DNA of 64,000 nucleotides, taken from positions 1 to 64,000 of the forward strand of contig MPMI01000002.1 in NCBI GenBank assembly GCA_002238415.1. The letters run 5' to 3'. This stretch comes from Desulfurellaceae bacterium bin18 (GTDB taxonomy: Bacteria > Desulfobacterota > Binatia > Bin18). The first letter of the stretch is position 1; each line of letters begins with the position of its first letter. A program made the translations under genes and the position numbers. The notes below the pieces were generated by a model, which was not told the DNA's origin, made no database searches, and saw nothing but the letters and a program-made list of their open reading frames with translations. Of this stretch, positions 1 through 64,000 are shown piece after piece.

Positions 1-1091
1 ATATTCTCCAGCAGCCTCATACCGCCTAGACACACCACCCCGCCAATCGCTCCGATGATGACCGCCCAATACGGCTTCACAATATCCGGCCCTGCGGTAA
101 TCGAGACCAAGCCGGCAATCGCACCGTTCAGAACGGCAAGGAGGTCGACCCGTCCGAGTAAGGGTCGTGAGACGCATAAGGCGGCCACGACCCCCGCCGC
201 CGCCGCCAGGTTCGTGTTCGCGAGCACATTACTCATGGCCACAGCGTCCACCGCGCCAGCCAAAGCGAGCTGTGAGCCACCGTTAAAGCCAAGCCACCCA
301 AACCACAGAATAAGAACCCCTAAGGTAACGAACGGGACGTTCGAGGGTGGCGTGGGCTTGACACTGCCGTCTGGCCGAAACTTTCCTATTCTTGGCCCGA
401 CGACTATGGCGCCGGCCAGTGCAGCCCAGCCGCCGGTCGAATGCACAATGGTGGAACCGGCGAAGTCCTGGAAGCCCATTTCATTGAGCCAACCCCCACC
501 CCACGTCCAGGCTCCAACAATAGGATAGATAATGGCCGTCAAAACGGTCGTGAAGGCAAGAAACGACCAGAGCTTGACCCGTTCGGCCAGAGTGCCGGAC
601 ACAATCGAGGCAGCCGTCGCGACGAAGACCATCTGGAAGAACCAGTCCGACATCGTGGCATAGCCGTTTGCGACGACAGCGGCCAGGGCTTCTGTCTGGT
701 CGGACAACAGGGCCAACTCATCGGCGGAAGGACCGTAGAGAAAGGTTACCGAGCCGACCCAGGAGCCGACATCGACGTACATCAGATTGTAGCCGATGAA
801 GTAATAGGCCAGCCCGGCGACCGAGTACAGCCCGATGTTCTTGAGACAGATCACCGAGGCGTTCTTTGTACGCACCGAACCGGACTCCAGCATGGTGAAG
901 CCCGCGCACATCCACATTACCAGGGCTCCCCAGATGAGAAAGGAGAATGTGTTCAGAACAAACTGTGACTCTTCATCCACGGCCGCCTGCGCAGCATCAG
1001 CCTGTAATAGGAGGCTGAAAGCCACTAGCAACGCTCCTGTTCTCGCGACACTCCGACCAGACCTCCCTCGTCCATCTCTGCTTCTGTTCAT
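1..1091 (-). CDS. amtB: Ammonium transporter (Amt family), 3' end outside window
   Basis: Integral-membrane ammonium/ammonia channel of the Amt/MEP/Rh family. I read the reverse strand from an ATG at 1089-1091, preceded by GGAGG. About 363 codons are visible and the frame is still open at base 1, so the last helices and C-terminal tail are missing. Residues 1 to about 32 look like a cleaved signal sequence (ARTGALLVAFSLLL, then QADAAQA), as in many Amt proteins. Family landmarks follow: FVLNTFSFLIWGALVMWM, MCAGFTMLESG, FGWLGFNGGS and the first pore histidine in STIVHSTGGWAALAG. Amt genes often sit beside a PII gene (glnK), but any such neighbour would lie outside the window. The family assignment is firm; the substrate is inferred from the family. 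Confidence 0.95.
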   Translation of the reverse strand, partial: MNRSRDGRGRSGRSVARTGALLVAFSLLLQADAAQAAVDEESQFVLNTFSFLIWGALVMWMCAGFTMLESGSVRTKNASVICLKNIGLYSVAGLAYYFIGYNLMYVDVGSWVGSVTFLYGPSADELALLSDQTEALAAVVANGYATMSDWFFQMVFVATAASIVSGTLAERVKLWSFLAFTTVLTAIIYPIVGAWTWGGGWLNEMGFQDFAGSTIVHSTGGWAALAGAIVVGPRIGKFRPDGSVKPTPPSNVPFVTLGVLILWFGWLGFNGGSQLALAGAVDAVAMSNVLANTNLAAAAGVVAALCVSRPLLGRVDLLAVLNGAIAGLVSITAGPDIVKPYWAVIIGAIGGVVCLGGMRLLEN

Positions 1092-1142
1092 GCTCGCCTC
1101 CAATCCTGTCTCGATTAACTGGCTGCCACAAGAACTACGAAA

Positions 1143-1196
1143 AAGAGTAAACGTGTCTAACTTTTTTGGGTGATTGGAGGACACGTTTACTCTTTC
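1143..1196 (+). repeat. Hairpin repeat copy R1 (54 bp, terminal inverted repeats)
   Basis: Left arm AAAGAGTAAACGTGTC at 1143-1158 and right arm GACACGTTTACTCTTT at 1181-1196 are exact reverse complements (16 bp). The loop is divergent and T-rich. This is one of five copies in the window (others at 2752, 14552, 41340 and 47090). It lies about 60 nt past the stop of the ABM gene and upstream of the amt start, so here it could act on the 3' end of one gene or the 5' end of the other. Confidence 0.9.
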
Positions 1197-1259
1197 AAGC
1201 AGATACATGCAGGCTCGGGCAGGGCCAGACCCATACATGTATTCTGAGTAGGAGAGCCC

Positions 1260-1565
1260 TCAGACCGATAAGACTTCGGACTTCTCTACCGTATATTTTT
1301 TTGCGTCCAGGGCTCCGGCCAGTAGGCTGGGAGCTTCTTTGAGAAAATTTTGCAGATGCTCGGTCTGAAAGTGGGCGGCAAGAGCCTCTTCCGACTCCCA
1401 TTCCTCGAAGAGGAAGAAGGTATGTTCAGCGGTTGCCGCAGTGTGGAATTGATAACTGATGCAGCCCGGCTCTTTGAGTGTCTCCTCCACCATCTTGGCG
1501 GCAAGAGCCTTGGCGTCATTCCAGCGTTCGGCCTTGACTGGGATTGTCCCTGCAATAACGATCAT
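1260..1565 (-). CDS. Antibiotic biosynthesis monooxygenase (ABM/YgiN-like) domain protein
   Basis: Small 101-residue protein of the ABM ferredoxin-like fold. The family includes cofactor-free quinol monooxygenases such as YgiN and haem-degrading enzymes. Diagnostic features seen are the opening strand MIVIAGTIPVKAERW, the central PGCISYQFHTA segment and the FLFEEWESEEALAAHFQTEHL block, whose histidines and aromatics line the active site in relatives. The length is normal for a single-domain member that works as a dimer. The start ATG at 1565 follows a purine-rich GGAGGGG. The gene stands alone, upstream of amt on the same strand but separated by repeat R1, so its substrate cannot be deduced from context. 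Confidence 0.9.
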   Translation of the reverse strand: MIVIAGTIPVKAERWNDAKALAAKMVEETLKEPGCISYQFHTAATAEHTFFLFEEWESEEALAAHFQTEHLQNFLKEAPSLLAGALDAKKYTVEKSEVLSV

Positions 1566-1728
1566 GCGTCCCCTCCTTCTCTGTTGAGTCCGTTGAGATA
1601 CCGGTTGGCTGAGATCATGGCAAACTCGTACCGAAAGCAGACTTTAGGCATAGAACTACTGGCAAAATCTGTCAAACGAAATAATGATCGAGCAGGTGGG
1701 TTGTAGAAAGTATAACAGGCGAATAGTA

Positions 1729-1764
1729 GACTATAGTCAAAAATGAATATTCCAAGATTTCGGG
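1729..1764. repeat. GACTATAGTC-containing dispersed motif in a 308-bp gene-free stretch
   Basis: The gap 1566-1873 holds no convincing gene. At 1729-1738 is the perfect palindrome GACTATAGTC, followed by ATATTCCAAGATTT. The same palindrome followed by the same block recurs at 45204-45240, about 43 kb away, and the bare palindrome again at 45313-45322. The rest of the gap is unremarkable and must carry the divergent promoters of the ABM gene (minus) and the enoyl-CoA hydratase (plus). An operator, or a remnant of a mobile-element end, are the two readings. Confidence 0.6.
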
Positions 1765-1873
1765 GTTATCCATTCGGCTAAAATGGACATTTCCCAATGA
1801 ACTCTCTGCACGAACTTCACGATAAGAGCTGGGCGGGGTACAGTGGGAAGCATATCAGAAGAAGGAGGGTACG

Positions 1874-2743
1874 ATGTCCGATTTTGAATCTGTCTTGTAT
1901 GAGATCCCTGCGGAGCACATAGCACGTATTGTGTTAAACCGGCCGGAGACACGAAACGCTCAGGATACCAAGCTGCTGTATGAATTGAACGCGGCCTTTG
2001 ACCGTGCGGCACAAGATGATGCAGTTAAGGTCATTATCCTGGCTGCAAACGGGCCTCATTTTTCGTCCGGCCATGATCTACGAGAGCCCAACGTGTACGA
2101 GAAAATGTCTGAATTCGACACGGTGGGAACGTGGTGCGGATTTACCTGTGCGGGTGCCGAAAGGCAGATGGCGCGTGAGAAAGAAATCTACGTCGGCTTT
2201 TGTGAACGCTGGCGTAATATTCCCAAGCCAACGCTGGCCGCGGTACAAGGCAAGGTCATTGCCGGAGGACTGATGTTGATCTGGCCCTGCGATATCATCA
2301 TCGCCAGCGAAGATGCGCAATTCTGCGACCCGGTAGCGAACTTTGGTATTGGCGGGGTAGAGTTCTTCGCCCACCCCTGGGAAGTCGGTGCGCGTAAGGC
2401 TAAAGAGATGCTCTTCACCTCGGACTGGCTATCGGTCGAGGAGGCGAAGCAACTCGGTATGGTGAATCAAATCGTCCCTCGGGAGAAACTCGACGAAACC
2501 GTACTGGCCATGGCCCAAAAGATTGCAAAAAAATCTCTGTTTGCCCTGAAGCTGACCAAAGAGGCGGTCAACGTGGCGGAAGATGCGCAGGGTCGGGTCC
2601 AATCCATGCAAACGTCTTTTGCCTTGCATCAACTTGCCCATACTCACTGGCTGGAGCAGTACGGCGTCCTATTGGACCCGACCGGCTTGCCGCCTGAGAC
2701 GGCCAAGGCCCTAGGCGCAAAACTCAAGCAGAAAGAGACCTGA
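1874..2743 (+). CDS. Enoyl-CoA hydratase/isomerase family protein (crotonase fold)
   Basis: Crotonase-superfamily enzyme of 289 residues, expected to add water to, isomerise or hydrolyse an acyl-CoA in the cytoplasm. The N-terminal IVLNRPETRNAQD and the oxyanion-hole segments FSSGHDL and KVIAGGLMLIWPCDI are plain. The region that normally carries the catalytic glutamates (VANFGIGGVEFFAHPWEVG) is only partly canonical, so true hydratase activity is not assured. An insertion of roughly 30 residues after the first oxyanion segment (FDTVGTWCGFTCAGAERQ) makes it longer than a standard 260-residue hydratase. The start is secured by GGAGG seven bases upstream. It is monocistronic and convergent with the next gene, with repeat R2 between them. 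Confidence 0.88.
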   Translation: MSDFESVLYEIPAEHIARIVLNRPETRNAQDTKLLYELNAAFDRAAQDDAVKVIILAANGPHFSSGHDLREPNVYEKMSEFDTVGTWCGFTCAGAERQMAREKEIYVGFCERWRNIPKPTLAAVQGKVIAGGLMLIWPCDIIIASEDAQFCDPVANFGIGGVEFFAHPWEVGARKAKEMLFTSDWLSVEEAKQLGMVNQIVPREKLDETVLAMAQKIAKKSLFALKLTKEAVNVAEDAQGRVQSMQTSFALHQLAHTHWLEQYGVLLDPTGLPPETAKALGAKLKQKET

Positions 2744-2751
2744 TAGCGAGC

Positions 2752-2804
2752 AAAGAGGAAGCGTGTCCAGCATCTCAGCGCTATTGGAGGACAGGTTTCC
2801 TCTT
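2752..2804 (+). repeat. Hairpin repeat copy R2 (variant stem with paired change)
   Basis: Left arm AAAGAGGAAGCGTGTCC at 2752-2768, right arm GGACAGGTTTCCTCTT at 2789-2804. Relative to the family arms AAAGAGTAAACGTGTCC / GGACACGTTTACTCTT, the left arm has T to G and the right arm the matching A to C, so the stem pair is kept (T-A becomes G-C). The copy starts 8 nt after the enoyl-CoA hydratase stop and ends 4 nt before the stop of the convergent LLM gene, so it fills the space between two 3' ends. Confidence 0.88.
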
Positions 2805-2808
2805 CGAG

Positions 2809-3879
2809 TCAGATGGCTGTTTTCCAGCCTCCCTGGGGCCGGATGTTCCTGGCTTCAGGGATAACGCTGGTGCTGAACTGTTGCATCTGGTCTTCAAGCT
2901 CGGACAATTGTCCGGACGGACAGTCAAAGAAACACACCACCAGCCCATAGCCTGCTTTGGCAAAACCGTGCAGGTCTTCGAGGATTTGTTCCGCCGTGCC
3001 CGTACAGATGCGGCGGGGCGGCTCTTGACTGTGAGGGGCAGCGGGCGGGGGCGGGCGGGGGGGGCGCTCTTGACTGAGAGGATCAGCGGGCGAGGTCATG
3101 CGGGCGGAACTCACGCCCATCATGATAAATCCATCGTGCGGGCGACCGATTGCGTCCAGCTCCGTTCGGATTATTTCCTGTTCTTTGGCATAACGGTCCG
3201 GCTTCGCAAACGGATCGAGAAAAATCGGATAAAAGCCGTCACATGAACGTGCTGCCCGCCGGGCACCGCCAGGGGTGACACCGCCATAGATGATCGGGGG
3301 CGGCTGTTGGCGCGGCTTGGGGTCCATGGACAGAGCGGCAAACTGATAGAACCGCCCCTGGTAGCTGACGACATCGTCCGTCCACGAGCGTTTATAGATC
3401 TCAATACACTCGTCCGTCCGCGGACCGCGTTCGGCATAGGGAATACCGATTGCGGCAAACTCCTCCTGCATCCAGCCGGCGCCAACGCCGTACAGCAGCC
3501 GTCCATTCGAGAGCTGATCGATGGTCGCAAACTGGCGGGCGTCGCTAAGAGGATTGCGATAGGGGGAAATGAGGACGCTCGTGCCGAGCTTGAGGCTGGT
3601 CGTCGTGTGAGCAACGGCGCCCATTACCACGGCGGCATCGAACATGGTATGGCGCGGTTCATAGGCGCGACTGCCTGACGCGTTGGCGACATGCTCGCTT
3701 TCCGAGTCCATGGGCATGCACACATGGTCCGGAAACCACATGGAGTGAAAGCCCAGGCGTTCCGCGAGTTGTGCGGTTTCTACGGGCCGGAGCTGATCCG
3801 CGGGAAGGGAACGGGCCAATACGTTCTGGTCGTCCCGATAGGCCAGACCGTGTGTGGTCGCATATATGCCGATTTCCAT
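2809..3879 (-). CDS. LLM class flavin-dependent oxidoreductase with Pro-rich insertion
   Basis: Luciferase-like (alpha/beta)8-barrel oxidoreductase of 356 residues. Members use FMN or F420; nothing here decides which. Typical motifs are AERLGFHSMWFPDHV near the N-terminus, LGTSVLISPYRNPL, the RLLYGVGAGWMQEEF loop and PPIIYGGVTPGGARRAAR. Near residue 270 a proline-rich stretch (SQERPPRPPPPAAP) followed by SQEPPRRICTGTAEQ interrupts the barrel. At the DNA level this is an imperfect tandem duplication of about 30 bp in a run of G's (around 3020-3110), so the insertion is recent-looking and perhaps tolerated in a surface loop. The start ATG at 3879 is preceded by AAGGAAG. The reaction is unknown. 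Confidence 0.88.
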   Translation of the reverse strand: MEIGIYATTHGLAYRDDQNVLARSLPADQLRPVETAQLAERLGFHSMWFPDHVCMPMDSESEHVANASGSRAYEPRHTMFDAAVVMGAVAHTTTSLKLGTSVLISPYRNPLSDARQFATIDQLSNGRLLYGVGAGWMQEEFAAIGIPYAERGPRTDECIEIYKRSWTDDVVSYQGRFYQFAALSMDPKPRQQPPPIIYGGVTPGGARRAARSCDGFYPIFLDPFAKPDRYAKEQEIIRTELDAIGRPHDGFIMMGVSSARMTSPADPLSQERPPRPPPPAAPHSQEPPRRICTGTAEQILEDLHGFAKAGYGLVVCFFDCPSGQLSELEDQMQQFSTSVIPEARNIRPQGGWKTAI

Positions 3880-3937
3880 AGGTCTTCCTTGTGGTTAGGG
3901 GTTAAGTGTACACTATCTTCGTGTAAAGAAGATTTCC

Positions 3938-5077
3938 TCACAAGCCATATGGCAGATCCTTTGTCGTACAGATTGTAAACACCCGGTCGCCTCGACGAAT
4001 ACGGTACGGCTTCTTCGCTACAGGACTGACGATGTAGTTGTCACCCTGTGGATATAGACCACGGAAGGCCGCGATAGCGGAGATATTCAGTTTATCGGGA
4101 TTGATCTTGCACTCGGCCAGATCGACACGATTTCGCTCGCGACGGATGACGAAATCTACTTCACGACCGGACTTGTCTTGCCAATAGAAAATGTCCTCGT
4201 CCGCGTAATGACAGCGCAGGGCGTCCAGCACCAGATGTTCCCACAACACGCCGCGGTCCTCGTCTCTGATGCTGTCCCAGCCCTTCTCGAAGGTGACAAA
4301 TCCGGTATCGAAAGCATAACACTTGGGACGGCTGACGATCTCGCGTTTTCCGCCGCTATGAAAGGGCCGCAGCAGGTACACCGCATGAGCAATCTGCATG
4401 GCCTCGATATGCGCCTTAACCGTCGGACGGCTCAGTTGGCTCAGATTCGCCAGTTGGCTGTAATCGAGCTGTCCACCGCTCTGGCGTAACAACAGCCGGA
4501 ACAGCGATAAGAATCCCTGGCGGTTGCGGATGCCGAACAGTTCCAGGATATCCCGTGCATAGAAGCTATCGATCCATTCGCTGAAAAACGCGCTGTCTTT
4601 GCGTTCCGCCAGTAGCGGCTCGGGAAGCCCACCGTGTAACAGACGGTGATCAAGAAGCGGTGTGCCGAAGGGATCGGCGCACTCCTCCCACAGCACCGGA
4701 CAGAGGTGAACCGCCTGCTTACGTCCGGTGAGCGAATCTCGGAACTTGCGAGTGGCGGTTAAGGTTGAGGAGCCGGTAGCCAGAATCTTGAGCTGCGGAT
4801 ACTCGTCGGCGGCAATCTTCAGCAAGCGGCTGGGGTCTTCCAGACGGTGTACCTCATCGAATACCACTACCGTTCCCGGTGTCTGGCCGTCGAGAAACAG
4901 TTCCGGGTCATCCAGCGCCCGCAGGCTGGAAGGCAGATCGCAGTTCATATACACTGCGTCCGGCAGCATCCGAGCTAGGCTTGTCTTACCCACCCGACGA
5001 ACGCCGGAGAGCCAGACGACCGACCGGCGGGACCATGCCTGCTGAACCCGGCCTAGCCACAGAGAGCGCTTAAACAT
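3938..5077 (-). CDS. AAA ATPase with DUF4143 domain (ATP-binding protein)
   Basis: 379-residue member of the AAA_14/DUF4143 family, widespread in bacteria and archaea and of unknown cellular role. Walker A is GVRRVGKTSLAR (about residues 25-36), Walker B is TVVVFDEVHRLED, and sensor-1-like ILATGSS follows. The C-terminal half carries the DUF4143 winged region (YSQLANLSQLSRPTVKAHIEAM) and a restriction-endonuclease-like tail with EVDFVIRRE and DLAECK, matching the D...ExK arrangement of that fold. Length is near the family norm. There is no Shine-Dalgarno sequence: the ATG at 5077 lies three bases past a 16-bp-arm palindrome, suggesting a leaderless, self-controlled transcript (inference). Confidence 0.9.
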   Translation of the reverse strand: MFKRSLWLGRVQQAWSRRSVVWLSGVRRVGKTSLARMLPDAVYMNCDLPSSLRALDDPELFLDGQTPGTVVVFDEVHRLEDPSRLLKIAADEYPQLKILATGSSTLTATRKFRDSLTGRKQAVHLCPVLWEECADPFGTPLLDHRLLHGGLPEPLLAERKDSAFFSEWIDSFYARDILELFGIRNRQGFLSLFRLLLRQSGGQLDYSQLANLSQLSRPTVKAHIEAMQIAHAVYLLRPFHSGGKREIVSRPKCYAFDTGFVTFEKGWDSIRDEDRGVLWEHLVLDALRCHYADEDIFYWQDKSGREVDFVIRRERNRVDLAECKINPDKLNISAIAAFRGLYPQGDNYIVSPVAKKPYRIRRGDRVFTICTTKDLPYGL

Positions 5078-5080
5078 ATT

Positions 5081-5116
5081 CGTACTTTACATATAGACGA
5101 CTATATGTAAAGTACG
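5081..5116 (-). promoter_or_regulatory. Perfect 16-bp-arm palindrome overlapping likely promoter of the DUF4143 ATPase
   Basis: CGTACTTTACATATAG at 5081-5096, spacer ACGA, then CTATATGTAAAGTACG at 5101-5116: exact inverted repeat. On the minus strand it contains TTTACA and, 16 bp on, TAAAGT at -12 to -7 relative to the A of the ATPase ATG. A promoter would therefore place the transcript start at or next to the start codon, and a dimeric repressor on the palindrome would cover both elements. The palindrome is seen; promoter and operator roles are inferred. Confidence 0.6.
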
Positions 5117-5309
5117 GAGGCGTGCGGAATCCAAAGGGTGTCCTCGAAACATTCACGGTCGGGCGCAAAGAGGGACGTTCCCCCTTGCGCTAAGGGATAA
5201 CTTTGCAAACCTCCTCCTACTGTAGGTCGGTGAGTACATACCATGCAATAGTCGGATTCCTCCATGCCGGGCGTTTCACGGCGTCGCTCAGACCCTACGA
5301 AACGGCCGA
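5117..5309. other. Gene-free stretch with one candidate hairpin
   Basis: No open frame here looks coding. GCGCAAAGAGGGA / TTCCCCCTTGCGC at 5164-5190 forms an imperfect hairpin downstream of the SelW-like gene (minus strand). It lacks a T-run, so it is at best a weak terminator or processing hairpin. Nothing else was recognised. Confidence 0.4.
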
Positions 5310-5546
5310 TTACGCGGCTTGCTTCTTCAGTGCGGCCTGGACTGCCTCACTGTCGGGAAAGACGCCGGTTTCGAGCTTGGAGTAAATCTTTGTCCCATTG
5401 ACAATGACCTCGAACCGACCGTCGTCATACGGAACCAGGGTCAGACCCTGAACCTGTTGTTTATTGTGGGTCAATACATATTCCGCCAAACTGACGGCTT
5501 CCGGCTCATAACTTCACGCTGCGCAATATTCAATCCGAATATCCAT
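5310..5546 (-). CDS. SelW-like (Rdx/SelT/SelW/SelH family) protein, probable selenoprotein with in-frame TGA
   Basis: Reading the minus strand from ATG at 5546 to TAA at 5310-5312 gives 78 residues with one TGA at codon 11 (5514-5516). Around it the peptide is MDIRIEYCAA-U-SYEPEAV, so the TGA falls exactly where the Rdx family has its second redox residue (CxxC or CxxU). After the TGA the frame continues with family-typical sequence: LAEYVL, QGLTLVPYDDGRFEVIVNG, KIYSKLETGVFPDSEAV. The family has a thioredoxin-like fold and is thought to act in thiol/selenol redox or glutathione-linked reactions. GAGGAGG sits 7 nt before the ATG. ORF callers that stop at TGA miss it. It is divergent from the CoA-transferase gene. 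A single-base error (TGC read as TGA) or gene decay are the alternatives. The bacterial SECIS must lie just 3' of 5514; I could not fold it with confidence. Confidence 0.8.
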
Positions 5547-5695
5547 AACTGCCTCCTCACCTGTGATCCCTACCATACCGGGAAATCGTGCTCAGCGAAA
5601 TGCGCGACGCGATGCGGACTGACTTTGCTTTCTTGACCGGTGTGGTTTATGCTCCGGCCAAAGAATTGCAAATTCCTTTTGTTGAGGAGGGTTCT

Positions 5696-7003
5696 ATGAA
5701 TTGGCGCGATCAATGCGGTGACAAGCTGGTCTCTGCGCAAGAGGCGGTCCGGTGTGTGCGGAACGGCGACTCCGTGCAGTTCAACTGGCTGCACGCAACC
5801 CCCCTCTCGCTGTGCGACGCCCTGCTCGCGCGTACAGAAGAACTGCGCGATGTGAAAATTGGAACCATAGGTCCACTCTTTGACTGGGACCAGCCGGGCG
5901 TGGACCAGGCCTTCACCATTCAGACGCCCTACTTGGGCGTGACCACCCGCCCGCTCATGGGAAAAAAGAATATGGACTTCATTCCGGTGATGTATTACCG
6001 CCGGGGTGAACTCCCGCCAGGCATCGTCTGCGACGTGTATATGACCCCGGTTTCCGCGCCCGACAAGCACGGTTATTGCAGTTTTGGGCATGGCCTGTTC
6101 ATGTCCAAAACCATGGCTGCCGCGGCACGGACGGTCGTGGCCGAGGTCCAGGATGGCCTTATCCGAACCGGCGGGGAGAATTATATCCATGTGTCCGAGA
6201 TCGATTATTTTGTGGAACCGACGCGGCCCGCGGCCGAACTCCCGACAACGCAACGCAACGAAGAAGAAGTCGCGCTGACGGAGGTCATCTGCACCCTGGT
6301 GGCCAACGAACTCATTCACGACGGCGACACCGTCCAAATCGGTTTGGGTAGCGTTTCCTCTCCGCTCGGCATGTATCTAGGCAACAAGAACGACCTGGGT
6401 ATTCACACTGAGGTGATTCCCGCTGGCATTGCCCGCCTGGTGCAGGAGGGCGTTATTACCGGGAAGTACAAGACCGTGAACCCCGGCAAGGTCGTTGCCA
6501 GTGCCGGGATCGGGGTGTTCCCGGACGAGCTGGCGATTATTGATGGCAACCCGAAATTCGAGTTTTATGACTTTACCTACACGGATGATTTGCGCCTGCT
6601 GGTCAATCAAGAGCACTATGTTGCCGTCAATAACGCCCTGGCCGTAGACCTGGGCGGGCAGGGCTGCTCCGAGTCGTTCGGCCCGTTCATGTATACCGGA
6701 ACGGGTGGCCAGACCATTTTTACCATTACCGCGGCCTACTGTAACCCGGGCCGGTCGGTGATCGTCACACCGTCGAGCGCCGTGATTAACGACCGCCGGG
6801 TCTCGCGAATCGTGCCCATGCTTGAACCTGGTAGCGTGGTGACTGCGCAGCGGACCTTTGTTGACTATGTGGTGACCGAATTCGGGATTGCCGAACTCAA
6901 GGGCAAGTCCCTCAAACAGCGCGCCGCCGCCCTCCTGGAGATTGCCCATCCCGATTTTCAGCCGGACCTCAGACGGGAAGCCGAACGCATTTATCATATC
7001 TGA
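5696..7003 (+). CDS. Acetyl-CoA hydrolase/transferase family CoA-transferase
   Basis: 435-residue family-I-type CoA-transferase of the acetyl-CoA hydrolase / 4-hydroxybutyrate CoA-transferase group, moving CoA between short carboxylic acids through a glutamyl-CoA intermediate. Landmarks: DTVQIGLGSVSSPLGMYL, GIHTEVIPAGIARL (with the glutamate expected to be catalytic), VNNALAVDLGGQGCSES, GTGGQTIF and RIVPMLEPGSVVT. The open frame runs up to 5588, but ATG at 5696 is chosen because GAGGAGGG lies six bases before it and homology begins at NWRDQCGDKLVS. The N-terminal half is longer than in the shortest homologues but within family range. It is followed by a REP-like repeat, not by a co-transcribed partner; the natural acid substrates are unknown. 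Confidence 0.88.
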   Translation: MNWRDQCGDKLVSAQEAVRCVRNGDSVQFNWLHATPLSLCDALLARTEELRDVKIGTIGPLFDWDQPGVDQAFTIQTPYLGVTTRPLMGKKNMDFIPVMYYRRGELPPGIVCDVYMTPVSAPDKHGYCSFGHGLFMSKTMAAAARTVVAEVQDGLIRTGGENYIHVSEIDYFVEPTRPAAELPTTQRNEEEVALTEVICTLVANELIHDGDTVQIGLGSVSSPLGMYLGNKNDLGIHTEVIPAGIARLVQEGVITGKYKTVNPGKVVASAGIGVFPDELAIIDGNPKFEFYDFTYTDDLRLLVNQEHYVAVNNALAVDLGGQGCSESFGPFMYTGTGGQTIFTITAAYCNPGRSVIVTPSSAVINDRRVSRIVPMLEPGSVVTAQRTFVDYVVTEFGIAELKGKSLKQRAAALLEIAHPDFQPDLRREAERIYHI

Positions 7004-7018
7004 GACCCCTCACCCCGA

Positions 7019-7095
7019 CCCTCTTCCCCAAGGGGAGAGGGAGAAGAAGGGAGGGAGAGGGCAAAAAATGTAGGGGCAACCCCCTGTGGTTGCCC
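7019..7095. repeat. Two REP-like hairpins between CoA-transferase and DUF255 genes
   Basis: CCCTCTTCCCC (7019-7029) pairs with GGGGAGAGGG (7032-7041). A second inverted repeat, GGGCAACC (7074-7081) and GGTTGCCC (7088-7095), follows. Both sequences resemble short dispersed repeats that recur in many unrelated environmental genomes. A GTG that would extend the next gene falls in the loop of the second hairpin, one reason to reject that start. Confidence 0.6.
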
Positions 7096-7121
7096 GGCCC
7101 GGTCGTTGGCCTCGTGAAATC

Positions 7122-9182
7122 ATGAAATTCACTAACCGTTTATCGACAGAGACGAGTCCCTATTTGCTCCAACATGCCCACAACCCGGTAGACTGGTACC
7201 CGTGGGGCGAAGAAGCTTTTGCCAAAGCCAAATCTGAAGACAAACCGATTCTGCTGAGCGTCGGCTATTCGGCGTGTCACTGGTGTCATGTCATGGCCCA
7301 CGAATCCTTTGAGAACGAACGCATTGCGACACTGATGAATACGCTGTTCGTCAATATCAAGGTTGACCGGGAAGAACGGCCGGATGTTGATGAAATCTAT
7401 ATGAATGCGGTCCAGATACTGACCGGCCGCGGCGGCTGGCCGATGACGGTGTTTCTCACCCCGGAGGGCAAGCCGTTCTATGGCGGAACCTATTTCCCGC
7501 CTGAGGATCGTCATAATATCCCCGCGTTTCCGCGCGTCCTGGCGGGTATCGCCCAAGCCTATCGGGAAAAACCCGCGGACGTCTCCCAATCAACCGCCGA
7601 GATTCTGTCCCGGCTCGAGCAACTGGCCCGGCGTGAACAAACGACGCGACCACTTGAGGTCTCGGTGCTGGAGAAAGCGGTCGAAGGGCTGGCCCAACAT
7701 TACGACGAGACCCACGGCGGGCTAGGTCAGGCTCCCAAATTCCCGAACACCTCCGTTTTTTCGCTTTTTCTGCGTCACGCCCACGCAACCGGTAATCGGC
7801 ATTACCGGGACATGACCATTCACACGCTGCGCAAAATGGCCCAAGGCGGTATGTACGACCATCTCGGGGGAGGCTTCCATCGCTATTCGGTCGACGAGCG
7901 CTGGCTGGTGCCCCATTTTGAGAAGATGTTGTACGATAACGCCCTCCTGGCCCGGCTCTATCTTGAAGGCTACCAGGCCAGCGGAGAGCCCTTCTTTCAG
8001 CAGGGTGTGGAGGACATCCTGGCCTATGTCAGGCGTGAGATGGTCAGTCCGGAGGGAGGATTTTATTCAACCCAGGATGCCGACTCGGAAGGCAAAGAGG
8101 GCAAATTCTTTGTCTGGGACCAGGACGAAGTGATGCGGATATTGGGTGACGAGGTGGGGGAGATATTCTGTCGCTATTACGATGTGACGGATGTCGGAAA
8201 TTTCGAGCAGAAGAACATCCTGCATCCTACGCTGGAGCTGGAACAACTGGCTCGGCTCTTTCGGCGTGATGTGGACGATATGCAGCAGTTGATCGGCCAG
8301 GCCAAAGGCCGCCTCTTTGCCGTCCGTGAACAGCGGGTGAAACCCGGTCGCGATGAGAAAATTCTGACCAGTTGGAACGGTCTCATGATTTCGGCATTTG
8401 CCGAGGCGTATAAGGTGTTGGGCAATCCCGACTATCTCGAGGTCGCCCGGCGCGGTATCCGTTTTGTTCAGACTTCCCTGTGTCATGAAGGCCGCTTGCT
8501 GCGCAGTTATACGAACGGGCAAGCCAAATTCAACGCCTATCTTGACGACTACGCCTGCTTCGGCGCAGCCTTACTCGACGTGTATGAGGCGACCTTTGAG
8601 CCAGCATATCTGGACGAAGCAGTGGCTGTGGCCGACGTGCTGCTGGAGCGCTTTTGGGACGCACAGGAGGGCGGGTTCTTTTTTACCAGCTCCGACCACG
8701 AAGCGCTGATCAGCCGCTCAAAGTCCGCTTTCGATGGATCTGTGCCGTCGGGGAACTCTGTGGCCGCTTCCGTCTTGCTGCGCCTGTATTATGCTACCGA
8801 GCAGCAGGACTATCTGACCAAAGCGGAAACGATCTTCCGACTGTTCTACGACGCCCTGGAGCAAAACCCCTTTGGTTTCAGCAATATGCTGTGTGGCCTG
8901 GATTTTTACCTGCGCCGGCCCAAGGAAATCGTGCTCCTGGGAGACCCGGCCGTCCCTGAAACCACAGCGCTGCTGAAAAACATCCATGCGAGCTTTATTC
9001 CCAATAAGACGCTGTTGTGTTTCGACCCGGTGCAGCCGCCGCAGCGCGGTGTCCCCGGATTCCTCGCAGGCAAGACGCGGGTTGATGACAAGCTGACTGC
9101 CTATGTCTGTCATAATTTTGCCTGTTCTTTACCGGTCACAAGTTGGGAAGAGTTACGACCACTTATGCAGGATGGACTGTGA
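7122..9182 (+). CDS. DUF255 thioredoxin-fold protein (YyaL / SPATA20 family)
   Basis: 686-residue member of the conserved YyaL/SPATA20 family. An N-terminal thioredoxin-like domain starts at [21 protein letters not shown] and contains the SACHWCHVM motif (two cysteines flanking Trp, about residues 48-52) and [14 protein letters not shown]. It is followed by a long (alpha/alpha)6 six-hairpin glycosidase-like domain (for example [33 protein letters not shown]). The family is often annotated as N-acylglucosamine 2-epimerase-like, but its reaction is unproven. The start at 7122 is chosen because homology starts there and the upstream GTG lies in a repeat; no clear ribosome binding site is visible. 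The 35-bp spacing to the next gene allows co-transcription. Confidence 0.9.
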
Positions 9183-9217
9183 TTTGTGTGATGAGACATG
9201 CCTGATGGGAGGGGGTT

Positions 9218-9814
9218 ATGCGATTTATGAGTGGGCTCTTGCAGGTTGTTTTTTTTCTGGCTGTGGTGTGGGCGTCTCTCCTGGCTGCCGGGCTTATTTC
9301 CAACGATCTGCCGTGGAGTGATTCCCCAGGGATGGGAACCCGGCTGCTGACCTATCTGTCAACAAATGTTGCGGAAACAACACCAGACACGGCCTTTCCC
9401 GAACTCCGGCCACGTACCTATGCGGCTCCCGCAGCCTTGATGTTTGATGTTGCTCGCCGGGCAGCCGAGGCCCTCCACTGGGAGTTAAGTACGGTTGAGC
9501 CGGAAGAGCGGAAAATAGAAGCCGTGGTGACGACGAGAGTCATTAAATTCAAGGATGATGTCACCATCTGGGTCGAGGCTGATGGAGAGGAGCGGAGTAC
9601 GCTTTTCGCGCGTTCTGCCTCACGCGTCGGCAAGTCGGATTTAGGGGCCAATACCCGCCACCTCATGAACTTGTTTGAAACCGTGGATATCATCGCGCCG
9701 GTAACGGCCATCGTAGATAAAGAGGAGGTGACTGAAGAAGCCCAAACCTCTCCCGAGGCAATGCCTACGAAGAGTGCTACCCCGCCTGCAACGGAAGATC
9801 CGTCACGGGAATAA
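9218..9814 (+). CDS. DUF1499 domain protein, membrane-anchored
   Basis: 198 residues: one hydrophobic N-terminal helix (about 5-27, LLQVVFFLAVVWASLLAAGLI), then a DUF1499 domain recognisable from the TTRVIKFKDDVTIWVE strand and the closing FARSASRVGKSDLGANTRHLMNLF. The last 40 residues are acidic and Pro/Thr/Glu-rich, likely disordered. GGGAGGGGG before the ATG supports the start. DUF1499 proteins are common in cyanobacteria and proteobacteria and their role is unknown. The hydrophobic start suggests a periplasm-facing anchored protein. It follows the DUF255 gene closely on the same strand. Confidence 0.85.
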   Translation: MRFMSGLLQVVFFLAVVWASLLAAGLISNDLPWSDSPGMGTRLLTYLSTNVAETTPDTAFPELRPRTYAAPAALMFDVARRAAEALHWELSTVEPEERKIEAVVTTRVIKFKDDVTIWVEADGEERSTLFARSASRVGKSDLGANTRHLMNLFETVDIIAPVTAIVDKEEVTEEAQTSPEAMPTKSATPPATEDPSRE

Positions 9815-9844
9815 TGCAGGAACAATGCCTCAGCAGCCGCGGAT

Positions 9845-9916
9845 CGAGTCGGTTGAGTCATTGAGTTATTGAGTCGGTTGAGTCTTGGCCCAACGGACCC
9901 AACGGACCCAACGGAC
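9845..9916. repeat. Tandem TTGAGTC and CCCAACGGA repeats
   Basis: Four spaced copies of TTGAGT(C/T) (9853-9884) are followed by three copies of CCAACGGAC (9890-9916). The two halves are imperfectly complementary and could form a hairpin. A similar arrangement lies at 23159-23203. The repeat overlaps the putative N-terminus of the EamA transporter gene, giving a PTDPTDPTD peptide if translated. Confidence 0.7.
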
Positions 9917-10834
9917 GCCTCATTGACCTGGGTTGAAATTTCCATTGCCGCCGGCGTTTTCCTGACCCTGCGGAACGCGCTGGCGCGGACCTTGTCTGGC
10001 AGGGTTTCTCCCGTCCTCATCAGTTGGGCGCGTTTTACGTTTAATCTGCCGTTCTCAGGCCCCGCAGTGCTCATGCTGATAGCCGCGAGCGGCGTACCGC
10101 AGTTGTCGTTCGCATTCTATGGGTATTGCTTTTTGACAGGGGTTACCCAGATTCTTGCCAATATCGCCCTAGTTTCTGCCTTTCGGCATACCAATTTTGC
10201 GCAGGCCATTGTCTTGCACAAACTGGAAGTGCTCTTCACCGCCTTGTGTGGCCTCATGTTTTTTGCAGAGTATCCGTCGGCCTTCGGCTGGGTCGGTATC
10301 ATCGCTTCCAGCCTGGGTGTGATGCTGATGAACCTCGGCAAAGAGGGCGGGCCTGCGGGCTGGCGTCGAGCCCTGCATTTTGACCTGGGAGCCTTACTCG
10401 CTGGTACGTGTGCCATCTTTCTGGTGTTTGCCAGTTTTCTATTGAAAGAGGCTACCACGGAGTTTGCCGCCTTAAACCCTCAATTTGGAACAAGTCGCTT
10501 CGAGGCCGCTGTTCACGCCGTGTTTCATACCACCTGGATGGAGGTTGTGATGCTGACGGCCTACCTGTGGTGGCTGAAACGCGAGGAATTGCAGGCTATT
10601 ACAACCCACTGGCGCCGGATGTCGCTCATTGGGGCAGCGAGTTTCTGTGGCAGTATCTGTGCCTTTTGGTCTTACTCGCTGACCCTGGTGGTGTACGCCA
10701 AGGCAGTTGCTCAAATCGAAGCTGTCGTGGCTATTGGACTGGCGCTCGTTCTGTGGCGTGAAAAAGAAGTCTGGCGTCAAATCCCGGGTGTCGTCCTTGT
10801 CGTGAGCGGGATAGCCATGATTCTGCTGGGGTGA
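9869..10834 (+). CDS. EamA/DMT-superfamily transporter (start uncertain)
   Basis: About 300 residues with around nine to ten hydrophobic helices in two EamA repeats, for example IALVSAFRHTNFAQAIVLHKLEVLFTALCGLMFFAEYPS followed by WVGIIASSLGVMLM, and a second half ending in VYAKAVAQIEAVVAIGLALVLWREKEVWRQIPG. Inner-membrane drug/metabolite transporter; substrate unknown. The frame opens at a TTG at 9869 inside the tandem repeat, giving an unusual SLGPTDPTDPTD leader, while a second TTG at 9923 begins near the first helix. Neither has a ribosome binding site. I give the longer limit; the repeat probably moved or replaced the original start. Confidence 0.75.
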   Translation: MSRLSLGPTDPTDPTDASLTWVEISIAAGVFLTLRNALARTLSGRVSPVLISWARFTFNLPFSGPAVLMLIAASGVPQLSFAFYGYCFLTGVTQILANIALVSAFRHTNFAQAIVLHKLEVLFTALCGLMFFAEYPSAFGWVGIIASSLGVMLMNLGKEGGPAGWRRALHFDLGALLAGTCAIFLVFASFLLKEATTEFAALNPQFGTSRFEAAVHAVFHTTWMEVVMLTAYLWWLKREELQAITTHWRRMSLIGAASFCGSICAFWSYSLTLVVYAKAVAQIEAVVAIGLALVLWREKEVWRQIPGVVLVVSGIAMILLG

Positions 10835-10986
10835 ATGTATACACCGCTCCAGGATTTACTACTGTGGGTCTCCAATGTTTTCCGATGCATTCCCTCTCGA
10901 ACATTTCGTCCGGAATATTTTTCTGGACGGCTGCCACATTGTGGCATACGATTAAGTCTGCCAACTTCGTATGAGGAGGCTTTGCC

Positions 10987-12006
10987 GTGGGCCTGCCACA
11001 ATCGAGTCGTTTGCAATTTACTCAGGATCTCACCATCTGTCGTATTCTTAACGGCTTATGGCAGGTGTCTGGAGGGCACGGGCGCATTAATCCCCAAGCC
11101 GCGGTCCGGGAGATGTTTGACTATCATGAGACTGGCTTCACCTCGTGGGATCTTGCGGATCACTATGGCCCGGCCGAAGATTTTATCGGCGATTTCCGGC
11201 GTCAGCTCGCGAAGTCGCGCGGTACCGAAGCACTTCCTAGCATCCAAGCCTTTACCAAATGGGTCCCGCGTCCCGGTCGCATGACACGCGAGGTAGTAGA
11301 GCACAATATCGACATCTCTTTACGTCGCATGGATGTGGAGACGCTTGATCTCTTGCAGTTTCACTGGTGGGACTACAGCGACAAACGCTATTTGGATGCA
11401 CTCAAACACCTCTCCGATCTCAAAGAAGAAGGTAAGATTCACCATCTTGCCTTGACCAACTTCGATACCGAGCATCTCAGAATCATTACCGAGCACGACA
11501 TCACAATCGTTTCCAATCAAGTCCAGTTCTCCCTGATTGACCGCCGACCGGAGATCGAGATGATCCCGTTTTGCCAAGCGCATGATATCCAGTTGCTGAC
11601 CTATGGGACCGTGTGCGGCGGGCTGCTGTCTGAACAGTTTCTTGGCCGGCGTGAGCCGGGCCAATGGTCGCTGAAGACAGCCAGCCTTCAGAAATATAAA
11701 CAGATGATCGATGCTTGGGGCGGGTGGCAACTCTTCCAAGAACTGTTGGGCTGTCTCAAGGATATCGCCGAGAGGCATGCCGTGAGTATCGCTAATATCG
11801 CCACCTATTACATCCTTACCAAACCTTGCGTGGCTGGCGTTATTCTTGGTACCCGACTGGGTGTTTCTGAGCACCGGGCCGACAACGCGCGCATTTTTGA
11901 TATAACGCTCGACGCAGGGGAGCTTGATCAGGTGCATAGCCTCCTGAGCCACTCGAACAACCTCTTTCAATCCATTGGCGATTGTGGAGATGAGTACCGG
12001 AATTAG
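10987..12006 (+). CDS. Aldo/keto reductase
   Basis: 339-residue NADPH-dependent (beta/alpha)8 aldo/keto reductase. The catalytic tetrad is readable: Asp in SWDLADHYG, Tyr in the same segment, Lys in AFTKWVP and His in LLQFHWWDY. The cofactor end is marked by SNQVQFSLIDRRPE, LTYGTVCGGLLS and VAGVILGTRLGVSEHRADNAR. GTG start, with GAGGAGG seven bases before it. It precedes an FAD/GcvT dehydrogenase by 54 bp on the same strand, so the two may be co-transcribed. The carbonyl substrate is not evident. The 152-bp gap upstream holds no gene. Confidence 0.9.
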   Translation: MGLPQSSRLQFTQDLTICRILNGLWQVSGGHGRINPQAAVREMFDYHETGFTSWDLADHYGPAEDFIGDFRRQLAKSRGTEALPSIQAFTKWVPRPGRMTREVVEHNIDISLRRMDVETLDLLQFHWWDYSDKRYLDALKHLSDLKEEGKIHHLALTNFDTEHLRIITEHDITIVSNQVQFSLIDRRPEIEMIPFCQAHDIQLLTYGTVCGGLLSEQFLGRREPGQWSLKTASLQKYKQMIDAWGGWQLFQELLGCLKDIAERHAVSIANIATYYILTKPCVAGVILGTRLGVSEHRADNARIFDITLDAGELDQVHSLLSHSNNLFQSIGDCGDEYRN

Positions 12007-12060
12007 ACTGAGTATGGCAATCAGTTGTAGTGGACGAGGACAGAAACGGAGCGTGTCAGC

Positions 12061-14505
12061 GTGAACCTTCCTTCGCATGCGCAGGTCGTCATTATTGGCG
12101 GTGGCATAATCGGTTGTAGCGTGGCCTATCATCTCTGCAAACTCGGCCTCAGCGATGTGGTCCTGCTCGAACGTAAAAGCCTCACCAGCGGCACCACCTG
12201 GCACGCTGCTGGCCTGGTGGGACAATTGCGAGCGACGCACAATCTGACCCGACTCGCCCAATATACGACTACGCTCTTGCAGGAACTCGAAGCCGAAACC
12301 GGACAAGCAACCGGCTTTAAGCAAACCGGCTCCCTGGCTATTGCCAATAACGCCGAGCGTTTTGAGGAACTCAAGCGCGGCGCGTCCATGGCAAAATGCT
12401 TTGGGCTAGGGGTTGAAGTCATTACCCCCAGGGAAGCGGCCGACCTGTGGCCACTCATGAATGCCTCAGACTTGGTGGGGGCGGTGTATTTACCTGGCGA
12501 CGGGCAGACGAACCCGACCGATACGACCCAGGCCTATGCCAAGGGTGCCAAGATGCGTGGCGCCCAGATATTCGAGAATGTGAAGGCGACCGGCATTCAC
12601 CAGAAAGACGGTAGGGTCAGCGGAGTTGCCACCGAATACGGCGACATCCAGTCTGAATATGTGGTCAACTGTGCCGGTATGTGGGCGCGGCAGGTCGGTC
12701 GCCTGGCCGGGGTCAGTATTCCCCTCCACGCGGCGGAACATTTTTATGTTGTGACCGAGCCGATTGCCGGGCTGGCCTCTGGTTTACCGACGCTACGCGA
12801 CCCTGGGAGTGCAACGTATTTCAAGGAAGAAGTCGGCTGTGTCCTGGCGGGTTTCTTTGAACTCCAGGCCAAGCCGTGGGGAAGGGGAGGCGAGGCCATT
12901 CCTGAAGATTTTGCATTTGGCACTTTTGGTGAAGACTGGGAGCATCTGGAGGGTGTATTCAACAAGGCGATGCACCGTTTGCCGGCGTTGGAGACCGCGG
13001 GGATCAAACTCTTCCTCAACGGACCCGAAAGTTTCACTCCGGACGACCGCTACCATTTGGGCGAAGCGCCCGAGCTCAAGAATTTCTATGTCGCCGCGGG
13101 CTTTAACTCCATCGGTATTCAGTCTTCCGGTGGGGCCGGGAAAGTCCTGGCAGAATGGATTGCGCACGGACATCCGCCGCTAGACCTGTGGGACGTTGAT
13201 ATTCGGCGCAATCGACCCTTTCAGAACAATCGACACTATTTGGAAAAACGGGTCTCGGAAACCCTGGGCCTCCTCTATGATATGCACTGGCCGTTCCGGC
13301 AGTATGAAACCAGCCGCAACGTGCGCCTGTCGCCGCTGCACGACCGGTTGGTGAGCCAGGGGGCGTGTTTCGGAGAAGTCGCCGGCTGGGAGCGCGCCAA
13401 TTGGTTTGCTCCTCCGGGCGTGGAACCCACATACCAATATTCGTACGGCAAACAAAACTGGTTTGCCTATTCGGCGGCTGAGCATCGGGCCGTACGTGAG
13501 AATGTCGGTCTGTTCGACCAAACCTCTTTCAGCAAGTTTCTCCTCCAGGGAAAGGATGCGGTGAGCGTGCTCAATCGTCTGTGCGGGAACCAGATTGACG
13601 TTGTGCCAGGGAAGGTGGTCTATACCCAAATGTTGAATGAGCGGGGTGGGGTCGAGGCCGATGTGACTATCACTCGCGTTGCTCCGGACTGCTTCTATAT
13701 CGTGGATGCCGCGGCCACGCAGACAAAAACGTTTTCCTATATACAGTCGCATATTGCTGCGGACGAATATGCTTTTCTCACCGACGTGACCTCAGCCTAC
13801 GCCGTGCTGGGCGTGATGGGTCCGAATGCTCGGACGCTCTTGAGCAGCTTGACCGATGCGGACCTCTCCAACCCCGCCTTCCCGTTTGCCAGCTCGCAGG
13901 AAATCGACTTTGCCGATGCTCGGCTCCGCGCTATCCGTATTACCTATGTGGGTGAGCTGGGCTGGGAGCTGCACATACCGACCGAATTCGCTCTTTCAGT
14001 CTACGACGCCATCACGCAAGCCGGCAAAGCCGTATCACTTCAACACTGCGGCTATCACGCCCTCAATTCCTTGCGTATAGAAAAAGGCTACCGTCACTGG
14101 GGGCACGACGTGGCCGATGAAGACACACCGTTCGAAGCCGGGCTCGGGTTTGCCGTTCGGCTGAATAAGGACTCTTTCTTAGGCCGAGAAGTCCTGCTGA
14201 AGCAACACCATAACGGCGTCAAAAAGCGGATCGTCCAGTTTGCATTAGAAGACCCGGAGGTATTGCTCTACCACAATGAACCGATTTGGCGGGATAATGA
14301 AATTGTCGGTTTTATTACCTCCGGTATGTTCGGCCATACCCTGGGCGCAGCCATTGGCCTGGGGTACGTCAATCATGCGGATGGTGTCACACCCGAATAC
14401 ATTCAGTCCGGCCACTACGAAATAGAGGTCGCGGGCAGGCGTATTCCGGCTCGGGCTTCGTTGCGTCCTTTCTACGACCCGGAGAACGAACGGATAAAGA
14501 TGTAG
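12061..14505 (+). CDS. FAD-dependent dehydrogenase with GcvT domain (dimethylglycine/sarcosine dehydrogenase-like)
   Basis: 814 residues in the order seen in dimethylglycine and sarcosine dehydrogenases. First comes a DAO-type FAD domain (IIGGGIIGCSVAYHLCKLG at about 9-27, then TSGTTWHAAGLVGQLR, where the histidine is the usual covalent FAD site). A connecting domain follows (KNFYVAAGFNSIGIQSSGGAGK). The last is a folate-binding GcvT aminomethyltransferase domain from about residue 430 (DQTSFSKFLLQGKDA, LGVMGPNAR, YVGELGWELHIP, IEKGYRHWGHDV). Family reaction: oxidative demethylation of an N-methyl amine, with transfer of the methylene to tetrahydrofolate. The GTG start at 12061 has only a weak GGAG upstream. 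It fits with the aldo/keto reductase upstream in an amine-degradation unit (inference). Confidence 0.9.
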   Translation: MNLPSHAQVVIIGGGIIGCSVAYHLCKLGLSDVVLLERKSLTSGTTWHAAGLVGQLRATHNLTRLAQYTTTLLQELEAETGQATGFKQTGSLAIANNAERFEELKRGASMAKCFGLGVEVITPREAADLWPLMNASDLVGAVYLPGDGQTNPTDTTQAYAKGAKMRGAQIFENVKATGIHQKDGRVSGVATEYGDIQSEYVVNCAGMWARQVGRLAGVSIPLHAAEHFYVVTEPIAGLASGLPTLRDPGSATYFKEEVGCVLAGFFELQAKPWGRGGEAIPEDFAFGTFGEDWEHLEGVFNKAMHRLPALETAGIKLFLNGPESFTPDDRYHLGEAPELKNFYVAAGFNSIGIQSSGGAGKVLAEWIAHGHPPLDLWDVDIRRNRPFQNNRHYLEKRVSETLGLLYDMHWPFRQYETSRNVRLSPLHDRLVSQGACFGEVAGWERANWFAPPGVEPTYQYSYGKQNWFAYSAAEHRAVRENVGLFDQTSFSKFLLQGKDAVSVLNRLCGNQIDVVPGKVVYTQMLNERGGVEADVTITRVAPDCFYIVDAAATQTKTFSYIQSHIAADEYAFLTDVTSAYAVLGVMGPNARTLLSSLTDADLSNPAFPFASSQEIDFADARLRAIRITYVGELGWELHIPTEFALSVYDAITQAGKAVSLQHCGYHALNSLRIEKGYRHWGHDVADEDTPFEAGLGFAVRLNKDSFLGREVLLKQHHNGVKKRIVQFALEDPEVLLYHNEPIWRDNEIVGFITSGMFGHTLGAAIGLGYVNHADGVTPEYIQSGHYEIEVAGRRIPARASLRPFYDPENERIKM

Positions 14506-14551
14506 GAATAATTTCCCCCTCCCCCAGGGACGAGAAGGCTCCCTACGCCGA

Positions 14552-14606
14552 AAAGAGTAAACATGTCCTCCGATAGACAGGCAGATGCTGGACACGTCTA
14601 CTCTTT
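14552..14606 (-). repeat. Hairpin repeat copy R3 (supplies the stop codon of the CoxG-like gene)
   Basis: Arms AAAGAGTAAACATGTCC (14552-14568) and GGACACGTCTACTCTTT (14590-14606). By the off-centre CCAGCAT motif this copy is inverted relative to R2, R4 and R5. Read on the minus strand it begins AAAGAGTAG, and that TAG is the stop codon of the CoxG-like gene (14598-14600). The element therefore overlaps the coding end by three codons. Confidence 0.9.
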
Positions 14607-15047
14607 GAAATGTTTTGCAACATTCCGGGCGAACTCGGCCACTATTTTATCAGCCCTTTTCCGAATGACAGGCTGGCCGAACTCACCAAGTTTGCCCATG
14701 AGCCGGGCTTCGGTCTGGATGGACAGTTGGGTTTGCGCCTCTTCCTGTTCGACTAAGGCCAGCGCGGCGCTGATATGGACGCCGCCACCAACGCGTCGAT
14801 CGTGGGCTTCCGCCCGACCAACCGCACGCCAATTCGTTTGATCGAACTCCTGGATGCGGAGCTCGCCCCGTAGGGTAAGGCGAATAGGCCCGAATGCCAC
14901 TTTCATCCGGCCCACGTATTGATCCTCACCGGTGGCGACAACATCGCTCACCCCCGGTATACAGGCCGCCATCCGCGGCACATCCATGAGAAAATCCCAC
15001 AGGGTTTCGCGCGCAACCGGGACCGTACAGTGATGCTCGAAGTTCAT
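14598..15047 (-). CDS. CoxG-like SRPBCC protein of molybdenum hydroxylase operon
   Basis: 149-residue SRPBCC (START-like, helix-grip) protein of the CoxG family, associated with Mo-hydroxylase operons where it may help membrane recruitment or maturation. Visible family features: CTVPVARETLWDFLMDVPRMAACIPGVSDV, VGRMKVAFGPIRLTLRGE and the GGGVHISAAL segment. The C-terminus (GEFGQPVIRKRADKIVAEFARNVAKHFKE) ends inside hairpin repeat R3, whose TAG is the stop. The ATG overlaps the end of the FAD-subunit gene by four bases, indicating translational coupling. It lacks the long C-terminal membrane tail of some CoxG proteins. Confidence 0.88.
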   Translation of the reverse strand: MNFEHHCTVPVARETLWDFLMDVPRMAACIPGVSDVVATGEDQYVGRMKVAFGPIRLTLRGELRIQEFDQTNWRAVGRAEAHDRRVGGGVHISAALALVEQEEAQTQLSIQTEARLMGKLGEFGQPVIRKRADKIVAEFARNVAKHFKE

Positions 15048-15928
15048 CCGTTCCCGCTCGCTTCCCTGGCCCGTGTCACTGCCTGTCCGATGGTCCGCTG
15101 GGTAAATACGACGGCCATGTCGCGCTTGTATTCCGCCGAGCCGCGAAAGTCTGCGAGCGGATCAACCTCTTCGGCAACAAGAGCGGCCGCGTCACGCATA
15201 AGCTTGGGAGTCGGGGTCTGGCCCTGGAGGGCGGTTTCAACCGCTTTTGCCCGGAGTGGGGTGGCTGCGGCCGCACCCAAGGCGATGCGGGCGTGGGCAA
15301 TGGTGTCGCCGTCCAAGGATATCCGTGCGGCGACGGCAACGGTTGCGTAATCATCGTGCGTCTGGGGCAGGAATTTAGAGAAAGCAGTCCCCGCGCCGGT
15401 GGGTTGGGGCGGGATGACAACGGTGGTGATGAGTTCTTCGGGTTCGAGCGCGGTTTCATAATAATCAACAAAAAAATCGTTCAGATCAATTTCCCGCTCG
15501 CCGTGGGTTGATTGGACCCGAAGCCGCGCGTCCAGGACGAGCAACGCGGGCGGCGGGTCCTGGTTTGGGTCGGCATGCGCCAGTGAGCCGCCAATGGTCG
15601 CAGCCGTCCGAATACGAACACTGGCCACATGCTGAAAGGTCGTAGCCAAAAGGGGAAGGCGGTGTTGAATCAGGGCTGAGGTTTCTACGGTACGATGCGA
15701 ACACAGCGCCCCAATAGTGAGACCACCGTTGGGCCGAATCTCGGCGAGTTCCGGGCTGTGTGCCAGGCGGCGGAGACCGATCAGATACGTAGGCTGAACC
15801 AGGCGTTGTTTCATCAGGTTGACCAGCCCGGTTCCACCGGCCAGGACCTTGGCGTCCTCGCCGTGCTGTTCAAGCAGGGCTAAAGCCTCTTCGAGGCTTT
15901 CCGGCTCAATATATTCAAAGGCAATCAT
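15044..15928 (-). CDS. FAD-binding subunit of xanthine dehydrogenase/CO dehydrogenase family
   Basis: 294-residue medium (FAD) subunit, CoxM/CutM type, passing electrons from the [2Fe-2S] subunit to the terminal acceptor. FAD motifs: VLAGGTGLVNLMKQR (the usual AGGTxLxxxMK) and TIGGSLAHADPNQDPPPALL (the TIGG flavin loop). The C-terminal CO_deh_flav_C region runs through RIALGAAAATPLRAKAVE. It overlaps the CoxS-like gene upstream by four bases and the CoxG-like gene downstream by four bases, so the operon is tightly packed. The start is fixed by the overlap. Confidence 0.93.
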   Translation of the reverse strand: MIAFEYIEPESLEEALALLEQHGEDAKVLAGGTGLVNLMKQRLVQPTYLIGLRRLAHSPELAEIRPNGGLTIGALCSHRTVETSALIQHRLPLLATTFQHVASVRIRTAATIGGSLAHADPNQDPPPALLVLDARLRVQSTHGEREIDLNDFFVDYYETALEPEELITTVVIPPQPTGAGTAFSKFLPQTHDDYATVAVAARISLDGDTIAHARIALGAAAATPLRAKAVETALQGQTPTPKLMRDAAALVAEEVDPLADFRGSAEYKRDMAVVFTQRTIGQAVTRAREASGNG

Positions 15929-16395
15929 GGTGTGACCCTTCCGTCCGCCACCGCCTGGATCGACTCGATTATTTTATAATAGCCGGTACAGCGGCACAGA
16001 TTGCCCATCATCCAGTTTTGAATCTCGTCTTTTGACGGATGCGGGTTTTCGTCCAACAGCGCTTTAGCCGACATGATCTGACCCGGCGTACAAATACCGC
16101 ACTGAAAGCCGCCATAGTCGATAAACGCTTTTTGGAGCGGGTGCAGCCTGTCGCCTTCGGACAGTCCTTCAATAGTGGTGACCGCACAGCCGTCCGCCGT
16201 GACCGCTAAAGTCAAGCAGGAACTGACGGGCTGACCGTCCAGCAGGACGGTACACGCCCCACATACGCCCACGCTACAGCCTTCTTTGGTCCCGGTGAGA
16301 TCAAGACCGTTGCGTAATAAATCGATGAGCAAGGCGTTGTCCGGAATGTCCCGCTCAACAGCTTGGCCGTTTACTCGGAGTCGAATGGATTTCAT
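15925..16395 (-). CDS. [2Fe-2S] subunit of xanthine dehydrogenase/CO dehydrogenase family
   Basis: Small iron-sulfur subunit, CoxS/CutS type. The N-terminal plant-ferredoxin-type cluster motif is GCSVGVCGACTVLLDGQPVSSC and the C-terminal second cluster motif is CGICTPGQ followed by NLCRCTGYYKI; together they bind two [2Fe-2S] clusters. I start at the internal ATG (16395, MKSIRLRVNGQ), where family homology begins. A TTG at 16428 would overlap the TGA of the large-subunit gene and add 11 residues, and cannot be excluded. About 156 residues, the normal size. Confidence 0.93.
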   Translation of the reverse strand: MKSIRLRVNGQAVERDIPDNALLIDLLRNGLDLTGTKEGCSVGVCGACTVLLDGQPVSSCLTLAVTADGCAVTTIEGLSEGDRLHPLQKAFIDYGGFQCGICTPGQIMSAKALLDENPHPSKDEIQNWMMGNLCRCTGYYKIIESIQAVADGRVTP

Positions 16396-16424
16396 ACCTG
16401 ACTGCTTTCTCTCTGCCACGTTTA

Positions 16425-18707
16425 TCAATCATTCCGGGTGGCGCTGTTCTTTTCTCGCAGGGCCGCATACACTTTCTCTGCGGTCACCGGCAAATCCATC
16501 AGCCGGACTCCCACCGCATCAAAGACGGCGTTTGCCACCGCCGCCGGTACAGCCACATTACTGTGCTCGCCAATGGCCTTGCCTGCATAGGGCGCAGGGC
16601 CGGCGTTGCTTTCGCCCAGAACGGTTTTCAGCTCCGGAATATCCATGCTGGTCGGCAGCTTATAGTCACCCAAATGGACATTCGTCACGGCTCCGTCCTG
16701 CACGATCAGATGTTCGGTCAGCGCGTGGCCGACCCCTTGGATCGCCCCGCCTTCAACTTGCCCCTGGTGGGTGAGCGGATTGAGGATGGTGCCGACATCG
16801 TGCGCGGTCGTGAGCTTCTTGAGCGTCACCTGGCCGGTTGCCGGATCAACAGCGACTTCGGCTATCTGGGCGCAGAATGAGGTCACCTCCACCGGGTCTT
16901 CGGCCACATATTCTCCGGTGTAGCGTAAGGGCAGCTCTTCCCGGTCGGCGAGTGCCGCCATCAGCCTGGGGAGCGCAAGACGCTGCCCGTTCGTATTCAC
17001 AAACTCACCCGCCCGATATGCGACCTGCTCCGGCGGACTTTCCATATGCCGGGCGGCAAATGCGGTGAGTCCTGCCTTTAATTTTTGAACGGCGGCAAGG
17101 GTCGCCTGACCGGCCATATGCGTCAGACGGCTCCCCCCAGCGCCCACTTCCCACTGTGCGGAGTCGGTACTGCCCTGTACGACCCTGACGGATTCCAAAG
17201 GGATCTGTAATTCTTCAGCCACGACCTGCTGCAGCACCGTATACGAACCCGTGCCCGTATCTGCCGCGCCCGTCATGAGGGTCAGCGTAGCATCGGCAGC
17301 AATACTCAAGGTTGCGCTCGATGGACCAAACGCCCCGGGCTCGCGGTCATACATGCCAATGCCGCGGCCAATATGGGCTGCCTTTTCCGTGTCCCACTCG
17401 GCTTCCCTGGCCGCGGCCTCCAAGGTCTCTTTACAGCGAATCTTCTTCCACTTTTCACCCAGCGGGGCGGCATCGCCTTCGACCAGCGTATTGCGAAGCC
17501 GAAACTCCAAGGGATCGAGCCCCAGCTCTTGGGCAATGAGGTCCATATGGCTTTCAACCCCAAAAACGATCTGGGGCGCGCCGGGCGCACGCATATGTCC
17601 GGCGGGAACGGTGTTGGTGTAGACGCGAAAGACCTCGATTTCGACATTGGGCATCCGGTACGGACCGGCGGCGTGGACACTACCGTGTACGGTATGCAGT
17701 GGCGTGAAGGCGCTATAAGCGCCACAACTGAAAACCAGCTTGGCCTTACGTGCAACAATGCGCCCACTGGCGTCTACGCCAGTCCGCAGCGTAATGACTG
17801 CCGGATGACGCGGATTGCCGGCTGACAGCTCTTCGGTATAGGTCATGACCATTTTGACCGGCCGACCCGCGGCCGCGGCCAGGTGATAGCACACGACGCT
17901 ATCCATCAATGAGCCTTTACCCCCAAAATCACCGCCAATGGGTGCAGTGTTGACGCAGACTCGGTCCTCGGTCACATCCAGCGCAGCCGCAAATTGAGAC
18001 CGAGCCACAAAGGGGGTCTTATTCGAGATCCACAGATTGACTTTACCGTCTGGCTCAATCTGGACGACACTGGCATGCGGCTCAATATAACCCTGATGAA
18101 CCGGGGGAATGGTAAACGTATGGGTAAACTCGCGGGTAGCTTGAGAAAATCCGGCTTCAACATCGCCGTGGGTGTAGAAGACCTGGGATACCACATTGGG
18201 AATGTCCGGGTACAGGCGGTCATCGCCCGGATGAACGAAATCGGGCACGGGAGGATGGGTGTAGGCGCTGGTGTCGGTATGGACGCGTGGCGCGTTTCCC
18301 TGCATGGCCTCGACGGGATCAAAGACTGCGGGCAGGGCTTCATACTCAACTGCTATGCGGGTGAGCGCTTCCTCGGCAATATCCATGGACTCAGCCGCAA
18401 CCGCGACCACCTTCTCGCCTGCAAAACGAACCACGTCCCGCGCGAGCACGGGCTTATCCAAGAAGAAACGACCAATGCGGCGGTCCGGCAGCTCCGCTCC
18501 GGTAATGACCGCGTGGACGCCGGCTAGCGCTTTTGCCTGCGCGGTATCAATCGAGACAATCCGGGCGTGGGGAAACGGGCTGCGCAGGCACTTGCCGTAC
18601 AGCAAACCGGGCAGCCGAATATCCGCGGTATAGCGGGCCTGTCCGGTGACTTTGGACGGTCCTTCGACATGACCCGCCGGCCGACCAACGCTGACTAAAC
18701 TCGCCAT
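16425..18707 (-). CDS. Molybdopterin-binding large subunit, xanthine dehydrogenase family (not CO dehydrogenase form I)
   Basis: 760-residue catalytic subunit holding the molybdenum-cytosine dinucleotide cofactor. Seen: the N-terminal hammerhead domain (GPSKVTGQARYTADIRLPGLLYGK), the IGGDFGGKG Mo-cofactor loop, GHMRAPGAPQ, the GTGSYTVLQQVVAEEL region and KAIGEHSNVAVPAAVANA, whose Glu is the expected catalytic base. The AYxCSFR active-site loop of true form-I CO dehydrogenase is absent, so the substrate is more likely an aromatic, N-heterocycle or aldehyde. ATG at 18707 is taken because GGAGG lies seven bases upstream; a GTG at 18719 overlaps that site. First gene of a large-[2Fe-2S]-FAD-CoxG operon. 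Confidence 0.93.
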   Translation of the reverse strand: MASLVSVGRPAGHVEGPSKVTGQARYTADIRLPGLLYGKCLRSPFPHARIVSIDTAQAKALAGVHAVITGAELPDRRIGRFFLDKPVLARDVVRFAGEKVVAVAAESMDIAEEALTRIAVEYEALPAVFDPVEAMQGNAPRVHTDTSAYTHPPVPDFVHPGDDRLYPDIPNVVSQVFYTHGDVEAGFSQATREFTHTFTIPPVHQGYIEPHASVVQIEPDGKVNLWISNKTPFVARSQFAAALDVTEDRVCVNTAPIGGDFGGKGSLMDSVVCYHLAAAAGRPVKMVMTYTEELSAGNPRHPAVITLRTGVDASGRIVARKAKLVFSCGAYSAFTPLHTVHGSVHAAGPYRMPNVEIEVFRVYTNTVPAGHMRAPGAPQIVFGVESHMDLIAQELGLDPLEFRLRNTLVEGDAAPLGEKWKKIRCKETLEAAAREAEWDTEKAAHIGRGIGMYDREPGAFGPSSATLSIAADATLTLMTGAADTGTGSYTVLQQVVAEELQIPLESVRVVQGSTDSAQWEVGAGGSRLTHMAGQATLAAVQKLKAGLTAFAARHMESPPEQVAYRAGEFVNTNGQRLALPRLMAALADREELPLRYTGEYVAEDPVEVTSFCAQIAEVAVDPATGQVTLKKLTTAHDVGTILNPLTHQGQVEGGAIQGVGHALTEHLIVQDGAVTNVHLGDYKLPTSMDIPELKTVLGESNAGPAPYAGKAIGEHSNVAVPAAVANAVFDAVGVRLMDLPVTAEKVYAALREKNSATRND

Positions 18708-18857
18708 GATAACCTCCACAGTCAGACACGACCCAAAGTACGGATATCGTCATGAATCCTGTTCGCAGTCAAGCGCCGTATGGTTGCCGACAGCATTGAC
18801 GTGAAAGACCGCGGGTCAGTATAGTCACGCCAGAGAGGAGCGCGCCAGGAGCACTGC

Positions 18858-19187
18858 ATGTGTCTATGGGAGCGGGTGATTGGGATGCCGAGTTTCGATA
18901 TTGGCGTCGGACATGGTTCGGCCTATCACCTGATTGAAGAAAATGTTGCACACTATGTGGTCAAGGCATATCGTGGCCGGCCCGACCGCGGGCTGACGGC
19001 CGGCAGCATTGTTCGGCATATTCTACAGGAGCTGGGTGTCGCTGGATTCTGCTTACAACCGGAACATATTGTGAGGTGGGTCTCGGTGTTTGAGGAACGG
19101 ACAGGTCGAAAGATTCTTGAAGAAGAGAGCGGCACGTTTCCGGTCCGCTATCGGTGCGTGTATCACAAAGACATTCGTATCCTCTGA
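18858..19187 (+). CDS. Conserved-looking hypothetical protein (109 aa)
   Basis: I do not recognise this protein. It reads as a compact mixed alpha/beta domain with a motif-like MPSFDIGVGHGSAYHLIEE, then GSIVRHILQELG and a C-terminal strand-rich VRYRCVYHKDIRIL. AGGAG lies six bases before the ATG at 18858; a second ATG at 18885 would start at MPSFDIG. Codon use resembles that of its neighbours and a strong intrinsic terminator follows 43 bp after the stop, both supporting a real gene. It is divergent from the molybdenum hydroxylase operon, sharing a 150-bp intergenic region with it. Confidence 0.6.
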   Translation: MCLWERVIGMPSFDIGVGHGSAYHLIEENVAHYVVKAYRGRPDRGLTAGSIVRHILQELGVAGFCLQPEHIVRWVSVFEERTGRKILEEESGTFPVRYRCVYHKDIRIL

Positions 19188-19230
19188 GTAGGGTGGTCCA
19201 GAGCGGGGGTGGCTGCCGACTCCAGTCAAA

Positions 19231-19265
19231 ACGGCCAAGGGCGGATGCCCTTGGCCGTTCCTTTT
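19231..19265 (+). terminator. Intrinsic terminator (possibly bidirectional)
   Basis: ACGGCCAAGGGC (19231-19242) and GCCCTTGGCCGT (19247-19258) form a perfect 12-bp stem with loop GGAT, followed by TCCTTTT. It lies between the convergent 109-aa gene and the amidohydrolase gene. On the minus strand the stem is followed by TTTTGA, so it may serve both. Confidence 0.88.
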
Positions 19266-19285
19266 GAGCACGGTGCACTGAAATT

Positions 19286-20464
19286 TCAGGCGTTCAACCT
19301 GGCTTCGTCCGCTGCGGTCGGACCTTCGACTCTATACAGTTTTTGTCCGTTGGCCCACAGGATTTTACGCCGGACCTCTTCGTCACAATCCTCTAAGCCT
19401 TCCTTGATACGGTCGTGGACTTCATCACCATAGAGCGAAGTCGGATGGGGAAAGTCGGTTTCAAACATGATCCGGTCCACCCCGACCTTGTCGATCAGAC
19501 GGCGTGGGGCGATCTGCTCGAACCAGTAGCAGGCGTAGATGTTCCGCGCAAAATATTCGGACGGTAACATGTCCAGGTCGGGCCGCTCTTCTGGAACACG
19601 GTTGCCGAGGAACTGATAATCCAGGGCTTCGAGAGCAAACGGAATCCAGCCGATCCCGCTCTCAACCGAAACAAATTTAATACTGGGATAGCGCGCCAGG
19701 ACACCAGAAATGATCAGATCGCTTAACTGAATGCCGTTGCGCATGAAGATATCAACCGAGAGCTCGGCAAACGCCGCCATTTTGCCGTAGGCCTTCACCT
19801 TGTCGCGCCGCAGTCCGCCGTCCATATTGCCGGAGCCAATATGAAAGCTGATCGGCTGGTCGAGCTCGCAGGCAACTTCCCATAACGGATTCCAGTGCGG
19901 GTCGCCCAGGAGTGGTTGGCCGAGCGATTGTGGGTCGCCGGTGAAGAGAATGCCTTTATGGCCCATGGCGTGACAGCGTCGGACTTCTTCAACCGAGGCG
20001 TCAACATCCCAGAACGGCGTTGAGGTGATCGGGAGCAGGCGGCGCGAATCGGCTGATGCCCACTCGGTCTGCCAATCGTTATACACCTTGACGCAGGTCA
20101 GCTTGAGCTCGGCGTCTTCGAGGCGCAGAAACTCCTGGCTGCCGAATCCCCCGACGTTGGGATACATGACCATCGCCCAGATGCCCATTTCGTCCATGTA
20201 TTTGAGGCGCTCCTTGGCGTCGAACGCGCCGGGGTGCATCTCGTCATACGACTTGGGCCAGTTGGTCATATCGCCGACCCCGGCGGTGGCGGTCAGACCC
20301 GGATTGGCTATACGCCGGTCGCCCAGGAACCACCACAGGCGTCCCCTGGCGTCGAGGTCCAATCGGGGAACCGCGTCTTTTAATTTGTCGGGGACCCGAC
20401 TGGTCCACAGGTCCGGCGTCTCTGTTACGTGGGTATCAACGTCAATGATCGTGTAGCCACTCAT
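19286..20464 (-). CDS. Amidohydrolase family protein (metal-dependent TIM-barrel)
   Basis: 392-residue amidohydrolase-2 / ACMSD-like protein, related to decarboxylases and hydrolases of the TIM-barrel metallo-hydrolase superfamily. Seen: N-terminal TIIDVDTHVTETPD (the position of the HxH metal motif, here D-T-H), a mid-barrel His in PISFHIGSGN, FVSVESGIGWIPFALEALD and the closing IMFETDFPHPTSLYGDEV with its metal-binding Asp. The open frame continues to 20488, but ATG at 20464 is preceded by GGAGG at the right spacing. The first metal histidine pair is incomplete, as in many actinobacterial and Tectomicrobia-like paralogues, so the metal site may be altered. Substrate unknown. Confidence 0.88.
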   Translation of the reverse strand: MSGYTIIDVDTHVTETPDLWTSRVPDKLKDAVPRLDLDARGRLWWFLGDRRIANPGLTATAGVGDMTNWPKSYDEMHPGAFDAKERLKYMDEMGIWAMVMYPNVGGFGSQEFLRLEDAELKLTCVKVYNDWQTEWASADSRRLLPITSTPFWDVDASVEEVRRCHAMGHKGILFTGDPQSLGQPLLGDPHWNPLWEVACELDQPISFHIGSGNMDGGLRRDKVKAYGKMAAFAELSVDIFMRNGIQLSDLIISGVLARYPSIKFVSVESGIGWIPFALEALDYQFLGNRVPEERPDLDMLPSEYFARNIYACYWFEQIAPRRLIDKVGVDRIMFETDFPHPTSLYGDEVHDRIKEGLEDCDEEVRRKILWANGQKLYRVEGPTAADEARLNA

Positions 20465-20636
20465 ATGCGTGCCTCCTTCAGCCGCCATTTTAAGGCTCTA
20501 GCGTAGCTGAGGACTCGACAATTGCCAAGTCGGACGGAAGGATCCAACGGTTCCAGAACTGGGGGTGTCGTTGTAATCAACCCGCCCGTGCATATAAACT
20601 GGATATGGGCATACCGACGTGGCAAGGGAGGAGTGA

Positions 20637-20891
20637 ATGGCAACAAAAAAGGATATCGTCCTGGTAAGAGGACTGCGGTCCAGTAATCCAGCCGAAGAAC
20701 AGGCAACCGCAAAGGAGCCCGCTCTGATAGAAAAGTTTCGGCTCACGAGTCTGGCAGCGGAATTTGAGCAGCATAGCCAAGCAGAAATCGAGCGTTTAGG
20801 CAGTGAAAATCCTGATTTTGACGAGCCACTCTACCACGAAGCCGTCTCCCTCGTCCTGCGGAAACTCAGCCAGTCAAGGAAGCTTCCATGA
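20637..20891 (+). CDS. Small protein preceding SMC-like ATPase (84 aa)
   Basis: Unrecognised 84-residue protein with a strong GGAGG five bases before its ATG. The sequence is charged and helical (EKFRLTSLAAEFEQHSQAEIERLGSE, then LYHEAVSLVLRKLSQ), with no cysteines or membrane segment. Its stop overlaps the start of the SMC-like ATPase gene (ATGA, 20888-20891), so the two are translationally coupled and the product is probably a partner or regulator of that ATPase (inference). Upstream, 20465-20636 is a short divergent promoter region. Confidence 0.7.
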   Translation: MATKKDIVLVRGLRSSNPAEEQATAKEPALIEKFRLTSLAAEFEQHSQAEIERLGSENPDFDEPLYHEAVSLVLRKLSQSRKLP

Positions 20892-23149
20892 TCATTACGA
20901 GTGTTCACGCGAAAAATGTGCTGCGTTATTCGGAACTGAAGCTGACAAATCTTCCCCGGCGGGGAGTGATTGGAATAAGCGGCGCCAATGAATCCGGCAA
21001 AACGACTATTGCCGAAATTCTGTGTCTGGCGCTGTTTGGCCGGACATTCTCTCACCCTGAGGACGAATTCCAAAAAAATATTAAATGGGGCGAGTTTGGC
21101 GCTTCCGTCACTGTTGGCTTCTTTGCCAAGGATAAACACAGCTATCTGATTACCCGCTCTTTTGACGCAGACGGGAATCATTTAGCCCAGCTTCGCAGGG
21201 AAGGGGAAGCGGAGCCTTTTGTTCGTGGATCTGCCGCGGTGAACGAGAATGTGGCCCAGCTGTGCGGGTTTACCTATCAACGCTTTATCGATTCCTTTTA
21301 TCTAGCTCAGCGGAATATTGCTTCTCCGTCTATTCTCCTGCAGACCGCTAAGGCGCTGGCCGGTGTCGAAACCTTTGAGCACGTGGCGACTGAATGTGCG
21401 TCCGATATTCAGACCTTCCAGGAAGAACTTGCCCTTCTGCATGGCGGCCTTGCCGAGGCTCGTCGGCAGCGCACTGAACTCAATATCCAGGCTGATGCGT
21501 TGCCCAATTTGAAGGCAGAACAGAATGGCCAAACCACGGCCATTGCTGAGCGAAAAAAGGAAAATACGGCACGTGGCCTAAGGCTCGACCGCCTGCGCGC
21601 GGCAACCGCAGAGATCGCCGATCAGGTGGAAAAGACGACACAAGCCAATCTCGATACCAGCCTGGAGCAGTGGCTGCACTATGCGGATCACATCGATACC
21701 GCCACAAAAGCCGTGGACGCGGCGAGTCAAGGTGCAGAATCCGGTTCGGGTCCGCGGCTGACTGGGGCGCTCCAGTCCTGGAGTGATGATCTGCGTAAGC
21801 GTCTCCAGGCTTTTACCCCTGTGCGGAACGCGGCCGCCGTGTATCGCCAACGTCTGGCCTGGCTCATCGGCCAGGGAGAGCGGCCGGCTGAGGTTGATGC
21901 GCGCGTACGCTCTTTACCCGACCAGCAGGCGCTTCTCCTCAGTCAGGGGGAAGGCATACGCGGGAAGCGGACCGGTCCTATGATCGGCTTTTTCGTCACG
22001 TTTCTGCTTATGATTCTAAGTTGGAGCGTGCTCTGGTTTCTGAACTATGCGCCAAATCACGCCGTCGGACAGTGGCTCGGAAATGGTCTGCAATTGGTGA
22101 CGTACAATACCGTGCTTTTCCTTGTCGCCGCGGTCTCCAGTGGGCTGAGCCTGATATTGCTCGTTATGGTTTTTATTCTTACGGAGCAGATTCTGACCGC
22201 ACGGCAGAAGGCCGCCCGCCTCCAAGCCGACCAAGAAGCAATCAAAGCCCAACTCCAAAGCCTAGACGATCTTCCCCAGCAGTCCCTGGTCACCGAGGTG
22301 GCGACTCTTGATATCTGTGATGATCCGCCATTGAAAGAGGCTCTGACCCAGTTTGTCAGTGGCCCTGGCGTAGCGCTGCTCGATGCAGAGGCGCTCGCAG
22401 CGTTTCTTGCTCCGCTGGAGGCCGCGAGCCTCACCTGCCAGGAGGATGCTGACGCCATCACTAGACGGATAACTGAAGAAATACAGTCTGTTGAGACGAG
22501 CTTGGTTGCCATACGCCAAGACCTGGACCGTCTGGGTCAGGCCATCGCGGAAGAAGAGCGTCGCCTCAATAAAGCGGCACAACTGGACCAGGAGACCGCC
22601 GCGTTCGAAAGGGATATTGAGAGCAAAACCCGCAGTATTGAAGTACGGCGAATCGCTCAAAATCTCCTCTCTGGCTCGCACCGGCGTTTACTGAGCCGGT
22701 TTAACCTGGAGATGCGGCACGTTGTGAGTAAAATCATGCCGAAGCTCACTGAGGGGCGCTACGAGACCATGCAAATCGATAATGACCTCGATGTCCGGGT
22801 ATGGTCGAGTGAAAAGGGTCATTTTGTTGGTCTGAACGAAATTTCGGGAGGAACCTATAATCAGGTCATGCTGGCTATCCGTCTGGCCCTGTCGCAAGCC
22901 TTGATTAGCTCATCACTGTGTGGTGTTGAGTGCCTTATCCTTGATGAGCCGTTCGCCTTTTTTGACGCCCAGCGTACCCGAAAGACTCTGGAAATGTTGC
23001 CCCAGGTCAGTCCTGAAATTGAACAGATGTGGATTATTGCTCAGCAGTTTGATGACACCAGCTCCCTTGCCCTGCACCTGAGTTGCTCACGCGACTCGGA
23101 GGTTTTGATTGCCCCAGTGGGCGAATATGAGGCGCTGGGGGAAGGGTAG
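20888..23149 (+). CDS. SMC/Rad50-like ATPase with two central membrane segments (YhaN-like)
   Basis: 753 residues with split ABC-type ATPase halves. Walker A is GANESGKTTIAEIL near residue 35. Long coiled-coil arms follow, and the C-terminal part carries the signature EISGGTYNQVMLAIRLALSQAL, Walker B ECLILDEPFAFFDAQRTRK and a switch-like IIAQQFDD. Unlike SbcC/Rad50 it has no zinc hook. Instead the arms are joined by two strongly hydrophobic helices (about 363-433: GFFVTFLLMILSWSVLWFL and TVLFLVAAVSSGLSLILLVMV). This is the layout of YhaN-type membrane-associated SMC-like proteins, whose role, possibly in DNA repair or envelope-linked nucleic-acid processing, is unsettled. No SbcD-like nuclease gene is adjacent. 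Confidence 0.85.
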   Translation: MIITSVHAKNVLRYSELKLTNLPRRGVIGISGANESGKTTIAEILCLALFGRTFSHPEDEFQKNIKWGEFGASVTVGFFAKDKHSYLITRSFDADGNHLAQLRREGEAEPFVRGSAAVNENVAQLCGFTYQRFIDSFYLAQRNIASPSILLQTAKALAGVETFEHVATECASDIQTFQEELALLHGGLAEARRQRTELNIQADALPNLKAEQNGQTTAIAERKKENTARGLRLDRLRAATAEIADQVEKTTQANLDTSLEQWLHYADHIDTATKAVDAASQGAESGSGPRLTGALQSWSDDLRKRLQAFTPVRNAAAVYRQRLAWLIGQGERPAEVDARVRSLPDQQALLLSQGEGIRGKRTGPMIGFFVTFLLMILSWSVLWFLNYAPNHAVGQWLGNGLQLVTYNTVLFLVAAVSSGLSLILLVMVFILTEQILTARQKAARLQADQEAIKAQLQSLDDLPQQSLVTEVATLDICDDPPLKEALTQFVSGPGVALLDAEALAAFLAPLEAASLTCQEDADAITRRITEEIQSVETSLVAIRQDLDRLGQAIAEEERRLNKAAQLDQETAAFERDIESKTRSIEVRRIAQNLLSGSHRRLLSRFNLEMRHVVSKIMPKLTEGRYETMQIDNDLDVRVWSSEKGHFVGLNEISGGTYNQVMLAIRLALSQALISSSLCGVECLILDEPFAFFDAQRTRKTLEMLPQVSPEIEQMWIIAQQFDDTSSLALHLSCSRDSEVLIAPVGEYEALGEG

Positions 23150-23158
23150 GGACTATGT

Positions 23159-23203
23159 GAGTCGATTGAGTCGATTGAGTCCTTGAGACCCAACAGACCC
23201 AAT
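23159..23203. repeat. TTGAGTC / CCCAACAGA tandem repeat, second locus
   Basis: GAGTCGATTGAGTCGATTGA and one more GAGTC are followed by ACCCAACAGACCCAAT: the same two-part design as 9845-9916, here between the SMC-like ATPase stop and the ribosome binding site of the acyl-CoA dehydrogenase. Confidence 0.65.
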
Positions 23204-23221
23204 CTCAGTCAAGGAGACAGT

Positions 23222-24373
23222 ATGGATTTTGCTCTCACCGGGGAACAAGAAGCGTTTCGTGCAGAAATCCGGGAATTCCTGTCGAGCGAGGTACTGGCCG
23301 AGGAGCGGGTTGAAGACGGCTGGATTAGCGGCTACTCGCGCGAATTTTCTCAGAAACTTGGCCAGCAAGGCTGGATCGGGTTGACCTGGCCCAAGAAATA
23401 CGGCGGTCAGGAAAAGTCGTATCTTGACCGCTTGATCCTGACCGAAGAACTGCTGCGTGCCGGAGCTCCAGTCGCGGCCCACTGGCTGGGGGACCGTCAG
23501 GTTGGTCCGGCGCTTCTCGCGTATGGTAGTGAGGAGCAAAAACAGGAGATACTTCCGCAAGTCTGTAAAGGTGAGGTCGTCTTTTGTCTGGGTATGAGTG
23601 AACCTGGGTCCGGCTCCGACTTGGCCTCGCTCCAGACCCGGGCAAACGAGGAGGGCGATCACTATACCTTGAACGGCCAAAAGATCTGGACCAGCTTCGC
23701 CCACGTTGCCGATTATGCCTATCTGGTTGCTCGCACGGATCCGGATGCCCCGAAGCATAGAGGGATCAGTGAATTCCTGGTTGCTATGGATACACCGGGC
23801 GTCGATGTGCGGCCCCTCATCGATGCAACCGGAGAACATCATTTTAATGAGGTCTTTTTTGACAATGTTGAGGTACCGAAAAACCGGCTGATTGGTGAAA
23901 AAAATCGAGGCTGGTATCAGATTGCCTCTCAGCTTGACTACGAACGCAGCGGTATTGAGCGGCTGCTGAGTAATTATCCCCTCTTTCAGGATGCGGTTCG
24001 ATATGCCAAGGAACGGGGCCTGACGAAAGACCCGCTTGTCCGGGATACCTTGTCTCAGCTTCAGATCGAACTCGATTTGGGCCGCTCCATGGTCTACAAG
24101 GTCGCGTGGTATCTGACACAGAAGATCGTGCCGAACTATGAAGCCGCCATGGCAAAGTGCTTTTGCACCGAAGTGGAACAGCGTATCGCCAAAGCGGTGA
24201 GCGAACTGCTGGGTGATTATGCGGTCCTCCTGCCGGGCTCGCCCCATGCCCGTTTAGCCGGCCGAGCGGCCCGAGAATATCTGTACGCTCCGGCCTATAC
24301 GATCCAGGGTGGAACGAGCAATATTCTGCGCAATATCATTGCGATCCGTGGCCTCGGTCTACAGCCGGGGTAG
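23222..24373 (+). CDS. Acyl-CoA dehydrogenase family protein
   Basis: 383-residue FAD-dependent acyl-CoA dehydrogenase, cytoplasmic, introducing an alpha-beta double bond into an acyl-CoA and passing electrons to ETF. Typical blocks: MDFALTGEQEAFRAEIREFL, WIGLTWPKKYGGQ, FCLGMSEPGSGSDLASLQTRA, YTLNGQKIWTSFAHVADYAYLVART and C-terminal YTIQGGTSNILRNIIAIRGLGL. AAGGAGA precedes the ATG. The upstream extension of the frame lies in the repeat and is rejected. It starts a run with the SDR and LLM genes on the same strand; together they suggest catabolism of an organic acid or terpenoid-like substrate (inference). Confidence 0.93.
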   Translation: MDFALTGEQEAFRAEIREFLSSEVLAEERVEDGWISGYSREFSQKLGQQGWIGLTWPKKYGGQEKSYLDRLILTEELLRAGAPVAAHWLGDRQVGPALLAYGSEEQKQEILPQVCKGEVVFCLGMSEPGSGSDLASLQTRANEEGDHYTLNGQKIWTSFAHVADYAYLVARTDPDAPKHRGISEFLVAMDTPGVDVRPLIDATGEHHFNEVFFDNVEVPKNRLIGEKNRGWYQIASQLDYERSGIERLLSNYPLFQDAVRYAKERGLTKDPLVRDTLSQLQIELDLGRSMVYKVAWYLTQKIVPNYEAAMAKCFCTEVEQRIAKAVSELLGDYAVLLPGSPHARLAGRAAREYLYAPAYTIQGGTSNILRNIIAIRGLGLQPG

Positions 24374-24454
24374 GGGCTGTGTAAGACCGGGGACAAAGCT
24401 CGATCATCTTCGGTTTGTGAGGTGGGCCAGTCGGCCCCGACTGAGGGAATATCT

Positions 24455-25207
24455 ATGCTTCTGGAAAATAAAGTTGCGCTTATTACTGGATCCGTCCGAG
24501 GTACCGGAGCTGGCATTGCCCGTGTTTTCGCCAGTGAGGGATCCAGGGTTGTCATTAACCAAGTCAAAGAGGAAGGGAATCCCCAACAGGTGCTTGAAGA
24601 AATCGAGTCGGCCGGCCAGCAAGTGCTGTTTGTCAAGGCAGACATTACCGATGAAGCCCAAGTTGCTGATATGGTTCGTCAAACCGAAGATCGATTTGGC
24701 CAGGTTGATATCCTCGTTAACAATTATGCTGGCAGTATACCGCAGAAGCTGTTTCAGGACACTACCTGGACGGACTGGCAGTATCAACTCGATACGACGG
24801 TCAAAGCCGCCTTTTTGTGTGCGCAAGCGGTTTTGCCTGGAATGAAGACGCGCCGGTGGGGGCGGATCATCAGCATCAACACGATTGGCATTCATCAACC
24901 AAATCCAAACTACCACGCCTATACCTCAGCAAAAACAGCCATGTTGGGCTTCTCGCGGAATCTGGCAGTTGAGTTTGGTCAATATAATATTACCGTCAAT
25001 ATCGTCTCTCCCGGTTTGACCCTAACTCAGGAAGTCAAAAACATGCTGACACCGGAAACCCAGGCGAAGCATGAAAGTAAAGTGCCGTTGCGTAGAACAG
25101 GAACAGTTGAGGATACGGCAAACGCAGCGCTGTTTTTCGCGTCCGAGTTGAGCAGCTTCGTCACCGGCCACTACCTGCCAGTGTGCGGTGGACTGGTGTT
25201 GGAGTAG
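24455..25207 (+). CDS. SDR family oxidoreductase (atypical catalytic Ser position)
   Basis: 250-residue classical short-chain dehydrogenase/reductase. The Rossmann motif is TGSVRGTGAGIA, then DILVNNYAGS (in place of NNAG) and the active-site YTSAK. The residue 13 before the Tyr, normally Ser, is Thr in this protein (INTIGIHQPNPNYHAY). The C-terminal SSFVTGHYLPVCGGLVLE is typical of 3-oxoacyl reductase-like members. ATG at 24455 is used because GAGGGA lies eight bases upstream; an earlier in-frame ATG at 24422 lacks one. Substrate unknown. Confidence 0.9.
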   Translation: MLLENKVALITGSVRGTGAGIARVFASEGSRVVINQVKEEGNPQQVLEEIESAGQQVLFVKADITDEAQVADMVRQTEDRFGQVDILVNNYAGSIPQKLFQDTTWTDWQYQLDTTVKAAFLCAQAVLPGMKTRRWGRIISINTIGIHQPNPNYHAYTSAKTAMLGFSRNLAVEFGQYNITVNIVSPGLTLTQEVKNMLTPETQAKHESKVPLRRTGTVEDTANAALFFASELSSFVTGHYLPVCGGLVLE

Positions 25208-25289
25208 GCTGGAACATTTCTCGTTCGATAAATTGAGACTGATAATGTTTCTTCTGTCAAATAATCTCTTCTATAAATAAGGAGTACGT

Positions 25290-26303
25290 ATGCAGCGACG
25301 TGGAATCGCTCTTTTTACGCCGACAATCCGCGATATGATGGAAATCGCTCAACTCGCCGATGAGGCCGGCTTTGATTCTCTTTGGAATGGTGAGTTTTTT
25401 AATCGCAACGGTCTGGTCACCTTAGCCGCAGTTGCCACGTGTACCCAACGCGCCAAAATTGCTACCGGCATCGCCTATGCATATATGCGGAACCCGGTGC
25501 TGAATGCGACCGGGGCAATGGATATTGACGAACTCTCGAACGGCCGTCTGATTCTTGGCTTGGGGAGTGGGACCCGTTCCATGAATGAAATGTGGTACGG
25601 AGAGAAGTTTGAGCCCCGCTCCGCTCTGAAAATGAAAGAGTGTGTCGCGTTGATCAGGAAACTCTGGGCATCGCACGCGGGCGGCGGTATGAAGTTTGAG
25701 GGCGATTACTACAGGTTGAACATCCCGGCGTACGTGCGTCCGCATATCGCCCGTGATCGTATTCCTCTCTATCTGGCCGCAGTGCAAAAGGGCATGTTGC
25801 GGACGACTGGCGAGATTGCCGATGGCTTAGTCGGCCACCCCCTCTACAGCCGCAAATATATCGCTGAATTTATTCGACCGAATATAGAGGTCGGAGCGAA
25901 GCGGGCGGGTCGGAACCCCGAGGATATTGACCTGACAACATTGCTGATCACCGCTGTCAGCCATGACCGTGAGCAAGCCCTACGCGACGCGAAAAATCAG
26001 ATCGCCTTTTATGCCTCGGTGAAATCCTACGAGGGCATTCTGAATCTGCATGGTTGGGAGGAACAAAAGCGGACCATATGGGAACATTTCAAAACCTTTA
26101 ACCTGCCGAAGATGGCTGCTGCCGTGACGGATGATATGGTCGAACAGATTGCGATTGCGGGTACGCCCGAAGAATGTCGTGAGCAGATTGAGAAATGGAA
26201 GGATGTTGTAGACCTGCCTATTCTGTATACACCGACGGCCGGGGTAAAAGCTGATCGGGTGCGAGAGAACCACAGGCTCATTGTTGAGACGTTTGGTCAG
26301 TAA
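25290..26303 (+). CDS. LLM class flavin-dependent oxidoreductase
   Basis: 337-residue luciferase-like monooxygenase/F420-dependent reductase fold. Clear motifs: RGIALFTPTIRDMMEIAQLADEAGFDSLWNGEFF, AKIATGIAYAYMRNPVLNATGAMDIDELSNGRLILGLGSGTRSMNEMWYG, IPLYLAAVQKGMLRTTGEIADGLVGHPLYS and AIAGTPEECREQIEKW. The GLGSGTR loop and overall length fit F420-dependent relatives somewhat better than FMN luciferases, but the cofactor is not settled by sequence. AAGGAGTACGT before the ATG supports the start. It differs clearly from the LLM protein at 2809. Confidence 0.92.
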   Translation: MQRRGIALFTPTIRDMMEIAQLADEAGFDSLWNGEFFNRNGLVTLAAVATCTQRAKIATGIAYAYMRNPVLNATGAMDIDELSNGRLILGLGSGTRSMNEMWYGEKFEPRSALKMKECVALIRKLWASHAGGGMKFEGDYYRLNIPAYVRPHIARDRIPLYLAAVQKGMLRTTGEIADGLVGHPLYSRKYIAEFIRPNIEVGAKRAGRNPEDIDLTTLLITAVSHDREQALRDAKNQIAFYASVKSYEGILNLHGWEEQKRTIWEHFKTFNLPKMAAAVTDDMVEQIAIAGTPEECREQIEKWKDVVDLPILYTPTAGVKADRVRENHRLIVETFGQ

Positions 26304-26534
26304 TGCCTCCTGAAAAAGAAGGGCTGGTGTCACCGGAGGAAAATGTTTCGTGTGAAACAGCTAAGGTATTAGGTGAGATATTCAGGTTTTTCAAGGATTT
26401 TCTCTGATTGGTAAATGGAAAATATATCAAGCAGTTAGATAGGGAGATGAAAAATACTCCGAGGTGTAACATCACTTTTTGATATATTTCGATGTACCGC
26501 TGTCGATGAGGGAAAAACGATCAAGGGGAATGAT

Positions 26535-27332
26535 GTGAGTGGAGACGCGGCCATCGGAATTTTTGACTCCGGTATAGGCGGACTCACGGTCTATCAGCAA
26601 ATTGCAGCGCTCTTGCCTGCTGAGAACCTGATATATCTCGGAGATACTGCGCGCTGTCCGTATGGGACAAAGTCGCACGATGTCGTGACGCAGTATGCGT
26701 GTGAGAATAGTGACTTTCTTGCTGAACGAAATATCAAGATGCTGGTGGTGGCGTGTAATACCGCCTCGGCAGTGGCGCTCATGGCTTTACAGGAACGCTA
26801 TACGATACCCGTTATTGGTGTGATACGGCCCGGTGCTTTGGCCGCCGTTCGGTCCAGTCAAAACAGGAAAATAGGGGTGATAGGGACTGAAGCAACCATA
26901 GCGAGTGGCGCCTATACAAAAGCGCTGCGCGCCTTGGACCCGTCTCTTGAGATTTATACGCGTGCGTGTCCATTGCTTGTTCCCTTAGTGGAGGAGGGTT
27001 GGGTGGAGAACGACGTAGCCCGCTCGACAGTGGCGACGTATCTCAGTAGTCTCAAACAGAGTGGGATAGATACGTTGATTTTAGGCTGTACGCATTATCC
27101 CTTATTAAAAAAGACGATCGCGGTGTATCTCGGCGACCATGTCGAGCTGATTGATTCTGCCGAGGAAACAGCCAAGGTGGTGGTGGAAACCTTACCCGAC
27201 AACCACCGGACCCAGTCGAATGGACCGGGTCGAGGCAGCTTTTTCGTAACAGACAGCCCAGACCAGTTCATTAAAGTCGGCGCTCGCTTTCTCGGGGATG
27301 TGGTTGAATCAGCGGTACGTCTGGAACGTTAA
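26535..27332 (+). CDS. murI: Glutamate racemase
   Basis: Cofactor-independent racemase making D-glutamate for peptidoglycan. Both catalytic cysteines are in place: [12 protein letters not shown] (Cys74) and [11 protein letters not shown] (Cys185). The opening [17 protein letters not shown] and the [13 protein letters not shown] segment are diagnostic. At 265 residues it is a normal length. GTG start at 26535, with AAGGGGA eight bases upstream. It lies 20 bp before secA and is probably co-transcribed with it. The 231-bp region upstream is AT-rich, holds no gene, and contains the parS-like 16-mer discussed in the findings. Confidence 0.96.
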
Positions 27333-27352
27333 TATCTAAAGGTAACACCATC

Positions 27353-30300
27353 ATGTTAGCACGTTTGGTACAGAAGATTTTTGGGAGCAAAAACGAGCGC
27401 GAGCTCAAGCGGATGCGTCCATTGGTGGAAGAGATCGGCCTGCTTGAACCCGAACTGCAACCGCTCAGCATGGATGAACTGCGGGCGAAAACGGATATCT
27501 TCCGCAGCCGGATCCAGGAAGCCACCGCGGCCACGCGTGCGCAGTTGGATGAGCTTGCCCAGCAGGCGGCCGAGACTGCTCCGGAAGGTATCCCTGACGA
27601 AGAGGTGCTGGAGAAGCTGGACTACTTCCAAGAAGAACGAACCAGCCTGGAGAAAGAACTCCATGAGGCTGAAGCCGACGTGATTGACGACATCCTGCCC
27701 GAAGCCTATGCGACCGTCCGTGAAGTCTCGCGTCGGGTCACCGGCATGCGCCATTTTGACAGCCAGCTCCTTGGCGGGATTGTCCTCCATCAGGGGCGCA
27801 TCGCTGAGATGAAAACCGGCGAGGGCAAGACGCTGGTTGCAACCCTGCCGCTCTACCTCAACGCCCTGCTCGGGCGCGGCTCGCATCTGGTAACGGTCAA
27901 CGACTATCTGGCCCGACGCGACGTGCAGTGGATGGGGCCTATTTATCATGCCCTTGGACTGTCCGTTGCTTCTGTCGTCCATGACACGAGCTTTATCTTT
28001 GACCCGACCCATGTGGTCAAGGATTATCGGTATATGAATCTGCGTCCGGTCAGCCGCAAAGAAGCCTACGCGGCGGATATCACCTATGGAACGAATAACG
28101 AATACGGCTTCGACTATTTACGCGACAACATGAAGTTCAATCTTGAAGATTATGTCCAGCGCGAGTTGCATTTTTCCATTGTTGATGAAGTAGATAACAT
28201 CTTGATTGACGAAGCCCGGACGCCGCTTATTATTTCCGGTCCGGCAGAAGAATCCACCCAGAAATATTACTCGCTCAATCGAGTCATTCCACGTCTCCAG
28301 CGCGAGGTCGATTACGCCATCGACGAAAAACTCAAAACCGCCACACTCACCGAAGAGGGGGTGGCGAAAGTTGAGCGTATTCTCGGTGTGCGTAACCTGT
28401 ACGACCCGGCTGAGATCGGGACCTTGCACCATGTCAACCAGGCGCTGAAAGCCCATGCCATTTTTAAGCGCGATGTTGACTACGTTATCAAGGATGGCGA
28501 AGTCGTCATTGTGGATGAATTTACCGGCCGTCTGATGCCCGGCCGACGCTGGTCGGATGGGCTGCACCAGGCTGTCGAAGCCAAGGAGGGCGTCCGAATT
28601 CGTGAGGAAAATCAAACTCTTGCGACCATCACGATTCAGAACTACTTCCGCATGTACCGTAAATTGGGGGGTATGACCGGGACGGCGGATACAGAGGCGG
28701 TTGAATTCAAGAAAATCTACGACCTTGATGTCGTGGTCATTCCACCCAACCGCCCCATGGTCCGGGTGGATCACCCCGACGTGGTATACAAGACCGAGCG
28801 TGAGAAATTCGAGGCAGTGATCGACGATATCCTGGATTGTCACGAACGGGGGCAACCGGTGTTAGTGGGCACGGTTTCGGTCGAAAAGTCCGAGCATCTG
28901 GGGAGACTCCTCAAGCGAAAAAAGATCAAGCACAACGTCTTGAATGCGGTCAACCATGAGGCTGAGGCAAATATTATTGCGCAGGCGGGTCGCCTCGGTG
29001 CTGTGACTATTGCCACGAATATGGCTGGCCGGGGGACTGATATTTTGCTCGGCGGGAACCCGGAATTCCTGGCCCGCTCCGAGATTGAAAAAAAATGGAT
29101 CAATAAAGCCAGTGCCGCTCGGACCAAGAAGGGCGCAAAAACAGCGGCTACACCAGAAAAGAGCTACGAAGACCGACTGGAAGAAATCCGCGCAGAGTAT
29201 AACACCGCAATCGCCCAAGCCCAGGAGAAATATGAGCCAGCCTGGACGCCTTTTGAGGAGGCGCGTAATGCGGCCCTGAAACGGATGGCGGAGACCTATC
29301 GTCCCTACCTGCACGCCACGCTGCAGAAAGCCCGGGCCGACTATGAAGAGGCCGCGCGTGTGTTCGTTGAGTCGTTGGGTCTTGACCCTAAAGACCCCCC
29401 TTCAGCCGCCCAGTTAAAAACGTATGGCCAGGCACGAGAGGCCTATGAGTCTGCACTGTCGGAATATGACAAAGTGGTAGGTCCAGCGCTGAATGAAGAG
29501 CAACAACAGGAATATGAAACCGCACGGGCTGATTTCATAGCGGTGTTGACTGAAGATGGAATAGGGGAGGGCGAGGCGGCGGAGCGCCTGAGCCTGACAC
29601 GAAACCGCTTTGAGCGCTGGCTGGAAGACTACTATCGGTCCATTATCCAGATGGCTGGCTTGGCCCTGGGTGGAAACGGACGTGTCCAAGAGGAATACGA
29701 AGCCGCCCGCCGTACATATGAAGAAAACCAACGCGCCTACCAGGATGCCGACCAACACTATGAAGAAGCGCGCCAACCATATGAAGCCGCCATTGCTGAG
29801 GCAGAACGCGAGTACGAGCAACAGCGCAAGGAACACGTGCAGGTCATAGAAGAGGTACGAGAACAGTTGGAGAAAGCTCCTGCCGCGTATAGCCAAGATT
29901 TTAGTGAAATCCTTGAGAAGTACGAGAGAACGTGCAGCGAGGAGCGGGAAAAAGTTGTTGCTGCCGGTGGAGTACACATTCTGGGAACGGAGCGTCACGA
30001 GTCACGGCGGATTGATAACCAGCTCCGCGGGCGTGCAGGCCGCCAGGGAGACCCTGGTTCATCCCGGTTCTTCCTCTCGCTCGAAGACGACCTCCTGCGT
30101 ATTTTTGGTGCAGAGCGCGTCCAAAAGATAATGGACCGGCTGGGCATGGAAGAGGGAGAACCCATAGAGGCCGGCTTAGTCACCAAGGCGATAGAAAACG
30201 CCCAGGGACGTGTCGAAGGCCATAACTTCGATATCCGCAAACATCTACTGGAATATGATGATGTCATTAACAAGCAGCGCGAAGTCATCTATGAGCAGCG

Positions 30301-31045
30301 CCGGGGATTCCTGGGCGGTGAGAACCTGAAAGGCCAGGTGCTGGAAACTGTTGAAGAGATGGCTGAAGAAAACGTGCTGAACTATGCGGATAAAGGCATA
30401 GACCCTATGGAGTGGGACTGGAAAGGGCTTGATGACACAGTATTTCGCCAATTCAATATGCGTCTTGGCTTGAGTGAAGAACAGCAAGAAGAGTTGACGA
30501 CGGAAGAACTCCAGGATCTCGTGCGAGACCGGGCACTCCAACACTATGAAGAGCGAGAGCAGGATTTTACCCCGCCTGTTATGCGTTATCTCGAAAAGGT
30601 GATCATGCTGCAAACCATGGACAGTCTGTGGAAAGATCACCTGTTTGCCATGGACCACCTCAAAGAAGGGATTGGTCTGCGCGGCTACGGCCAGAAAAAT
30701 CCCCTGCAAGAGTATAAGAAAGAGGCGTTTAGTCTGTTTGATGACCTCTCCCGTCGGATGCAGGAAGATGTTGTTGAAAAGCTCTATAGCGTCCAGGTGG
30801 CTCGCCAGGAAGATGTCCAGCGGATGGAGGAGGGTCAGGCCGCACAGCGACCCATGCAGATGTTGCACGGCGGACAGGCCGCGCTCCAACCACAGCCGGC
30901 CACGCAACCCACACCCGGGAGACCAGGCGGGCAGCCGCCCGCGGCAAGACCCGTCCAAGCCATACGGGATACGCCCAAGGTTGGCCGCAACGAACCCTGT
31001 CCGTGCGGCAGCGGAAAGAAATACAAGAAGTGTCATGGCGCATAG
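27353..31045 (+). CDS. secA: Preprotein translocase ATPase SecA with about 290-residue insertion in NBD2
   Basis: SecA drives post-translational export through SecYEG. The core is intact: Walker [20 protein letters not shown], the DEAD-like [49 protein letters not shown] and [25 protein letters not shown]. The C-terminal zinc motif is [14 protein letters not shown]. At 1230 residues it is about 350 longer than usual. Residues about 573-863 are an inserted, highly charged helical domain (repeated YEEAR / YEAAI-type heptads) between GGNPEF and the GTERHESRR block. ATG at 27353. The insertion is in frame and conserves both flanks, so it is a domain and not an error. Confidence 0.96.
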
Positions 31046-31060
31046 AAGCAGAGCCAAGTT

Positions 31061-32269
31061 ATGAAAATCACAGTTAAAAAATCTCCGATCGTTATCCCCG
31101 GTTTTCGATTTTCCGGGGTAGCCTGCGGGCTCAAACCGAGCGGCAAAAAAGATCTGTCGCTCCTGGTATCGGATGTGCCTGCGACGGCCGTCGCCGCGTT
31201 TACGACCAACCAGGTGAAGGCCGCGCCGGTCCTCATAGGTGAAGAGCGCCTCCGGGCCGGACGTTTGCAAGCCATTGTCGTCAACAGCGGAAATGCCAAC
31301 GCTTCGACTGCCCGACCGGGACTCAAGCTGGCCCGGGACACCTGCGCGCTGGTCGGCCGCGAACTCGCCATTGATGCGCACCTAGTGCTGCCGTCGTCTA
31401 CCGGGGTGATCGGCGTACTGCCCGCCTGGCGGAAAATGCGGGTCGGCATTCCCGCCGCCGCCGCGGCCCTGTCGCCACGCGGTTTCTGGAACGCGACGGC
31501 CGGTATCATGACGACCGACGCCTTTCCCAAAGTCGCAACCCGACAGGTGACACTGAACGGACGGACTCTGACCGTTGCCGGCATGGCCAAGGGCGCCGGC
31601 ATGATTAACCCGAACATGGCGACTATGCTGTGTTATGTATGCACCGACGCGGCCGTGAGCCGGGCCGCGCTCCAGCAGGTGCTCGACCAGACCCTGCCCG
31701 ACTCCTTCAATGCGATCTCCGTCGATGGCGATACCAGTACAAACGACACCCTGGTCCTGCTCGCCAACGGTCAGTCCGACAACCGCGAGATCACGCCGCG
31801 CGGCCGCGGGTACGCAGCCTTTCGAGACGCAGTGCGGGAGGTCCTGTGCAGCCTGGCCCGGATGTGCGTTAAAGACGGGGAGGGGGCGACCAAGGTGGTC
31901 GATATTTATGTTAACGGTGCAAAGAATACTGCGGACGCGGAAAAAGTTGCCCGCAGCATCGCCTATTCACCCCTGGTGAAAACCGCTTTTTTCGGGGGCG
32001 ATCCAAACTGGGGTCGCATTGCTTGCGCGGTGGGCTATGCTGGCGCGCGATTGGATCAAGACCGGCTGGCCATCAGTGTCGGCGATATTCCCATTGGCCG
32101 CAACGGTATGAGCACCGGGTCACGCAACGAGCACCGGGCCGCCCGGATCATGCAGCAGGACGAGTTCTCCATAGACATCCATTTGCATATGGGTCGAGGC
32201 CGTGCCCATGTCGTTACCTCCGACCTGTCCACCGGCTATGTCCATTTCAACTCGGCCTATACGACCTAG
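31061..32269 (+). CDS. argJ: Bifunctional glutamate N-acetyltransferase / amino-acid acetyltransferase
   Basis: Ornithine acetyltransferase of the cyclic arginine pathway: it transfers acetyl from N-acetylornithine to glutamate. 402 residues, self-cleaving into alpha and beta chains before the nucleophile Thr188 in KGAGMINPNMATML, the hallmark motif. Other blocks: VVNSGNANASTARPG, STGVIGVLPA, INVDGD-like AISVDGDTSTNDT and FFGGDPNWGRIACAVGYAGA. Some members also use acetyl-CoA to make N-acetylglutamate; sequence alone does not decide. It starts 16 bp after secA, so it may be in the same transcript, and converges with the next gene, whose stop it abuts. Confidence 0.95.
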   Translation: MKITVKKSPIVIPGFRFSGVACGLKPSGKKDLSLLVSDVPATAVAAFTTNQVKAAPVLIGEERLRAGRLQAIVVNSGNANASTARPGLKLARDTCALVGRELAIDAHLVLPSSTGVIGVLPAWRKMRVGIPAAAAALSPRGFWNATAGIMTTDAFPKVATRQVTLNGRTLTVAGMAKGAGMINPNMATMLCYVCTDAAVSRAALQQVLDQTLPDSFNAISVDGDTSTNDTLVLLANGQSDNREITPRGRGYAAFRDAVREVLCSLARMCVKDGEGATKVVDIYVNGAKNTADAEKVARSIAYSPLVKTAFFGGDPNWGRIACAVGYAGARLDQDRLAISVGDIPIGRNGMSTGSRNEHRAARIMQQDEFSIDIHLHMGRGRAHVVTSDLSTGYVHFNSAYTT

Positions 32270-33451
32270 TTAGCGGCCCTTGGGCAGTTGGAGGACGCGT
32301 TCGGCGATGATGTTGCGCAGTATTTCGGACGTGCCGCCCTCAATGGTATTGGCTCGGGCTCGGAGAAAGCCGTACTGCCAATAATTCCCCGCTCCGGCTT
32401 CGTCATAGAGCTGCCCAGAGGCTCCCTGCATAGCGACGGCGAGGTCTTGCATGCGCTGGTTGGTTTCGGCCCAGTGCAGCTTGGCAATCGAGCCTTCCGG
32501 TCCGGCCGGGTTGCCGCGCAGCAACCGCGTCAAGGCGCGATAATTATTCAACTTCAATACTTCGCAATCGATATACGCCTGGGCCATTTTCTGGCGCAGC
32601 CGACGGTCCGTCCGGCCTGAGGCCGGGTCGGAATCACACAGCCAGGCACGCAGGTCTTCGTAGGTCCGTTTTTGGGCGAAGGTAAAATAGAAGCCCAGCC
32701 CCTGCCGCTCAAACATGAGCGAGGTGATAATGACCTTCCAGCCCTGGTTTATCTCCCCCAGAAGATTGGCCTTGGGGACCTGGACGTTCTCGAAAAAGAC
32801 CTCGTTAAACTCGCTCTCGCCGGTCATGGTCCGAAGCGGTTTAATCGTAATGCCTGGACTCTGCATATCAACCAGGAGAGCTGACAGGCCATTATGTTTG
32901 GGCGCGTCCGGGTCGGTCCGCACCAGGAGTAAGCACCAATTGGCATAGCGGGCTAAACTCGTCCATACTTTTTGGCCGTTCACCAAAAAATGATCGCCCT
33001 GGTCAACTGCGCGCGTCTGGAGTGAGCCCAGGTCCGAGCCCGAGTTCGGCTCGGAATAGCCCTGGCTCCAGATATCCGCACCACTCAAGATAGGGGCTAA
33101 ATGCTTTTTTTTCTGCGCTTCGGTTCCGTAGACAATAATCGTCGGACCGACTATCTCCAAACCCAAGACATTCAGCAGCCCAGGCGCTTTATGGCTGGCC
33201 ATTTCTTCATCGAAAATCATCCGTTCGATCAGAGAAGCGCCGCGGCCGCCGTACTCTTCGGGCCAGGAAATCCCGGTCCAGCCGCCTTCAAAGACTGTGC
33301 GCTGCCAGTCTTTCAGGAAGGTGAGGTCCGCGGCTGAGGCCTGCGGCTGAAGGTGACGGAGCGGGCCATGGTCTTGTGGAACGTTGGCCGCGAGCCAGGT
33401 GCGGAGTTCCTGCCGAAAAGCGTCCTGCGCTGGGGTAAAATGAAAATCCAT
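32270..33451 (-). CDS. Acyl-CoA dehydrogenase family protein
   Basis: 393-residue flavin-dependent acyl-CoA dehydrogenase, clearly paralogous to the one at 23222: MDFHFTPAQDAFRQELRTWL, WTGISWPEEYGGRGAS, QGYSEPNSGSDLGSLQTRA, FLVNGQKVWTSLARYANWCLLLVRTDPDAPKHNGLSALLV and C-terminal NTIEGGTSEILRNIIAERVL. ATG at 33451 is preceded by AGGAG; an upstream in-frame start adds 52 low-complexity residues and is rejected. It lies 40 bp downstream of gatB on the same strand, an odd partner for a tRNA amidotransferase, perhaps simple read-through. Acyl chain preference unknown. Confidence 0.93.
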   Translation of the reverse strand: MDFHFTPAQDAFRQELRTWLAANVPQDHGPLRHLQPQASAADLTFLKDWQRTVFEGGWTGISWPEEYGGRGASLIERMIFDEEMASHKAPGLLNVLGLEIVGPTIIVYGTEAQKKKHLAPILSGADIWSQGYSEPNSGSDLGSLQTRAVDQGDHFLVNGQKVWTSLARYANWCLLLVRTDPDAPKHNGLSALLVDMQSPGITIKPLRTMTGESEFNEVFFENVQVPKANLLGEINQGWKVIITSLMFERQGLGFYFTFAQKRTYEDLRAWLCDSDPASGRTDRRLRQKMAQAYIDCEVLKLNNYRALTRLLRGNPAGPEGSIAKLHWAETNQRMQDLAVAMQGASGQLYDEAGAGNYWQYGFLRARANTIEGGTSEILRNIIAERVLQLPKGR

Positions 33452-33491
33452 GCTGGGCTCCTGTACTGAACTGGTCGAATCGCTGGCAACG

Positions 33492-34937
33492 CTATTGGGA
33501 GAGCTTTTGCCGTAAGAGTGTATTGACCATCTGGGGATTGGCCTTGCCCTGGGTGGCGCGCATGACCTGCCCGACAAAGAAGCCGAGCAGCTTTTCCTTG
33601 CCGCCACGATATGCCTCCACTTTGTCCGGGTTGGCTGTCAACACCTCGGCAATGGCGGCCTGTAAGGTGTCGGTATCACTGACCTGACGCAGGCCCTTGG
33701 ACTCAATGATTTCCTCCGGGGAATGTCCGGTTCGGCGCATGTCTTCGTAGACCGTCTTGGCGATAGTCGTGCTGATGGTACCGTTCTGTATCAACCCGAT
33801 TAATGCGCCCAGGCGCTCGGGCGGGCAGGGCCAGGTCTCGATCTTCAGCGCCGCGTCCAGTTTTTCTTCCTTAACGAAGCGCAGTACGCTGTCCATGACC
33901 CAGTTGCTGACGACTTTGGGTGCTGCGGGACAGGCGCGCAGGCTGGCCTCGAAATAGTCAGCCACATCCTTGCGAGCCGTTAGCACCTCGGCATCGTAGG
34001 CCGGCAGGTCGTAGTCGTGCACGAAGCGGGCTCGCCGCGCGGCCGGGAGCTCGGGCAGGTCGGTCCGAACGTGTTCGACCCAGGCCTGATCCACGACCAA
34101 GGGTAATAAATCCGGGTCGGGGAAATAACGGTAATCGTGGGCGAACTCCTTGCTGCGCATGGGTCGGGTGACCTCTCGGTCCGCATCCCACAAGCGGGTT
34201 TCCTGGACGACGCGGCCGCCGGCTTCGACGACCTCGGTCTGGCGCTGAATTTCATGCTCAATTGCCTTTTCGACAGCACGAAAGGAATTGAGATTCTTGG
34301 TCTCTGTCCGGGTGCCGAACTCAGTGCTCCCCCGCGGACGTATGGACACGTTGGCGTCGCAGCGCAGGCTGCCCTCTTCCATATTGCCGTCACAGACCTC
34401 GATATATTGGAGCAGGGCGCGCAAGCTGCGCAGATAACTGCCGGCTTCCGCGGCAGACCGGATATCCGGTTCGCTGACAATCTCTAATAGGGGAACACCG
34501 GTACGATTCAGGTCAACAAGACTCGCGCCTGCCTCAGCATCATGGATGCTCTTGCCGGCGTCTTCCTCCATATGAATTCGGGTTAAGCGCACCTTTTTTG
34601 CCTGTTCTTCGGCGGTGACCTCAACATAGCCGTGTTCGGCAAGAGGCAGTTCGTACATACTGATCTGGTAGCCCTTGGGCAGGTCCGGATAAAAATAGTT
34701 TTTCCGCGCCCAGCGGCTCGTGGTTGTAATGGTGCAGTGGGTTGCCAGTGCGGCCCGGAGGGCGAAATCGACAACCTTCTTATTGAGTACGGGTAAGACC
34801 CCGGGCAGGCCCAGGCAGACCGGGCAGGTATGCTGGTTGGGGGCCGCGCCAAAGCGGGTAGAACAGCCACAAAAAATTTTTGACTCAGTCAGTAACTGCG
34901 CGTGCACTTCCAGGCCAATGACGGATTCGTAGGTCAT
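33492..34937 (-). CDS. gatB: Aspartyl/glutamyl-tRNA amidotransferase subunit B
   Basis: 481-residue subunit that binds mischarged Glu-tRNA(Gln) or Asp-tRNA(Asn) and carries the kinase/transamidase site. N-terminal [28 protein letters not shown] is characteristic, with CPVCLGLPG supplying the remaining zinc cysteines. The cradle includes [15 protein letters not shown] and the C-terminal YqeY-like tail ends in [18 protein letters not shown]. Third gene of gatC-gatA-gatB, 26 bp after gatA. Presence of GatCAB implies indirect synthesis of Gln-tRNA and/or Asn-tRNA. Confidence 0.97.
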
Positions 34938-34963
34938 ACTGCTACTCTGTGAAATTTCTGCTG

Positions 34964-36424
34964 TTAGAGAGGCGGCTTCCGGGTCCGCCAGTCATGATCC
35001 TGCTCGTAAGCGTAACCGGCCCGAAGCAATACCTCTTCCTCAAAGGGAGGCCCTATCAGCTGGAGCCCAATAGGTAACCCGTGCTGATCAAAGCCACACG
35101 GCACGGACAGCCCTGGTAAGCCCGCCAAATTAACCGCTATGGTAAAAATATCCGAGAGATACATGGTGAGGGGGTCGGCCAGCTTCTCTCCCAGCCGAAA
35201 CGCGGTTGTCGGAGCGACCGGAGTCGCAATAGTATCGCAGGCTTCAAAGGCGTTCAGGAAATCCTGCCGAATAAGAGTCCGAACCTTCTGCGCCTTCAAA
35301 TAATAGGCGTCGTAATATCCGGCAGATAAGACATAGGTGCCGAGCGCAATCCGCCGTTTGACCTCGCTGCCAAACCCCTGAGCGCGGGTCGTCTGATATA
35401 GCGCTCCCAGGTCTTCGACCTCAGATGCACGGTAGCCATAGCGAACCCCATCGTAGCGGGCCAGATTGGAACTCGCCTCAGCCATGGCAATAATATAATA
35501 GGTGGCAACCGCGTATTCGGTATGCGGCAGAGAGATCGGGACGACCTCTGCACCTAATGACTGTAAATGGGCAATCGCCTCTCTGACCGCTGTTTCTACT
35601 TCCGGCTGCATCCCCTCAATAAAGTATTCTTGCGGTATACCGATACGCAGACCACTGACGCCTCGCTCCAGGTGAGCGGTATAGCTGGGTGTAGGTCTGT
35701 TGACGGAAGTCGAATCACGGGGGTCATGGCCGGCAATTACATCCAGAAGAATTGCGCAGTCCCGGACGTCCTTGGTACACGGGCCGACTTGGTCCAGGGA
35801 CGAGGCATAGGCTACAACGCCAAACCGGCTCACCCGCCCGTAGGTTGGTTTCAGGCCAACAATACCGCAGAATGCAGCCGGAAGGCGAATGGAACCTCCC
35901 GTATCCGTTCCCAAGGCCGCACATGCCAGGTCGGCCGCGACGGAGACCGCCGACCCGCCGGAGGAGCCACCCGGCACCCGGTCCGTATCCCATGGATTGC
36001 GACAGGGAGTGAAAGCCGAATTCTCATTCGACGAGCCCATTGCAAATTCGTCACAGTTGACCTTGCCGATAATCACGGCGCCGGCCTCCTTGAGGCGTTG
36101 CGTCACGGTGGCATCATATGGTGCAATAAATTGTTCGAGGATTTTTGAACCCGCGGTTGAGCGCACCCCCTGGGCGAGGATAACGTCCTTGAGCGCAACC
36201 GGAATACCGCACAGTGGAGGGGGAGTCGCTCCGTTTGCAAGCATCCGGTCTGCGGCTTCTGCTTGGGCGAGCGCTTCTTCGGCACACACGGTCAGATATG
36301 AATGCAAGCGTTCATCTGTTTGCCGAACGCGGGCCAGAACAGACTGTGCCAACTCGACGGCACTGACCTCTCGGGTGCGTAGTTTCTGTCGGGCTTGATG
36401 AATGGTCAGGGCGTGGTGTGACAT
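34964..36424 (-). CDS. gatA: Aspartyl/glutamyl-tRNA amidotransferase subunit A
   Basis: 486-residue amidase-signature subunit that releases ammonia from glutamine and channels it to GatB. The catalytic triad is Lys79 (GIPVALKDV), cis-Ser154 ([10 protein letters not shown]) and Ser178 ([16 protein letters not shown]), at the same numbering as in studied GatA enzymes. The start ATG lies 3 bp after the gatC stop, giving tight coupling. Length and motifs are wholly standard. Confidence 0.97.
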
Positions 36425-36426
36425 GG

Positions 36427-36723
36427 TTACTCAATAATCTTGGGAACGCGAAAAAAATAGGTCTTCCGACTCGGGGCATTCGCCAGCAGGGCATCCGTTT
36501 GGGCGGCACTCGGTGTATTGGTGACAACATCGTCTCGCAGCGGAGCGGACACTGCCACTGCATGGGCGGTCGGCTCAACACTGTCGGTCTGCAACTCACC
36601 CAATTTATCGACATAGGTCAATATCGTATCAAAGTGCTGCGTCAGTTCGTCCAGCTCTTCTGCGCTAAATGAGAGACGAGCCAGCGTGGCAACTTGGCGA
36701 ACTTCATCCGGTGTAATGCGCAT
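36427..36723 (-). CDS. gatC: Aspartyl/glutamyl-tRNA amidotransferase subunit C
   Basis: 98-residue belt subunit stabilising GatAB. Typical [41 protein letters not shown] and the closing [11 protein letters not shown] at 36723 is used because the family begins at M-R-I-T; the open frame upstream is not family sequence. First gene of gatCAB, divergent from the YraN-like gene with about 120 bp between them. Confidence 0.94.
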
Positions 36724-36843
36724 ATGTGTTCTTCTTTCTGCGAAGGTCAGTGTGTCACACCACACCTTGCAATTCAACGGAATAGGCCCTCCGCCGGAGG
36801 ACGCTCTTGATCCACGCAAGCCGTGTCAGCTACCTTATATTCT

Positions 36844-37224
36844 ATGGCGATCGGTGACCGGCGACGCCTGTTCGGCCAACATGGCGAGCAGCGCGCCGCG
36901 CAGTTTTTACGCAACCTCGGCTATGTGATAGTTGAGCGAAATTATCGATGCCCTCGCGGGGAAATTGATCTCGTTGCCCAAGATAAAGAAACGCTTGTCT
37001 TCGTTGAGGTCCGGACGCATCGTTCTCGGGAGTTCGGAAACCCTCTGGCCTCAGTCAATAAGCGCAAGCAGCGTCAAATCGCCATGACTGCCCTGCATTA
37101 TCTTTCGCGTTTCCAACTCCACGACCACGCTGCTCGATTTGACGTCATTGGGATTATGGGAGAAGGGGACACGGCGCAATTGACCCATGTCAAAGCGGCC
37201 TTTGAATTTCCAACTGCAAGATGA
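36844..37224 (+). CDS. YraN family (UPF0102) nuclease-fold protein
   Basis: About 126 residues with a restriction-endonuclease-like fold. The core reads AAQFLRNLGYVIVERNYRCPRGEIDLVAQDKETLVFVEVRTHRS, giving the E...D...ExK-like pattern of the fold (here E-V-R). YraN proteins are found near rnhB or ribosomal genes in many bacteria and are tentatively linked to Holliday-junction or DNA processing; the function is not established. ATG at 36844 is chosen on homology. It lies 16 bp before serS and is likely co-transcribed. Confidence 0.88.
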   Translation: MAIGDRRRLFGQHGEQRAAQFLRNLGYVIVERNYRCPRGEIDLVAQDKETLVFVEVRTHRSREFGNPLASVNKRKQRQIAMTALHYLSRFQLHDHAARFDVIGIMGEGDTAQLTHVKAAFEFPTAR

Positions 37225-37240
37225 AGAGTGAAGAAACCGT

Positions 37241-38521
37241 ATGCTTGATATTAAACTGATCCGAGACAACCCAGACGGGGTGAAAGAGCGCCTGGCAACA
37301 GTCGGCGTTCCAGGGGGTGAGGTTGACGCCCTACTCGATAGTGATCGAGCCCGGCGCACGCGTATACGCGAAGTCGAGACGCTGCGTGCTGAACGAACGA
37401 CACGTTCAAAAGAGATCCGAAAAATTTCGGACCCCACCGAACGCGATACTACCGTTCGGTCTATGCGAGCGCTCGGAGAGCGCGTGAGCCAACTGGAGAA
37501 ACAGCTCGCTCAGGAGGAAGAAGACTTCCAGCAGCGGCTCTTAGAGCTTCCCAACCTGCCTCATCCAGACGTTCCAGTTGGGAAAGACGAAGATGAAAAC
37601 GTCGTTATCCGAACGGAGGGGAAACCGCCGACTTTTGCGTTTTCTCCTCGTCCGCATTGGGAACTGGGCGAAACCCTGGGCATTATTGATTTTGAGCGTG
37701 GGGTGAAAATTTCGGGTAGCCGCTTTTACATACTCAAAGGGCTGGGCGCGCGACTTCAGCGCGCACTGATTAATTGGATGCTGGACCTGCATGTCAATGA
37801 ACACGGTTATACCGAAGTATACCCACCGGTCATGGTTAAACAGGATTGTTTGGTTGGGACCGGTAACCTCCCAAAATTCGGGGAGAATCTCTACCGGGAT
37901 ATTGAAGAAGACTTTTGGTTTATTCCCACCGCAGAAGTGCCGGTGACCAACCTCTATAGAGAGGAAGTGATCGAACCTGGACAGCTCCCGGTGTACCATG
38001 TGGCGTATACGCCCTGCTTCCGTCGCGAAAAAATGTCTGCGGGCCGCGACGTTCGCGGCATTAAACGCGGCCATCAGTTCGACAAGGTGGAAATGGTGAA
38101 ATTTGTTGAGCCGTCGCACTCGGATACGGAGCTGCTGGCTCTGGTCGACAATGCGGAGGATGTGTGCCGAAAACTCGAGATCCCGCATCGGGTCGTTCAG
38201 ATGTGTACCGGAGATCTGAGCTTTGTCGCGGCCTGTAAATATGACGTTGAAATGTGGGCGCCGGGCTGTGAAGAATGGCTCGAAGTGAGTTCATGCTCCA
38301 ACTTTCGTGATTTCCAGGCCCGTCGGGCGAAAATACGTTACCGACCCGAACCTGGTGCAAAACCCGAATTCGTGCACACCCTGAACGGCTCCGGACTGGC
38401 TCTCCCACGAGTTGTCATCGCCATTCTTGAAACCTACCAGCAAGAGGATGGGAGCGTTGTGATACCAGATGTACTCCGTCCCTATATGGGAGGACAGGAG
38501 ATAATCGATATGGCGCAATGA
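37241..38521 (+). CDS. serS: Seryl-tRNA synthetase
   Basis: 426-residue class II synthetase charging tRNA(Ser). The N-terminal long antiparallel coiled coil ([15 protein letters not shown] ... [30 protein letters not shown]) binds the tRNA long arm. The catalytic part has motif 2 [26 protein letters not shown] and motif 3 [36 protein letters not shown]. In motif 2, FRREKMSAG replaces the more common FRSEAGSAG and the helix before the Gln/His has KRG, so this is a slightly divergent but complete enzyme. SD-like AGAGTGAAG precedes the ATG. Confidence 0.96.
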
Positions 38522-38602
38522 CCCGCTCCTCGAACAAGGAGGGGGAGTTGACGACTGAGGGGTAGCCCGTTACTAAATTGCCCAAGAAAACGGCGAAACT
38601 CT

Positions 38603-38962
38603 GTGGCAGAAGACGCGCACAAACCAGCGCCCGGTCAGGATGTCGAAAATACCATCGAGGACCTGACGAAAGAGCTGTCCCGCTTAATCAACGAAGCCGG
38701 GACGGACGGGCGTGAAGAACTGCGCGACTACGCAGTAAGCCTGCTGCAGGGCGAAACGGAAACAACACAAACGGAAGAGCCAGTGGAGGAAGACTCGGCT
38801 CAGCCTGCTTCTTCTTTTAGCCCAGTTGCTTTGAGCATTCCATTTCTCCTTATTGGTATCATTCTCTTGCCGCTCTTTGCCCCGGTAGGGTTGATGCTGC
38901 TGTTGTTGGCTGTGATCATGGGGGTAGGGGGCTGGCTGGCTCTCATGTTCAGAAGGAAATAA
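38603..38962 (+). CDS. Small membrane protein upstream of cytochrome complex genes (119 aa)
   Basis: Unrecognised protein with an acidic soluble N-terminal half (TIEDLTKELSRLINEAGTDGREELRDYAVSLLQ, a predicted amphipathic helix) and two adjoining hydrophobic helices at the C-terminus (about 75-113: SIPFLLIGIILLPLFAPVGL, then MLLLLAVIMGVGGWLALMF), ending in RRK. The start is GTG at 38603. It lies 40 bp before the Rieske gene on the same strand and is probably the first gene of the respiratory operon; a role as an assembly or accessory subunit is inference from position only. Confidence 0.65.
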   Translation: MAEDAHKPAPGQDVENTIEDLTKELSRLINEAGTDGREELRDYAVSLLQGETETTQTEEPVEEDSAQPASSFSPVALSIPFLLIGIILLPLFAPVGLMLLLLAVIMGVGGWLALMFRRK

Positions 38963-39002
38963 GAGAACAAGGTATAATCACTATCACTAAGGAGTAAGCT
39001 CC

Positions 39003-39605
39003 ATGGCAAAAAAACCAACTTCTCCTGAAGAAATCCAGGCATACGAAGAGCGTCGCCGTGTCGAGCAAAGGGCGGAGCGCGAGAAACGGCTCCGTGAACG
39101 CGCGCAAAGAGGTGGCCTGTGGTCACGGCGTGATTTTTTTGGCCGGCTCAGCTGGGGTGGTTTCGGGCTGATTTCGCTCGTGAGCCTGCTGGCCTTTGTC
39201 CGTTCCGCCTTTCCGCGGGTGCTCTTCGTTCCACCGTCAACCTTCAAGGCTGGCTTCCCAGGAGACTACCCGGTTGGCGAGGTGAGCGAGAAATACCGCT
39301 CAGACCAACGCACCTGGATCGTCCGAGAACCGCAGGGATTCTACGCGATCTTTGCCAATTGTACGCACCTAGGCTGTACTCCACGCTGGTCGTCGTCGGA
39401 GAATAAATACAAATGTCCCTGTCATGGCAGTGGGTACTACCGGACTGGATACAATTTTGAAGGTCCGGCGCCGAGACCAATGGATCGCTTTAAATTATCG
39501 TTGGCTGACGATGGGCAGCTTATAGTTGATAAGAGCACAATTTTTAAAATGCAGCCCGGCGTTGACCCCAATAAACAACATCCCGACAGCATCTTGCGCA
39601 TCTAG
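39003..39605 (+). CDS. Rieske iron-sulfur subunit of quinol:cytochrome c complex
   Basis: 200 residues. The charged cytoplasmic N-terminus ends in the twin-arginine-like signal SRRDFFGRLS (41-50), followed by a single helix anchor (FGLISLVSLLAFV). The Rieske fold holds the [2Fe-2S] cluster: box 1 CTHLGC (120-125) and box 2 CPCHGSGY (138-145), both with the expected Cys and His ligands. It oxidises quinol at the Qo site and hands electrons to a c-type cytochrome. AAGGAGTAAGCTCC sits just before the ATG. Followed by cytochrome b genes in the order seen for b6f-like and Firmicutes/deltaproteobacterial bc complexes. Confidence 0.95.
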   Translation: MAKKPTSPEEIQAYEERRRVEQRAEREKRLRERAQRGGLWSRRDFFGRLSWGGFGLISLVSLLAFVRSAFPRVLFVPPSTFKAGFPGDYPVGEVSEKYRSDQRTWIVREPQGFYAIFANCTHLGCTPRWSSSENKYKCPCHGSGYYRTGYNFEGPAPRPMDRFKLSLADDGQLIVDKSTIFKMQPGVDPNKQHPDSILRI

Positions 39606-39644
39606 CCGCCAGTGGCAGGGCGAGTGTAAAGGCAAGGAAAGAGT

Positions 39645-40418
39645 ATGAGCAGCCAATTTGACGAACTCAAACGCCAGGTTATGGAGTCGCAGGCCTGGCA
39701 GTCGATTTTCCGCCACGGCTACGAAGATACGCCGCGCAACCGCATTCTGATGGTCTCAGGCAATGTCTGGCTCCATCTGCACCCCTCGAAAGTTCGCAAA
39801 CATGCCACGCGCTTACGTTTCACCTGGTGTATGGGCGGCATCACCTTTCTGATGTATTTGGTCACCGTAGTCACCGGCGTGTATCTCATGTTTTACTACC
39901 GGCCGGTGGCGGAATATGCCTACGCCGATATTAAATATCTCGAATTCGATATGCCGTTTGGCATGTTGATGCGCAATATGCATCGCTGGGCCGCTCACGG
40001 CATGGTGATTGCCGTCTGGCTGCATATGTTTCGCGTCTTTATGACGGGTTCGTATAAACCACCGCGCGAGTTTAATTGGGTCGTTGGTGTCCTGCTCTTA
40101 GTGTTGACCTTACTCCTCTCCTTCACGGGATATCTGTTGCCGTGGGATCAGCTCGCTATCTGGGCCGTTTCGGTCGGATCGAACATGGGACGGGCAACCC
40201 CGCTGTTGGGATATGAAGGGCCTTTCAACGAGGTGCTCGGGGTGAACCCGATTTACGATGCCCGCGCCTTTCTCTTTGGCGGTGGGGAGATTGGGGCACA
40301 TACTTTACTCCGTTTCTATATTCTGCACTGTATCTTTATTCCGCTGGTGACGAGTTTATTTCTGGCGGTTCATTTTTGGCGTATCCGGCGCGACGGATTC
40401 TCAGGACCCGCCCTCTAG
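39645..40418 (+). CDS. b6-type cytochrome b (N-terminal cytochrome b subunit) with candidate haem c-linking cysteine
   Basis: 257-residue membrane protein with four core helices. It carries the bis-His haem ligands of helices B and D (MHRWAAHGMVIAVWLHMFR and GAHTLLRFYILHCIFIPLVTSLFLAVHFWRIR), plus FTGYLLPWDQ and PREFNWVVGV typical of b6/b. Cys62 in FTWCMGGITF aligns with the cysteine of plastid b6 (FYCLGGITL) that binds the extra haem c(i) covalently. The split b6 / subunit-IV arrangement and that Cys argue for a b6f-like, low-potential-quinone complex. It is 39 bp after the Rieske gene. Confidence 0.94.
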   Translation: MSSQFDELKRQVMESQAWQSIFRHGYEDTPRNRILMVSGNVWLHLHPSKVRKHATRLRFTWCMGGITFLMYLVTVVTGVYLMFYYRPVAEYAYADIKYLEFDMPFGMLMRNMHRWAAHGMVIAVWLHMFRVFMTGSYKPPREFNWVVGVLLLVLTLLLSFTGYLLPWDQLAIWAVSVGSNMGRATPLLGYEGPFNEVLGVNPIYDARAFLFGGGEIGAHTLLRFYILHCIFIPLVTSLFLAVHFWRIRRDGFSGPAL

Positions 40419-40430
40419 CAGAGGTGTATT

Positions 40431-40526
40431 ATGCGCGTGCTTGTCATTCCTATTTTAATGGGAGTCGTGTGCTGGCTGCTGTACATAGTGGCAAAACCAA
40501 AAGCGTCTTCTTCTGAAGACCGGTAA
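40431..40526 (+). CDS. 31-residue single-helix microprotein between the cytochrome b genes
   Basis: Too short for normal gene calling. ATG 40431 to TAA 40526 encodes one hydrophobic helix (VLVIPILMGVVCWLLYIVA) and a short KPKASSSEDR tail. AGAGG lies six bases before the ATG, and only 12 and 15 bp separate it from its neighbours. The size and design match the single-helix small subunits (PetG/L/M/N-like) of b6f complexes, although no sequence homology can be claimed from this length. Probably a real, co-translated subunit. Confidence 0.65.
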   Translation: MRVLVIPILMGVVCWLLYIVAKPKASSSEDR

Positions 40527-40541
40527 GAAAAGGGAGCTGTT

Positions 40542-41339
40542 ATGGCGGAAATGGGCTCAGCTGCCACGCGGGTCGAAGTCACGCTCAAAAAAGCGGGCGG
40601 CCCCGGAGACGATAAGGTCCATACCTGGCCGAATCTGGTTCGAGCGGAATTCCTGTGCACTCTGTTTACGATTATCTTCCTGCTCTTATGGTCGCTGCTG
40701 GTCGACGCGCCGCTTGAAGAGCCAGCCGACCCTGGGCGTACGCCCAACCCGTCCAAAGCGCCCTGGTATTTCCTGGGACTACAAGAAATACTGGTCTTCT
40801 TCGACCCCTGGCACGCCGGAGTGGTGGCGCCGACCTTTATTATTATGGGGCTGATGGTTATTCCCTTTATTGATATTAATCCCAAGGGAAACGGCTATTA
40901 CACCTTTAAGGAACGGAAGTACGAAATCCTGACCTTTATCTTTGGCTTCCACGTGCTGTGGATTTCGACCATTGTTATTGGCACTTTTGTCAGAGGACCG
41001 GGTTGGAACTGGTTCTGGCCCTGGGAGGTGTGGGATGCGCACTTGGTTGAAGCCTTGACCAACCAGGATCTGCCGTATCTTGTCGGCATCCGGGACTACT
41101 GGACCGCGGCCGCCTTTGGCCTGTCACTCATCATTGGTTTCTTTGTGGTCGGAACCGCGGCCATGTATTGGTGGGTAGTGTGGCTCAAGGGCCGTGAATT
41201 CATGCAGCGCTGGGGCGCGGCCCGCTTTTTCTTAACGTCCTTTCTTACGCTAAATATGATTGCCGTAGTGATTAAGATGCTGCTGCGCCACATACTGAAT
41301 GTAAAATATATTTTAGTGACGCCGTGGATTAATGTTTGA
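40542..41339 (+). CDS. Cytochrome b C-terminal / subunit IV-like protein
   Basis: 265 residues with about five to six membrane helices. The Qo-site region reads DPGRTPNPSKAPWYFLGLQEILVFFDPWHAGV: the PEWY motif of b6f/bc1 is replaced by APWY, with the Glu displaced into LQE, a pattern associated with low-potential quinones such as menaquinone (inference). The remaining helices (IFGFHVLWISTIVIGTFV, AAFGLSLIIGFFVVGTAAMYWW) go beyond the three of plastid subunit IV. GGGAGC precedes the ATG. The TGA stop touches hairpin repeat R4. Confidence 0.9.
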   Translation: MAEMGSAATRVEVTLKKAGGPGDDKVHTWPNLVRAEFLCTLFTIIFLLLWSLLVDAPLEEPADPGRTPNPSKAPWYFLGLQEILVFFDPWHAGVVAPTFIIMGLMVIPFIDINPKGNGYYTFKERKYEILTFIFGFHVLWISTIVIGTFVRGPGWNWFWPWEVWDAHLVEALTNQDLPYLVGIRDYWTAAAFGLSLIIGFFVVGTAAMYWWVVWLKGREFMQRWGAARFFLTSFLTLNMIAVVIKMLLRHILNVKYILVTPWINV

Positions 41340-41392
41340 AAAGAGTAAACGTATCCAGCATCTAGTATCTATGGAGGACACATTTACTCTTT
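41340..41392 (+). repeat. Hairpin repeat copy R4, filling the gap inside the cytochrome operon
   Basis: Arms AAAGAGTAAACGTATCC (41340-41356) and GGACACATTTACTCTTT (41376-41392). It begins right after the cytochrome b stop (41337-41339) and ends right before the ATG of the next small gene (41393), occupying the whole intergenic space. The only SD-like sequence for that gene, GGAGGA at 41373-41378, lies in the element next to the stem. Confidence 0.9.
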
Positions 41393-41569
41393 ATGATGTT
41401 CTATCTGGCAAAAATTCTTCAGGCACTTGGGATTGCAGATGTTGGCTACGCGCTCTTCGTTGGTCTGACTGAAGAAAAGAGTATGGGTAAGGAATTATGG
41501 CTGCTTGGGATTGGGGTAGTGGTATTCTACCTCGGTCGCTTTCTTGAGACGCGAGCAACCGGCTCATAA
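41393..41569 (+). CDS. 58-residue two-helix membrane protein in cytochrome operon
   Basis: ATG ATG at 41393-41398 to TAA at 41567-41569. Two hydrophobic helices (MFYLAKILQALGIADVGYALFVGL and LWLLGIGVVVFYLGRFL) are joined by TEEKSMGKE. No close ribosome binding site, since the gene follows repeat R4 directly. It lies 9 bp before the multihaem cytochrome gene and is presumably an accessory subunit of the complex. Not recognised as a named family. Confidence 0.65.
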   Translation: MMFYLAKILQALGIADVGYALFVGLTEEKSMGKELWLLGIGVVVFYLGRFLETRATGS

Positions 41570-41578
41570 TGGATTGTT

Positions 41579-44368
41579 ATGGCACGTAGAGAAGTTGACG
41601 ACGAAAAGAGATCGTATAGTGGAGTATTTCTCTTCGCAGTGGGGCTGCTGCTGATCGGGTCGGTCTGGTCGGTCTGGGACGATGCGGTGTCGCGTCGGCC
41701 CTGGAAGAAATATCAGGCTGAATTCTCGATGCTTGCCTACAACCAAACGCTGGCGGAGATTCAGGCCGAAGAAGAGCGTCTTGCCGCCGAGCCGGCTTAC
41801 CAGGAGGTCTTGGCTTCCTTAGAGTCGGCCCAGACCGATATTGGGGGCGGGGAAGGGGGGCAGCGTCTCGCCACGCTGCAAACCGAACTGGCGGCCGCCG
41901 AAATGCGGACGAGTGACGCGGAGAATGCCTTACGTATCGTCCGGAGCGAAATTGAGGCTGCTTGGTACGAATACGACCACGCCATTCAGTTGGAACACTC
42001 GACAAAAGACGAGAAAGCCCATCTTGATGCGCTCCAGGCCGAGGCGGCCGAGCGTGAGAAAGTCTTTCTGGCCGAGCAATCCGAGCGTGACCGGATTGAA
42101 AACGAAATCAATGAGATCAACGCGCGTGTTCTCGAAGCTCAGGAAATGTTGCGCACAATGAACCAGCAAAAGGATTTCCTGGAACAGCGCATCGGCAATT
42201 ATGTGATACGGCCGGTACCGGGGCTCGTCCTGCCTGCGATTCCAGCCATTACGCAGGTGGTCGTGCCGGAATTCGACCGGAGCAATTTTGATACGCCCCT
42301 GGCGCGTGTTGACCGCTGCCAGTCCTGCCATGTCGGTATCGACAAGCGTGGCTTTGAAGATCAGCCGAACCCGCACAAAACGCATCCGCAGTATGACGTC
42401 TTGATGACGAACCATCCACCGGAATCGTTCGGCTGTACCTCATGTCATAATGGCCAGGGGGTCGCCACCAGCAGCGTGGATATTGCCCACGGCTACGTGC
42501 AATTCTGGGAGCATCCGCTGCTGCTCGGTCCCAAAATGGAAGCTAACTGCCTGAGCTGTCACACCGATATGCAGACGGTGGCCACGCAGAATACCACAGT
42601 TGGTCAGCATATCGCTCGCGGTGAAAAGCTCTTTATGCAGCTCGGCTGTACCGGCTGTCATTTGGTTGAAGGGTATGGCGAGACCAAGAAAATAGGTCCC
42701 TACCTGCGGCGGGTCGCCGTCAAGTCCGACCCGGCCTGGATGGTTGAATGGGTCACCAACCCACACGAGTTTCGCCCGCATACCCGGATGCCGCACTTTT
42801 TCTTTACCGAGGACCAAGGTCGAGCAGTGACGGCCTATCTGATGAAGGCCAGCATGGAAGAAGGTCAGGCGTGGCTGGAATCTCACGCTGAGCCGGAAGG
42901 TATTGATCCGAATAACGCGGAACTCGTCCAAACAGGCGAGCGCCTCGTCAATTCCCTCGGCTGCCGGGCCTGCCACGGATTCAACGAGGAACAGACCGCC
43001 ACCATGGTCGGGCAGAACAAAAGTCATGCGCCGAATCTGGCCCGTGTTGCAGAGAAGACGAATGCGCGCTGGTTATACCACTGGATCAAAAATCCGCGTG
43101 ATTACTCACCAGATACGGCCATGCCGGACCTGCGTCTGAGTGACGAGGAGGCGCAGGCCATCGTGTCCTATCTTTTGACCCTCAAGACGGACATTGAACG
43201 GCCGGACATTCGAGCCGAGTTGGAGGACCCGGACTTGGTGCTCGAAGGGGAGGGCTTGGTCCGACAATATGGCTGCCACGGCTGCCACGACATCCCCGGC
43301 ATGGAAAAAGAGGCGCGGATTGGGGTGGAGCTGACCTCATTTGGGGAGAAGAGCCTGGAAGAACTCTTCTTTGGGAACCGGACCGATGTCCCGCATACCT
43401 GGGAAGATTGGACGTATGAGAAGGTCAATGCCCCGCGGGGCTACGCCACGGAGCGGATTGAGCAGCTCATGCCGTCGTTCAATCTCTCGGACGAGGATAT
43501 TCTCTCTGTCCGCGTCTTTTTGAAGAGTCAGACCGGCCATCATGTGCCTGAGAAATTCACCGCGCACGGTGACTGGACCGACGCCATTGTCAAAGGACAG
43601 CGGCTGGTCCAGTACTACAATTGTACCGGTTGTCATGTCATCGAAGGTGGCGGCGGAGATGTGCGCGCGCTCTATTTGGATAATCCATCCTTTGCCCCGC
43701 CCATTCTGACGGGCCAGGGGAAAAAGGTGCAGCCTGAGTGGTTCTACGGCTTTCTCCAACAGCCGATTCCCATCCGTCCCTGGCTTGATCTGCGGATGCC
43801 GACCTTTCATTTTGCTAATGACGAGGCCAGTGGTATCGTGGATTATTTTAACGCTTTGAGTAAGCTGGAGATTCCGTACACCTATTTTGACCTCGCCCGT
43901 ACCTCGCCAGAAATGGTTCATGCGGGCGAGGTGCTCATGTCAGAGGACTATTTTGCGTGTTTCTCCTGCCATCAGCAGGGCGACCGCAAGCCGGAGGGCC
44001 CGCCAGCCGGCTGGGCACCGGACTTGGCCCTGGCAAAAGAACGCCTGAATCCAGAGTGGATTGTCGAGTGGATTCAAGATCCCCAGGCTCTCATGCCAGG
44101 GACGAATATGCCGGCCTTTTACCCAGGTGGCCCAGATGACATCTTTGCGGGTGACGAGGACAAACAAATGGTTGCCATGCGTGACTATATTATGCTGCTC
44201 GGCATCGACGATCCGTTTGCCAGTATGAATGGGAATGGGGCGAGTGGAACGGCGGCGGCGACAGTTCAGGAAGCGGATGATACAGCAACGCTGGTGGAGG
44301 AGTCGGCCCAACCTGCTGACGAAGCAAGAGAGGCCGAACATACTGAAGCGACCGAAACAAATATGTAG
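41579..44368 (+). CDS. Octahaem cytochrome c with N-terminal anchor and coiled coil
   Basis: 929 residues. A membrane helix (about 16-36, VFLFAVGLLLIGSVWSVW) is followed by some 150 residues of charged coiled coil (TLAEIQAEEERLAAE ... RDRIENEINEINARVLEAQEML). After that come eight CxxCH haem sites: CQSCH, CTSCH, CLSCH, CTGCH, CRACH, CHGCH, CTGCH and CFSCH, the last five in repeated monohaem-like domains (for example MPDLRLSDEEAQAIVSYL). The tail is acidic and Ala/Glu-rich. It likely faces the periplasm and takes electrons from the Rieske protein, replacing cytochrome c1/f. ATG at 41579 has no clear SD. It could be a fused wire between the complex and downstream oxidases or extracellular acceptors (inference). 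Confidence 0.9.
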   Translation: MARREVDDEKRSYSGVFLFAVGLLLIGSVWSVWDDAVSRRPWKKYQAEFSMLAYNQTLAEIQAEEERLAAEPAYQEVLASLESAQTDIGGGEGGQRLATLQTELAAAEMRTSDAENALRIVRSEIEAAWYEYDHAIQLEHSTKDEKAHLDALQAEAAEREKVFLAEQSERDRIENEINEINARVLEAQEMLRTMNQQKDFLEQRIGNYVIRPVPGLVLPAIPAITQVVVPEFDRSNFDTPLARVDRCQSCHVGIDKRGFEDQPNPHKTHPQYDVLMTNHPPESFGCTSCHNGQGVATSSVDIAHGYVQFWEHPLLLGPKMEANCLSCHTDMQTVATQNTTVGQHIARGEKLFMQLGCTGCHLVEGYGETKKIGPYLRRVAVKSDPAWMVEWVTNPHEFRPHTRMPHFFFTEDQGRAVTAYLMKASMEEGQAWLESHAEPEGIDPNNAELVQTGERLVNSLGCRACHGFNEEQTATMVGQNKSHAPNLARVAEKTNARWLYHWIKNPRDYSPDTAMPDLRLSDEEAQAIVSYLLTLKTDIERPDIRAELEDPDLVLEGEGLVRQYGCHGCHDIPGMEKEARIGVELTSFGEKSLEELFFGNRTDVPHTWEDWTYEKVNAPRGYATERIEQLMPSFNLSDEDILSVRVFLKSQTGHHVPEKFTAHGDWTDAIVKGQRLVQYYNCTGCHVIEGGGGDVRALYLDNPSFAPPILTGQGKKVQPEWFYGFLQQPIPIRPWLDLRMPTFHFANDEASGIVDYFNALSKLEIPYTYFDLARTSPEMVHAGEVLMSEDYFACFSCHQQGDRKPEGPPAGWAPDLALAKERLNPEWIVEWIQDPQALMPGTNMPAFYPGGPDDIFAGDEDKQMVAMRDYIMLLGIDDPFASMNGNGASGTAAATVQEADDTATLVEESAQPADEAREAEHTEATETNM

Positions 44369-44378
44369 AGGAGGAAGC

Positions 44379-45101
44379 ATGCGTAGTATGAATATCAAAA
44401 CGGTTATTTCCCTGGTCGTAGGAGCAAGTCTGTCTCTCGCTTCTGTGGCCCTTGGATACGACGCTGGCGCGGTCAGTAACGGCGGGAGCATTAGCGGCAG
44501 CATTACGTTTGCTGGTGATGCGCCTGAAGCCGCACCCATCGAGGTAACCAAAGACACAAAAGTATGCGCGCAAACGCAGAAGTATGATGAGAGTCTCGTG
44601 GTTGGCGGGAACAAGGGCATAAAAAATGCCGTGGTCTCGATCTCGAATATTTCCAGCGGGAAAGATTTTGGTGATGCAATGGCTTTAGACCAAAAAGAAT
44701 GTGTCTACACGCCGCATATCGTTTTCACGCCGGCCGGGTCGGAACTCGAGATTCTCAATAACGATGGTATCCTGCACAACATTCATACCTATAGCGAAGC
44801 GAATCCGGCTTTTAATCAGGCCCAGCCCAAATTTAAGAAAAAGCTGAAAAAGAAGTTTGAGAAGCCCGAGGTCGTTCGGGTCGAGTGTGACGCTCATGGC
44901 TGGATGAAGGGTTGGATCGTTGTCATGGATCACCCTTATTACGCGGTGACTGACGGGGAGGGGAAGTTTAGCCTGAGCGATGTGCCAGCTGGTGAATACG
45001 AAGTGAAGATCTGGCATGAGACCTTGGGTGAAACCATGCAGAAGGTTACGGTGGAAGCCGGTAGTGATGCGAGTCTTGCGGTAGAGCTATCGCAGTCCTG
45101 A
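44379..45101 (+). CDS. Exported cupredoxin with carboxypeptidase-regulatory-like domain
   Basis: 240 residues. Signal peptide (about 1-26, TVISLVVGASLSLASVALG|YDAG), a beta-rich domain containing a type-1 copper site pattern (His in GILHNIHTY, then VECDAHGWM with Cys, His and Met), and a C-terminal CarboxypepD_reg-like repeat (TDGEGKFSLSDVPAGEYEVKIWHETLGE). A lysine-rich KKKLKKKFEKPE loop precedes the copper Cys. GAGGAGG precedes the ATG at 44379; the frame upstream is spurious. As last gene of the cytochrome cluster it is a good candidate for the soluble electron carrier of the complex (inference). Confidence 0.88.
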   Translation: MRSMNIKTVISLVVGASLSLASVALGYDAGAVSNGGSISGSITFAGDAPEAAPIEVTKDTKVCAQTQKYDESLVVGGNKGIKNAVVSISNISSGKDFGDAMALDQKECVYTPHIVFTPAGSELEILNNDGILHNIHTYSEANPAFNQAQPKFKKKLKKKFEKPEVVRVECDAHGWMKGWIVVMDHPYYAVTDGEGKFSLSDVPAGEYEVKIWHETLGETMQKVTVEAGSDASLAVELSQS

Positions 45102-45120
45102 GCGAGTCGAATTCCAGAGT

Positions 45121-45152
45121 AAAAAAGGAGCCCCAATTGGGGCTCCTTTTTT
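45121..45152 (+). terminator. Strong intrinsic terminator of cytochrome operon
   Basis: A 32-nt perfect palindrome: AAAAAAGGAGCCCC, central AATT, then GGGGCTCCTTTTTT. The GC stem is followed by six T's, 19 nt past the cupredoxin stop. It could also work on the opposite strand. Confidence 0.95.
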
Positions 45153-45203
45153 ATGTTTAGAATGTTGTGATTATCTATATGAGTGCCACAAGAAGAATAT
45201 ATT

Positions 45204-45322
45204 GACTATAGTCTAAATCGTATATTCCAAGATTTACGGGACAAGCGAATCCTTATTTCTTGACCAATAGAGAGGTAAGCACTAGCGACTTTGTCGTGGA
45301 ATTAATATTTTTGACTATAGTC
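45204..45322. repeat. Second locus of the GACTATAGTC motif, in a 670-bp gene-free stretch
   Basis: The stretch 45153-45822 has no convincing gene; a 76-codon frame at 45412-45642 has no ribosome binding site or recognisable sequence. GACTATAGTC occurs at 45204-45213, followed by ATATTCCAAGATTT as at 1729-1764, and again at 45313-45322. The ends of the stretch are AT-rich, with several TATATATTAT-like runs near 45770-45820. It reads as a decayed region or the site of a lost mobile element. Confidence 0.55.
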
Positions 45323-45822
45323 ATATAATTCATCTTATATCACCTGAAGCAGTACCTCACAAAGAGGGCTGTAGTCTGGAGGCCATCGCCTAAACGGCGC
45401 AAATAACCATTTTGCAGCGAAGTACCAGCGATTCCACAGCGAGGCTCGTGTCGTTGAACATACCTTTGCTTTTTCCAAACATCCTCATTCCGAGCGCCGG
45501 CGATAAAACCAAGCCCGTCACAATACTCGCCTCAATACGTCAGCGAGACCAAGCAGTAGCCCCTGATCGGTGCCAGGAGGCGTGGCCAGTCACTATAGCC
45601 AACACAGCTGGGGGCGTAGGCCCAAATACGGGCAGAGTCTGACGGTCGCGCGAGAACACGCTATGACTTCTGGAAAATCAGGCAGAAAGCCTTGAAGATG
45701 CGCATCGGATGGCCGCTGTTCTTTCTGTCCTCCTTGCCAACGGCCTAATCGGGCTAGTCTTCACTATGGATATAATTTTACAAAATATATATTATCAGAC
45801 ATAAAATATATATTATAAAAAC

Positions 45823-46479
45823 TCACTTGCCCGTCTTGGTGCGAACCATGTCAGCAAGTGGAGAGTCGGGGAATTGCTCTAGCAAATCAAAATATGCTTG
45901 AGGAACACTTGCCCCATCCTGTCTCTCTAAGGCTTCTCCCAGGGCCAGCAGTGCCTCACTCTTACTTGGTCCATCCAGTCCGGAAGCCTCACGGTACCAC
46001 TGTGCCGCAGCATCGAACTCTTCGGCTTCTTCCGCACCGTGGCCCAAACGTAAGAGCGCAATCTGTTTCACATACGGTCCAGCATCATGAGACGTGGCTA
46101 CTCGCTCGTAGGCATCCTTCGCCTCCAACAGCTGATTGCTCTTCTCAAATGCTTCCCCTAAGTGCAAGGCGGCGACCCCCCTACTCTCACCGTAAAGCGC
46201 CGCTTCGGCCTGGGTTAATTCGGCAACAGCCATATCGTACTCTTTTGATTCTATCGCGAGGAGCCCGACTCGAAAATGTTCCAGCCCCTGACTCTGGCGA
46301 TACTGTGCCCAGGCTGCCCAGGAAATGCCGGATATGGCACATACGACGACAACGGCACTCCCCAGAACAATCTGCTGTTTATAGCGCGTGATGACGTCCG
46401 ACTGCTTCCGGAGCCACTCGACCAGTCGTGCTGAAGGATATGAAGATGGGGAGAGTTCTTGCTTACGAGTACGTGCCAT
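45823..46479 (-). CDS. YfgM-like membrane-anchored TPR protein
   Basis: 218 residues: a basic cytoplasmic N-terminus, one helix anchor (about 38-58, IVLGSAVVVVCAISGISWAAW) and TPR-type helical pairs (FRVGLLAIESKEYDMAVAELTQAEAALYG, LHLGEAFEKSNQLLEAKDAYERVA, EALLALGEALERQDGASVPQAYFDLLEQFPDSPLAD). The layout matches YfgM/PF09976 proteins, which assist periplasmic chaperones near the Sec translocon. It is downstream of the bifunctional-nuclease-family gene on the same strand, 29 bp away. Confidence 0.82.
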   Translation of the reverse strand: MARTRKQELSPSSYPSARLVEWLRKQSDVITRYKQQIVLGSAVVVVCAISGISWAAWAQYRQSQGLEHFRVGLLAIESKEYDMAVAELTQAEAALYGESRGVAALHLGEAFEKSNQLLEAKDAYERVATSHDAGPYVKQIALLRLGHGAEEAEEFDAAAQWYREASGLDGPSKSEALLALGEALERQDGASVPQAYFDLLEQFPDSPLADMVRTKTGK

Positions 46480-46508
46480 GGACCGTATGGAGTAGTCTAC
46501 GAAAGAGA

Positions 46509-47027
46509 CTACATTTTGTACTTAAAGTCGTCCGGAGACATCTTCTCCAGGATCTCTGCCCACTTATCCCGAGAGACGCTCGACAAATCCGCTTCTTCCT
46601 CACCGTCTTCCTTCTGTTGGAGCACGCTCGACGATTCAAGCACCTGGGCCGCCACAAAGATGGGACTTTTCGTCCGAAGCGCAAGCGAGATAGCATCACT
46701 CGGCCGGGAATCAATCACAATATCCCGTTCTCCAACCTTGAGGCAAATGGCGGCATAATACGTATTGTCCTGGAGATTCGTCACCTCAATAGCCTCGACC
46801 TTGCCACCGACTTCCTTGATCATGTTATCGAGAAGGTCATGGGTCATGGGCCGCGCCATTTTGATCCCTTCCAACTCGGTCGCCATTGAAGTCGCTTCCA
46901 TCAAGCCAATCCAGATCGGCAGGTTCAGCTTGTTCTCAGCATCTTTCAGGATGACGATTGGGGTCTTGGTCACCGGGTCAAGCGTCAACCCACCGACTTT
47001 CATTTCAATAAAACCCTCGCGGTCCAT
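46509..47027 (-). CDS. Bifunctional nuclease family protein (DUF151)
   Basis: 172-residue member of the BFN/DUF151 family, named for plant bifunctional nuclease; the activity of bacterial members is uncertain. The conserved core is complete: MKVGGLTLDPVTKTPIVILKDAENKLNLPIWIGLMEATSMATELEG, ARPMTHDLLDNMI and IDSRPSDAISLALRTKSPIFVAAQVLE. The acidic tail EEEADLSSV is variable. Several GGAGG-like runs lie immediately before the ATG at 47027; an internal ATG at 47003 is also possible. Upstream is repeat R5. Confidence 0.9.
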   Translation of the reverse strand: MDREGFIEMKVGGLTLDPVTKTPIVILKDAENKLNLPIWIGLMEATSMATELEGIKMARPMTHDLLDNMIKEVGGKVEAIEVTNLQDNTYYAAICLKVGERDIVIDSRPSDAISLALRTKSPIFVAAQVLESSSVLQQKEDGEEEADLSSVSRDKWAEILEKMSPDDFKYKM

Positions 47028-47089
47028 TCCTCCTCCATTTGCGCGGGATCACAGAAAGGATATCACCTTCAAGGGGGCATGCCTACCGC

Positions 47090-47142
47090 AAAGAGTAAAC
47101 GTGTCCAGCATATTATGTCTAGTGGAGGACGCTTTTACTCTT
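47090..47142 (+). repeat. Hairpin repeat copy R5
   Basis: Arms AAAGAGTAAACGTGTCC (47090-47106) and GGACGCTTTTACTCTT (47127-47142). The right end touches the stop codon of the VWA gene (minus, TAG at 47143-47145). It separates that gene from the DUF151 gene downstream on the same strand. Confidence 0.9.
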
Positions 47143-48555
47143 CTAGGCGGTCACCAAGTGATCAATAACGCGGTAGAGCTGGTTGAGATTACGACACTCT
47201 TCAACCAGATCACAATACGGCGCATAGCGGTCCATCTCGCTATCTCCAAATCCCCACGTCAGCCGGCTTTCAGGGTTCAGCCAAATCACCTGTTTGGCTT
47301 TTTGTTGCAAGTCCCGAATAACCCAGTCGTGCGGCAGATTATAGTTATTGCGCGCGTCGCCCAGCACCAACACCGTGGTCCGCTTATTGATGATAGAGAG
47401 ATAATCCCGATGAAACGTCTTGAACGCCCGGCCAAAATCCGAGTGCGCGTAGATATTAATAAAATTGCCCCGTAAGGCTAAATCTATGGCCTGGTGGACT
47501 TCATTATCCTCGAACAGTTTTGTTACGTCGCCAATGTCCGCTACAAAAATAAAGCTGCGCACCTTGGAATAGAGGTCCTGCACGGAGTAGACAAATTGCA
47601 ACATAAAGCGCGAGACGTTCCGCACCGAGTCGGACACGTCACACAGAATAACAACCTGCGGTTTTTCTTTCTTTTTCACATCAAGAATAATGTGAAAGGG
47701 CACGCCGCCGTATTGCAGATTCTTTCGGAGTGTTCGCTGCAAATCCAACCGTCCTCGTTTGCCCCGTTTGCGCCGAATCGCAATAATATGTTTCAGCCGC
47801 TGGGCCAGCTTGGTGACCGCCTCCTTCATTTTCCGAATTTCGTCCTCAGACAAGTAGTAGAAACTCTTGTCCGCCAGGCTCCTCATTTTTTGCTGGTCGC
47901 GCAGTTCCGAGTCTTTTTTCTCTAACTCGGCCCGGACATAGCTGCGGATCATATGCGCGAGGTCTTGGAGGCGCTGGTCAATATATTGAGACAATTGTTC
48001 TATTTGTTCTGGACTTAAACCGGCCTGCTGTAAGGCATCCTTGAGGTTTTGCAGTTCCTGCTGGATGTTGCCGAAACCCATCATCTGGGCGAGCGCATTC
48101 GCGAACTGTCCTTCCTGAAAAGAGCGCTGAATATCCTGGAGATTCGCCTGCTGAGCCGCCTCTTGAAGCATTTTTTCAAGTTGCCCCGTATTATTGGTCA
48201 GCAAAGCACGCGCCAAGTCTGACATTTCTTGGTCCATGTTCTGCAAGGCGTCTTCTAGCTGTTCGAGGAATTCTTGAAATTCTTCCTCGGTCATCTCCAT
48301 CGCCTGCATGGTGGACGCGGCCGCAGCCTTGATCACTTCACCGAGGCCAGTGAAGAACATGTCGAAGAGTTCGTCATACACCGAGATGTCTACCTGCCGT
48401 TTGACAAAGGTCGCGCGCAACGTATCTTTCAGTAATTGTTTATTCTGGATCCCAACCAGCCCAAGAGCGGCAAAGGTATCCATATTTTCTGCGGCTGAGA
48501 CTTTCAGGCCGTTCTCCCGCAGCAAGTGGGCGAATTCAATAATCTTGTCGTCCAT
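47143..48555 (-). CDS. VWA domain protein, CoxE-like
   Basis: 470 residues. The C-terminal von Willebrand A-like domain has the MIDAS motif DVSDSV (VILCDVSDSVRNVSRFM), then VFVADIGDVT and the later LVLGDARNNY. The long N-terminal part is acidic and helical (EMTEEEFQEFLEQLEDALQNMDQEM). This matches CoxE/YehP-type proteins that work with a MoxR ATPase as metal-dependent chaperones inserting cofactors or remodelling enzymes. It lies 20 bp downstream of the MoxR gene in a two-gene operon. It could serve the molybdenum hydroxylase 28 kb away (CoxD/CoxE analogy), but this is inference. Confidence 0.9.
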   Translation of the reverse strand: MDDKIIEFAHLLRENGLKVSAAENMDTFAALGLVGIQNKQLLKDTLRATFVKRQVDISVYDELFDMFFTGLGEVIKAAAASTMQAMEMTEEEFQEFLEQLEDALQNMDQEMSDLARALLTNNTGQLEKMLQEAAQQANLQDIQRSFQEGQFANALAQMMGFGNIQQELQNLKDALQQAGLSPEQIEQLSQYIDQRLQDLAHMIRSYVRAELEKKDSELRDQQKMRSLADKSFYYLSEDEIRKMKEAVTKLAQRLKHIIAIRRKRGKRGRLDLQRTLRKNLQYGGVPFHIILDVKKKEKPQVVILCDVSDSVRNVSRFMLQFVYSVQDLYSKVRSFIFVADIGDVTKLFEDNEVHQAIDLALRGNFINIYAHSDFGRAFKTFHRDYLSIINKRTTVLVLGDARNNYNLPHDWVIRDLQQKAKQVIWLNPESRLTWGFGDSEMDRYAPYCDLVEECRNLNQLYRVIDHLVTA

Positions 48556-48575
48556 ACAGCCTCACGCGGGCCTAT

Positions 48576-49547
48576 CTAGTGCAGGAGATCTTTGTCGTCT
48601 TGTTCCTGGCTCGCCGCCTGTGTCTCGACCTTTGCCTTCTGACGGCTGATATATTCCTTTAACTCCGCCTCTGCCTTGCGCACGTCCCCTTCGTATTTCA
48701 GGATCGTGTTCAGGGTCTCATTCACCTGAGATTCTTCAAGCCGGTGCACATTGAGCAGGGTGAGCGCTTTCGCCCAGTCCAGGGTCTCGCTAATGCTGGG
48801 AATTTTTTTCAGGTCGAGTTTGCGGATTGACTGGACGACTTCAACTACCTGATTGGCTAACTGCGTGGCAATCCCCGGTACCTTGAGCTTCACAATTTCG
48901 AGCTCTTGCTCCTGGTTCGGGAAATCTATGAAGAGGTGGAGGCAGCGCCGCTTGAGCGCGTCTGACATCTCGCGCACATTATTACTGGTCAAGACCACAA
49001 CCGGCAGATGTTGGGCTTGAATCGTTCCCAGCTCCGGCACGCTCACCTGAAAGTCACTCAAGACCTCAAGCAAAAAGGCTTCGAACTCACTGTCCGATTT
49101 ATCGATCTCGTCGATGAGGAGAACCAGCGGATGGTCGGCCGATATGGCCTGCAACAAGGGCCGGGGCAGAATAAAGCGTTCCGAGAAGAAAACACTGTCC
49201 TGCTTGCCGATGCGCTCGACCGCTTCCTTCAATGTGCTCGTGCCTTCCAGCACTTCACTGATTTTGTCCTTGAGGATCTGGGTATAGAGCAGTTGTTTGG
49301 CATACTCCCACTCGTAGAGGGCTTTCGCCTCATCCAGACCTTCGTAGCACTGCAGGCGCAACAATTCACAGTCCAGCGCCCCGGCCACCACCTTGGCCAG
49401 TTCCGTCTTCCCGACACCAGCGGGCCCTTCGACGAGGATCGGTTTACGCAGTTGGCTAGCCAAATAGACAACGGTCGCGATTTGTCGATTACAAATATAT
49501 TTTTGGTCTGAGAGCTTTGAAACAACGTCATCAACAGATTCGAACAT
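48576..49547 (-). CDS. MoxR family AAA+ ATPase
   Basis: 323-residue MoxR/RavA-like AAA+ chaperone. Walker A GPAGVGKTELAKVVAG (about 41-56), Walker B PLVLLIDEIDKSDSEFEAFLLEVL, sensor 1 VLTSNNVREMSDALKRRCLHLFIDFP with the arginine finger, and a short C-terminal lid. A charged tail (AEAELKEYISRQKAKVETQAASQEQDD) follows. It pairs with the VWA protein next to it. ATG at 49547 is preceded by GAGGAAG. Likely role: ATP-driven maturation of an enzyme complex. Confidence 0.93.
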   Translation of the reverse strand: MFESVDDVVSKLSDQKYICNRQIATVVYLASQLRKPILVEGPAGVGKTELAKVVAGALDCELLRLQCYEGLDEAKALYEWEYAKQLLYTQILKDKISEVLEGTSTLKEAVERIGKQDSVFFSERFILPRPLLQAISADHPLVLLIDEIDKSDSEFEAFLLEVLSDFQVSVPELGTIQAQHLPVVVLTSNNVREMSDALKRRCLHLFIDFPNQEQELEIVKLKVPGIATQLANQVVEVVQSIRKLDLKKIPSISETLDWAKALTLLNVHRLEESQVNETLNTILKYEGDVRKAEAELKEYISRQKAKVETQAASQEQDDKDLLH

Positions 49548-49663
49548 TCTTCCTCCTCGGTGCAGGCATGCCGGCGGACCTTATCATAGAGGTAGCTGAA
49601 ACACAACGTGAAGCCCCTTCCCTCTTGCGACGCCTCGCTCCCCATCTTATACTGCCGCGCGGC

Positions 49664-50440
49664 ATGTGTACGCTCGCCTTGTACTTTCAAATTTTTCCGG
49701 ATTATCCTGTCGTAGTAGCGGCAAACCGGGATGAATACTTGAATCGCCCCTCTACCGCACCCGTCGTGCTCCAGCCCACACCCTGGATTTTCGGCGGGAA
49801 GGATCTTATTGCCGGAGGAACCTGGCTGGGTGTCAACGCGCATGGTCTTGTCGCTGGCATGTTAAACCGGCATACGCCTCAACCGGCTGACCCGCGCCGG
49901 CGGTCGCGTGGATTGTTGAGCCTGGACGCCCTTCAGGCGCCGTCCGCCCACCAGGCCTCTACGTCCGTTCAGCACCAACCTGCCGATCGTTATAACCCTT
50001 TCAACCTCCTCCTGGTTGACAGCCAGGCAGCGTATGTCGTCTACCCCATTGAGCGGACCATTCGTGTCCAGCAGCTCGAACCTGGGGTCCATCTGTTGAC
50101 CAATATGAACCTCAACGATCCCGAATGTCCCAAGATTGCGCACTCTTTTCAGTATTTTCAGACCGTGGCAGAAAAAATGACCACAGCACCCCAGGCATCT
50201 TTTTCCCTAACAGAGCTTTTTCGCCTCCTCCATGAGCGACTTGCCGACCACACCACACCGCTCGACCCACGAACCGAAGACCCGCGCAACGGCCTGTGTA
50301 TCCACCTCGACGGCTATGGCACCTGCTCTTCAACATTACTTGCGTATTCTTCACGACAGCGCCGATTTATCTATCATTTTGCCCCTGGCGCGCCGTGTCA
50401 GACCGATTATAGTGAGGTCTCGCTGCCATCAGGCCCCTGA
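49664..50440 (+). CDS. NRDE family protein
   Basis: 258 residues, NRDE (TANGO2-like) family with an N-terminal-nucleophile fold: the protein begins Met-Cys, and the Cys would be exposed after Met removal. The family signature is VVAANRDEYLNRPS, followed by WIFGGKDLIAGGTWLGVNAHGLVAGMLNR. The enzymatic role is unsettled; relatives are tied to haem or lipid trafficking in eukaryotes. ATG at 49664 is required by the Met-Cys start; the frame extends upstream to 49517 as non-family sequence. Its 3' end overlaps the convergent SDR gene by 34 bp. Confidence 0.88.
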   Translation: MCTLALYFQIFPDYPVVVAANRDEYLNRPSTAPVVLQPTPWIFGGKDLIAGGTWLGVNAHGLVAGMLNRHTPQPADPRRRSRGLLSLDALQAPSAHQASTSVQHQPADRYNPFNLLLVDSQAAYVVYPIERTIRVQQLEPGVHLLTNMNLNDPECPKIAHSFQYFQTVAEKMTTAPQASFSLTELFRLLHERLADHTTPLDPRTEDPRNGLCIHLDGYGTCSSTLLAYSSRQRRFIYHFAPGAPCQTDYSEVSLPSGP

Positions 50441-51162
50441 GCCAGCCAACCGCCGTCAACCACGTAGCTGGCACCGGTCACAAAATCCCCCGATTCCAGA
50501 AGAAAGCGGACCGTGCGCGCAATGTCGTGCGGGCTCCCGAAGCGTTGCAGCGGTGTACGGGTACGCAGCTCTTCTTGCCGGCCTGGGCCATAGTCTGCCG
50601 GGAGTAAGACCGGTCCAGGAGCGACCGCGTTGACCTGAACATGTGGAGCAAATGCCTTTGCCAGCGCTTGCGTCAGTGCAGATACCCCTGCCTTAGACAC
50701 GCAGTAGGGAAGAAAATTCCGACTTGGTCGCTGGCCGCTCCAATCGCCAAGAAAAACGATTTTCCCCTGCCTGTGTTGATACATTTGTCTTCCGATGAGC
50801 AAGGAGAGGAAAAAGGGCGCTGATATATTCGTCTGACGGAAGGCGCGCCACTCCTGCGCAGTCAGGGTAGCGATGGGAGTAGGAAAGAAAACAGCGGCAT
50901 TATTGATGAGAATGTCGATTTTTCCTGTTTTTTCCAGGGCTTCACGGGCTACTCGTTGGACGTCGCGGCGGTCTGCCAAATCGCCACGTATAATCCAGGC
51001 GCGGCGGCCATATTGTTGCACCGCCTGCTGTGTCTCCTCTCCTGATGACGTATAGGTGTGCAGGACCACATCTGCTCCTCCTTGAGACAAAGCAACAGCA
51101 ATTTCTCGTCCGAGGCGGCGGCCCGCGCCCGTCACCAGTGCGAGTGCATTCCGTAACTGCAT
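50407..51162 (-). CDS. Pteridine reductase-like SDR (PTR1/FolM type)
   Basis: 251-residue short-chain reductase with the marks of pteridine reductases rather than generic SDRs. The nucleotide motif is TGAGRRLG, i.e. TGxxxRxG, and the residue 13 before the catalytic Tyr153 (with Lys157, YCVSK) is Asp140 (FLGDWSGQRPSRNFLPY), exactly the D/Y/K triad of PTR1. DILINNAAVFFPTP and the DGGW close are standard. Likely reaction: NADPH reduction of a dihydropterin. It stands near, but not beside, the double PTPS gene at 57596. Followed 8 bp upstream by the histidine kinase gene on the same strand. Confidence 0.8.
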   Translation of the reverse strand: MQLRNALALVTGAGRRLGREIAVALSQGGADVVLHTYTSSGEETQQAVQQYGRRAWIIRGDLADRRDVQRVAREALEKTGKIDILINNAAVFFPTPIATLTAQEWRAFRQTNISAPFFLSLLIGRQMYQHRQGKIVFLGDWSGQRPSRNFLPYCVSKAGVSALTQALAKAFAPHVQVNAVAPGPVLLPADYGPGRQEELRTRTPLQRFGSPHDIARTVRFLLESGDFVTGASYVVDGGWLAQGPDGSETSL

Positions 51163-51170
51163 ACGCTTCG

Positions 51171-52676
51171 CTATCCTTTGTGTTCCTGCACGGTGAGCGG
51201 AATGGCAAAGGTAAAGGTCGCCCCGCCCTCTCGATTGTTGTGTGCCGTGATCGTCCCATTATGAAGTTCGATGATTTTTTGCGTAAAGGCGAGGCCCAGG
51301 CCGGAGCCGGTTTTCTTGGTGGAGACAAAGGGGGCAAAGAGCTGTTCGCCCACTCCTTCCGGAATACCAGTGCCCGTATCCCGGATTGTGACCCGCATCT
51401 GATCGTGTACCTGTCGCGCACCAATTGTAATCTGCCCATCGCCAGATGAGGCTTCCAGCGCGTTCGTCAAGAGATTCAAAATGGCCTGCTTGAGCTTGAT
51501 ACGATCAAAGGGCACGAGCGGTCCTTCGCCCTGCATTTCCAGCTCATAGCGGAGGGTCACCCCGCGTGTCCGAGCGGCCTCGTGAATTTCTCGCCCCGCC
51601 TCTTGCAGGAGTTTGCTCAACAACCCAGGCTCACGATGGACGGCAAAGTCACGGGAAAAGACCAGCAGATCAGACAGGGTGGTGTTCAAGTCCGTAATGG
51701 CCGCGTCGAGCTGTTCGACCCGTTGGGATGCCTCGTCCAACCTCTCGTGGCTGGGCGGCTGCGTCTCGTCCAGCGTGTCGCGTAACAGGTCACACTGCAG
51801 ACCCAGGAGGCCAATTTTTTGGAGGAGTTGATGCGAGATAGTAGACGACATATGTCCGATTGCCGCCATGCGTTCGCTTCTGGCCATGTCTACATTCATT
51901 AATTGCAACTGCGTATTTTGACGCTCAATTTCTTTTTTGCGGAGCGTGAGTGTTCGCATAAGTACATGGGCTGCCCCAACTGGAATAGCGCTCAAGTAGA
52001 GCCCCGCCCCCCCAAAGGTATTGACCCCAAGGATCATGATCGCACTATACGGCGTGACCAGCAGCAATCCCGTAAGCATTAACGTCGGGAAATTGCCCGC
52101 AAAATCGAGCCCGGACGTATACAATGTCCCATACCGCGCCCGGTGCTGTAATCCATAGCCCAAGGCAAAAACAGCCCAGCCACCGGCTTCACTCAGTATG
52201 AATCGTGCCAGTTCTTCAAATTCTCCAATATGAATAGGAATGCGGCCGCCGCTTGAACGATAGATAATATAGCGGCAAAAGAGCGCTACTTGCAGCAGCG
52301 CGCACAATTCGAGAATCCGTCGGACCGGGTAGGCATCCTCGCGGACGGTTTGTGGCACGGTATCCACGCCCCACCATCTCACCACAAAGGCGAAAGGCAG
52401 ACTGAGGAGTATTGATCCGAGGAGTAAGGGTAAGGCAAACAGCCCAACCGTGTACAGCAAGGAGCTCGTCACCGCAAAGAGTAAGAGTGACAGGAACCAG
52501 TCCTGTCCCACCTCAACCCGCAACAATACCCCTATACACAGCAGGGGCACGAACGCCTGATAGAGATCAAGATAGCCAAGGTTAAACGCGGCGAAACCAC
52601 TCACCGCCAACAGGAGACCGAGCAGACCCCCAGCGGTTCCAGCTTGAAGAGTGCTGAGTCCCCTCTCGTCGCCCAT
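51171..52676 (-). CDS. Membrane sensor histidine kinase
   Basis: About 501 residues. The N-terminal half has six to eight hydrophobic helices (for example TAGGLLGLLLAVSGFAAFNLGYL, SLLLFAVTSSLLYTVGLFALPLLLGSILL). A short coiled coil is followed by the dimerisation box SERMAAIGHMSSTISHQLLQKIG, whose His is the phosphoacceptor (H-Q-L-L in place of the common H-E-L-R). The HATPase domain has N-box LNLLTNALEASSGD, G1 DTGTGIPEG, F-box LFAPFVSTK and G2 GSGLGLAFT. I start at the ATG overlapping the stop of the upstream gene (TGATG at 52678-52674); a TTG eight codons earlier is possible. Third gene of the RR / LolA-like / kinase operon. Confidence 0.9.
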   Translation of the reverse strand: MGDERGLSTLQAGTAGGLLGLLLAVSGFAAFNLGYLDLYQAFVPLLCIGVLLRVEVGQDWFLSLLLFAVTSSLLYTVGLFALPLLLGSILLSLPFAFVVRWWGVDTVPQTVREDAYPVRRILELCALLQVALFCRYIIYRSSGGRIPIHIGEFEELARFILSEAGGWAVFALGYGLQHRARYGTLYTSGLDFAGNFPTLMLTGLLLVTPYSAIMILGVNTFGGAGLYLSAIPVGAAHVLMRTLTLRKKEIERQNTQLQLMNVDMARSERMAAIGHMSSTISHQLLQKIGLLGLQCDLLRDTLDETQPPSHERLDEASQRVEQLDAAITDLNTTLSDLLVFSRDFAVHREPGLLSKLLQEAGREIHEAARTRGVTLRYELEMQGEGPLVPFDRIKLKQAILNLLTNALEASSGDGQITIGARQVHDQMRVTIRDTGTGIPEGVGEQLFAPFVSTKKTGSGLGLAFTQKIIELHNGTITAHNNREGGATFTFAIPLTVQEHKG

Positions 52677-54130
52677 CACTCCCGTCCCGTCAGAAACCAA
52701 TCAAGCCACGGGACCCGCCGGAATAAGAGAAAACCGTATTCCGGGTTTGCGGAGTTAAAGTCGTATTCATTCAGAGAGACGTTGAAACGGAGATCCTGAA
52801 ACCCGTAGCGTGTATCCAACTGATTGTTCCAGTCATAGGCTTCTTGTTTGACCGGCACACGATACACAATGTCCCAGTGCAGCACGATACGATAATATGG
52901 ATGGGTGCGCCATTGACTATTCGGGAAGACAAACTCCAAGACGTAGCAGGGACGGCCGTCATGTTCCTGAATACCACGGAATTGCACTTCCAACTCGCTC
53001 TGGAGCCATCCTTGTAAGAGTTGCCTCTGTAGCCGTTCGACAACCTGACCAAACCCGAACTCTGTGAGAGAAGAGTGCAATTCTCTTCGCATCCATGAGC
53101 CGTCCGGTACGAGGTCACCAATGATCGGGATACCGAACAGCGAGGTTCGAACCCGGACCCGTTCTCTATTCCACCCCGTCCGAAAGAGGGCTTCCTTGAG
53201 TCGGCCGCTCTCTTGTTCCCACGCGATATACACATCGAACGGTTTCCGAAACTTGAAGCTCGCCATCTGTCGGCTCAATTGACCTCCACGACGTGCTTCA
53301 GTCACCCATACCCCGGTATAATCTTGTATTTCACCTGCACGGCGCAGCCAATTCTGGGCAAATCCGCGGACATCCAGGTCGGTCCCAGGTCGAAACAGGC
53401 TCGGGTCCCCGGATGCAGGAGATTCGCGCTCGAAGACTTGTTGTAAAATCCCGGTATTGATCTGGAGATCCGTATACGACAAGCGTTGGCGAACTTCTCC
53501 GGATGCCCCGCGCAGTATGAGTTCGAGCGGCAGGCCGGTTCCCCGCTCGATCACGAACTCATACGTAGTCACCGTATTGTCACGAAATGGAATGAGGAAA
53601 GCCGGCACTGACAGAATCACCCGCCCTTCGGCCAATTGTGGGTCTCCCGGCTGAAGAGCGACGAGTTGGAGGCTACGATCGGCGCTGGGCCTTTGAGAGA
53701 GAGCTCTCAGTGCATAGAGCCACGCGTTCACATCTTTGAGGGCTGGCGCAAAAGGGTCGTTGATTTCCGTGGACGGAATATTGACCCGGACGTAATCGAA
53801 CCAGCCACCGAGTCTGATGAAAATTGTTCCCAGAGCCCGGGTTGGCCTGGTGAGCAGGGTTGTTCCGCGGTATAAGCCCGACTGCCACTGCATGAGCAGA
53901 GAAGAGGGCTTGCGAAAGGTGACCGCAATTTCATGCTGCCTGTGGACGCCCCCTTTTTCCCATATCTCGTGCCGTAATATACCGCGATAATCGACAAGGC
54001 GGTGATACGCAGATTGACACTCGGCCAGGAGCTCCTGCACTCGCGTCTCCGCCGTTTCGGCACCTGCCCCTCTTGGTATACACAACACCAGACAGAGCGT
54101 GTACAGCATCACCGGGACCAGCTGCGTCAT
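52676..54130 (-). CDS. Exported protein with tandem DUF1571/LolA-like domains
   Basis: 484 residues with a signal peptide (about 1-24, VMLYTLCLVLCIPRGAGA). Two related halves follow. The first is AYHRLVDYRGILRHEIW ... IAVTFRKPSSLLMQWQSGLYRG and the second is EIQDYTGVWVTEARRG ... ASFKFRKPFDVYIAWEQESGRL. Both look like DUF1571, a LolA-like beta-sheet fold that binds acyl chains or lipoproteins. It is translated between the response regulator (ATGA overlap at its start) and the histidine kinase (TGATG overlap at its end), so its product is probably the periplasmic partner or input of the two-component pair. I know no such named protein. Confidence 0.75.
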   Translation of the reverse strand: MTQLVPVMLYTLCLVLCIPRGAGAETAETRVQELLAECQSAYHRLVDYRGILRHEIWEKGGVHRQHEIAVTFRKPSSLLMQWQSGLYRGTTLLTRPTRALGTIFIRLGGWFDYVRVNIPSTEINDPFAPALKDVNAWLYALRALSQRPSADRSLQLVALQPGDPQLAEGRVILSVPAFLIPFRDNTVTTYEFVIERGTGLPLELILRGASGEVRQRLSYTDLQINTGILQQVFERESPASGDPSLFRPGTDLDVRGFAQNWLRRAGEIQDYTGVWVTEARRGGQLSRQMASFKFRKPFDVYIAWEQESGRLKEALFRTGWNRERVRVRTSLFGIPIIGDLVPDGSWMRRELHSSLTEFGFGQVVERLQRQLLQGWLQSELEVQFRGIQEHDGRPCYVLEFVFPNSQWRTHPYYRIVLHWDIVYRVPVKQEAYDWNNQLDTRYGFQDLRFNVSLNEYDFNSANPEYGFLLFRRVPWLDWFLTGRE

Positions 54131-54846
54131 TCGTCCCCCAAACCGGCTTTCAGCGCCAGCACCGCCGCTTTCGTCCGGTCATTCACCTGCAACTTTCGGA
54201 AAATACTCGCAAGATGCATCTTGACCGTGAGTTCGCTAATAAAGAGTTGCTGACTGATTTCTTTATTCGAGGCGCCGGTTGCTACCAGACGCAACACTTC
54301 TTCCTCTCGATTCGTGAGTGTTTGGACCAAGCGTCTCAGCTCTTCGACCTCTTGATCGCGCTGAAACTCGTGCAAGAACTTACGGGCCAGGTCAGGATTC
54401 AAAAACACTTCTCCGTCCGCGACTTTTCGGAGTGTTTCGAGAATCTCTTTAGAGCGGGTATTTTTGAGCAGGTATCCGACTGCCCCAACCTTCAGGGCAC
54501 GAAAGATAAGCGGCGGATTGTCATAGCCGGTGAGCATGACAACCTTCGTTTCCGGTGACTGCTTGCGAACAAAGGCGGTCGCACTAATCCCATCCCCCTC
54601 GGGCAGCTCGAAATCCATAAGAATGACCTGAGGCTTTGCCTTTTCGAGGAGATTCTCAAGATCAGCGACACTCTCGGCTACACCAAGGAGTTCAAAGTCA
54701 GGCTGTTTTCGAAATAACTGCTGAAGACCGGACAGAAAAATCGGGTGATCATCAACGAGAATAATGGAAATCTTTCCACCAGAACGTTCCGCCGGCTTGG
54801 GCTGCCGCTTCTTTTTCACGCCCTTGCTGAGACTTTGGCTCGACAT
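54127..54846 (-). CDS. NarL/LuxR-family response regulator
   Basis: About 239 residues. Receiver domain: ISIILVDDHPIFLSGLQQLF, phospho-Asp in VILMDFELPEGDG, Thr/Ser in VVMLTGYDN and Lys in GYLLKNTRS. GerE-type helix-turn-helix: LTNREEEVLRLVATGASNKEISQQLFISELTVKMHLASIFRKLQV. A basic tract (GVKKKRQPKPAERSGGK) precedes the receiver. ATG at 54846 is chosen with GGGGGT just upstream; an earlier in-frame start (54927) lacks support. First gene of a three-gene operon with the LolA-like and kinase genes, all overlapping. Confidence 0.93.
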   Translation of the reverse strand: MSSQSLSKGVKKKRQPKPAERSGGKISIILVDDHPIFLSGLQQLFRKQPDFELLGVAESVADLENLLEKAKPQVILMDFELPEGDGISATAFVRKQSPETKVVMLTGYDNPPLIFRALKVGAVGYLLKNTRSKEILETLRKVADGEVFLNPDLARKFLHEFQRDQEVEELRRLVQTLTNREEEVLRLVATGASNKEISQQLFISELTVKMHLASIFRKLQVNDRTKAAVLALKAGLGDE

Positions 54847-55324
54847 ATTACCCCCGCCTGAAGCATAGGAACTCTCGCCCAGAGGGTCAAGAAACAATTG
54901 TCCCTCGTATAGCTTTGACGTTTTCAACCTACCATCTGATTTAATTAGTAATAATTAGATATTTATAAAATTTATAATATAGAAATAGAGTAATTTAATT
55001 ACTATAATAATTTTTAGCTATTATATTCAAATATGAAGAGCTTTAATATTTTATTATAAGAAATAATTACTGATATATTATGTATTCTTTTGCTCTACAC
55101 TGATCGACCTTCCCGGTCAGGTCCCGTAATACCGCTGGAATTACTCAGGTGTGAAATCTCTTTAACCATTTCCCCTCACTATTCGAGGATTGGACGTTGA
55201 ATTGTCACACCCAATTTAGTAATATTTACTTACTATTTATAGTTGAATATTACTTGACGGATAATAGATTACTGTATCCACATCTTCCGTTTCCTGTGGA
55301 TAACTACTTCGTAGGAGGTAAAGG
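54847..55324. other. Strongly AT-rich intergenic stretch
   Basis: No gene is visible. About 150 bases from 54940 to 55090 are over 80% A+T, in a genome whose genes are much richer in GC. Runs include TAATAATTAG, TTTATAAAATTTATAATATA and ATTTAATTACTATAATAA. A second, milder AT-rich tract follows at 55200-55275. It separates the divergent response-regulator operon and the winged-helix-like gene, so it likely holds their promoters. Binding by an H-NS/IHF-like protein would fit (inference). Confidence 0.5.
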
Positions 55325-56077
55325 ATGGAGAGTCTGCCACTTGGGGCGAAAACCACTCGGGCGAAAAGTCCGAATGCTCCCTCATATAGCCTCCAAGAAT
55401 GCCTTGAGGATACGCGGAAGGTATTTCGTATTGAAAATCAGGTCGCAACAAGTCGGGAATCTATTGCGGAACACATTGCGCTTGCCCCTCAATCTGGACC
55501 TTTTAACAGAAAACTCAGCAGCTTACGCCAGTACGGCCTCCTCGAAGCCATTGGTAAAGATCTCCGGGTCGGCGATCTTTTCATCAGAATAGAACACGCC
55601 ACGGGCGAGACAGAACGTTGTCGGGCCTTGCGTGAAGCGCTCGGCCGACCGACGGTTTTTCAACGACTGCTGTCCCAGTATGAACAGACTGGCCTGCCTT
55701 CGGATATCAATCTGACAAACCAGCTTATAATAAAACACAGATTTACCAAAAAGAACGCGGAAGTCGTTTCTCGTGCATTCTTGGATTCATCGCGTTTCGC
55801 CGGCCTGGGTCTTCTTCGTCCTCAAACAGCTCTCTCACCTCTCCCGCCTCAATCCACTCGTACGCCCCCGGAAGAGGCATTGACTCTCGCCCCCCCCCTC
55901 CCCTCTCAGCCACCCCCTCCCCCTTTTCAGGCGATGGCCGACGTTTCCCTGTGTAGACAGGAGATCCCACTCGGCACGGGTCGTCGGGCAGTCGTTGAGT
56001 TGCCTGAAGATATCAAACCTGAGGAGATCCAACGTCTGATGCGCATCTTGCAAGCCTTGGCCGACCCTATTGCCTAA
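55325..56077 (+). CDS. Hypothetical protein with winged-helix-like N-terminus and Pro-rich linker (250 aa)
   Basis: Not recognised by name. Residues about 15-110 look like a winged helix-turn-helix (SRESIAEHIALAPQSGPFNRKLSSLRQYGLLEAIGKDLRVGDL), followed by helices (LREALGRPTVFQRLLSQYEQTGLPSDINLTNQLIIKHRFTKKNAEVVSRAF), a long Pro/Ser/Thr linker (about 175-205) and a small C-terminal strand-helix piece (RAVVELPEDIKPEEIQRLMRILQAL) of the type seen in proteins whose tails bind partners. TAGGAGGT precedes the ATG. Probably a DNA-binding or regulatory protein. Confidence 0.7.
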   Translation: MESLPLGAKTTRAKSPNAPSYSLQECLEDTRKVFRIENQVATSRESIAEHIALAPQSGPFNRKLSSLRQYGLLEAIGKDLRVGDLFIRIEHATGETERCRALREALGRPTVFQRLLSQYEQTGLPSDINLTNQLIIKHRFTKKNAEVVSRAFLDSSRFAGLGLLRPQTALSPLPPQSTRTPPEEALTLAPPLPSQPPPPPFQAMADVSLCRQEIPLGTGRRAVVELPEDIKPEEIQRLMRILQALADPIA

Positions 56078-56175
56078 TCAGACGACCAACTCCGCTGGGC
56101 CAGCCCGGCTTTACTTTAGCTCCACTCCACTCTAGCTTCTGGTATTGCATTTCAGTCTCCCAAATCCGACGGAGC

Positions 56176-57465
56176 ATGACTGTGTCAACTGCTCAGACTA
56201 AAACTCCATCATACCAACTCGCGTCGAGAGCTTTCCATTGGATTTCGAGCGTTTTCTTTGCGAACTTCTTCATACTCCTTTTAATCACGATCAGCTTGTC
56301 TCAATGGATCGTACCGGTTTGGTTTTTGAACGTCTTTTTTCCGATTCACTCCCTACCTTCCGCAGCCACTGCCCTTACGCTCACACCGATCCTTTTTTGT
56401 CTGAATCTCTTTCTCCTTCGCTTCTCTCGGCGTCTGCCCACCCTGCCCACAGTCCTCCGTTTACCTCTCCGGATTTATTTTGCCTCGGCTTTTATCGCCG
56501 CCTTTTGCTTCGTTTTTCTCATATTATGTGGCGTGGTATGGGCACTCCTCTCTTTCCTCGTCGCCATATGCGGCTTCCTCCTCCCCTTTACCGAACTCCA
56601 CCTGTCGGTTCAGCCCGTGCTGACACGGGGCTTTCAACTCTTTGCGGGTGTGAGTCTCATGCTCATTACCGGTCTTTTCATCTATGGCTACCTTGGCGGT
56701 CAGCGCCAGCTCCACGTATCCGAGATCGAACTCCCCCTTGCCCATTGGCCGGCCACAAGCCCTCACCTCACAATCGCCCATATCAGTGATCTCCATATCG
56801 GGACGAATCTCACCGCCCAGGAACTCAAAACCTATGTACAGCGGGTCAATGAACTCCGGCCAGACCTCATTCTCCTGACCGGCGATATACTTGATTCCAA
56901 TCCTGCGTATATCCCGGACTTCTTCCCGTATCTGAACGCGCTCCACGCCCGGCACGGGGTCTTTGCCTGTCTTGGCAATCATGATCGATATGCGGGAGCG
57001 CAAGCGGTTGCGGCTGGCCTGGCAGACTACACCCATATTACGCTTCTGCAGGATCAGGTCAGCCATCTTGCCATTGCCGACACAACGCTCCACCTCATCG
57101 GTCTGGACGACCGCGGGAAGGATTGGGCCCGCGGGCTCGATACGGATACTACCCTCACCCACCTCAGAGCAGGCATTCCGAGCCGTGAGCCCACTATTTT
57201 ATTGTCGCACCGTCCCGACATTTTTCCTGCGGCATCCAGTCTTGGTATTGATCTCACCCTGTCGGGCCATACCCATGGCGGTCAATTTGCCCTGCCCTTT
57301 CAGCCGCATCAGTTCAATTTGGCCCGCTTTATTACCCGCTTTCCGCGCGGTCAGTATAGCCTCAAGGATTGTTTTCTGTATGTAAATCGAGGCTTGGGTG
57401 TCACGGGCCAGCGCATCCGTCTTTTCACTCCACGCGAGATCGCTCTCCTGACCTGTCGAGCCTAG
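56176..57465 (+). CDS. Membrane-anchored metallophosphoesterase
   Basis: 429 residues. About five hydrophobic helices fill the first 185 residues. After them comes a calcineurin-like catalytic domain with all metal motifs: TIAHISDLHIG (D-x-H), LILLTGDILDS (G-D), FACLGNHDR (G-N-H-D), PTILLSHRP (H) and LTLSGHTHGGQF (G-H-x-H). This is the YkuE/YaeI layout, where relatives cleave UDP-diacylglucosamine (LpxG) or other phosphoesters. ATG at 56176; the region between 55325's stop and this start is short. The substrate is not deducible, though the membrane part suggests a lipid-linked one. Confidence 0.88.
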   Translation: MTVSTAQTKTPSYQLASRAFHWISSVFFANFFILLLITISLSQWIVPVWFLNVFFPIHSLPSAATALTLTPILFCLNLFLLRFSRRLPTLPTVLRLPLRIYFASAFIAAFCFVFLILCGVVWALLSFLVAICGFLLPFTELHLSVQPVLTRGFQLFAGVSLMLITGLFIYGYLGGQRQLHVSEIELPLAHWPATSPHLTIAHISDLHIGTNLTAQELKTYVQRVNELRPDLILLTGDILDSNPAYIPDFFPYLNALHARHGVFACLGNHDRYAGAQAVAAGLADYTHITLLQDQVSHLAIADTTLHLIGLDDRGKDWARGLDTDTTLTHLRAGIPSREPTILLSHRPDIFPAASSLGIDLTLSGHTHGGQFALPFQPHQFNLARFITRFPRGQYSLKDCFLYVNRGLGVTGQRIRLFTPREIALLTCRA

Positions 57466-57543
57466 CCACAGGCCGGAGCGCTCTGAGCGCACCACCCGCT
57501 CCGCCGGATTTTGCCACGTCAAACGCCGCGGTTGTCCTACTTG

Positions 57544-57577
57544 ACCCCCTGCACCCATTACTGCATCCTCAGGGGGT
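57544..57577 (+). promoter_or_regulatory. Hairpin upstream of the double PTPS gene
   Basis: ACCCCCTG (57544-57551) and CAGGGGGT (57570-57577) are exact reverse complements with an 18-nt loop. The right arm is the only purine-rich run near the start (ATG at 57596), about 19 nt before it, so the hairpin could be a translation-control element. No match to a known riboswitch was recognised. Confidence 0.3.
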
Positions 57578-57595
57578 AACCCTACTGGTGATGCA

Positions 57596-58432
57596 ATGTA
57601 TCATCTCACCCGCTTTGTTGAATTTGAGGCGTCTCACCGCTATTGGAATCCCGATTTTTCAGAGGAAGAAAATTGGCGGACCTTTGGTAAATGCGTCAGT
57701 CCGTACGGCCACGGGCATAATTACGTCTTGCGTGTGACCGTTCACGGAGAGAGCGACCCGCAAACCGGGATGGTGATTAATATCAAGGAACTCGACCGCT
57801 TGCTCAAAGAGGTCACCGGCCAGTTTGACCATAAATTCATTAATCTCGATCATCCGGCCTTTAGCCGTCGCATTCCTACGACGGAAAACCTCGCAGCCTA
57901 TATGCGAGATTATCTTGAAGACCGGTTACGTGCGGAGCAGATTGCAGCACAGCTCTTGCGCGTTCGCCTGTATGAAGAACCAACACTCTGGTCCGATGTG
58001 TCGGGCGGAGAGGGAAAGACTATGGCCGCACTCACAAAATCGTTCAGCTTTAGCGCAGCCCACCGTCTCCATAGTCCGCACTTATCCGACGAGCAGAACA
58101 GAGAGATTTTTGGCAAGTGTAATAATCTGCATGGCCATGGCCATAATTACGAACTGGAAGTGACCGTCACCGGCTCTATCGATCCGCAGACCGGTATGGT
58201 TTTTGACCTGGTCGAGCTTATGCAGGTTGTGCAAGAAGAAGTACTCGAGCGTTTTGATCATAAACATCTCAATCGTGACACAGAAGAATTTCGCAATCTG
58301 AACCCCACGGGAGAAAACATTGTCCACGTTATTTGGAACCTGCTGAAACCGCGTCTGGACGCACACCTGGTGCGTATTGGTTTATGGGAAACCCCGAAGA
58401 ATTTCTTTGAATATCACGGAGAGAACGCGTAA
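57596..58432 (+). CDS. Fused double 6-pyruvoyl-tetrahydropterin synthase / QueD-like protein
   Basis: 278 residues forming two complete PTPS domains in one chain. Domain 1: His14 in FEASHR, Cys33 in FGKCVSP, YGHGHNY (His39, His41), FDHKFINLDHP, PTTENLA and LYEEP. Domain 2 starts near residue 143: FSFSAAHRLHSPHLSDEQNR, Cys175 in FGKCNNL, HGHGHNY, FDHKHLN, PTGENI and LWETP. Both keep the zinc histidines, catalytic Cys, Asp-His and Glu, so neither is visibly dead. The family turns dihydroneopterin triphosphate into 6-pyruvoyl- or 6-carboxy-tetrahydropterin. An SDR gene follows after 23 bp on the same strand. Fused two-domain PTPS genes are unusual; a pterin rather than queuosine role is inferred. 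Confidence 0.88.
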   Translation: MYHLTRFVEFEASHRYWNPDFSEEENWRTFGKCVSPYGHGHNYVLRVTVHGESDPQTGMVINIKELDRLLKEVTGQFDHKFINLDHPAFSRRIPTTENLAAYMRDYLEDRLRAEQIAAQLLRVRLYEEPTLWSDVSGGEGKTMAALTKSFSFSAAHRLHSPHLSDEQNREIFGKCNNLHGHGHNYELEVTVTGSIDPQTGMVFDLVELMQVVQEEVLERFDHKHLNRDTEEFRNLNPTGENIVHVIWNLLKPRLDAHLVRIGLWETPKNFFEYHGENA

Positions 58433-58455
58433 GAGCCCCGCGTAAGGAATCCAGC

Positions 58456-59181
58456 ATGTCATCCCCCAAGCTTCACGGACAGGTTGCCGTTGTTACCGGC
58501 GCGAGTTCCGGCCTAGGTCGCGCCACCGCCCTCGCCCTCGCTCGGGCTGGCGTACGGGTCGTGCTCGCTGCCCGGACCCAGGCGACGCTGGATGGAGTTG
58601 CCCAAGAGTGTGCGCAGGCCGGCGCCCGAGCCGTCGCGGTTCCCACTGATGTCACCGACGAACGAGCAATCGCAAGCCTGATGGATAGAGCCGTCCAAGA
58701 GTTCGGACAGCTTGATATTCTGGTGACGAGCGCCGGTGGCGCAGCCTTTGGTCCCATCATGGAGTCCCGCACCGAGGACTGGGACATGCTCATGAACGTC
58801 AATCTGCGTGGGACATATCTCTGCTGTAAAAGTGCCCTCAAACACATGCTGTCCCGAAAAAGTGGCCATATCCTCAATGTCTTGTCCATTGCCAGCCACA
58901 TGATCTTACCCGGCTCAACCGCCTATACCGCCTCCAAATTCGGCGCCCTCGGTCTGACAAAAGTCCTGGCGGCTGAAGTCCGTTCAGAAGGGATAAAGGT
59001 CACCGCGGTTATTCCTGGCGCGGTCGATACTCCCCTGTGGGATAAAAGCGGTGGAGACCTGGACCGGACAAAAATGTTGTCTCCGGACGATGTGGCAGAT
59101 GCCATGCTGAGCGTTCTTGCCCAGCCCGCCGGTATTCATACCGACGAGCTTCACCTCATGCCGCCCCTCGGCGTGCTGTAG
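58456..59181 (+). CDS. SDR family oxidoreductase, possibly sepiapterin-reductase-like
   Basis: 241-residue short-chain reductase: TGASSGLGRATALALARAG, DILVTSAGG, catalytic Ser in VLSIASHMILPGSTAY and YTASK, with the C-terminal VLAQPAGIHTDELHLMPPLGVL. The closing segment recalls the sepiapterin reductase / benzil reductase branch as much as 3-oxoacyl reductases. Located 23 bp after the double PTPS gene with no terminator between, so the pair may form a tetrahydropterin-making unit (6-pyruvoyl-tetrahydropterin reduction). That role is inference from position; a fatty-acid or alcohol substrate is equally open on sequence. Confidence 0.75.
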   Translation: MSSPKLHGQVAVVTGASSGLGRATALALARAGVRVVLAARTQATLDGVAQECAQAGARAVAVPTDVTDERAIASLMDRAVQEFGQLDILVTSAGGAAFGPIMESRTEDWDMLMNVNLRGTYLCCKSALKHMLSRKSGHILNVLSIASHMILPGSTAYTASKFGALGLTKVLAAEVRSEGIKVTAVIPGAVDTPLWDKSGGDLDRTKMLSPDDVADAMLSVLAQPAGIHTDELHLMPPLGVL

Positions 59182-59324
59182 TGCCGGACAGGGCGTCTCT
59201 CACTACGCCGAGGCAGATTACGTCTGATAAGATCACTTCTGTTAAACTGGAGGCGGGAGGACAGTTTACCCTAGTCCGGTTTACGATAAGTTGTCGCCGT
59301 GCCAGTCCGCTCTCGGCTCGGGCT

Positions 59325-59380
59325 TGCGTAGGGTGCGCCCTGCGCACCAGGAGACTGGTGCATGGGATGCACCCTACGGC
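59325..59380. repeat. Dispersed palindromic repeat (GTAGGGTGC type) in a 311-bp gap
   Basis: GTAGGGTGC (59328-59336) and GCACCCTAC (59369-59377) are exact inverted repeats, with an inner inverted pair TGCGCACCAG / CTGGTGCAT. The general pattern (GTAGGGTGC...GCACCCTAC) is common among bacterial dispersed repeats. The remainder of 59182-59492 has no gene. Confidence 0.7.
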
Positions 59381-59393
59381 AGGGAACGGCGGG

Positions 59394-59419
59394 CTATACG
59401 GAAGCGTAAATTGCTCTAG
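59394..59419 (+). repeat. 26-bp direct repeat, left copy bordering the accessory block
   Basis: CTATACGGAAGCGTAAATTG then CTCTAG. The right copy is at 62952-62977 (CTATACGGAATCGTAAATTG then TCCTAG): 23 of 26 bases agree, same orientation. The two bracket the antitoxin genes, hsdS and vapC/vapB. They may mark a cassette insertion or be shared regulatory sequence. Confidence 0.55.
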
Positions 59420-59492
59420 TCTGGATTTCACGTTCTGTGCCGCGCCCGATTGTGATGAGCCTATCGAAAGGTAATTATTCTGAAGAAGTTGG

Positions 59493-59792
59493 CTACGCCA
59501 CTCGTGAGAAGGTCAGCTTGGCCCGATAGCCCAAGCTGGCCATGATGCGGAGCATCAGGTCAGTAGAGACATCTTGTGTATTGCGGTTGAGAATCGCCGT
59601 CATACGGGATCGGGAAGTCCGAGCCAGTTTGGCCACCTGAGCATGGGTGAGTCTGCTTTTCTCCACAACCTCAATAATTTTGTCATTCAAGTCACTCCGA
59701 AGCTGGATTTCCGCTCCATCAATGGGAGTCAGTCCTAAAATTTCCGCCAGCGCAGTCGCGTCCCCTGCAACGACAGGTTTAGCTGAGTTCAT
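59493..59792 (-). CDS. XRE-family helix-turn-helix antitoxin-like protein
   Basis: 99 residues. The C-terminal part is a clear Cro/XRE-type helix-turn-helix: LNDKIIEVVEKSRLTHAQVAKLARTSRSRMTAILNRNTQDVSTDLMLRIMASLGYRAKLTF. Proteins of this build are usually antitoxins (or repressors) of type II systems, placed after a RelE/HigB-like toxin gene. No such toxin is recognisable upstream on the same strand; a 72-codon frame there is interrupted by a dispersed repeat. Likely an orphan antitoxin or a regulator. Confidence 0.8.
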   Translation of the reverse strand: MNSAKPVVAGDATALAEILGLTPIDGAEIQLRSDLNDKIIEVVEKSRLTHAQVAKLARTSRSRMTAILNRNTQDVSTDLMLRIMASLGYRAKLTFSRVA

Positions 59793-59997
59793 GGAGCATC
59801 TCCTTTATCTGGAAAAGTCCGTATGATGCCTCTCGCTTTGGGATGAAAGAAGGCAGGCTCCACAGAGGAATAGTGTCCCGGATATGGGACATGTTGTCAA
59901 CGGCTTCAAGGAAGTTCCGTAGGTCGGATAGCCGGCGGCAGAATCCGACATCCCCGAGACTAGCGAGCGGCAGAGTTCCTTTCGAAGAGTAGGACAT
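59779..59997 (-). pseudogene. Possible toxin-gene remnant or spurious frame (72 aa) carrying a repeat
   Basis: A 72-codon frame ending 14 bp inside the XRE gene, with the peptide end SLPSFIPKREASYGLFQIKEMLHELS. About 11 codons in its first half (DVGFCRRLSDLRN) come from the dispersed repeat at 59919-59950. I cannot recognise a toxin family. It may be the tail of a toxin gene broken by the repeat, or not a gene at all. Confidence 0.3.
59919..59950 (+). repeat. GTAGGTCGGAT hairpin repeat, copy 1
   Basis: GTAGGTCGGATAGCC ... GAATCCGACA forms a hairpin (TCGGAT/ATCCGA). The oppositely oriented copy at 60303-60333 lies on the other side of the ribbon-helix-helix gene. Confidence 0.65.
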
Positions 59998-60016
59998 GTA
60001 GATTGTCGGTATGGTG

Positions 60017-60217
60017 TTATGGTGCTTGCAGCATTGAATCGACGCTTATGAACAGGAGTGTGTCCCCATGTCTCGCCTGACCATCAGTGGACTTCTCCTC
60101 GATAAGGAGGTGCCTAAGTCCTGATTCGACGAGGGCGGACACAGGGACCCCGCGTCGCGTTGCTTCTTCTCGCAACTCTTTCATCACCGTTTCGTCTATG
60201 TCGAAGGTCGTTTTCAT
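60017..60217 (-). CDS. Ribbon-helix-helix antitoxin-like protein (66 aa)
   Basis: The sequence MKTTFDIDETVMKELREEATRRGVPVSALVESGLRHLLIEE is a typical VapB/CopG-like ribbon-helix-helix DNA-binding antitoxin N-terminus. The tail (STDGQARHGDTLLFISVDSML) does not resemble a known toxin-binding tail. ATG at 60217 is chosen on the family start. No PIN or RelE-like toxin gene follows it, so it is an orphan. It sits between two inverted copies of the GTAGGTCGGAT repeat, which may have removed its partner. Confidence 0.7.
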   Translation of the reverse strand: MKTTFDIDETVMKELREEATRRGVPVSALVESGLRHLLIEEKSTDGQARHGDTLLFISVDSMLQAP

Positions 60218-60302
60218 ACGAAAAGCATCCAAGCGCTGGACTACGATATCAATCCGAGACCAGCACGGATGATGGTGCATCAGGTTCGGCAAGGACAAAA
60301 AA

Positions 60303-60333
60303 TGTCGGATTACGCTTCGCTAATCCGACCTAC
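60303..60333 (-). repeat. GTAGGTCGGAT hairpin repeat, copy 2 (inverted)
   Basis: TGTCGGATTACGCTTCGC then TAATCCGACCTAC: TCGGATTA pairs with TAATCCGA around ...CGCTTCGC. Reverse complement of the copy-1 type, located just past the hsdS stop. Confidence 0.7.
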
Positions 60334-60340
60334 CACTAGC

Positions 60341-62080
60341 CTATACCTCTGGTCTGCCCGTGGCCAATGTTTCATGCAACACCGCCTCCACCAACCGCCC
60401 CCGCGTCTTCTCACCCGCAGCAAGACCCGCCTCCAGCCGGTCACACACCACCATCAGTTCATCGACTTGGGCGACGATGCGGCGCTGTTCCGCGAGAGGT
60501 GGAAGGGGGATTAGGACCTCAGCAAGCTGACTCGCCGACAATTGCGGCGTGGTACTACCACTCGACCTGGCGAAGATTTGATTGAGAAAGACCTGTGACT
60601 TCATAAACGTGAGGCAAAAACGTACAAGACTGCACTCAATATTTCTAACTATGAGAAGCTGAGCGTTGATAAAGCCTGTTGTAAATTGCTCGGTCGCTTG
60701 AAAGAGACCAAGCTTGCCCACAGACCCCCGTAACGTGATTAAAATATCTAGGTCCTTCATTTTACCGCTTCGAAGCGATTTGAACTTTTCCTCTGTAATA
60801 AAATCTAGTTGGTCGAACTTCACGGCATAATCCGAAACATTTTTTGTATTGAAAAATGGTATTCCCATCGTCTTTATGTCGCCGCCACTAGGATAGTTTT
60901 TACTTCTATCTCCGTTCTCCAGATGCACGATTTCTCCCAAGGCTCTCCATTCCCATGATGGGGGAATATCGAACGGCGCTTCGTCCGTTAAAGATAGCAT
61001 CCTCAGTTTCCTAATCTCCCCCGCCTCCACCAGCCGCTTCTTCTCCGCCGCAACTCGCCTCAACAACTCCCCCGCCGGCTCATCCTCCGGGTCCTGCTCC
61101 ACCAGCTTCCCCCGCACCGCCAAGTTGAGGATGGTCTGCCGTAGCGCCTTAATCTGGTCGGGGCGGGTGGTGAGTGGGGTGAGGTTGTTGAGGGCAAAAG
61201 CCGCGTGGTTCTGAAATACCGCCGGGCCGGGGTCGGATGCGTTGAGGCGGGCGAGGCTTGCCGTTACCAACCGGTCGCGTGTGGCTTCCCGCTCTTTCCG
61301 CGCTGTTTCCAACCGGTCACACACCGCCATCAGTTCATCGACTTTGGCGACAATGCGGTGTTGTTCGGCGAGGGGTGGGAGGGGAACGGGAAGTTGCCGC
61401 ACCTTATCCGCATTTAGATTTTGTACTACTGCCCCTGCCGCAGCATTTGAAAACGTGTTCCTGGAATGGCTTGAAAGGAGCAAATTGTAGAGGAACAGTT
61501 TATCCAACAAACCATCTGGAGTTCGTATGACTAACCATCCATCGTGTATGCATCCTTGAATATTCAAGATGTATGGATAACCAAAACTCATAGAGTTCGA
61601 TAGAATCAGATCGTTGGGGAAGACCATTCTTGATTTCTTTAGGCCGTCGGGCCGAATTTTTTCTTTCGTCTCGTTTATATAGATACTGCCTCTGTCCGAA
61701 TCGCCGATTTTTATCCAGTTGATGCCATCCTTGTCATCCGTGAGATAAGCTTTGATAGGGCGTGGTGACCCGCCTCTGGCAATTGCCGCGATATCATCCA
61801 GGCGACACCACACCCAATTAGCAGGGATTGTGAATGGAACATGCTCTGCCTCATTATCGAGTTCTGTAGTATCTAGCGATTTGAATTTCCCCTCAGCTAC
61901 AAGTCGTTGCTTCTCAGGCGCAATCTTCTTCAACAACTCCCCCGCCAGCTCATCCTCCGGGTCCTGCTCCACCAACTTCCCGCGTACCGTCAGGTCAAGA
62001 ATAAACCGCCGCAAACGCGGAATGGCGTCCGGCGCGTCAGCGAGGCGGTCGAAGTGGGTGAGCAGGTGTTCGGCGTTCAT
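60341..62080 (-). CDS. hsdS: Type I restriction-modification specificity subunit S
   Basis: About 579 residues in two halves. Each has a target-recognition domain and a conserved helical spacer. The spacers are RRFILDLTVRGKLVEQDPEDELAGELLKKIAPEKQRLV and RQTILNLAVRGKLVEQDPEDEPAGELLRRVAAEKKRLV. The distal ends are PLPPLAEQHRIVAKVDELMAVCDRLE and PLPPLAEQRRIVAQVDELMVVCDRLE. HsdS picks the two half-sites of the DNA target for both methylation and cleavage. ATG at 62080 is used because family homology starts at MNAEHLLTHFDRLADAP; the frame continues further upstream. Separated from hsdM by a toxin-antitoxin pair. The hsdR gene is not in the window. Confidence 0.93.
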   Translation of the reverse strand: MNAEHLLTHFDRLADAPDAIPRLRRFILDLTVRGKLVEQDPEDELAGELLKKIAPEKQRLVAEGKFKSLDTTELDNEAEHVPFTIPANWVWCRLDDIAAIARGGSPRPIKAYLTDDKDGINWIKIGDSDRGSIYINETKEKIRPDGLKKSRMVFPNDLILSNSMSFGYPYILNIQGCIHDGWLVIRTPDGLLDKLFLYNLLLSSHSRNTFSNAAAGAVVQNLNADKVRQLPVPLPPLAEQHRIVAKVDELMAVCDRLETARKEREATRDRLVTASLARLNASDPGPAVFQNHAAFALNNLTPLTTRPDQIKALRQTILNLAVRGKLVEQDPEDEPAGELLRRVAAEKKRLVEAGEIRKLRMLSLTDEAPFDIPPSWEWRALGEIVHLENGDRSKNYPSGGDIKTMGIPFFNTKNVSDYAVKFDQLDFITEEKFKSLRSGKMKDLDILITLRGSVGKLGLFQATEQFTTGFINAQLLIVRNIECSLVRFCLTFMKSQVFLNQIFARSSGSTTPQLSASQLAEVLIPLPPLAEQRRIVAQVDELMVVCDRLEAGLAAGEKTRGRLVEAVLHETLATGRPEV

Positions 62081-62138
62081 TGGAGAGGCGGCGATACGGT
62101 GGGGCGGACAGTGATCGTTCGACGGAGCCAATTGGTCA

Positions 62139-62564
62139 TCATCCCATCCACGGATTGAAGATCGGGACGCCTGTTTGACGAAAGTCGTCCTCGTTTCGGG
62201 TGCACACAACGAGAGCGTGCACCTGCGCGGTGGCGGCAATGAAGAGGTCAGGCTGACTGAAGGTGATCGAACTTTCTCGACCCCGGGCCACCATTCGACG
62301 CCATTCCAGAATCACCTCCTCATCCACAGGCAGGATACGCCCAGCAAACCACGGTCGCAGCCGGTGGTCGAGCCAGACTGTCAGCTCATTCCGGAATTTT
62401 GGGTCAGCCTGTCTTTCGATGCCATACCGGATTTCGGCCAGCGTGACGCTGCTGAGGAAGAGGCTGTCCGCGGATTGCGCGTCCGCCCACGCTTTGACGT
62501 GACTGTCAGGTCGCTGCTTGCGGAGTTCGGAGACAACATTGGTATCGAGCAACCATCCCGTCAC
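62139..62564 (-). CDS. PIN-domain toxin (VapC/FitB-like)
   Basis: 141-residue PIN ribonuclease. Acidic catalytic residues: Asp in WLLDTNVVSELRK, Glu in LAEIRYGIERQ, Asp in FSQPDLFIAATAQVHALVVCTRNEDDF. Its start overlaps the antitoxin stop by four bases (ATGA), the classic toxin-antitoxin arrangement. FitB-like members cleave RNA, often tRNA; the target here is unknown. Confidence 0.92.
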   Translation of the reverse strand: MTGWLLDTNVVSELRKQRPDSHVKAWADAQSADSLFLSSVTLAEIRYGIERQADPKFRNELTVWLDHRLRPWFAGRILPVDEEVILEWRRMVARGRESSITFSQPDLFIAATAQVHALVVCTRNEDDFRQTGVPIFNPWMG

Positions 62565-62857
62565 AACTCAACCTCACGGACCGGGCTCCGCACACCGGCT
62601 CCACCGAACGTGAGACGGCTCAGCGGAGATTGGGACAGGAGTTCGTGCAAGCTGCCGGAGTGCTCCCGTGCCTGGAGAGCTTCGAAGGTGTCTGCCGCAA
62701 CGATGACTACGGCGTCTTTCCCGTGAACCGTGACCCGTTGCGGCTGCCCGGCCGTGGCAAGGCGCACGAGTTTACTGAACTTTGCCTTGGCCTCTCCCAG
62801 CTTCCAGACAGGCTTCGGCGCCGGGCTGGGCTGCCTGATTTGACGAGATTTATTCAC
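62561..62857 (-). CDS. Phd/YefM-family antitoxin
   Basis: 98 residues. The Phd fold is visible as WKLGEAKAKFSKLVRLATAGQPQRVTVHGKDAVVIVAADTFEALQA, followed by a toxin-wrapping C-terminus (LHELLSQSPLSRLTF). It lies directly before, and overlaps, the PIN toxin gene. It is expected to repress its own operon by binding upstream of 62857. Confidence 0.92.
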   Translation of the reverse strand: MNKSRQIRQPSPAPKPVWKLGEAKAKFSKLVRLATAGQPQRVTVHGKDAVVIVAADTFEALQAREHSGSLHELLSQSPLSRLTFGGAGVRSPVREVEL

Positions 62858-62951
62858 GAGCGCGCCTCCTTCTGACTAGATTGGTCAAATTTAGGGGAAA
62901 TCGCTGTATACGTCAAACATACTCGCCGAAATGACGAAAGAAATCGGTTGA

Positions 62952-62977
62952 CTATACGGAATCGTAAATTGTCCTAG
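62952..62977 (+). repeat. 26-bp direct repeat, right copy
   Basis: CTATACGGAATCGTAAATTG then TCCTAG, matching 59394-59419 at 23 of 26 positions. It lies between the antitoxin gene start and the hsdM stop. Confidence 0.55.
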
Positions 62978-62983
62978 CGGCCT

Positions 62984-64000
62984 TCATCGCAGCAGCGCTT
63001 CCGTCAATATCGCCTTTAACTGGTCCCGCAAGTCCGAGACCTCGGCCTCGGTTGCGCCGAGCTTGGCCAGCAGTTCTTGTGGGTCGCCGAGATCGTCTTC
63101 CTGGGTATGCGGGTTCTTGATGTCCAGGTTGTAGCCGCGCGCCTTAACGTCTTCCGCAGTCACCTTCCAGGCGCGTTCCGTTTCCGTGCGGTCCGTGCGG
63201 TCCGCCCCACCCCACCAGTCGATGCAGGGCTGTAAATGGTCCAGCCGGATCGGCCTGGTCATGGAATAGGCTTTCTGCCCCTCGGGTACGCGATGCTCGT
63301 AGAACCAGATGTCCGTGGTTGGTGCGCCCTTCTCAAAGAACAGCAGATTGGTGCCGATGGAGGCATACGGCCGGAACACGGAATTGGGCAGGCGCACGAT
63401 GGTGTGCAGGTTGCACTCTTCCATCAAATGTTCCTTGAGCCGCGTTTTGACACCCTCGCCAAACAGCGAGCCGTCGGGCAGCACCACGGCGGCGCGCCCA
63501 CCCGGTTTCAGCAGGCGGATGATAAGAGCCAGGAACAGGTCTGCCGTTTCCTTGGTCCGAAACTCTTTCGGGAAGTTGGCCTCAATACCGTCTTCCTCCC
63601 TGCCGCCAAAGGGCGGGTTGGTCAGTACGATGTCCACCCGGTGCTTTTGCTCCCAGCTAATATAGGGCCGCGCCAGGGTGTTGTCGTGGCGCACAAAGCT
63701 CGGGTCTTCAACGCCGTGCAGCAGCATATTGGTCACGCACAGCATGTGGGGGAGCTGCTTCTTTTCGACTGCACGCAGGGCAGCTTGTATGGTCGGTTCG
63801 TCTTCGGGCCGTTTGGCATAACGCTCACGCATGTGACGCAGCGCACAGGTCAAAAAACCCCCAGTCCCGCAGGCCGGGTCGAATACGGTCTCGTCCGGCT
63901 TGGGGTCGATACGATCAACCATAAAGGCGGTTACGGCGCGGGGCGTATAATACTCGCCGGCATTGCCCGCGGATTGCAGGTCGTTGAGAATCTGCTCGTA
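62984..64000 (-). CDS. hsdM: Type I restriction-modification methyltransferase subunit M (5' end outside window)
   Basis: 339 codons are visible; the N-terminal portion lies beyond base 64000 (the frame is open to the edge, with YEQILNDLQSAGNAGEYYTPRAVTAFMVDRI just inside it). The adenine-N6 methyltransferase motifs are complete: SAM motif VFDPACGTGGFL and catalytic VLTNPPFGG (N-P-P-F), with the KPGGRAAVVLPDGSLFGEGVK segment. HsdM with HsdS forms the M2S methylase of the type I system. The methylated base is adenine by family; the sequence recognised depends on hsdS. Confidence 0.95.
   Translation of the reverse strand, partial: YEQILNDLQSAGNAGEYYTPRAVTAFMVDRIDPKPDETVFDPACGTGGFLTCALRHMRERYAKRPEDEPTIQAALRAVEKKQLPHMLCVTNMLLHGVEDPSFVRHDNTLARPYISWEQKHRVDIVLTNPPFGGREEDGIEANFPKEFRTKETADLFLALIIRLLKPGGRAAVVLPDGSLFGEGVKTRLKEHLMEECNLHTIVRLPNSVFRPYASIGTNLLFFEKGAPTTDIWFYEHRVPEGQKAYSMTRPIRLDHLQPCIDWWGGADRTDRTETERAWKVTAEDVKARGYNLDIKNPHTQEDDLGDPQELLAKLGATEAEVSDLRDQLKAILTEALLR

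Follow-up and report, generated by a model that had tools for sequence, protein, structure and literature searches.

Reading frame, family and fold

The locus raises the question of whether a short redox gene interrupted by a TGA codon is broken or encodes a selenoprotein. We analyzed a window of 64,000 nt, meaning the whole stretch of DNA studied, and found on its minus strand a frame from ATG (5546-5544) to TAA (5312-5310) whose read-through translation has 78 residues and a single in-frame TGA, at codon 11; under the standard code it stops after 10 codons. The initial annotation had assigned this TGA to the second redox position in a SelW-like gene, and the sequence is exactly as it claimed. 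The read-through peptide is MDIRIEYCAAUSYEPEAVSLAEYVLTHNKQQVQGLTLVPYDDGRFEVIVNGTKIYSKLETGVFPDSEAVQAALKKQAA. From the sequence evidence set out below, we hold with very high confidence that the frame is a genuine SelW-like (Rdx) bacterial selenoprotein gene whose UGA is read as selenocysteine (Sec), and the seemingly broken redox gene is almost certainly intact. Genes of this kind are cut short or overlooked by automatic gene callers, and here a complete, conserved redox gene stands where annotation would leave a gap. The features of the locus and of related genes elsewhere in the genome (G000) are collected in Table 1.

Table 1. Positions of the SelW-like gene, its signals, its neighbours and the other in-frame-TGA genes of the genome
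Feature	Position	Strand	Basis
SelW-like (Rdx family, CxxU) candidate selenoprotein gene	5310..5546	-	read-through translation, Pfam Rdx, AlphaFold model
Predicted Sec codon UGA, codon 11, second position of C8-A-A-U11	5514..5516	-	sequence; TGA in 59 distinct relatives
Cys codon TGC, codon 8, first position of CxxU	5523..5525	-	sequence
Shine-Dalgarno-like GAGGAGG, 5 nt upstream of ATG	5552..5558	-	sequence
Bacterial SECIS-like hairpin CCGUCA-GUU-UGGCGG, 6 bp, 3-nt loop	5483..5497	-	folding, covariation, RNAalifold
Divergent acetyl-CoA hydrolase/transferase family gene, 435 residues	5696..7003	+	Pfam PF13336 7e-45; synteny
AAA_14/DUF4143 ATPase gene, between SelW gene and luciferase-like gene	3938-5077	-	
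Seven CMD/AhpD-like in-frame-TGA genes (L124-L130)	G000 contigs C60, C7, C77, C64, C36, C81, C20		
Five peroxiredoxin/AhpC-TSA in-frame-TGA genes (L136-L140)	G000 contigs C67, C36, C55, C31, C68:129044-129415		

Among the 256 in-frame-TGA read-through frames of the window, only four combine a redox-type motif with a SECIS-like hairpin, and the SelW-like gene is the one of those four with a clear protein family, the Pfam scan having covered, of the four, this frame alone. The initial annotation had also proposed that the family pattern continues past the TGA, which an alignment with Rdx bears out: Pfam Rdx (PF10262) spans residues 3-74 across the TGA (E 6e-18; 65.3 bits, cut-off 22.6), and TIGR02174 CXXU_selWTH scores above threshold (61 bits, cut-off 34.2). 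In a genome-wide search with the Rdx profile, this gene, with its one internal TGA, was the sole match. The first Cys of CxxU is invariant in an alignment of 19 relatives.

The structure was modelled with AlphaFold from the query and 19 relatives, with Cys written for Sec, and reached a pLDDT of 94.3. In the model, the C-A-A-U motif sits between strand 2-8 and helix 14-27, so that the CxxU follows the first beta strand. The best solved structures in Foldseek were the SelW-related 2obk, 2fa8 and 2p0g, with mouse SelW (2npb) and thioredoxins at lower ranks; at TM 0.91-0.95 to these crystal structures, the model has the SelW-type thioredoxin-like fold. The product would be a 78-residue protein with a C-A-A-U redox pair and, given its fold and motif, its most likely activity is that of a thiol/selenol oxidoreductase.

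A covarying hairpin downstream of the TGA

A SECIS-like hairpin had been anticipated downstream of the TGA, and we found one that covaries. Its loop begins 22 nt past the UGA and opens with the bases G and U. The bacterial SECIS model has a loop of 3-9 nt, a stem of 4-16 bp, a G within the first two loop positions, a spacing of 16-37 nt and an MFE of at most -7.5 (PMC13188914); the hairpin fits this model with borderline energy (-8.0 for a 51-nt fold; -7.2 kcal/mol for the bare hairpin, z -2.7). The support for a SECIS comes from the short helix taken by itself and from covariation, because the complete 71-nt stretch past the UGA folded no better than shuffles (z 0.49) and gave no signal. Random TGAs of the window are followed by a loose SECIS-like hairpin in 8.7% of cases and by its strict form in 0.6%.

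Relatives were gathered in a scan of 84,980 genomes, which yielded 64 loci, and in 58 related genomes, which yielded 27 Rdx matches. Across the 43 distinct relatives of the covariation set, 96.5% of cells were paired and covariation reached 0.519 compared to 0.218 in shuffles, with none of 500 shuffles as high on either measure. When partners were slid as a control, pairing fell to 20-43%, and RNAalifold, unprompted, recovered the same helix. The stem reads CCGUCA/UGGCGG or UGACGG in Binatia, CGGCCA/UGGCCG in other genomes of the class and CCGCGA/UCGCGG in Bacillales; these are one hairpin in different letters.

A very improbable alternative is that the hairpin arises as a side effect of the conserved protein sequence and that Sec is inserted via some other signal. 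Protein and RNA constraint do overlap here, the stem encoding a conserved A-V/A-S-L/F-A stretch, but the arms co-vary across clades (CG to GC, UA and AU), with double-sided, compensatory changes in 37 cells versus a shuffled mean of 10.4 (0/500 shuffles as high). Furthermore, the stem is lost in Cys homologues, which retain 1-3 of its six pairs, the close Cys homologue L067 included, and the serine codon of the loop is never TCN in 59 distinct rows. Of these rows, 47 have AGT as the loop codon and the rest GGT, AGG or GGC, and the loop G is therefore kept.

Selenocysteine machinery of the genome

The selA, selB and selC genes, whose absence the initial annotation would have taken as fatal to its reading, are all present in the genome (5.24 Mb in 83 contigs, 96% complete), as is selD. 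One tRNA-Sec scores above the Rfam gathering score (70.7 bits, C49:33213-33304) and was also called by ARAGORN, independently and with the anticodon TCA. About 240 bases beyond it, on the opposite strand, lies selA (C49:33547-34878, 602.8 bits), while selB is found on C15 (382 bits, cut-off 242) and selD on C78 (310 bits, cut-off 125). No in-frame stop was found inside selD. SelD (G000:C78:56985-57902) lies within a 759-residue open frame, which suggests fusion with another domain.

With this set, SelB carrying Sec-tRNA(Sec) would bind the hairpin just downstream in the mRNA and deliver Sec, so that the UGA would be translated rather than terminate. Among 58 related genomes, the window's own included, all 20 holders of a TGA-type Rdx gene have selA above cut-off and none of the 14 genomes lacking selA has one, a single genome of these (G022) having only a Cys-type Rdx; these are counts without a P value, and the relatives are not independent.

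Some bacteria are known to reassign UGA, a precedent for the UGA being read as another residue (tryptophan or cysteine), through a general code change or a suppressor tRNA. Such a reading is exceedingly unlikely here: the genome has a canonical tRNA-Sec, selA, selB and selD, the family has Cys or Sec at the TGA position, and a SECIS-like hairpin then follows. TGA also ends other genes of the genome (for example at L125, L129, L130 and L136), and a general reassignment was rejected.

Conservation of the TGA and selection past it

The machinery, the hairpin and the conservation of the TGA together support translation of the UGA as selenocysteine, as first proposed. At the homologous codon, we observed TGA in 59 distinct downstream sequences and Cys in 8, a proportion that is not an unbiased sample, as the relatives were gathered by peptide patterns. 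The holders of the TGA belong to Binatia, Poribacteria, Verrucomicrobia, Planctomycetes and many Bacillales, and the in-frame UGA aligns with the Cys or Sec of homologues, as expected of bacterial selenoproteins. The nearest relatives, at 85-92% protein identity, are metagenome-assembled genomes titled Candidatus Binatia, and the genes flanking the locus are 88-98% identical to theirs, which places the window in Binatia. After the TGA, dN is well below dS (0.035 vs 0.18 for relative L101; 0.24 vs 1.46 for relative L108), which indicates that the frame is under purifying selection past this codon.

A decayed Rdx pseudogene with a real stop, or a sequencing error for TGC or TGT, would account for the ten-codon standard frame and for the existence of Cys versions of the family, but has next to no probability, since independently assembled genomes from several phyla, with 59 distinct sequences, retain the TGA, which excludes the error and refutes the reading as a whole, the frame past it is under purifying selection and the downstream hairpin covaries.

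Some variants were seen among the relatives. In two Virgibacillus SelW-like genes (L078, L080) the TGA is kept and Arg replaces the first Cys (FRMQU), giving an RxxU form. A second, Cys-type Rdx paralogue occurs at L086 and L090 (genomes G005 and G003) and also at L088 and L089 (G007 and G012); the copies of G003 and G005 neighbour the YyaL-like gene and are some 4.4 kb away from the Sec-type gene, and the window's genome has no such paralogue. Additionally, the SelW genes of two public MAG contigs titled Klebsiella pneumoniae (L028) and Akkermansia muciniphila (L040) are Binatia-like and Verrucomicrobia-like, respectively, and these labels look wrong.

Gene neighbourhood

In relatives of the Binatia family, the same divergent CoA-transferase-family gene stands beside the TGA-type gene, and the acetyl-CoA hydrolase/transferase gene is followed by a DsbH/DUF255 (YyaL-like) gene. 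On the other side, a luciferase-like gene directly follows the SelW gene in several relatives, which have no AAA_14/DUF4143 gene at this place. A perfect 16-bp inverted repeat lies at 5081-5116, just before the latter gene.

Other candidate selenoproteins of the genome

Of the 16 CMD/AhpD-like genes, 7 contain an in-frame TGA, which in every case takes the place of the second Cys in CxxC, giving CxxU, and precedes a SECIS-like hairpin by 16-21 nt. Many same-family relatives likewise carry TGA-bearing CMD genes. Among the AhpC-TSA (peroxiredoxin-like) genes, 5 of 10 have an in-frame TGA, at the UxxC or TPG/TSG-U position (types UPFC, UPYC, TPGU and TSGU); in a simple scan, the one on C55 (L138) has a weak hairpin of -1.5 kcal/mol. 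No formate dehydrogenase alpha homologue of the genome has an in-frame stop. With these 12 genes from the two families checked and the SelW-like gene, the candidate selenoproteins number 13 in three families. Six genes define a genome as selenoprotein-rich (PMC5029168), and since the 13 candidates lie above this number, the genome is selenoprotein-rich on its candidate genes.

Most selenoprotein-rich bacteria, 78.3%, are anaerobes (PMC5029168). We give even odds to the proposal that richness in selenoproteins is an unrecognised trait of Binatia as a clade, in which CMD/AhpD-like (CxxU) and peroxiredoxin-like selenoproteins would be expanded besides SelW, in organisms thought largely aerobic. 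If true, this would run against the reported anaerobe trend, and the large Binatia selenoproteome to which the candidates point is relevant to the debate over how selenium use relates to oxygen. No description of selenoprotein richness in Binatia was found in the literature searched, whose coverage was incomplete; in the same incomplete literature no paper linked Binatota with selenoproteins, and the single hit for "selenocysteine" was a reference title.

Comparison with known selenoproteins

The initial annotation's description of an undescribed selenoprotein does not stand. The SELENOW-like proteins with CxxU form a prokaryotic selenoprotein family that is already established (PMC1794560) and listed with PF10262 among the known ones (PMC13188914 Table 1), and SelW-like proteins were the largest family, with 427 sequences, in the Global Ocean Sampling selenoproteome (PMC2398784 Table 2). 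Relative to the papers searched, only this locus and the occurrence of a SelW-like protein in Binatia appear new, extending the SELENOW-like family to an uncultured class.

Upon comparison with known systems, the locus shares with the SELENOW-like family (PF10262/TIGR02174) the N-terminal CxxU, the thioredoxin-like fold, the size, the Sec position and the downstream bacterial SECIS; the sole novelty relative to the literature searched is its host clade, Binatia, and the locus adjoins a CoA-transferase family gene. NCBIfam NF041051 SelTWH_Campy represents the same family, yet the query scores 66.6 bits (E 1.7e-18) against a cut-off of 88 and falls outside that Campylobacter-type equivalog. Finally, the Cys-type SelW-related proteins (PDB 2p0g, 2obk, 2fa8 and 3dex), at 23-34% identity, share the fold of the query and place a Cys pair where its redox pair lies, but carry Cys where the query has its predicted Sec.
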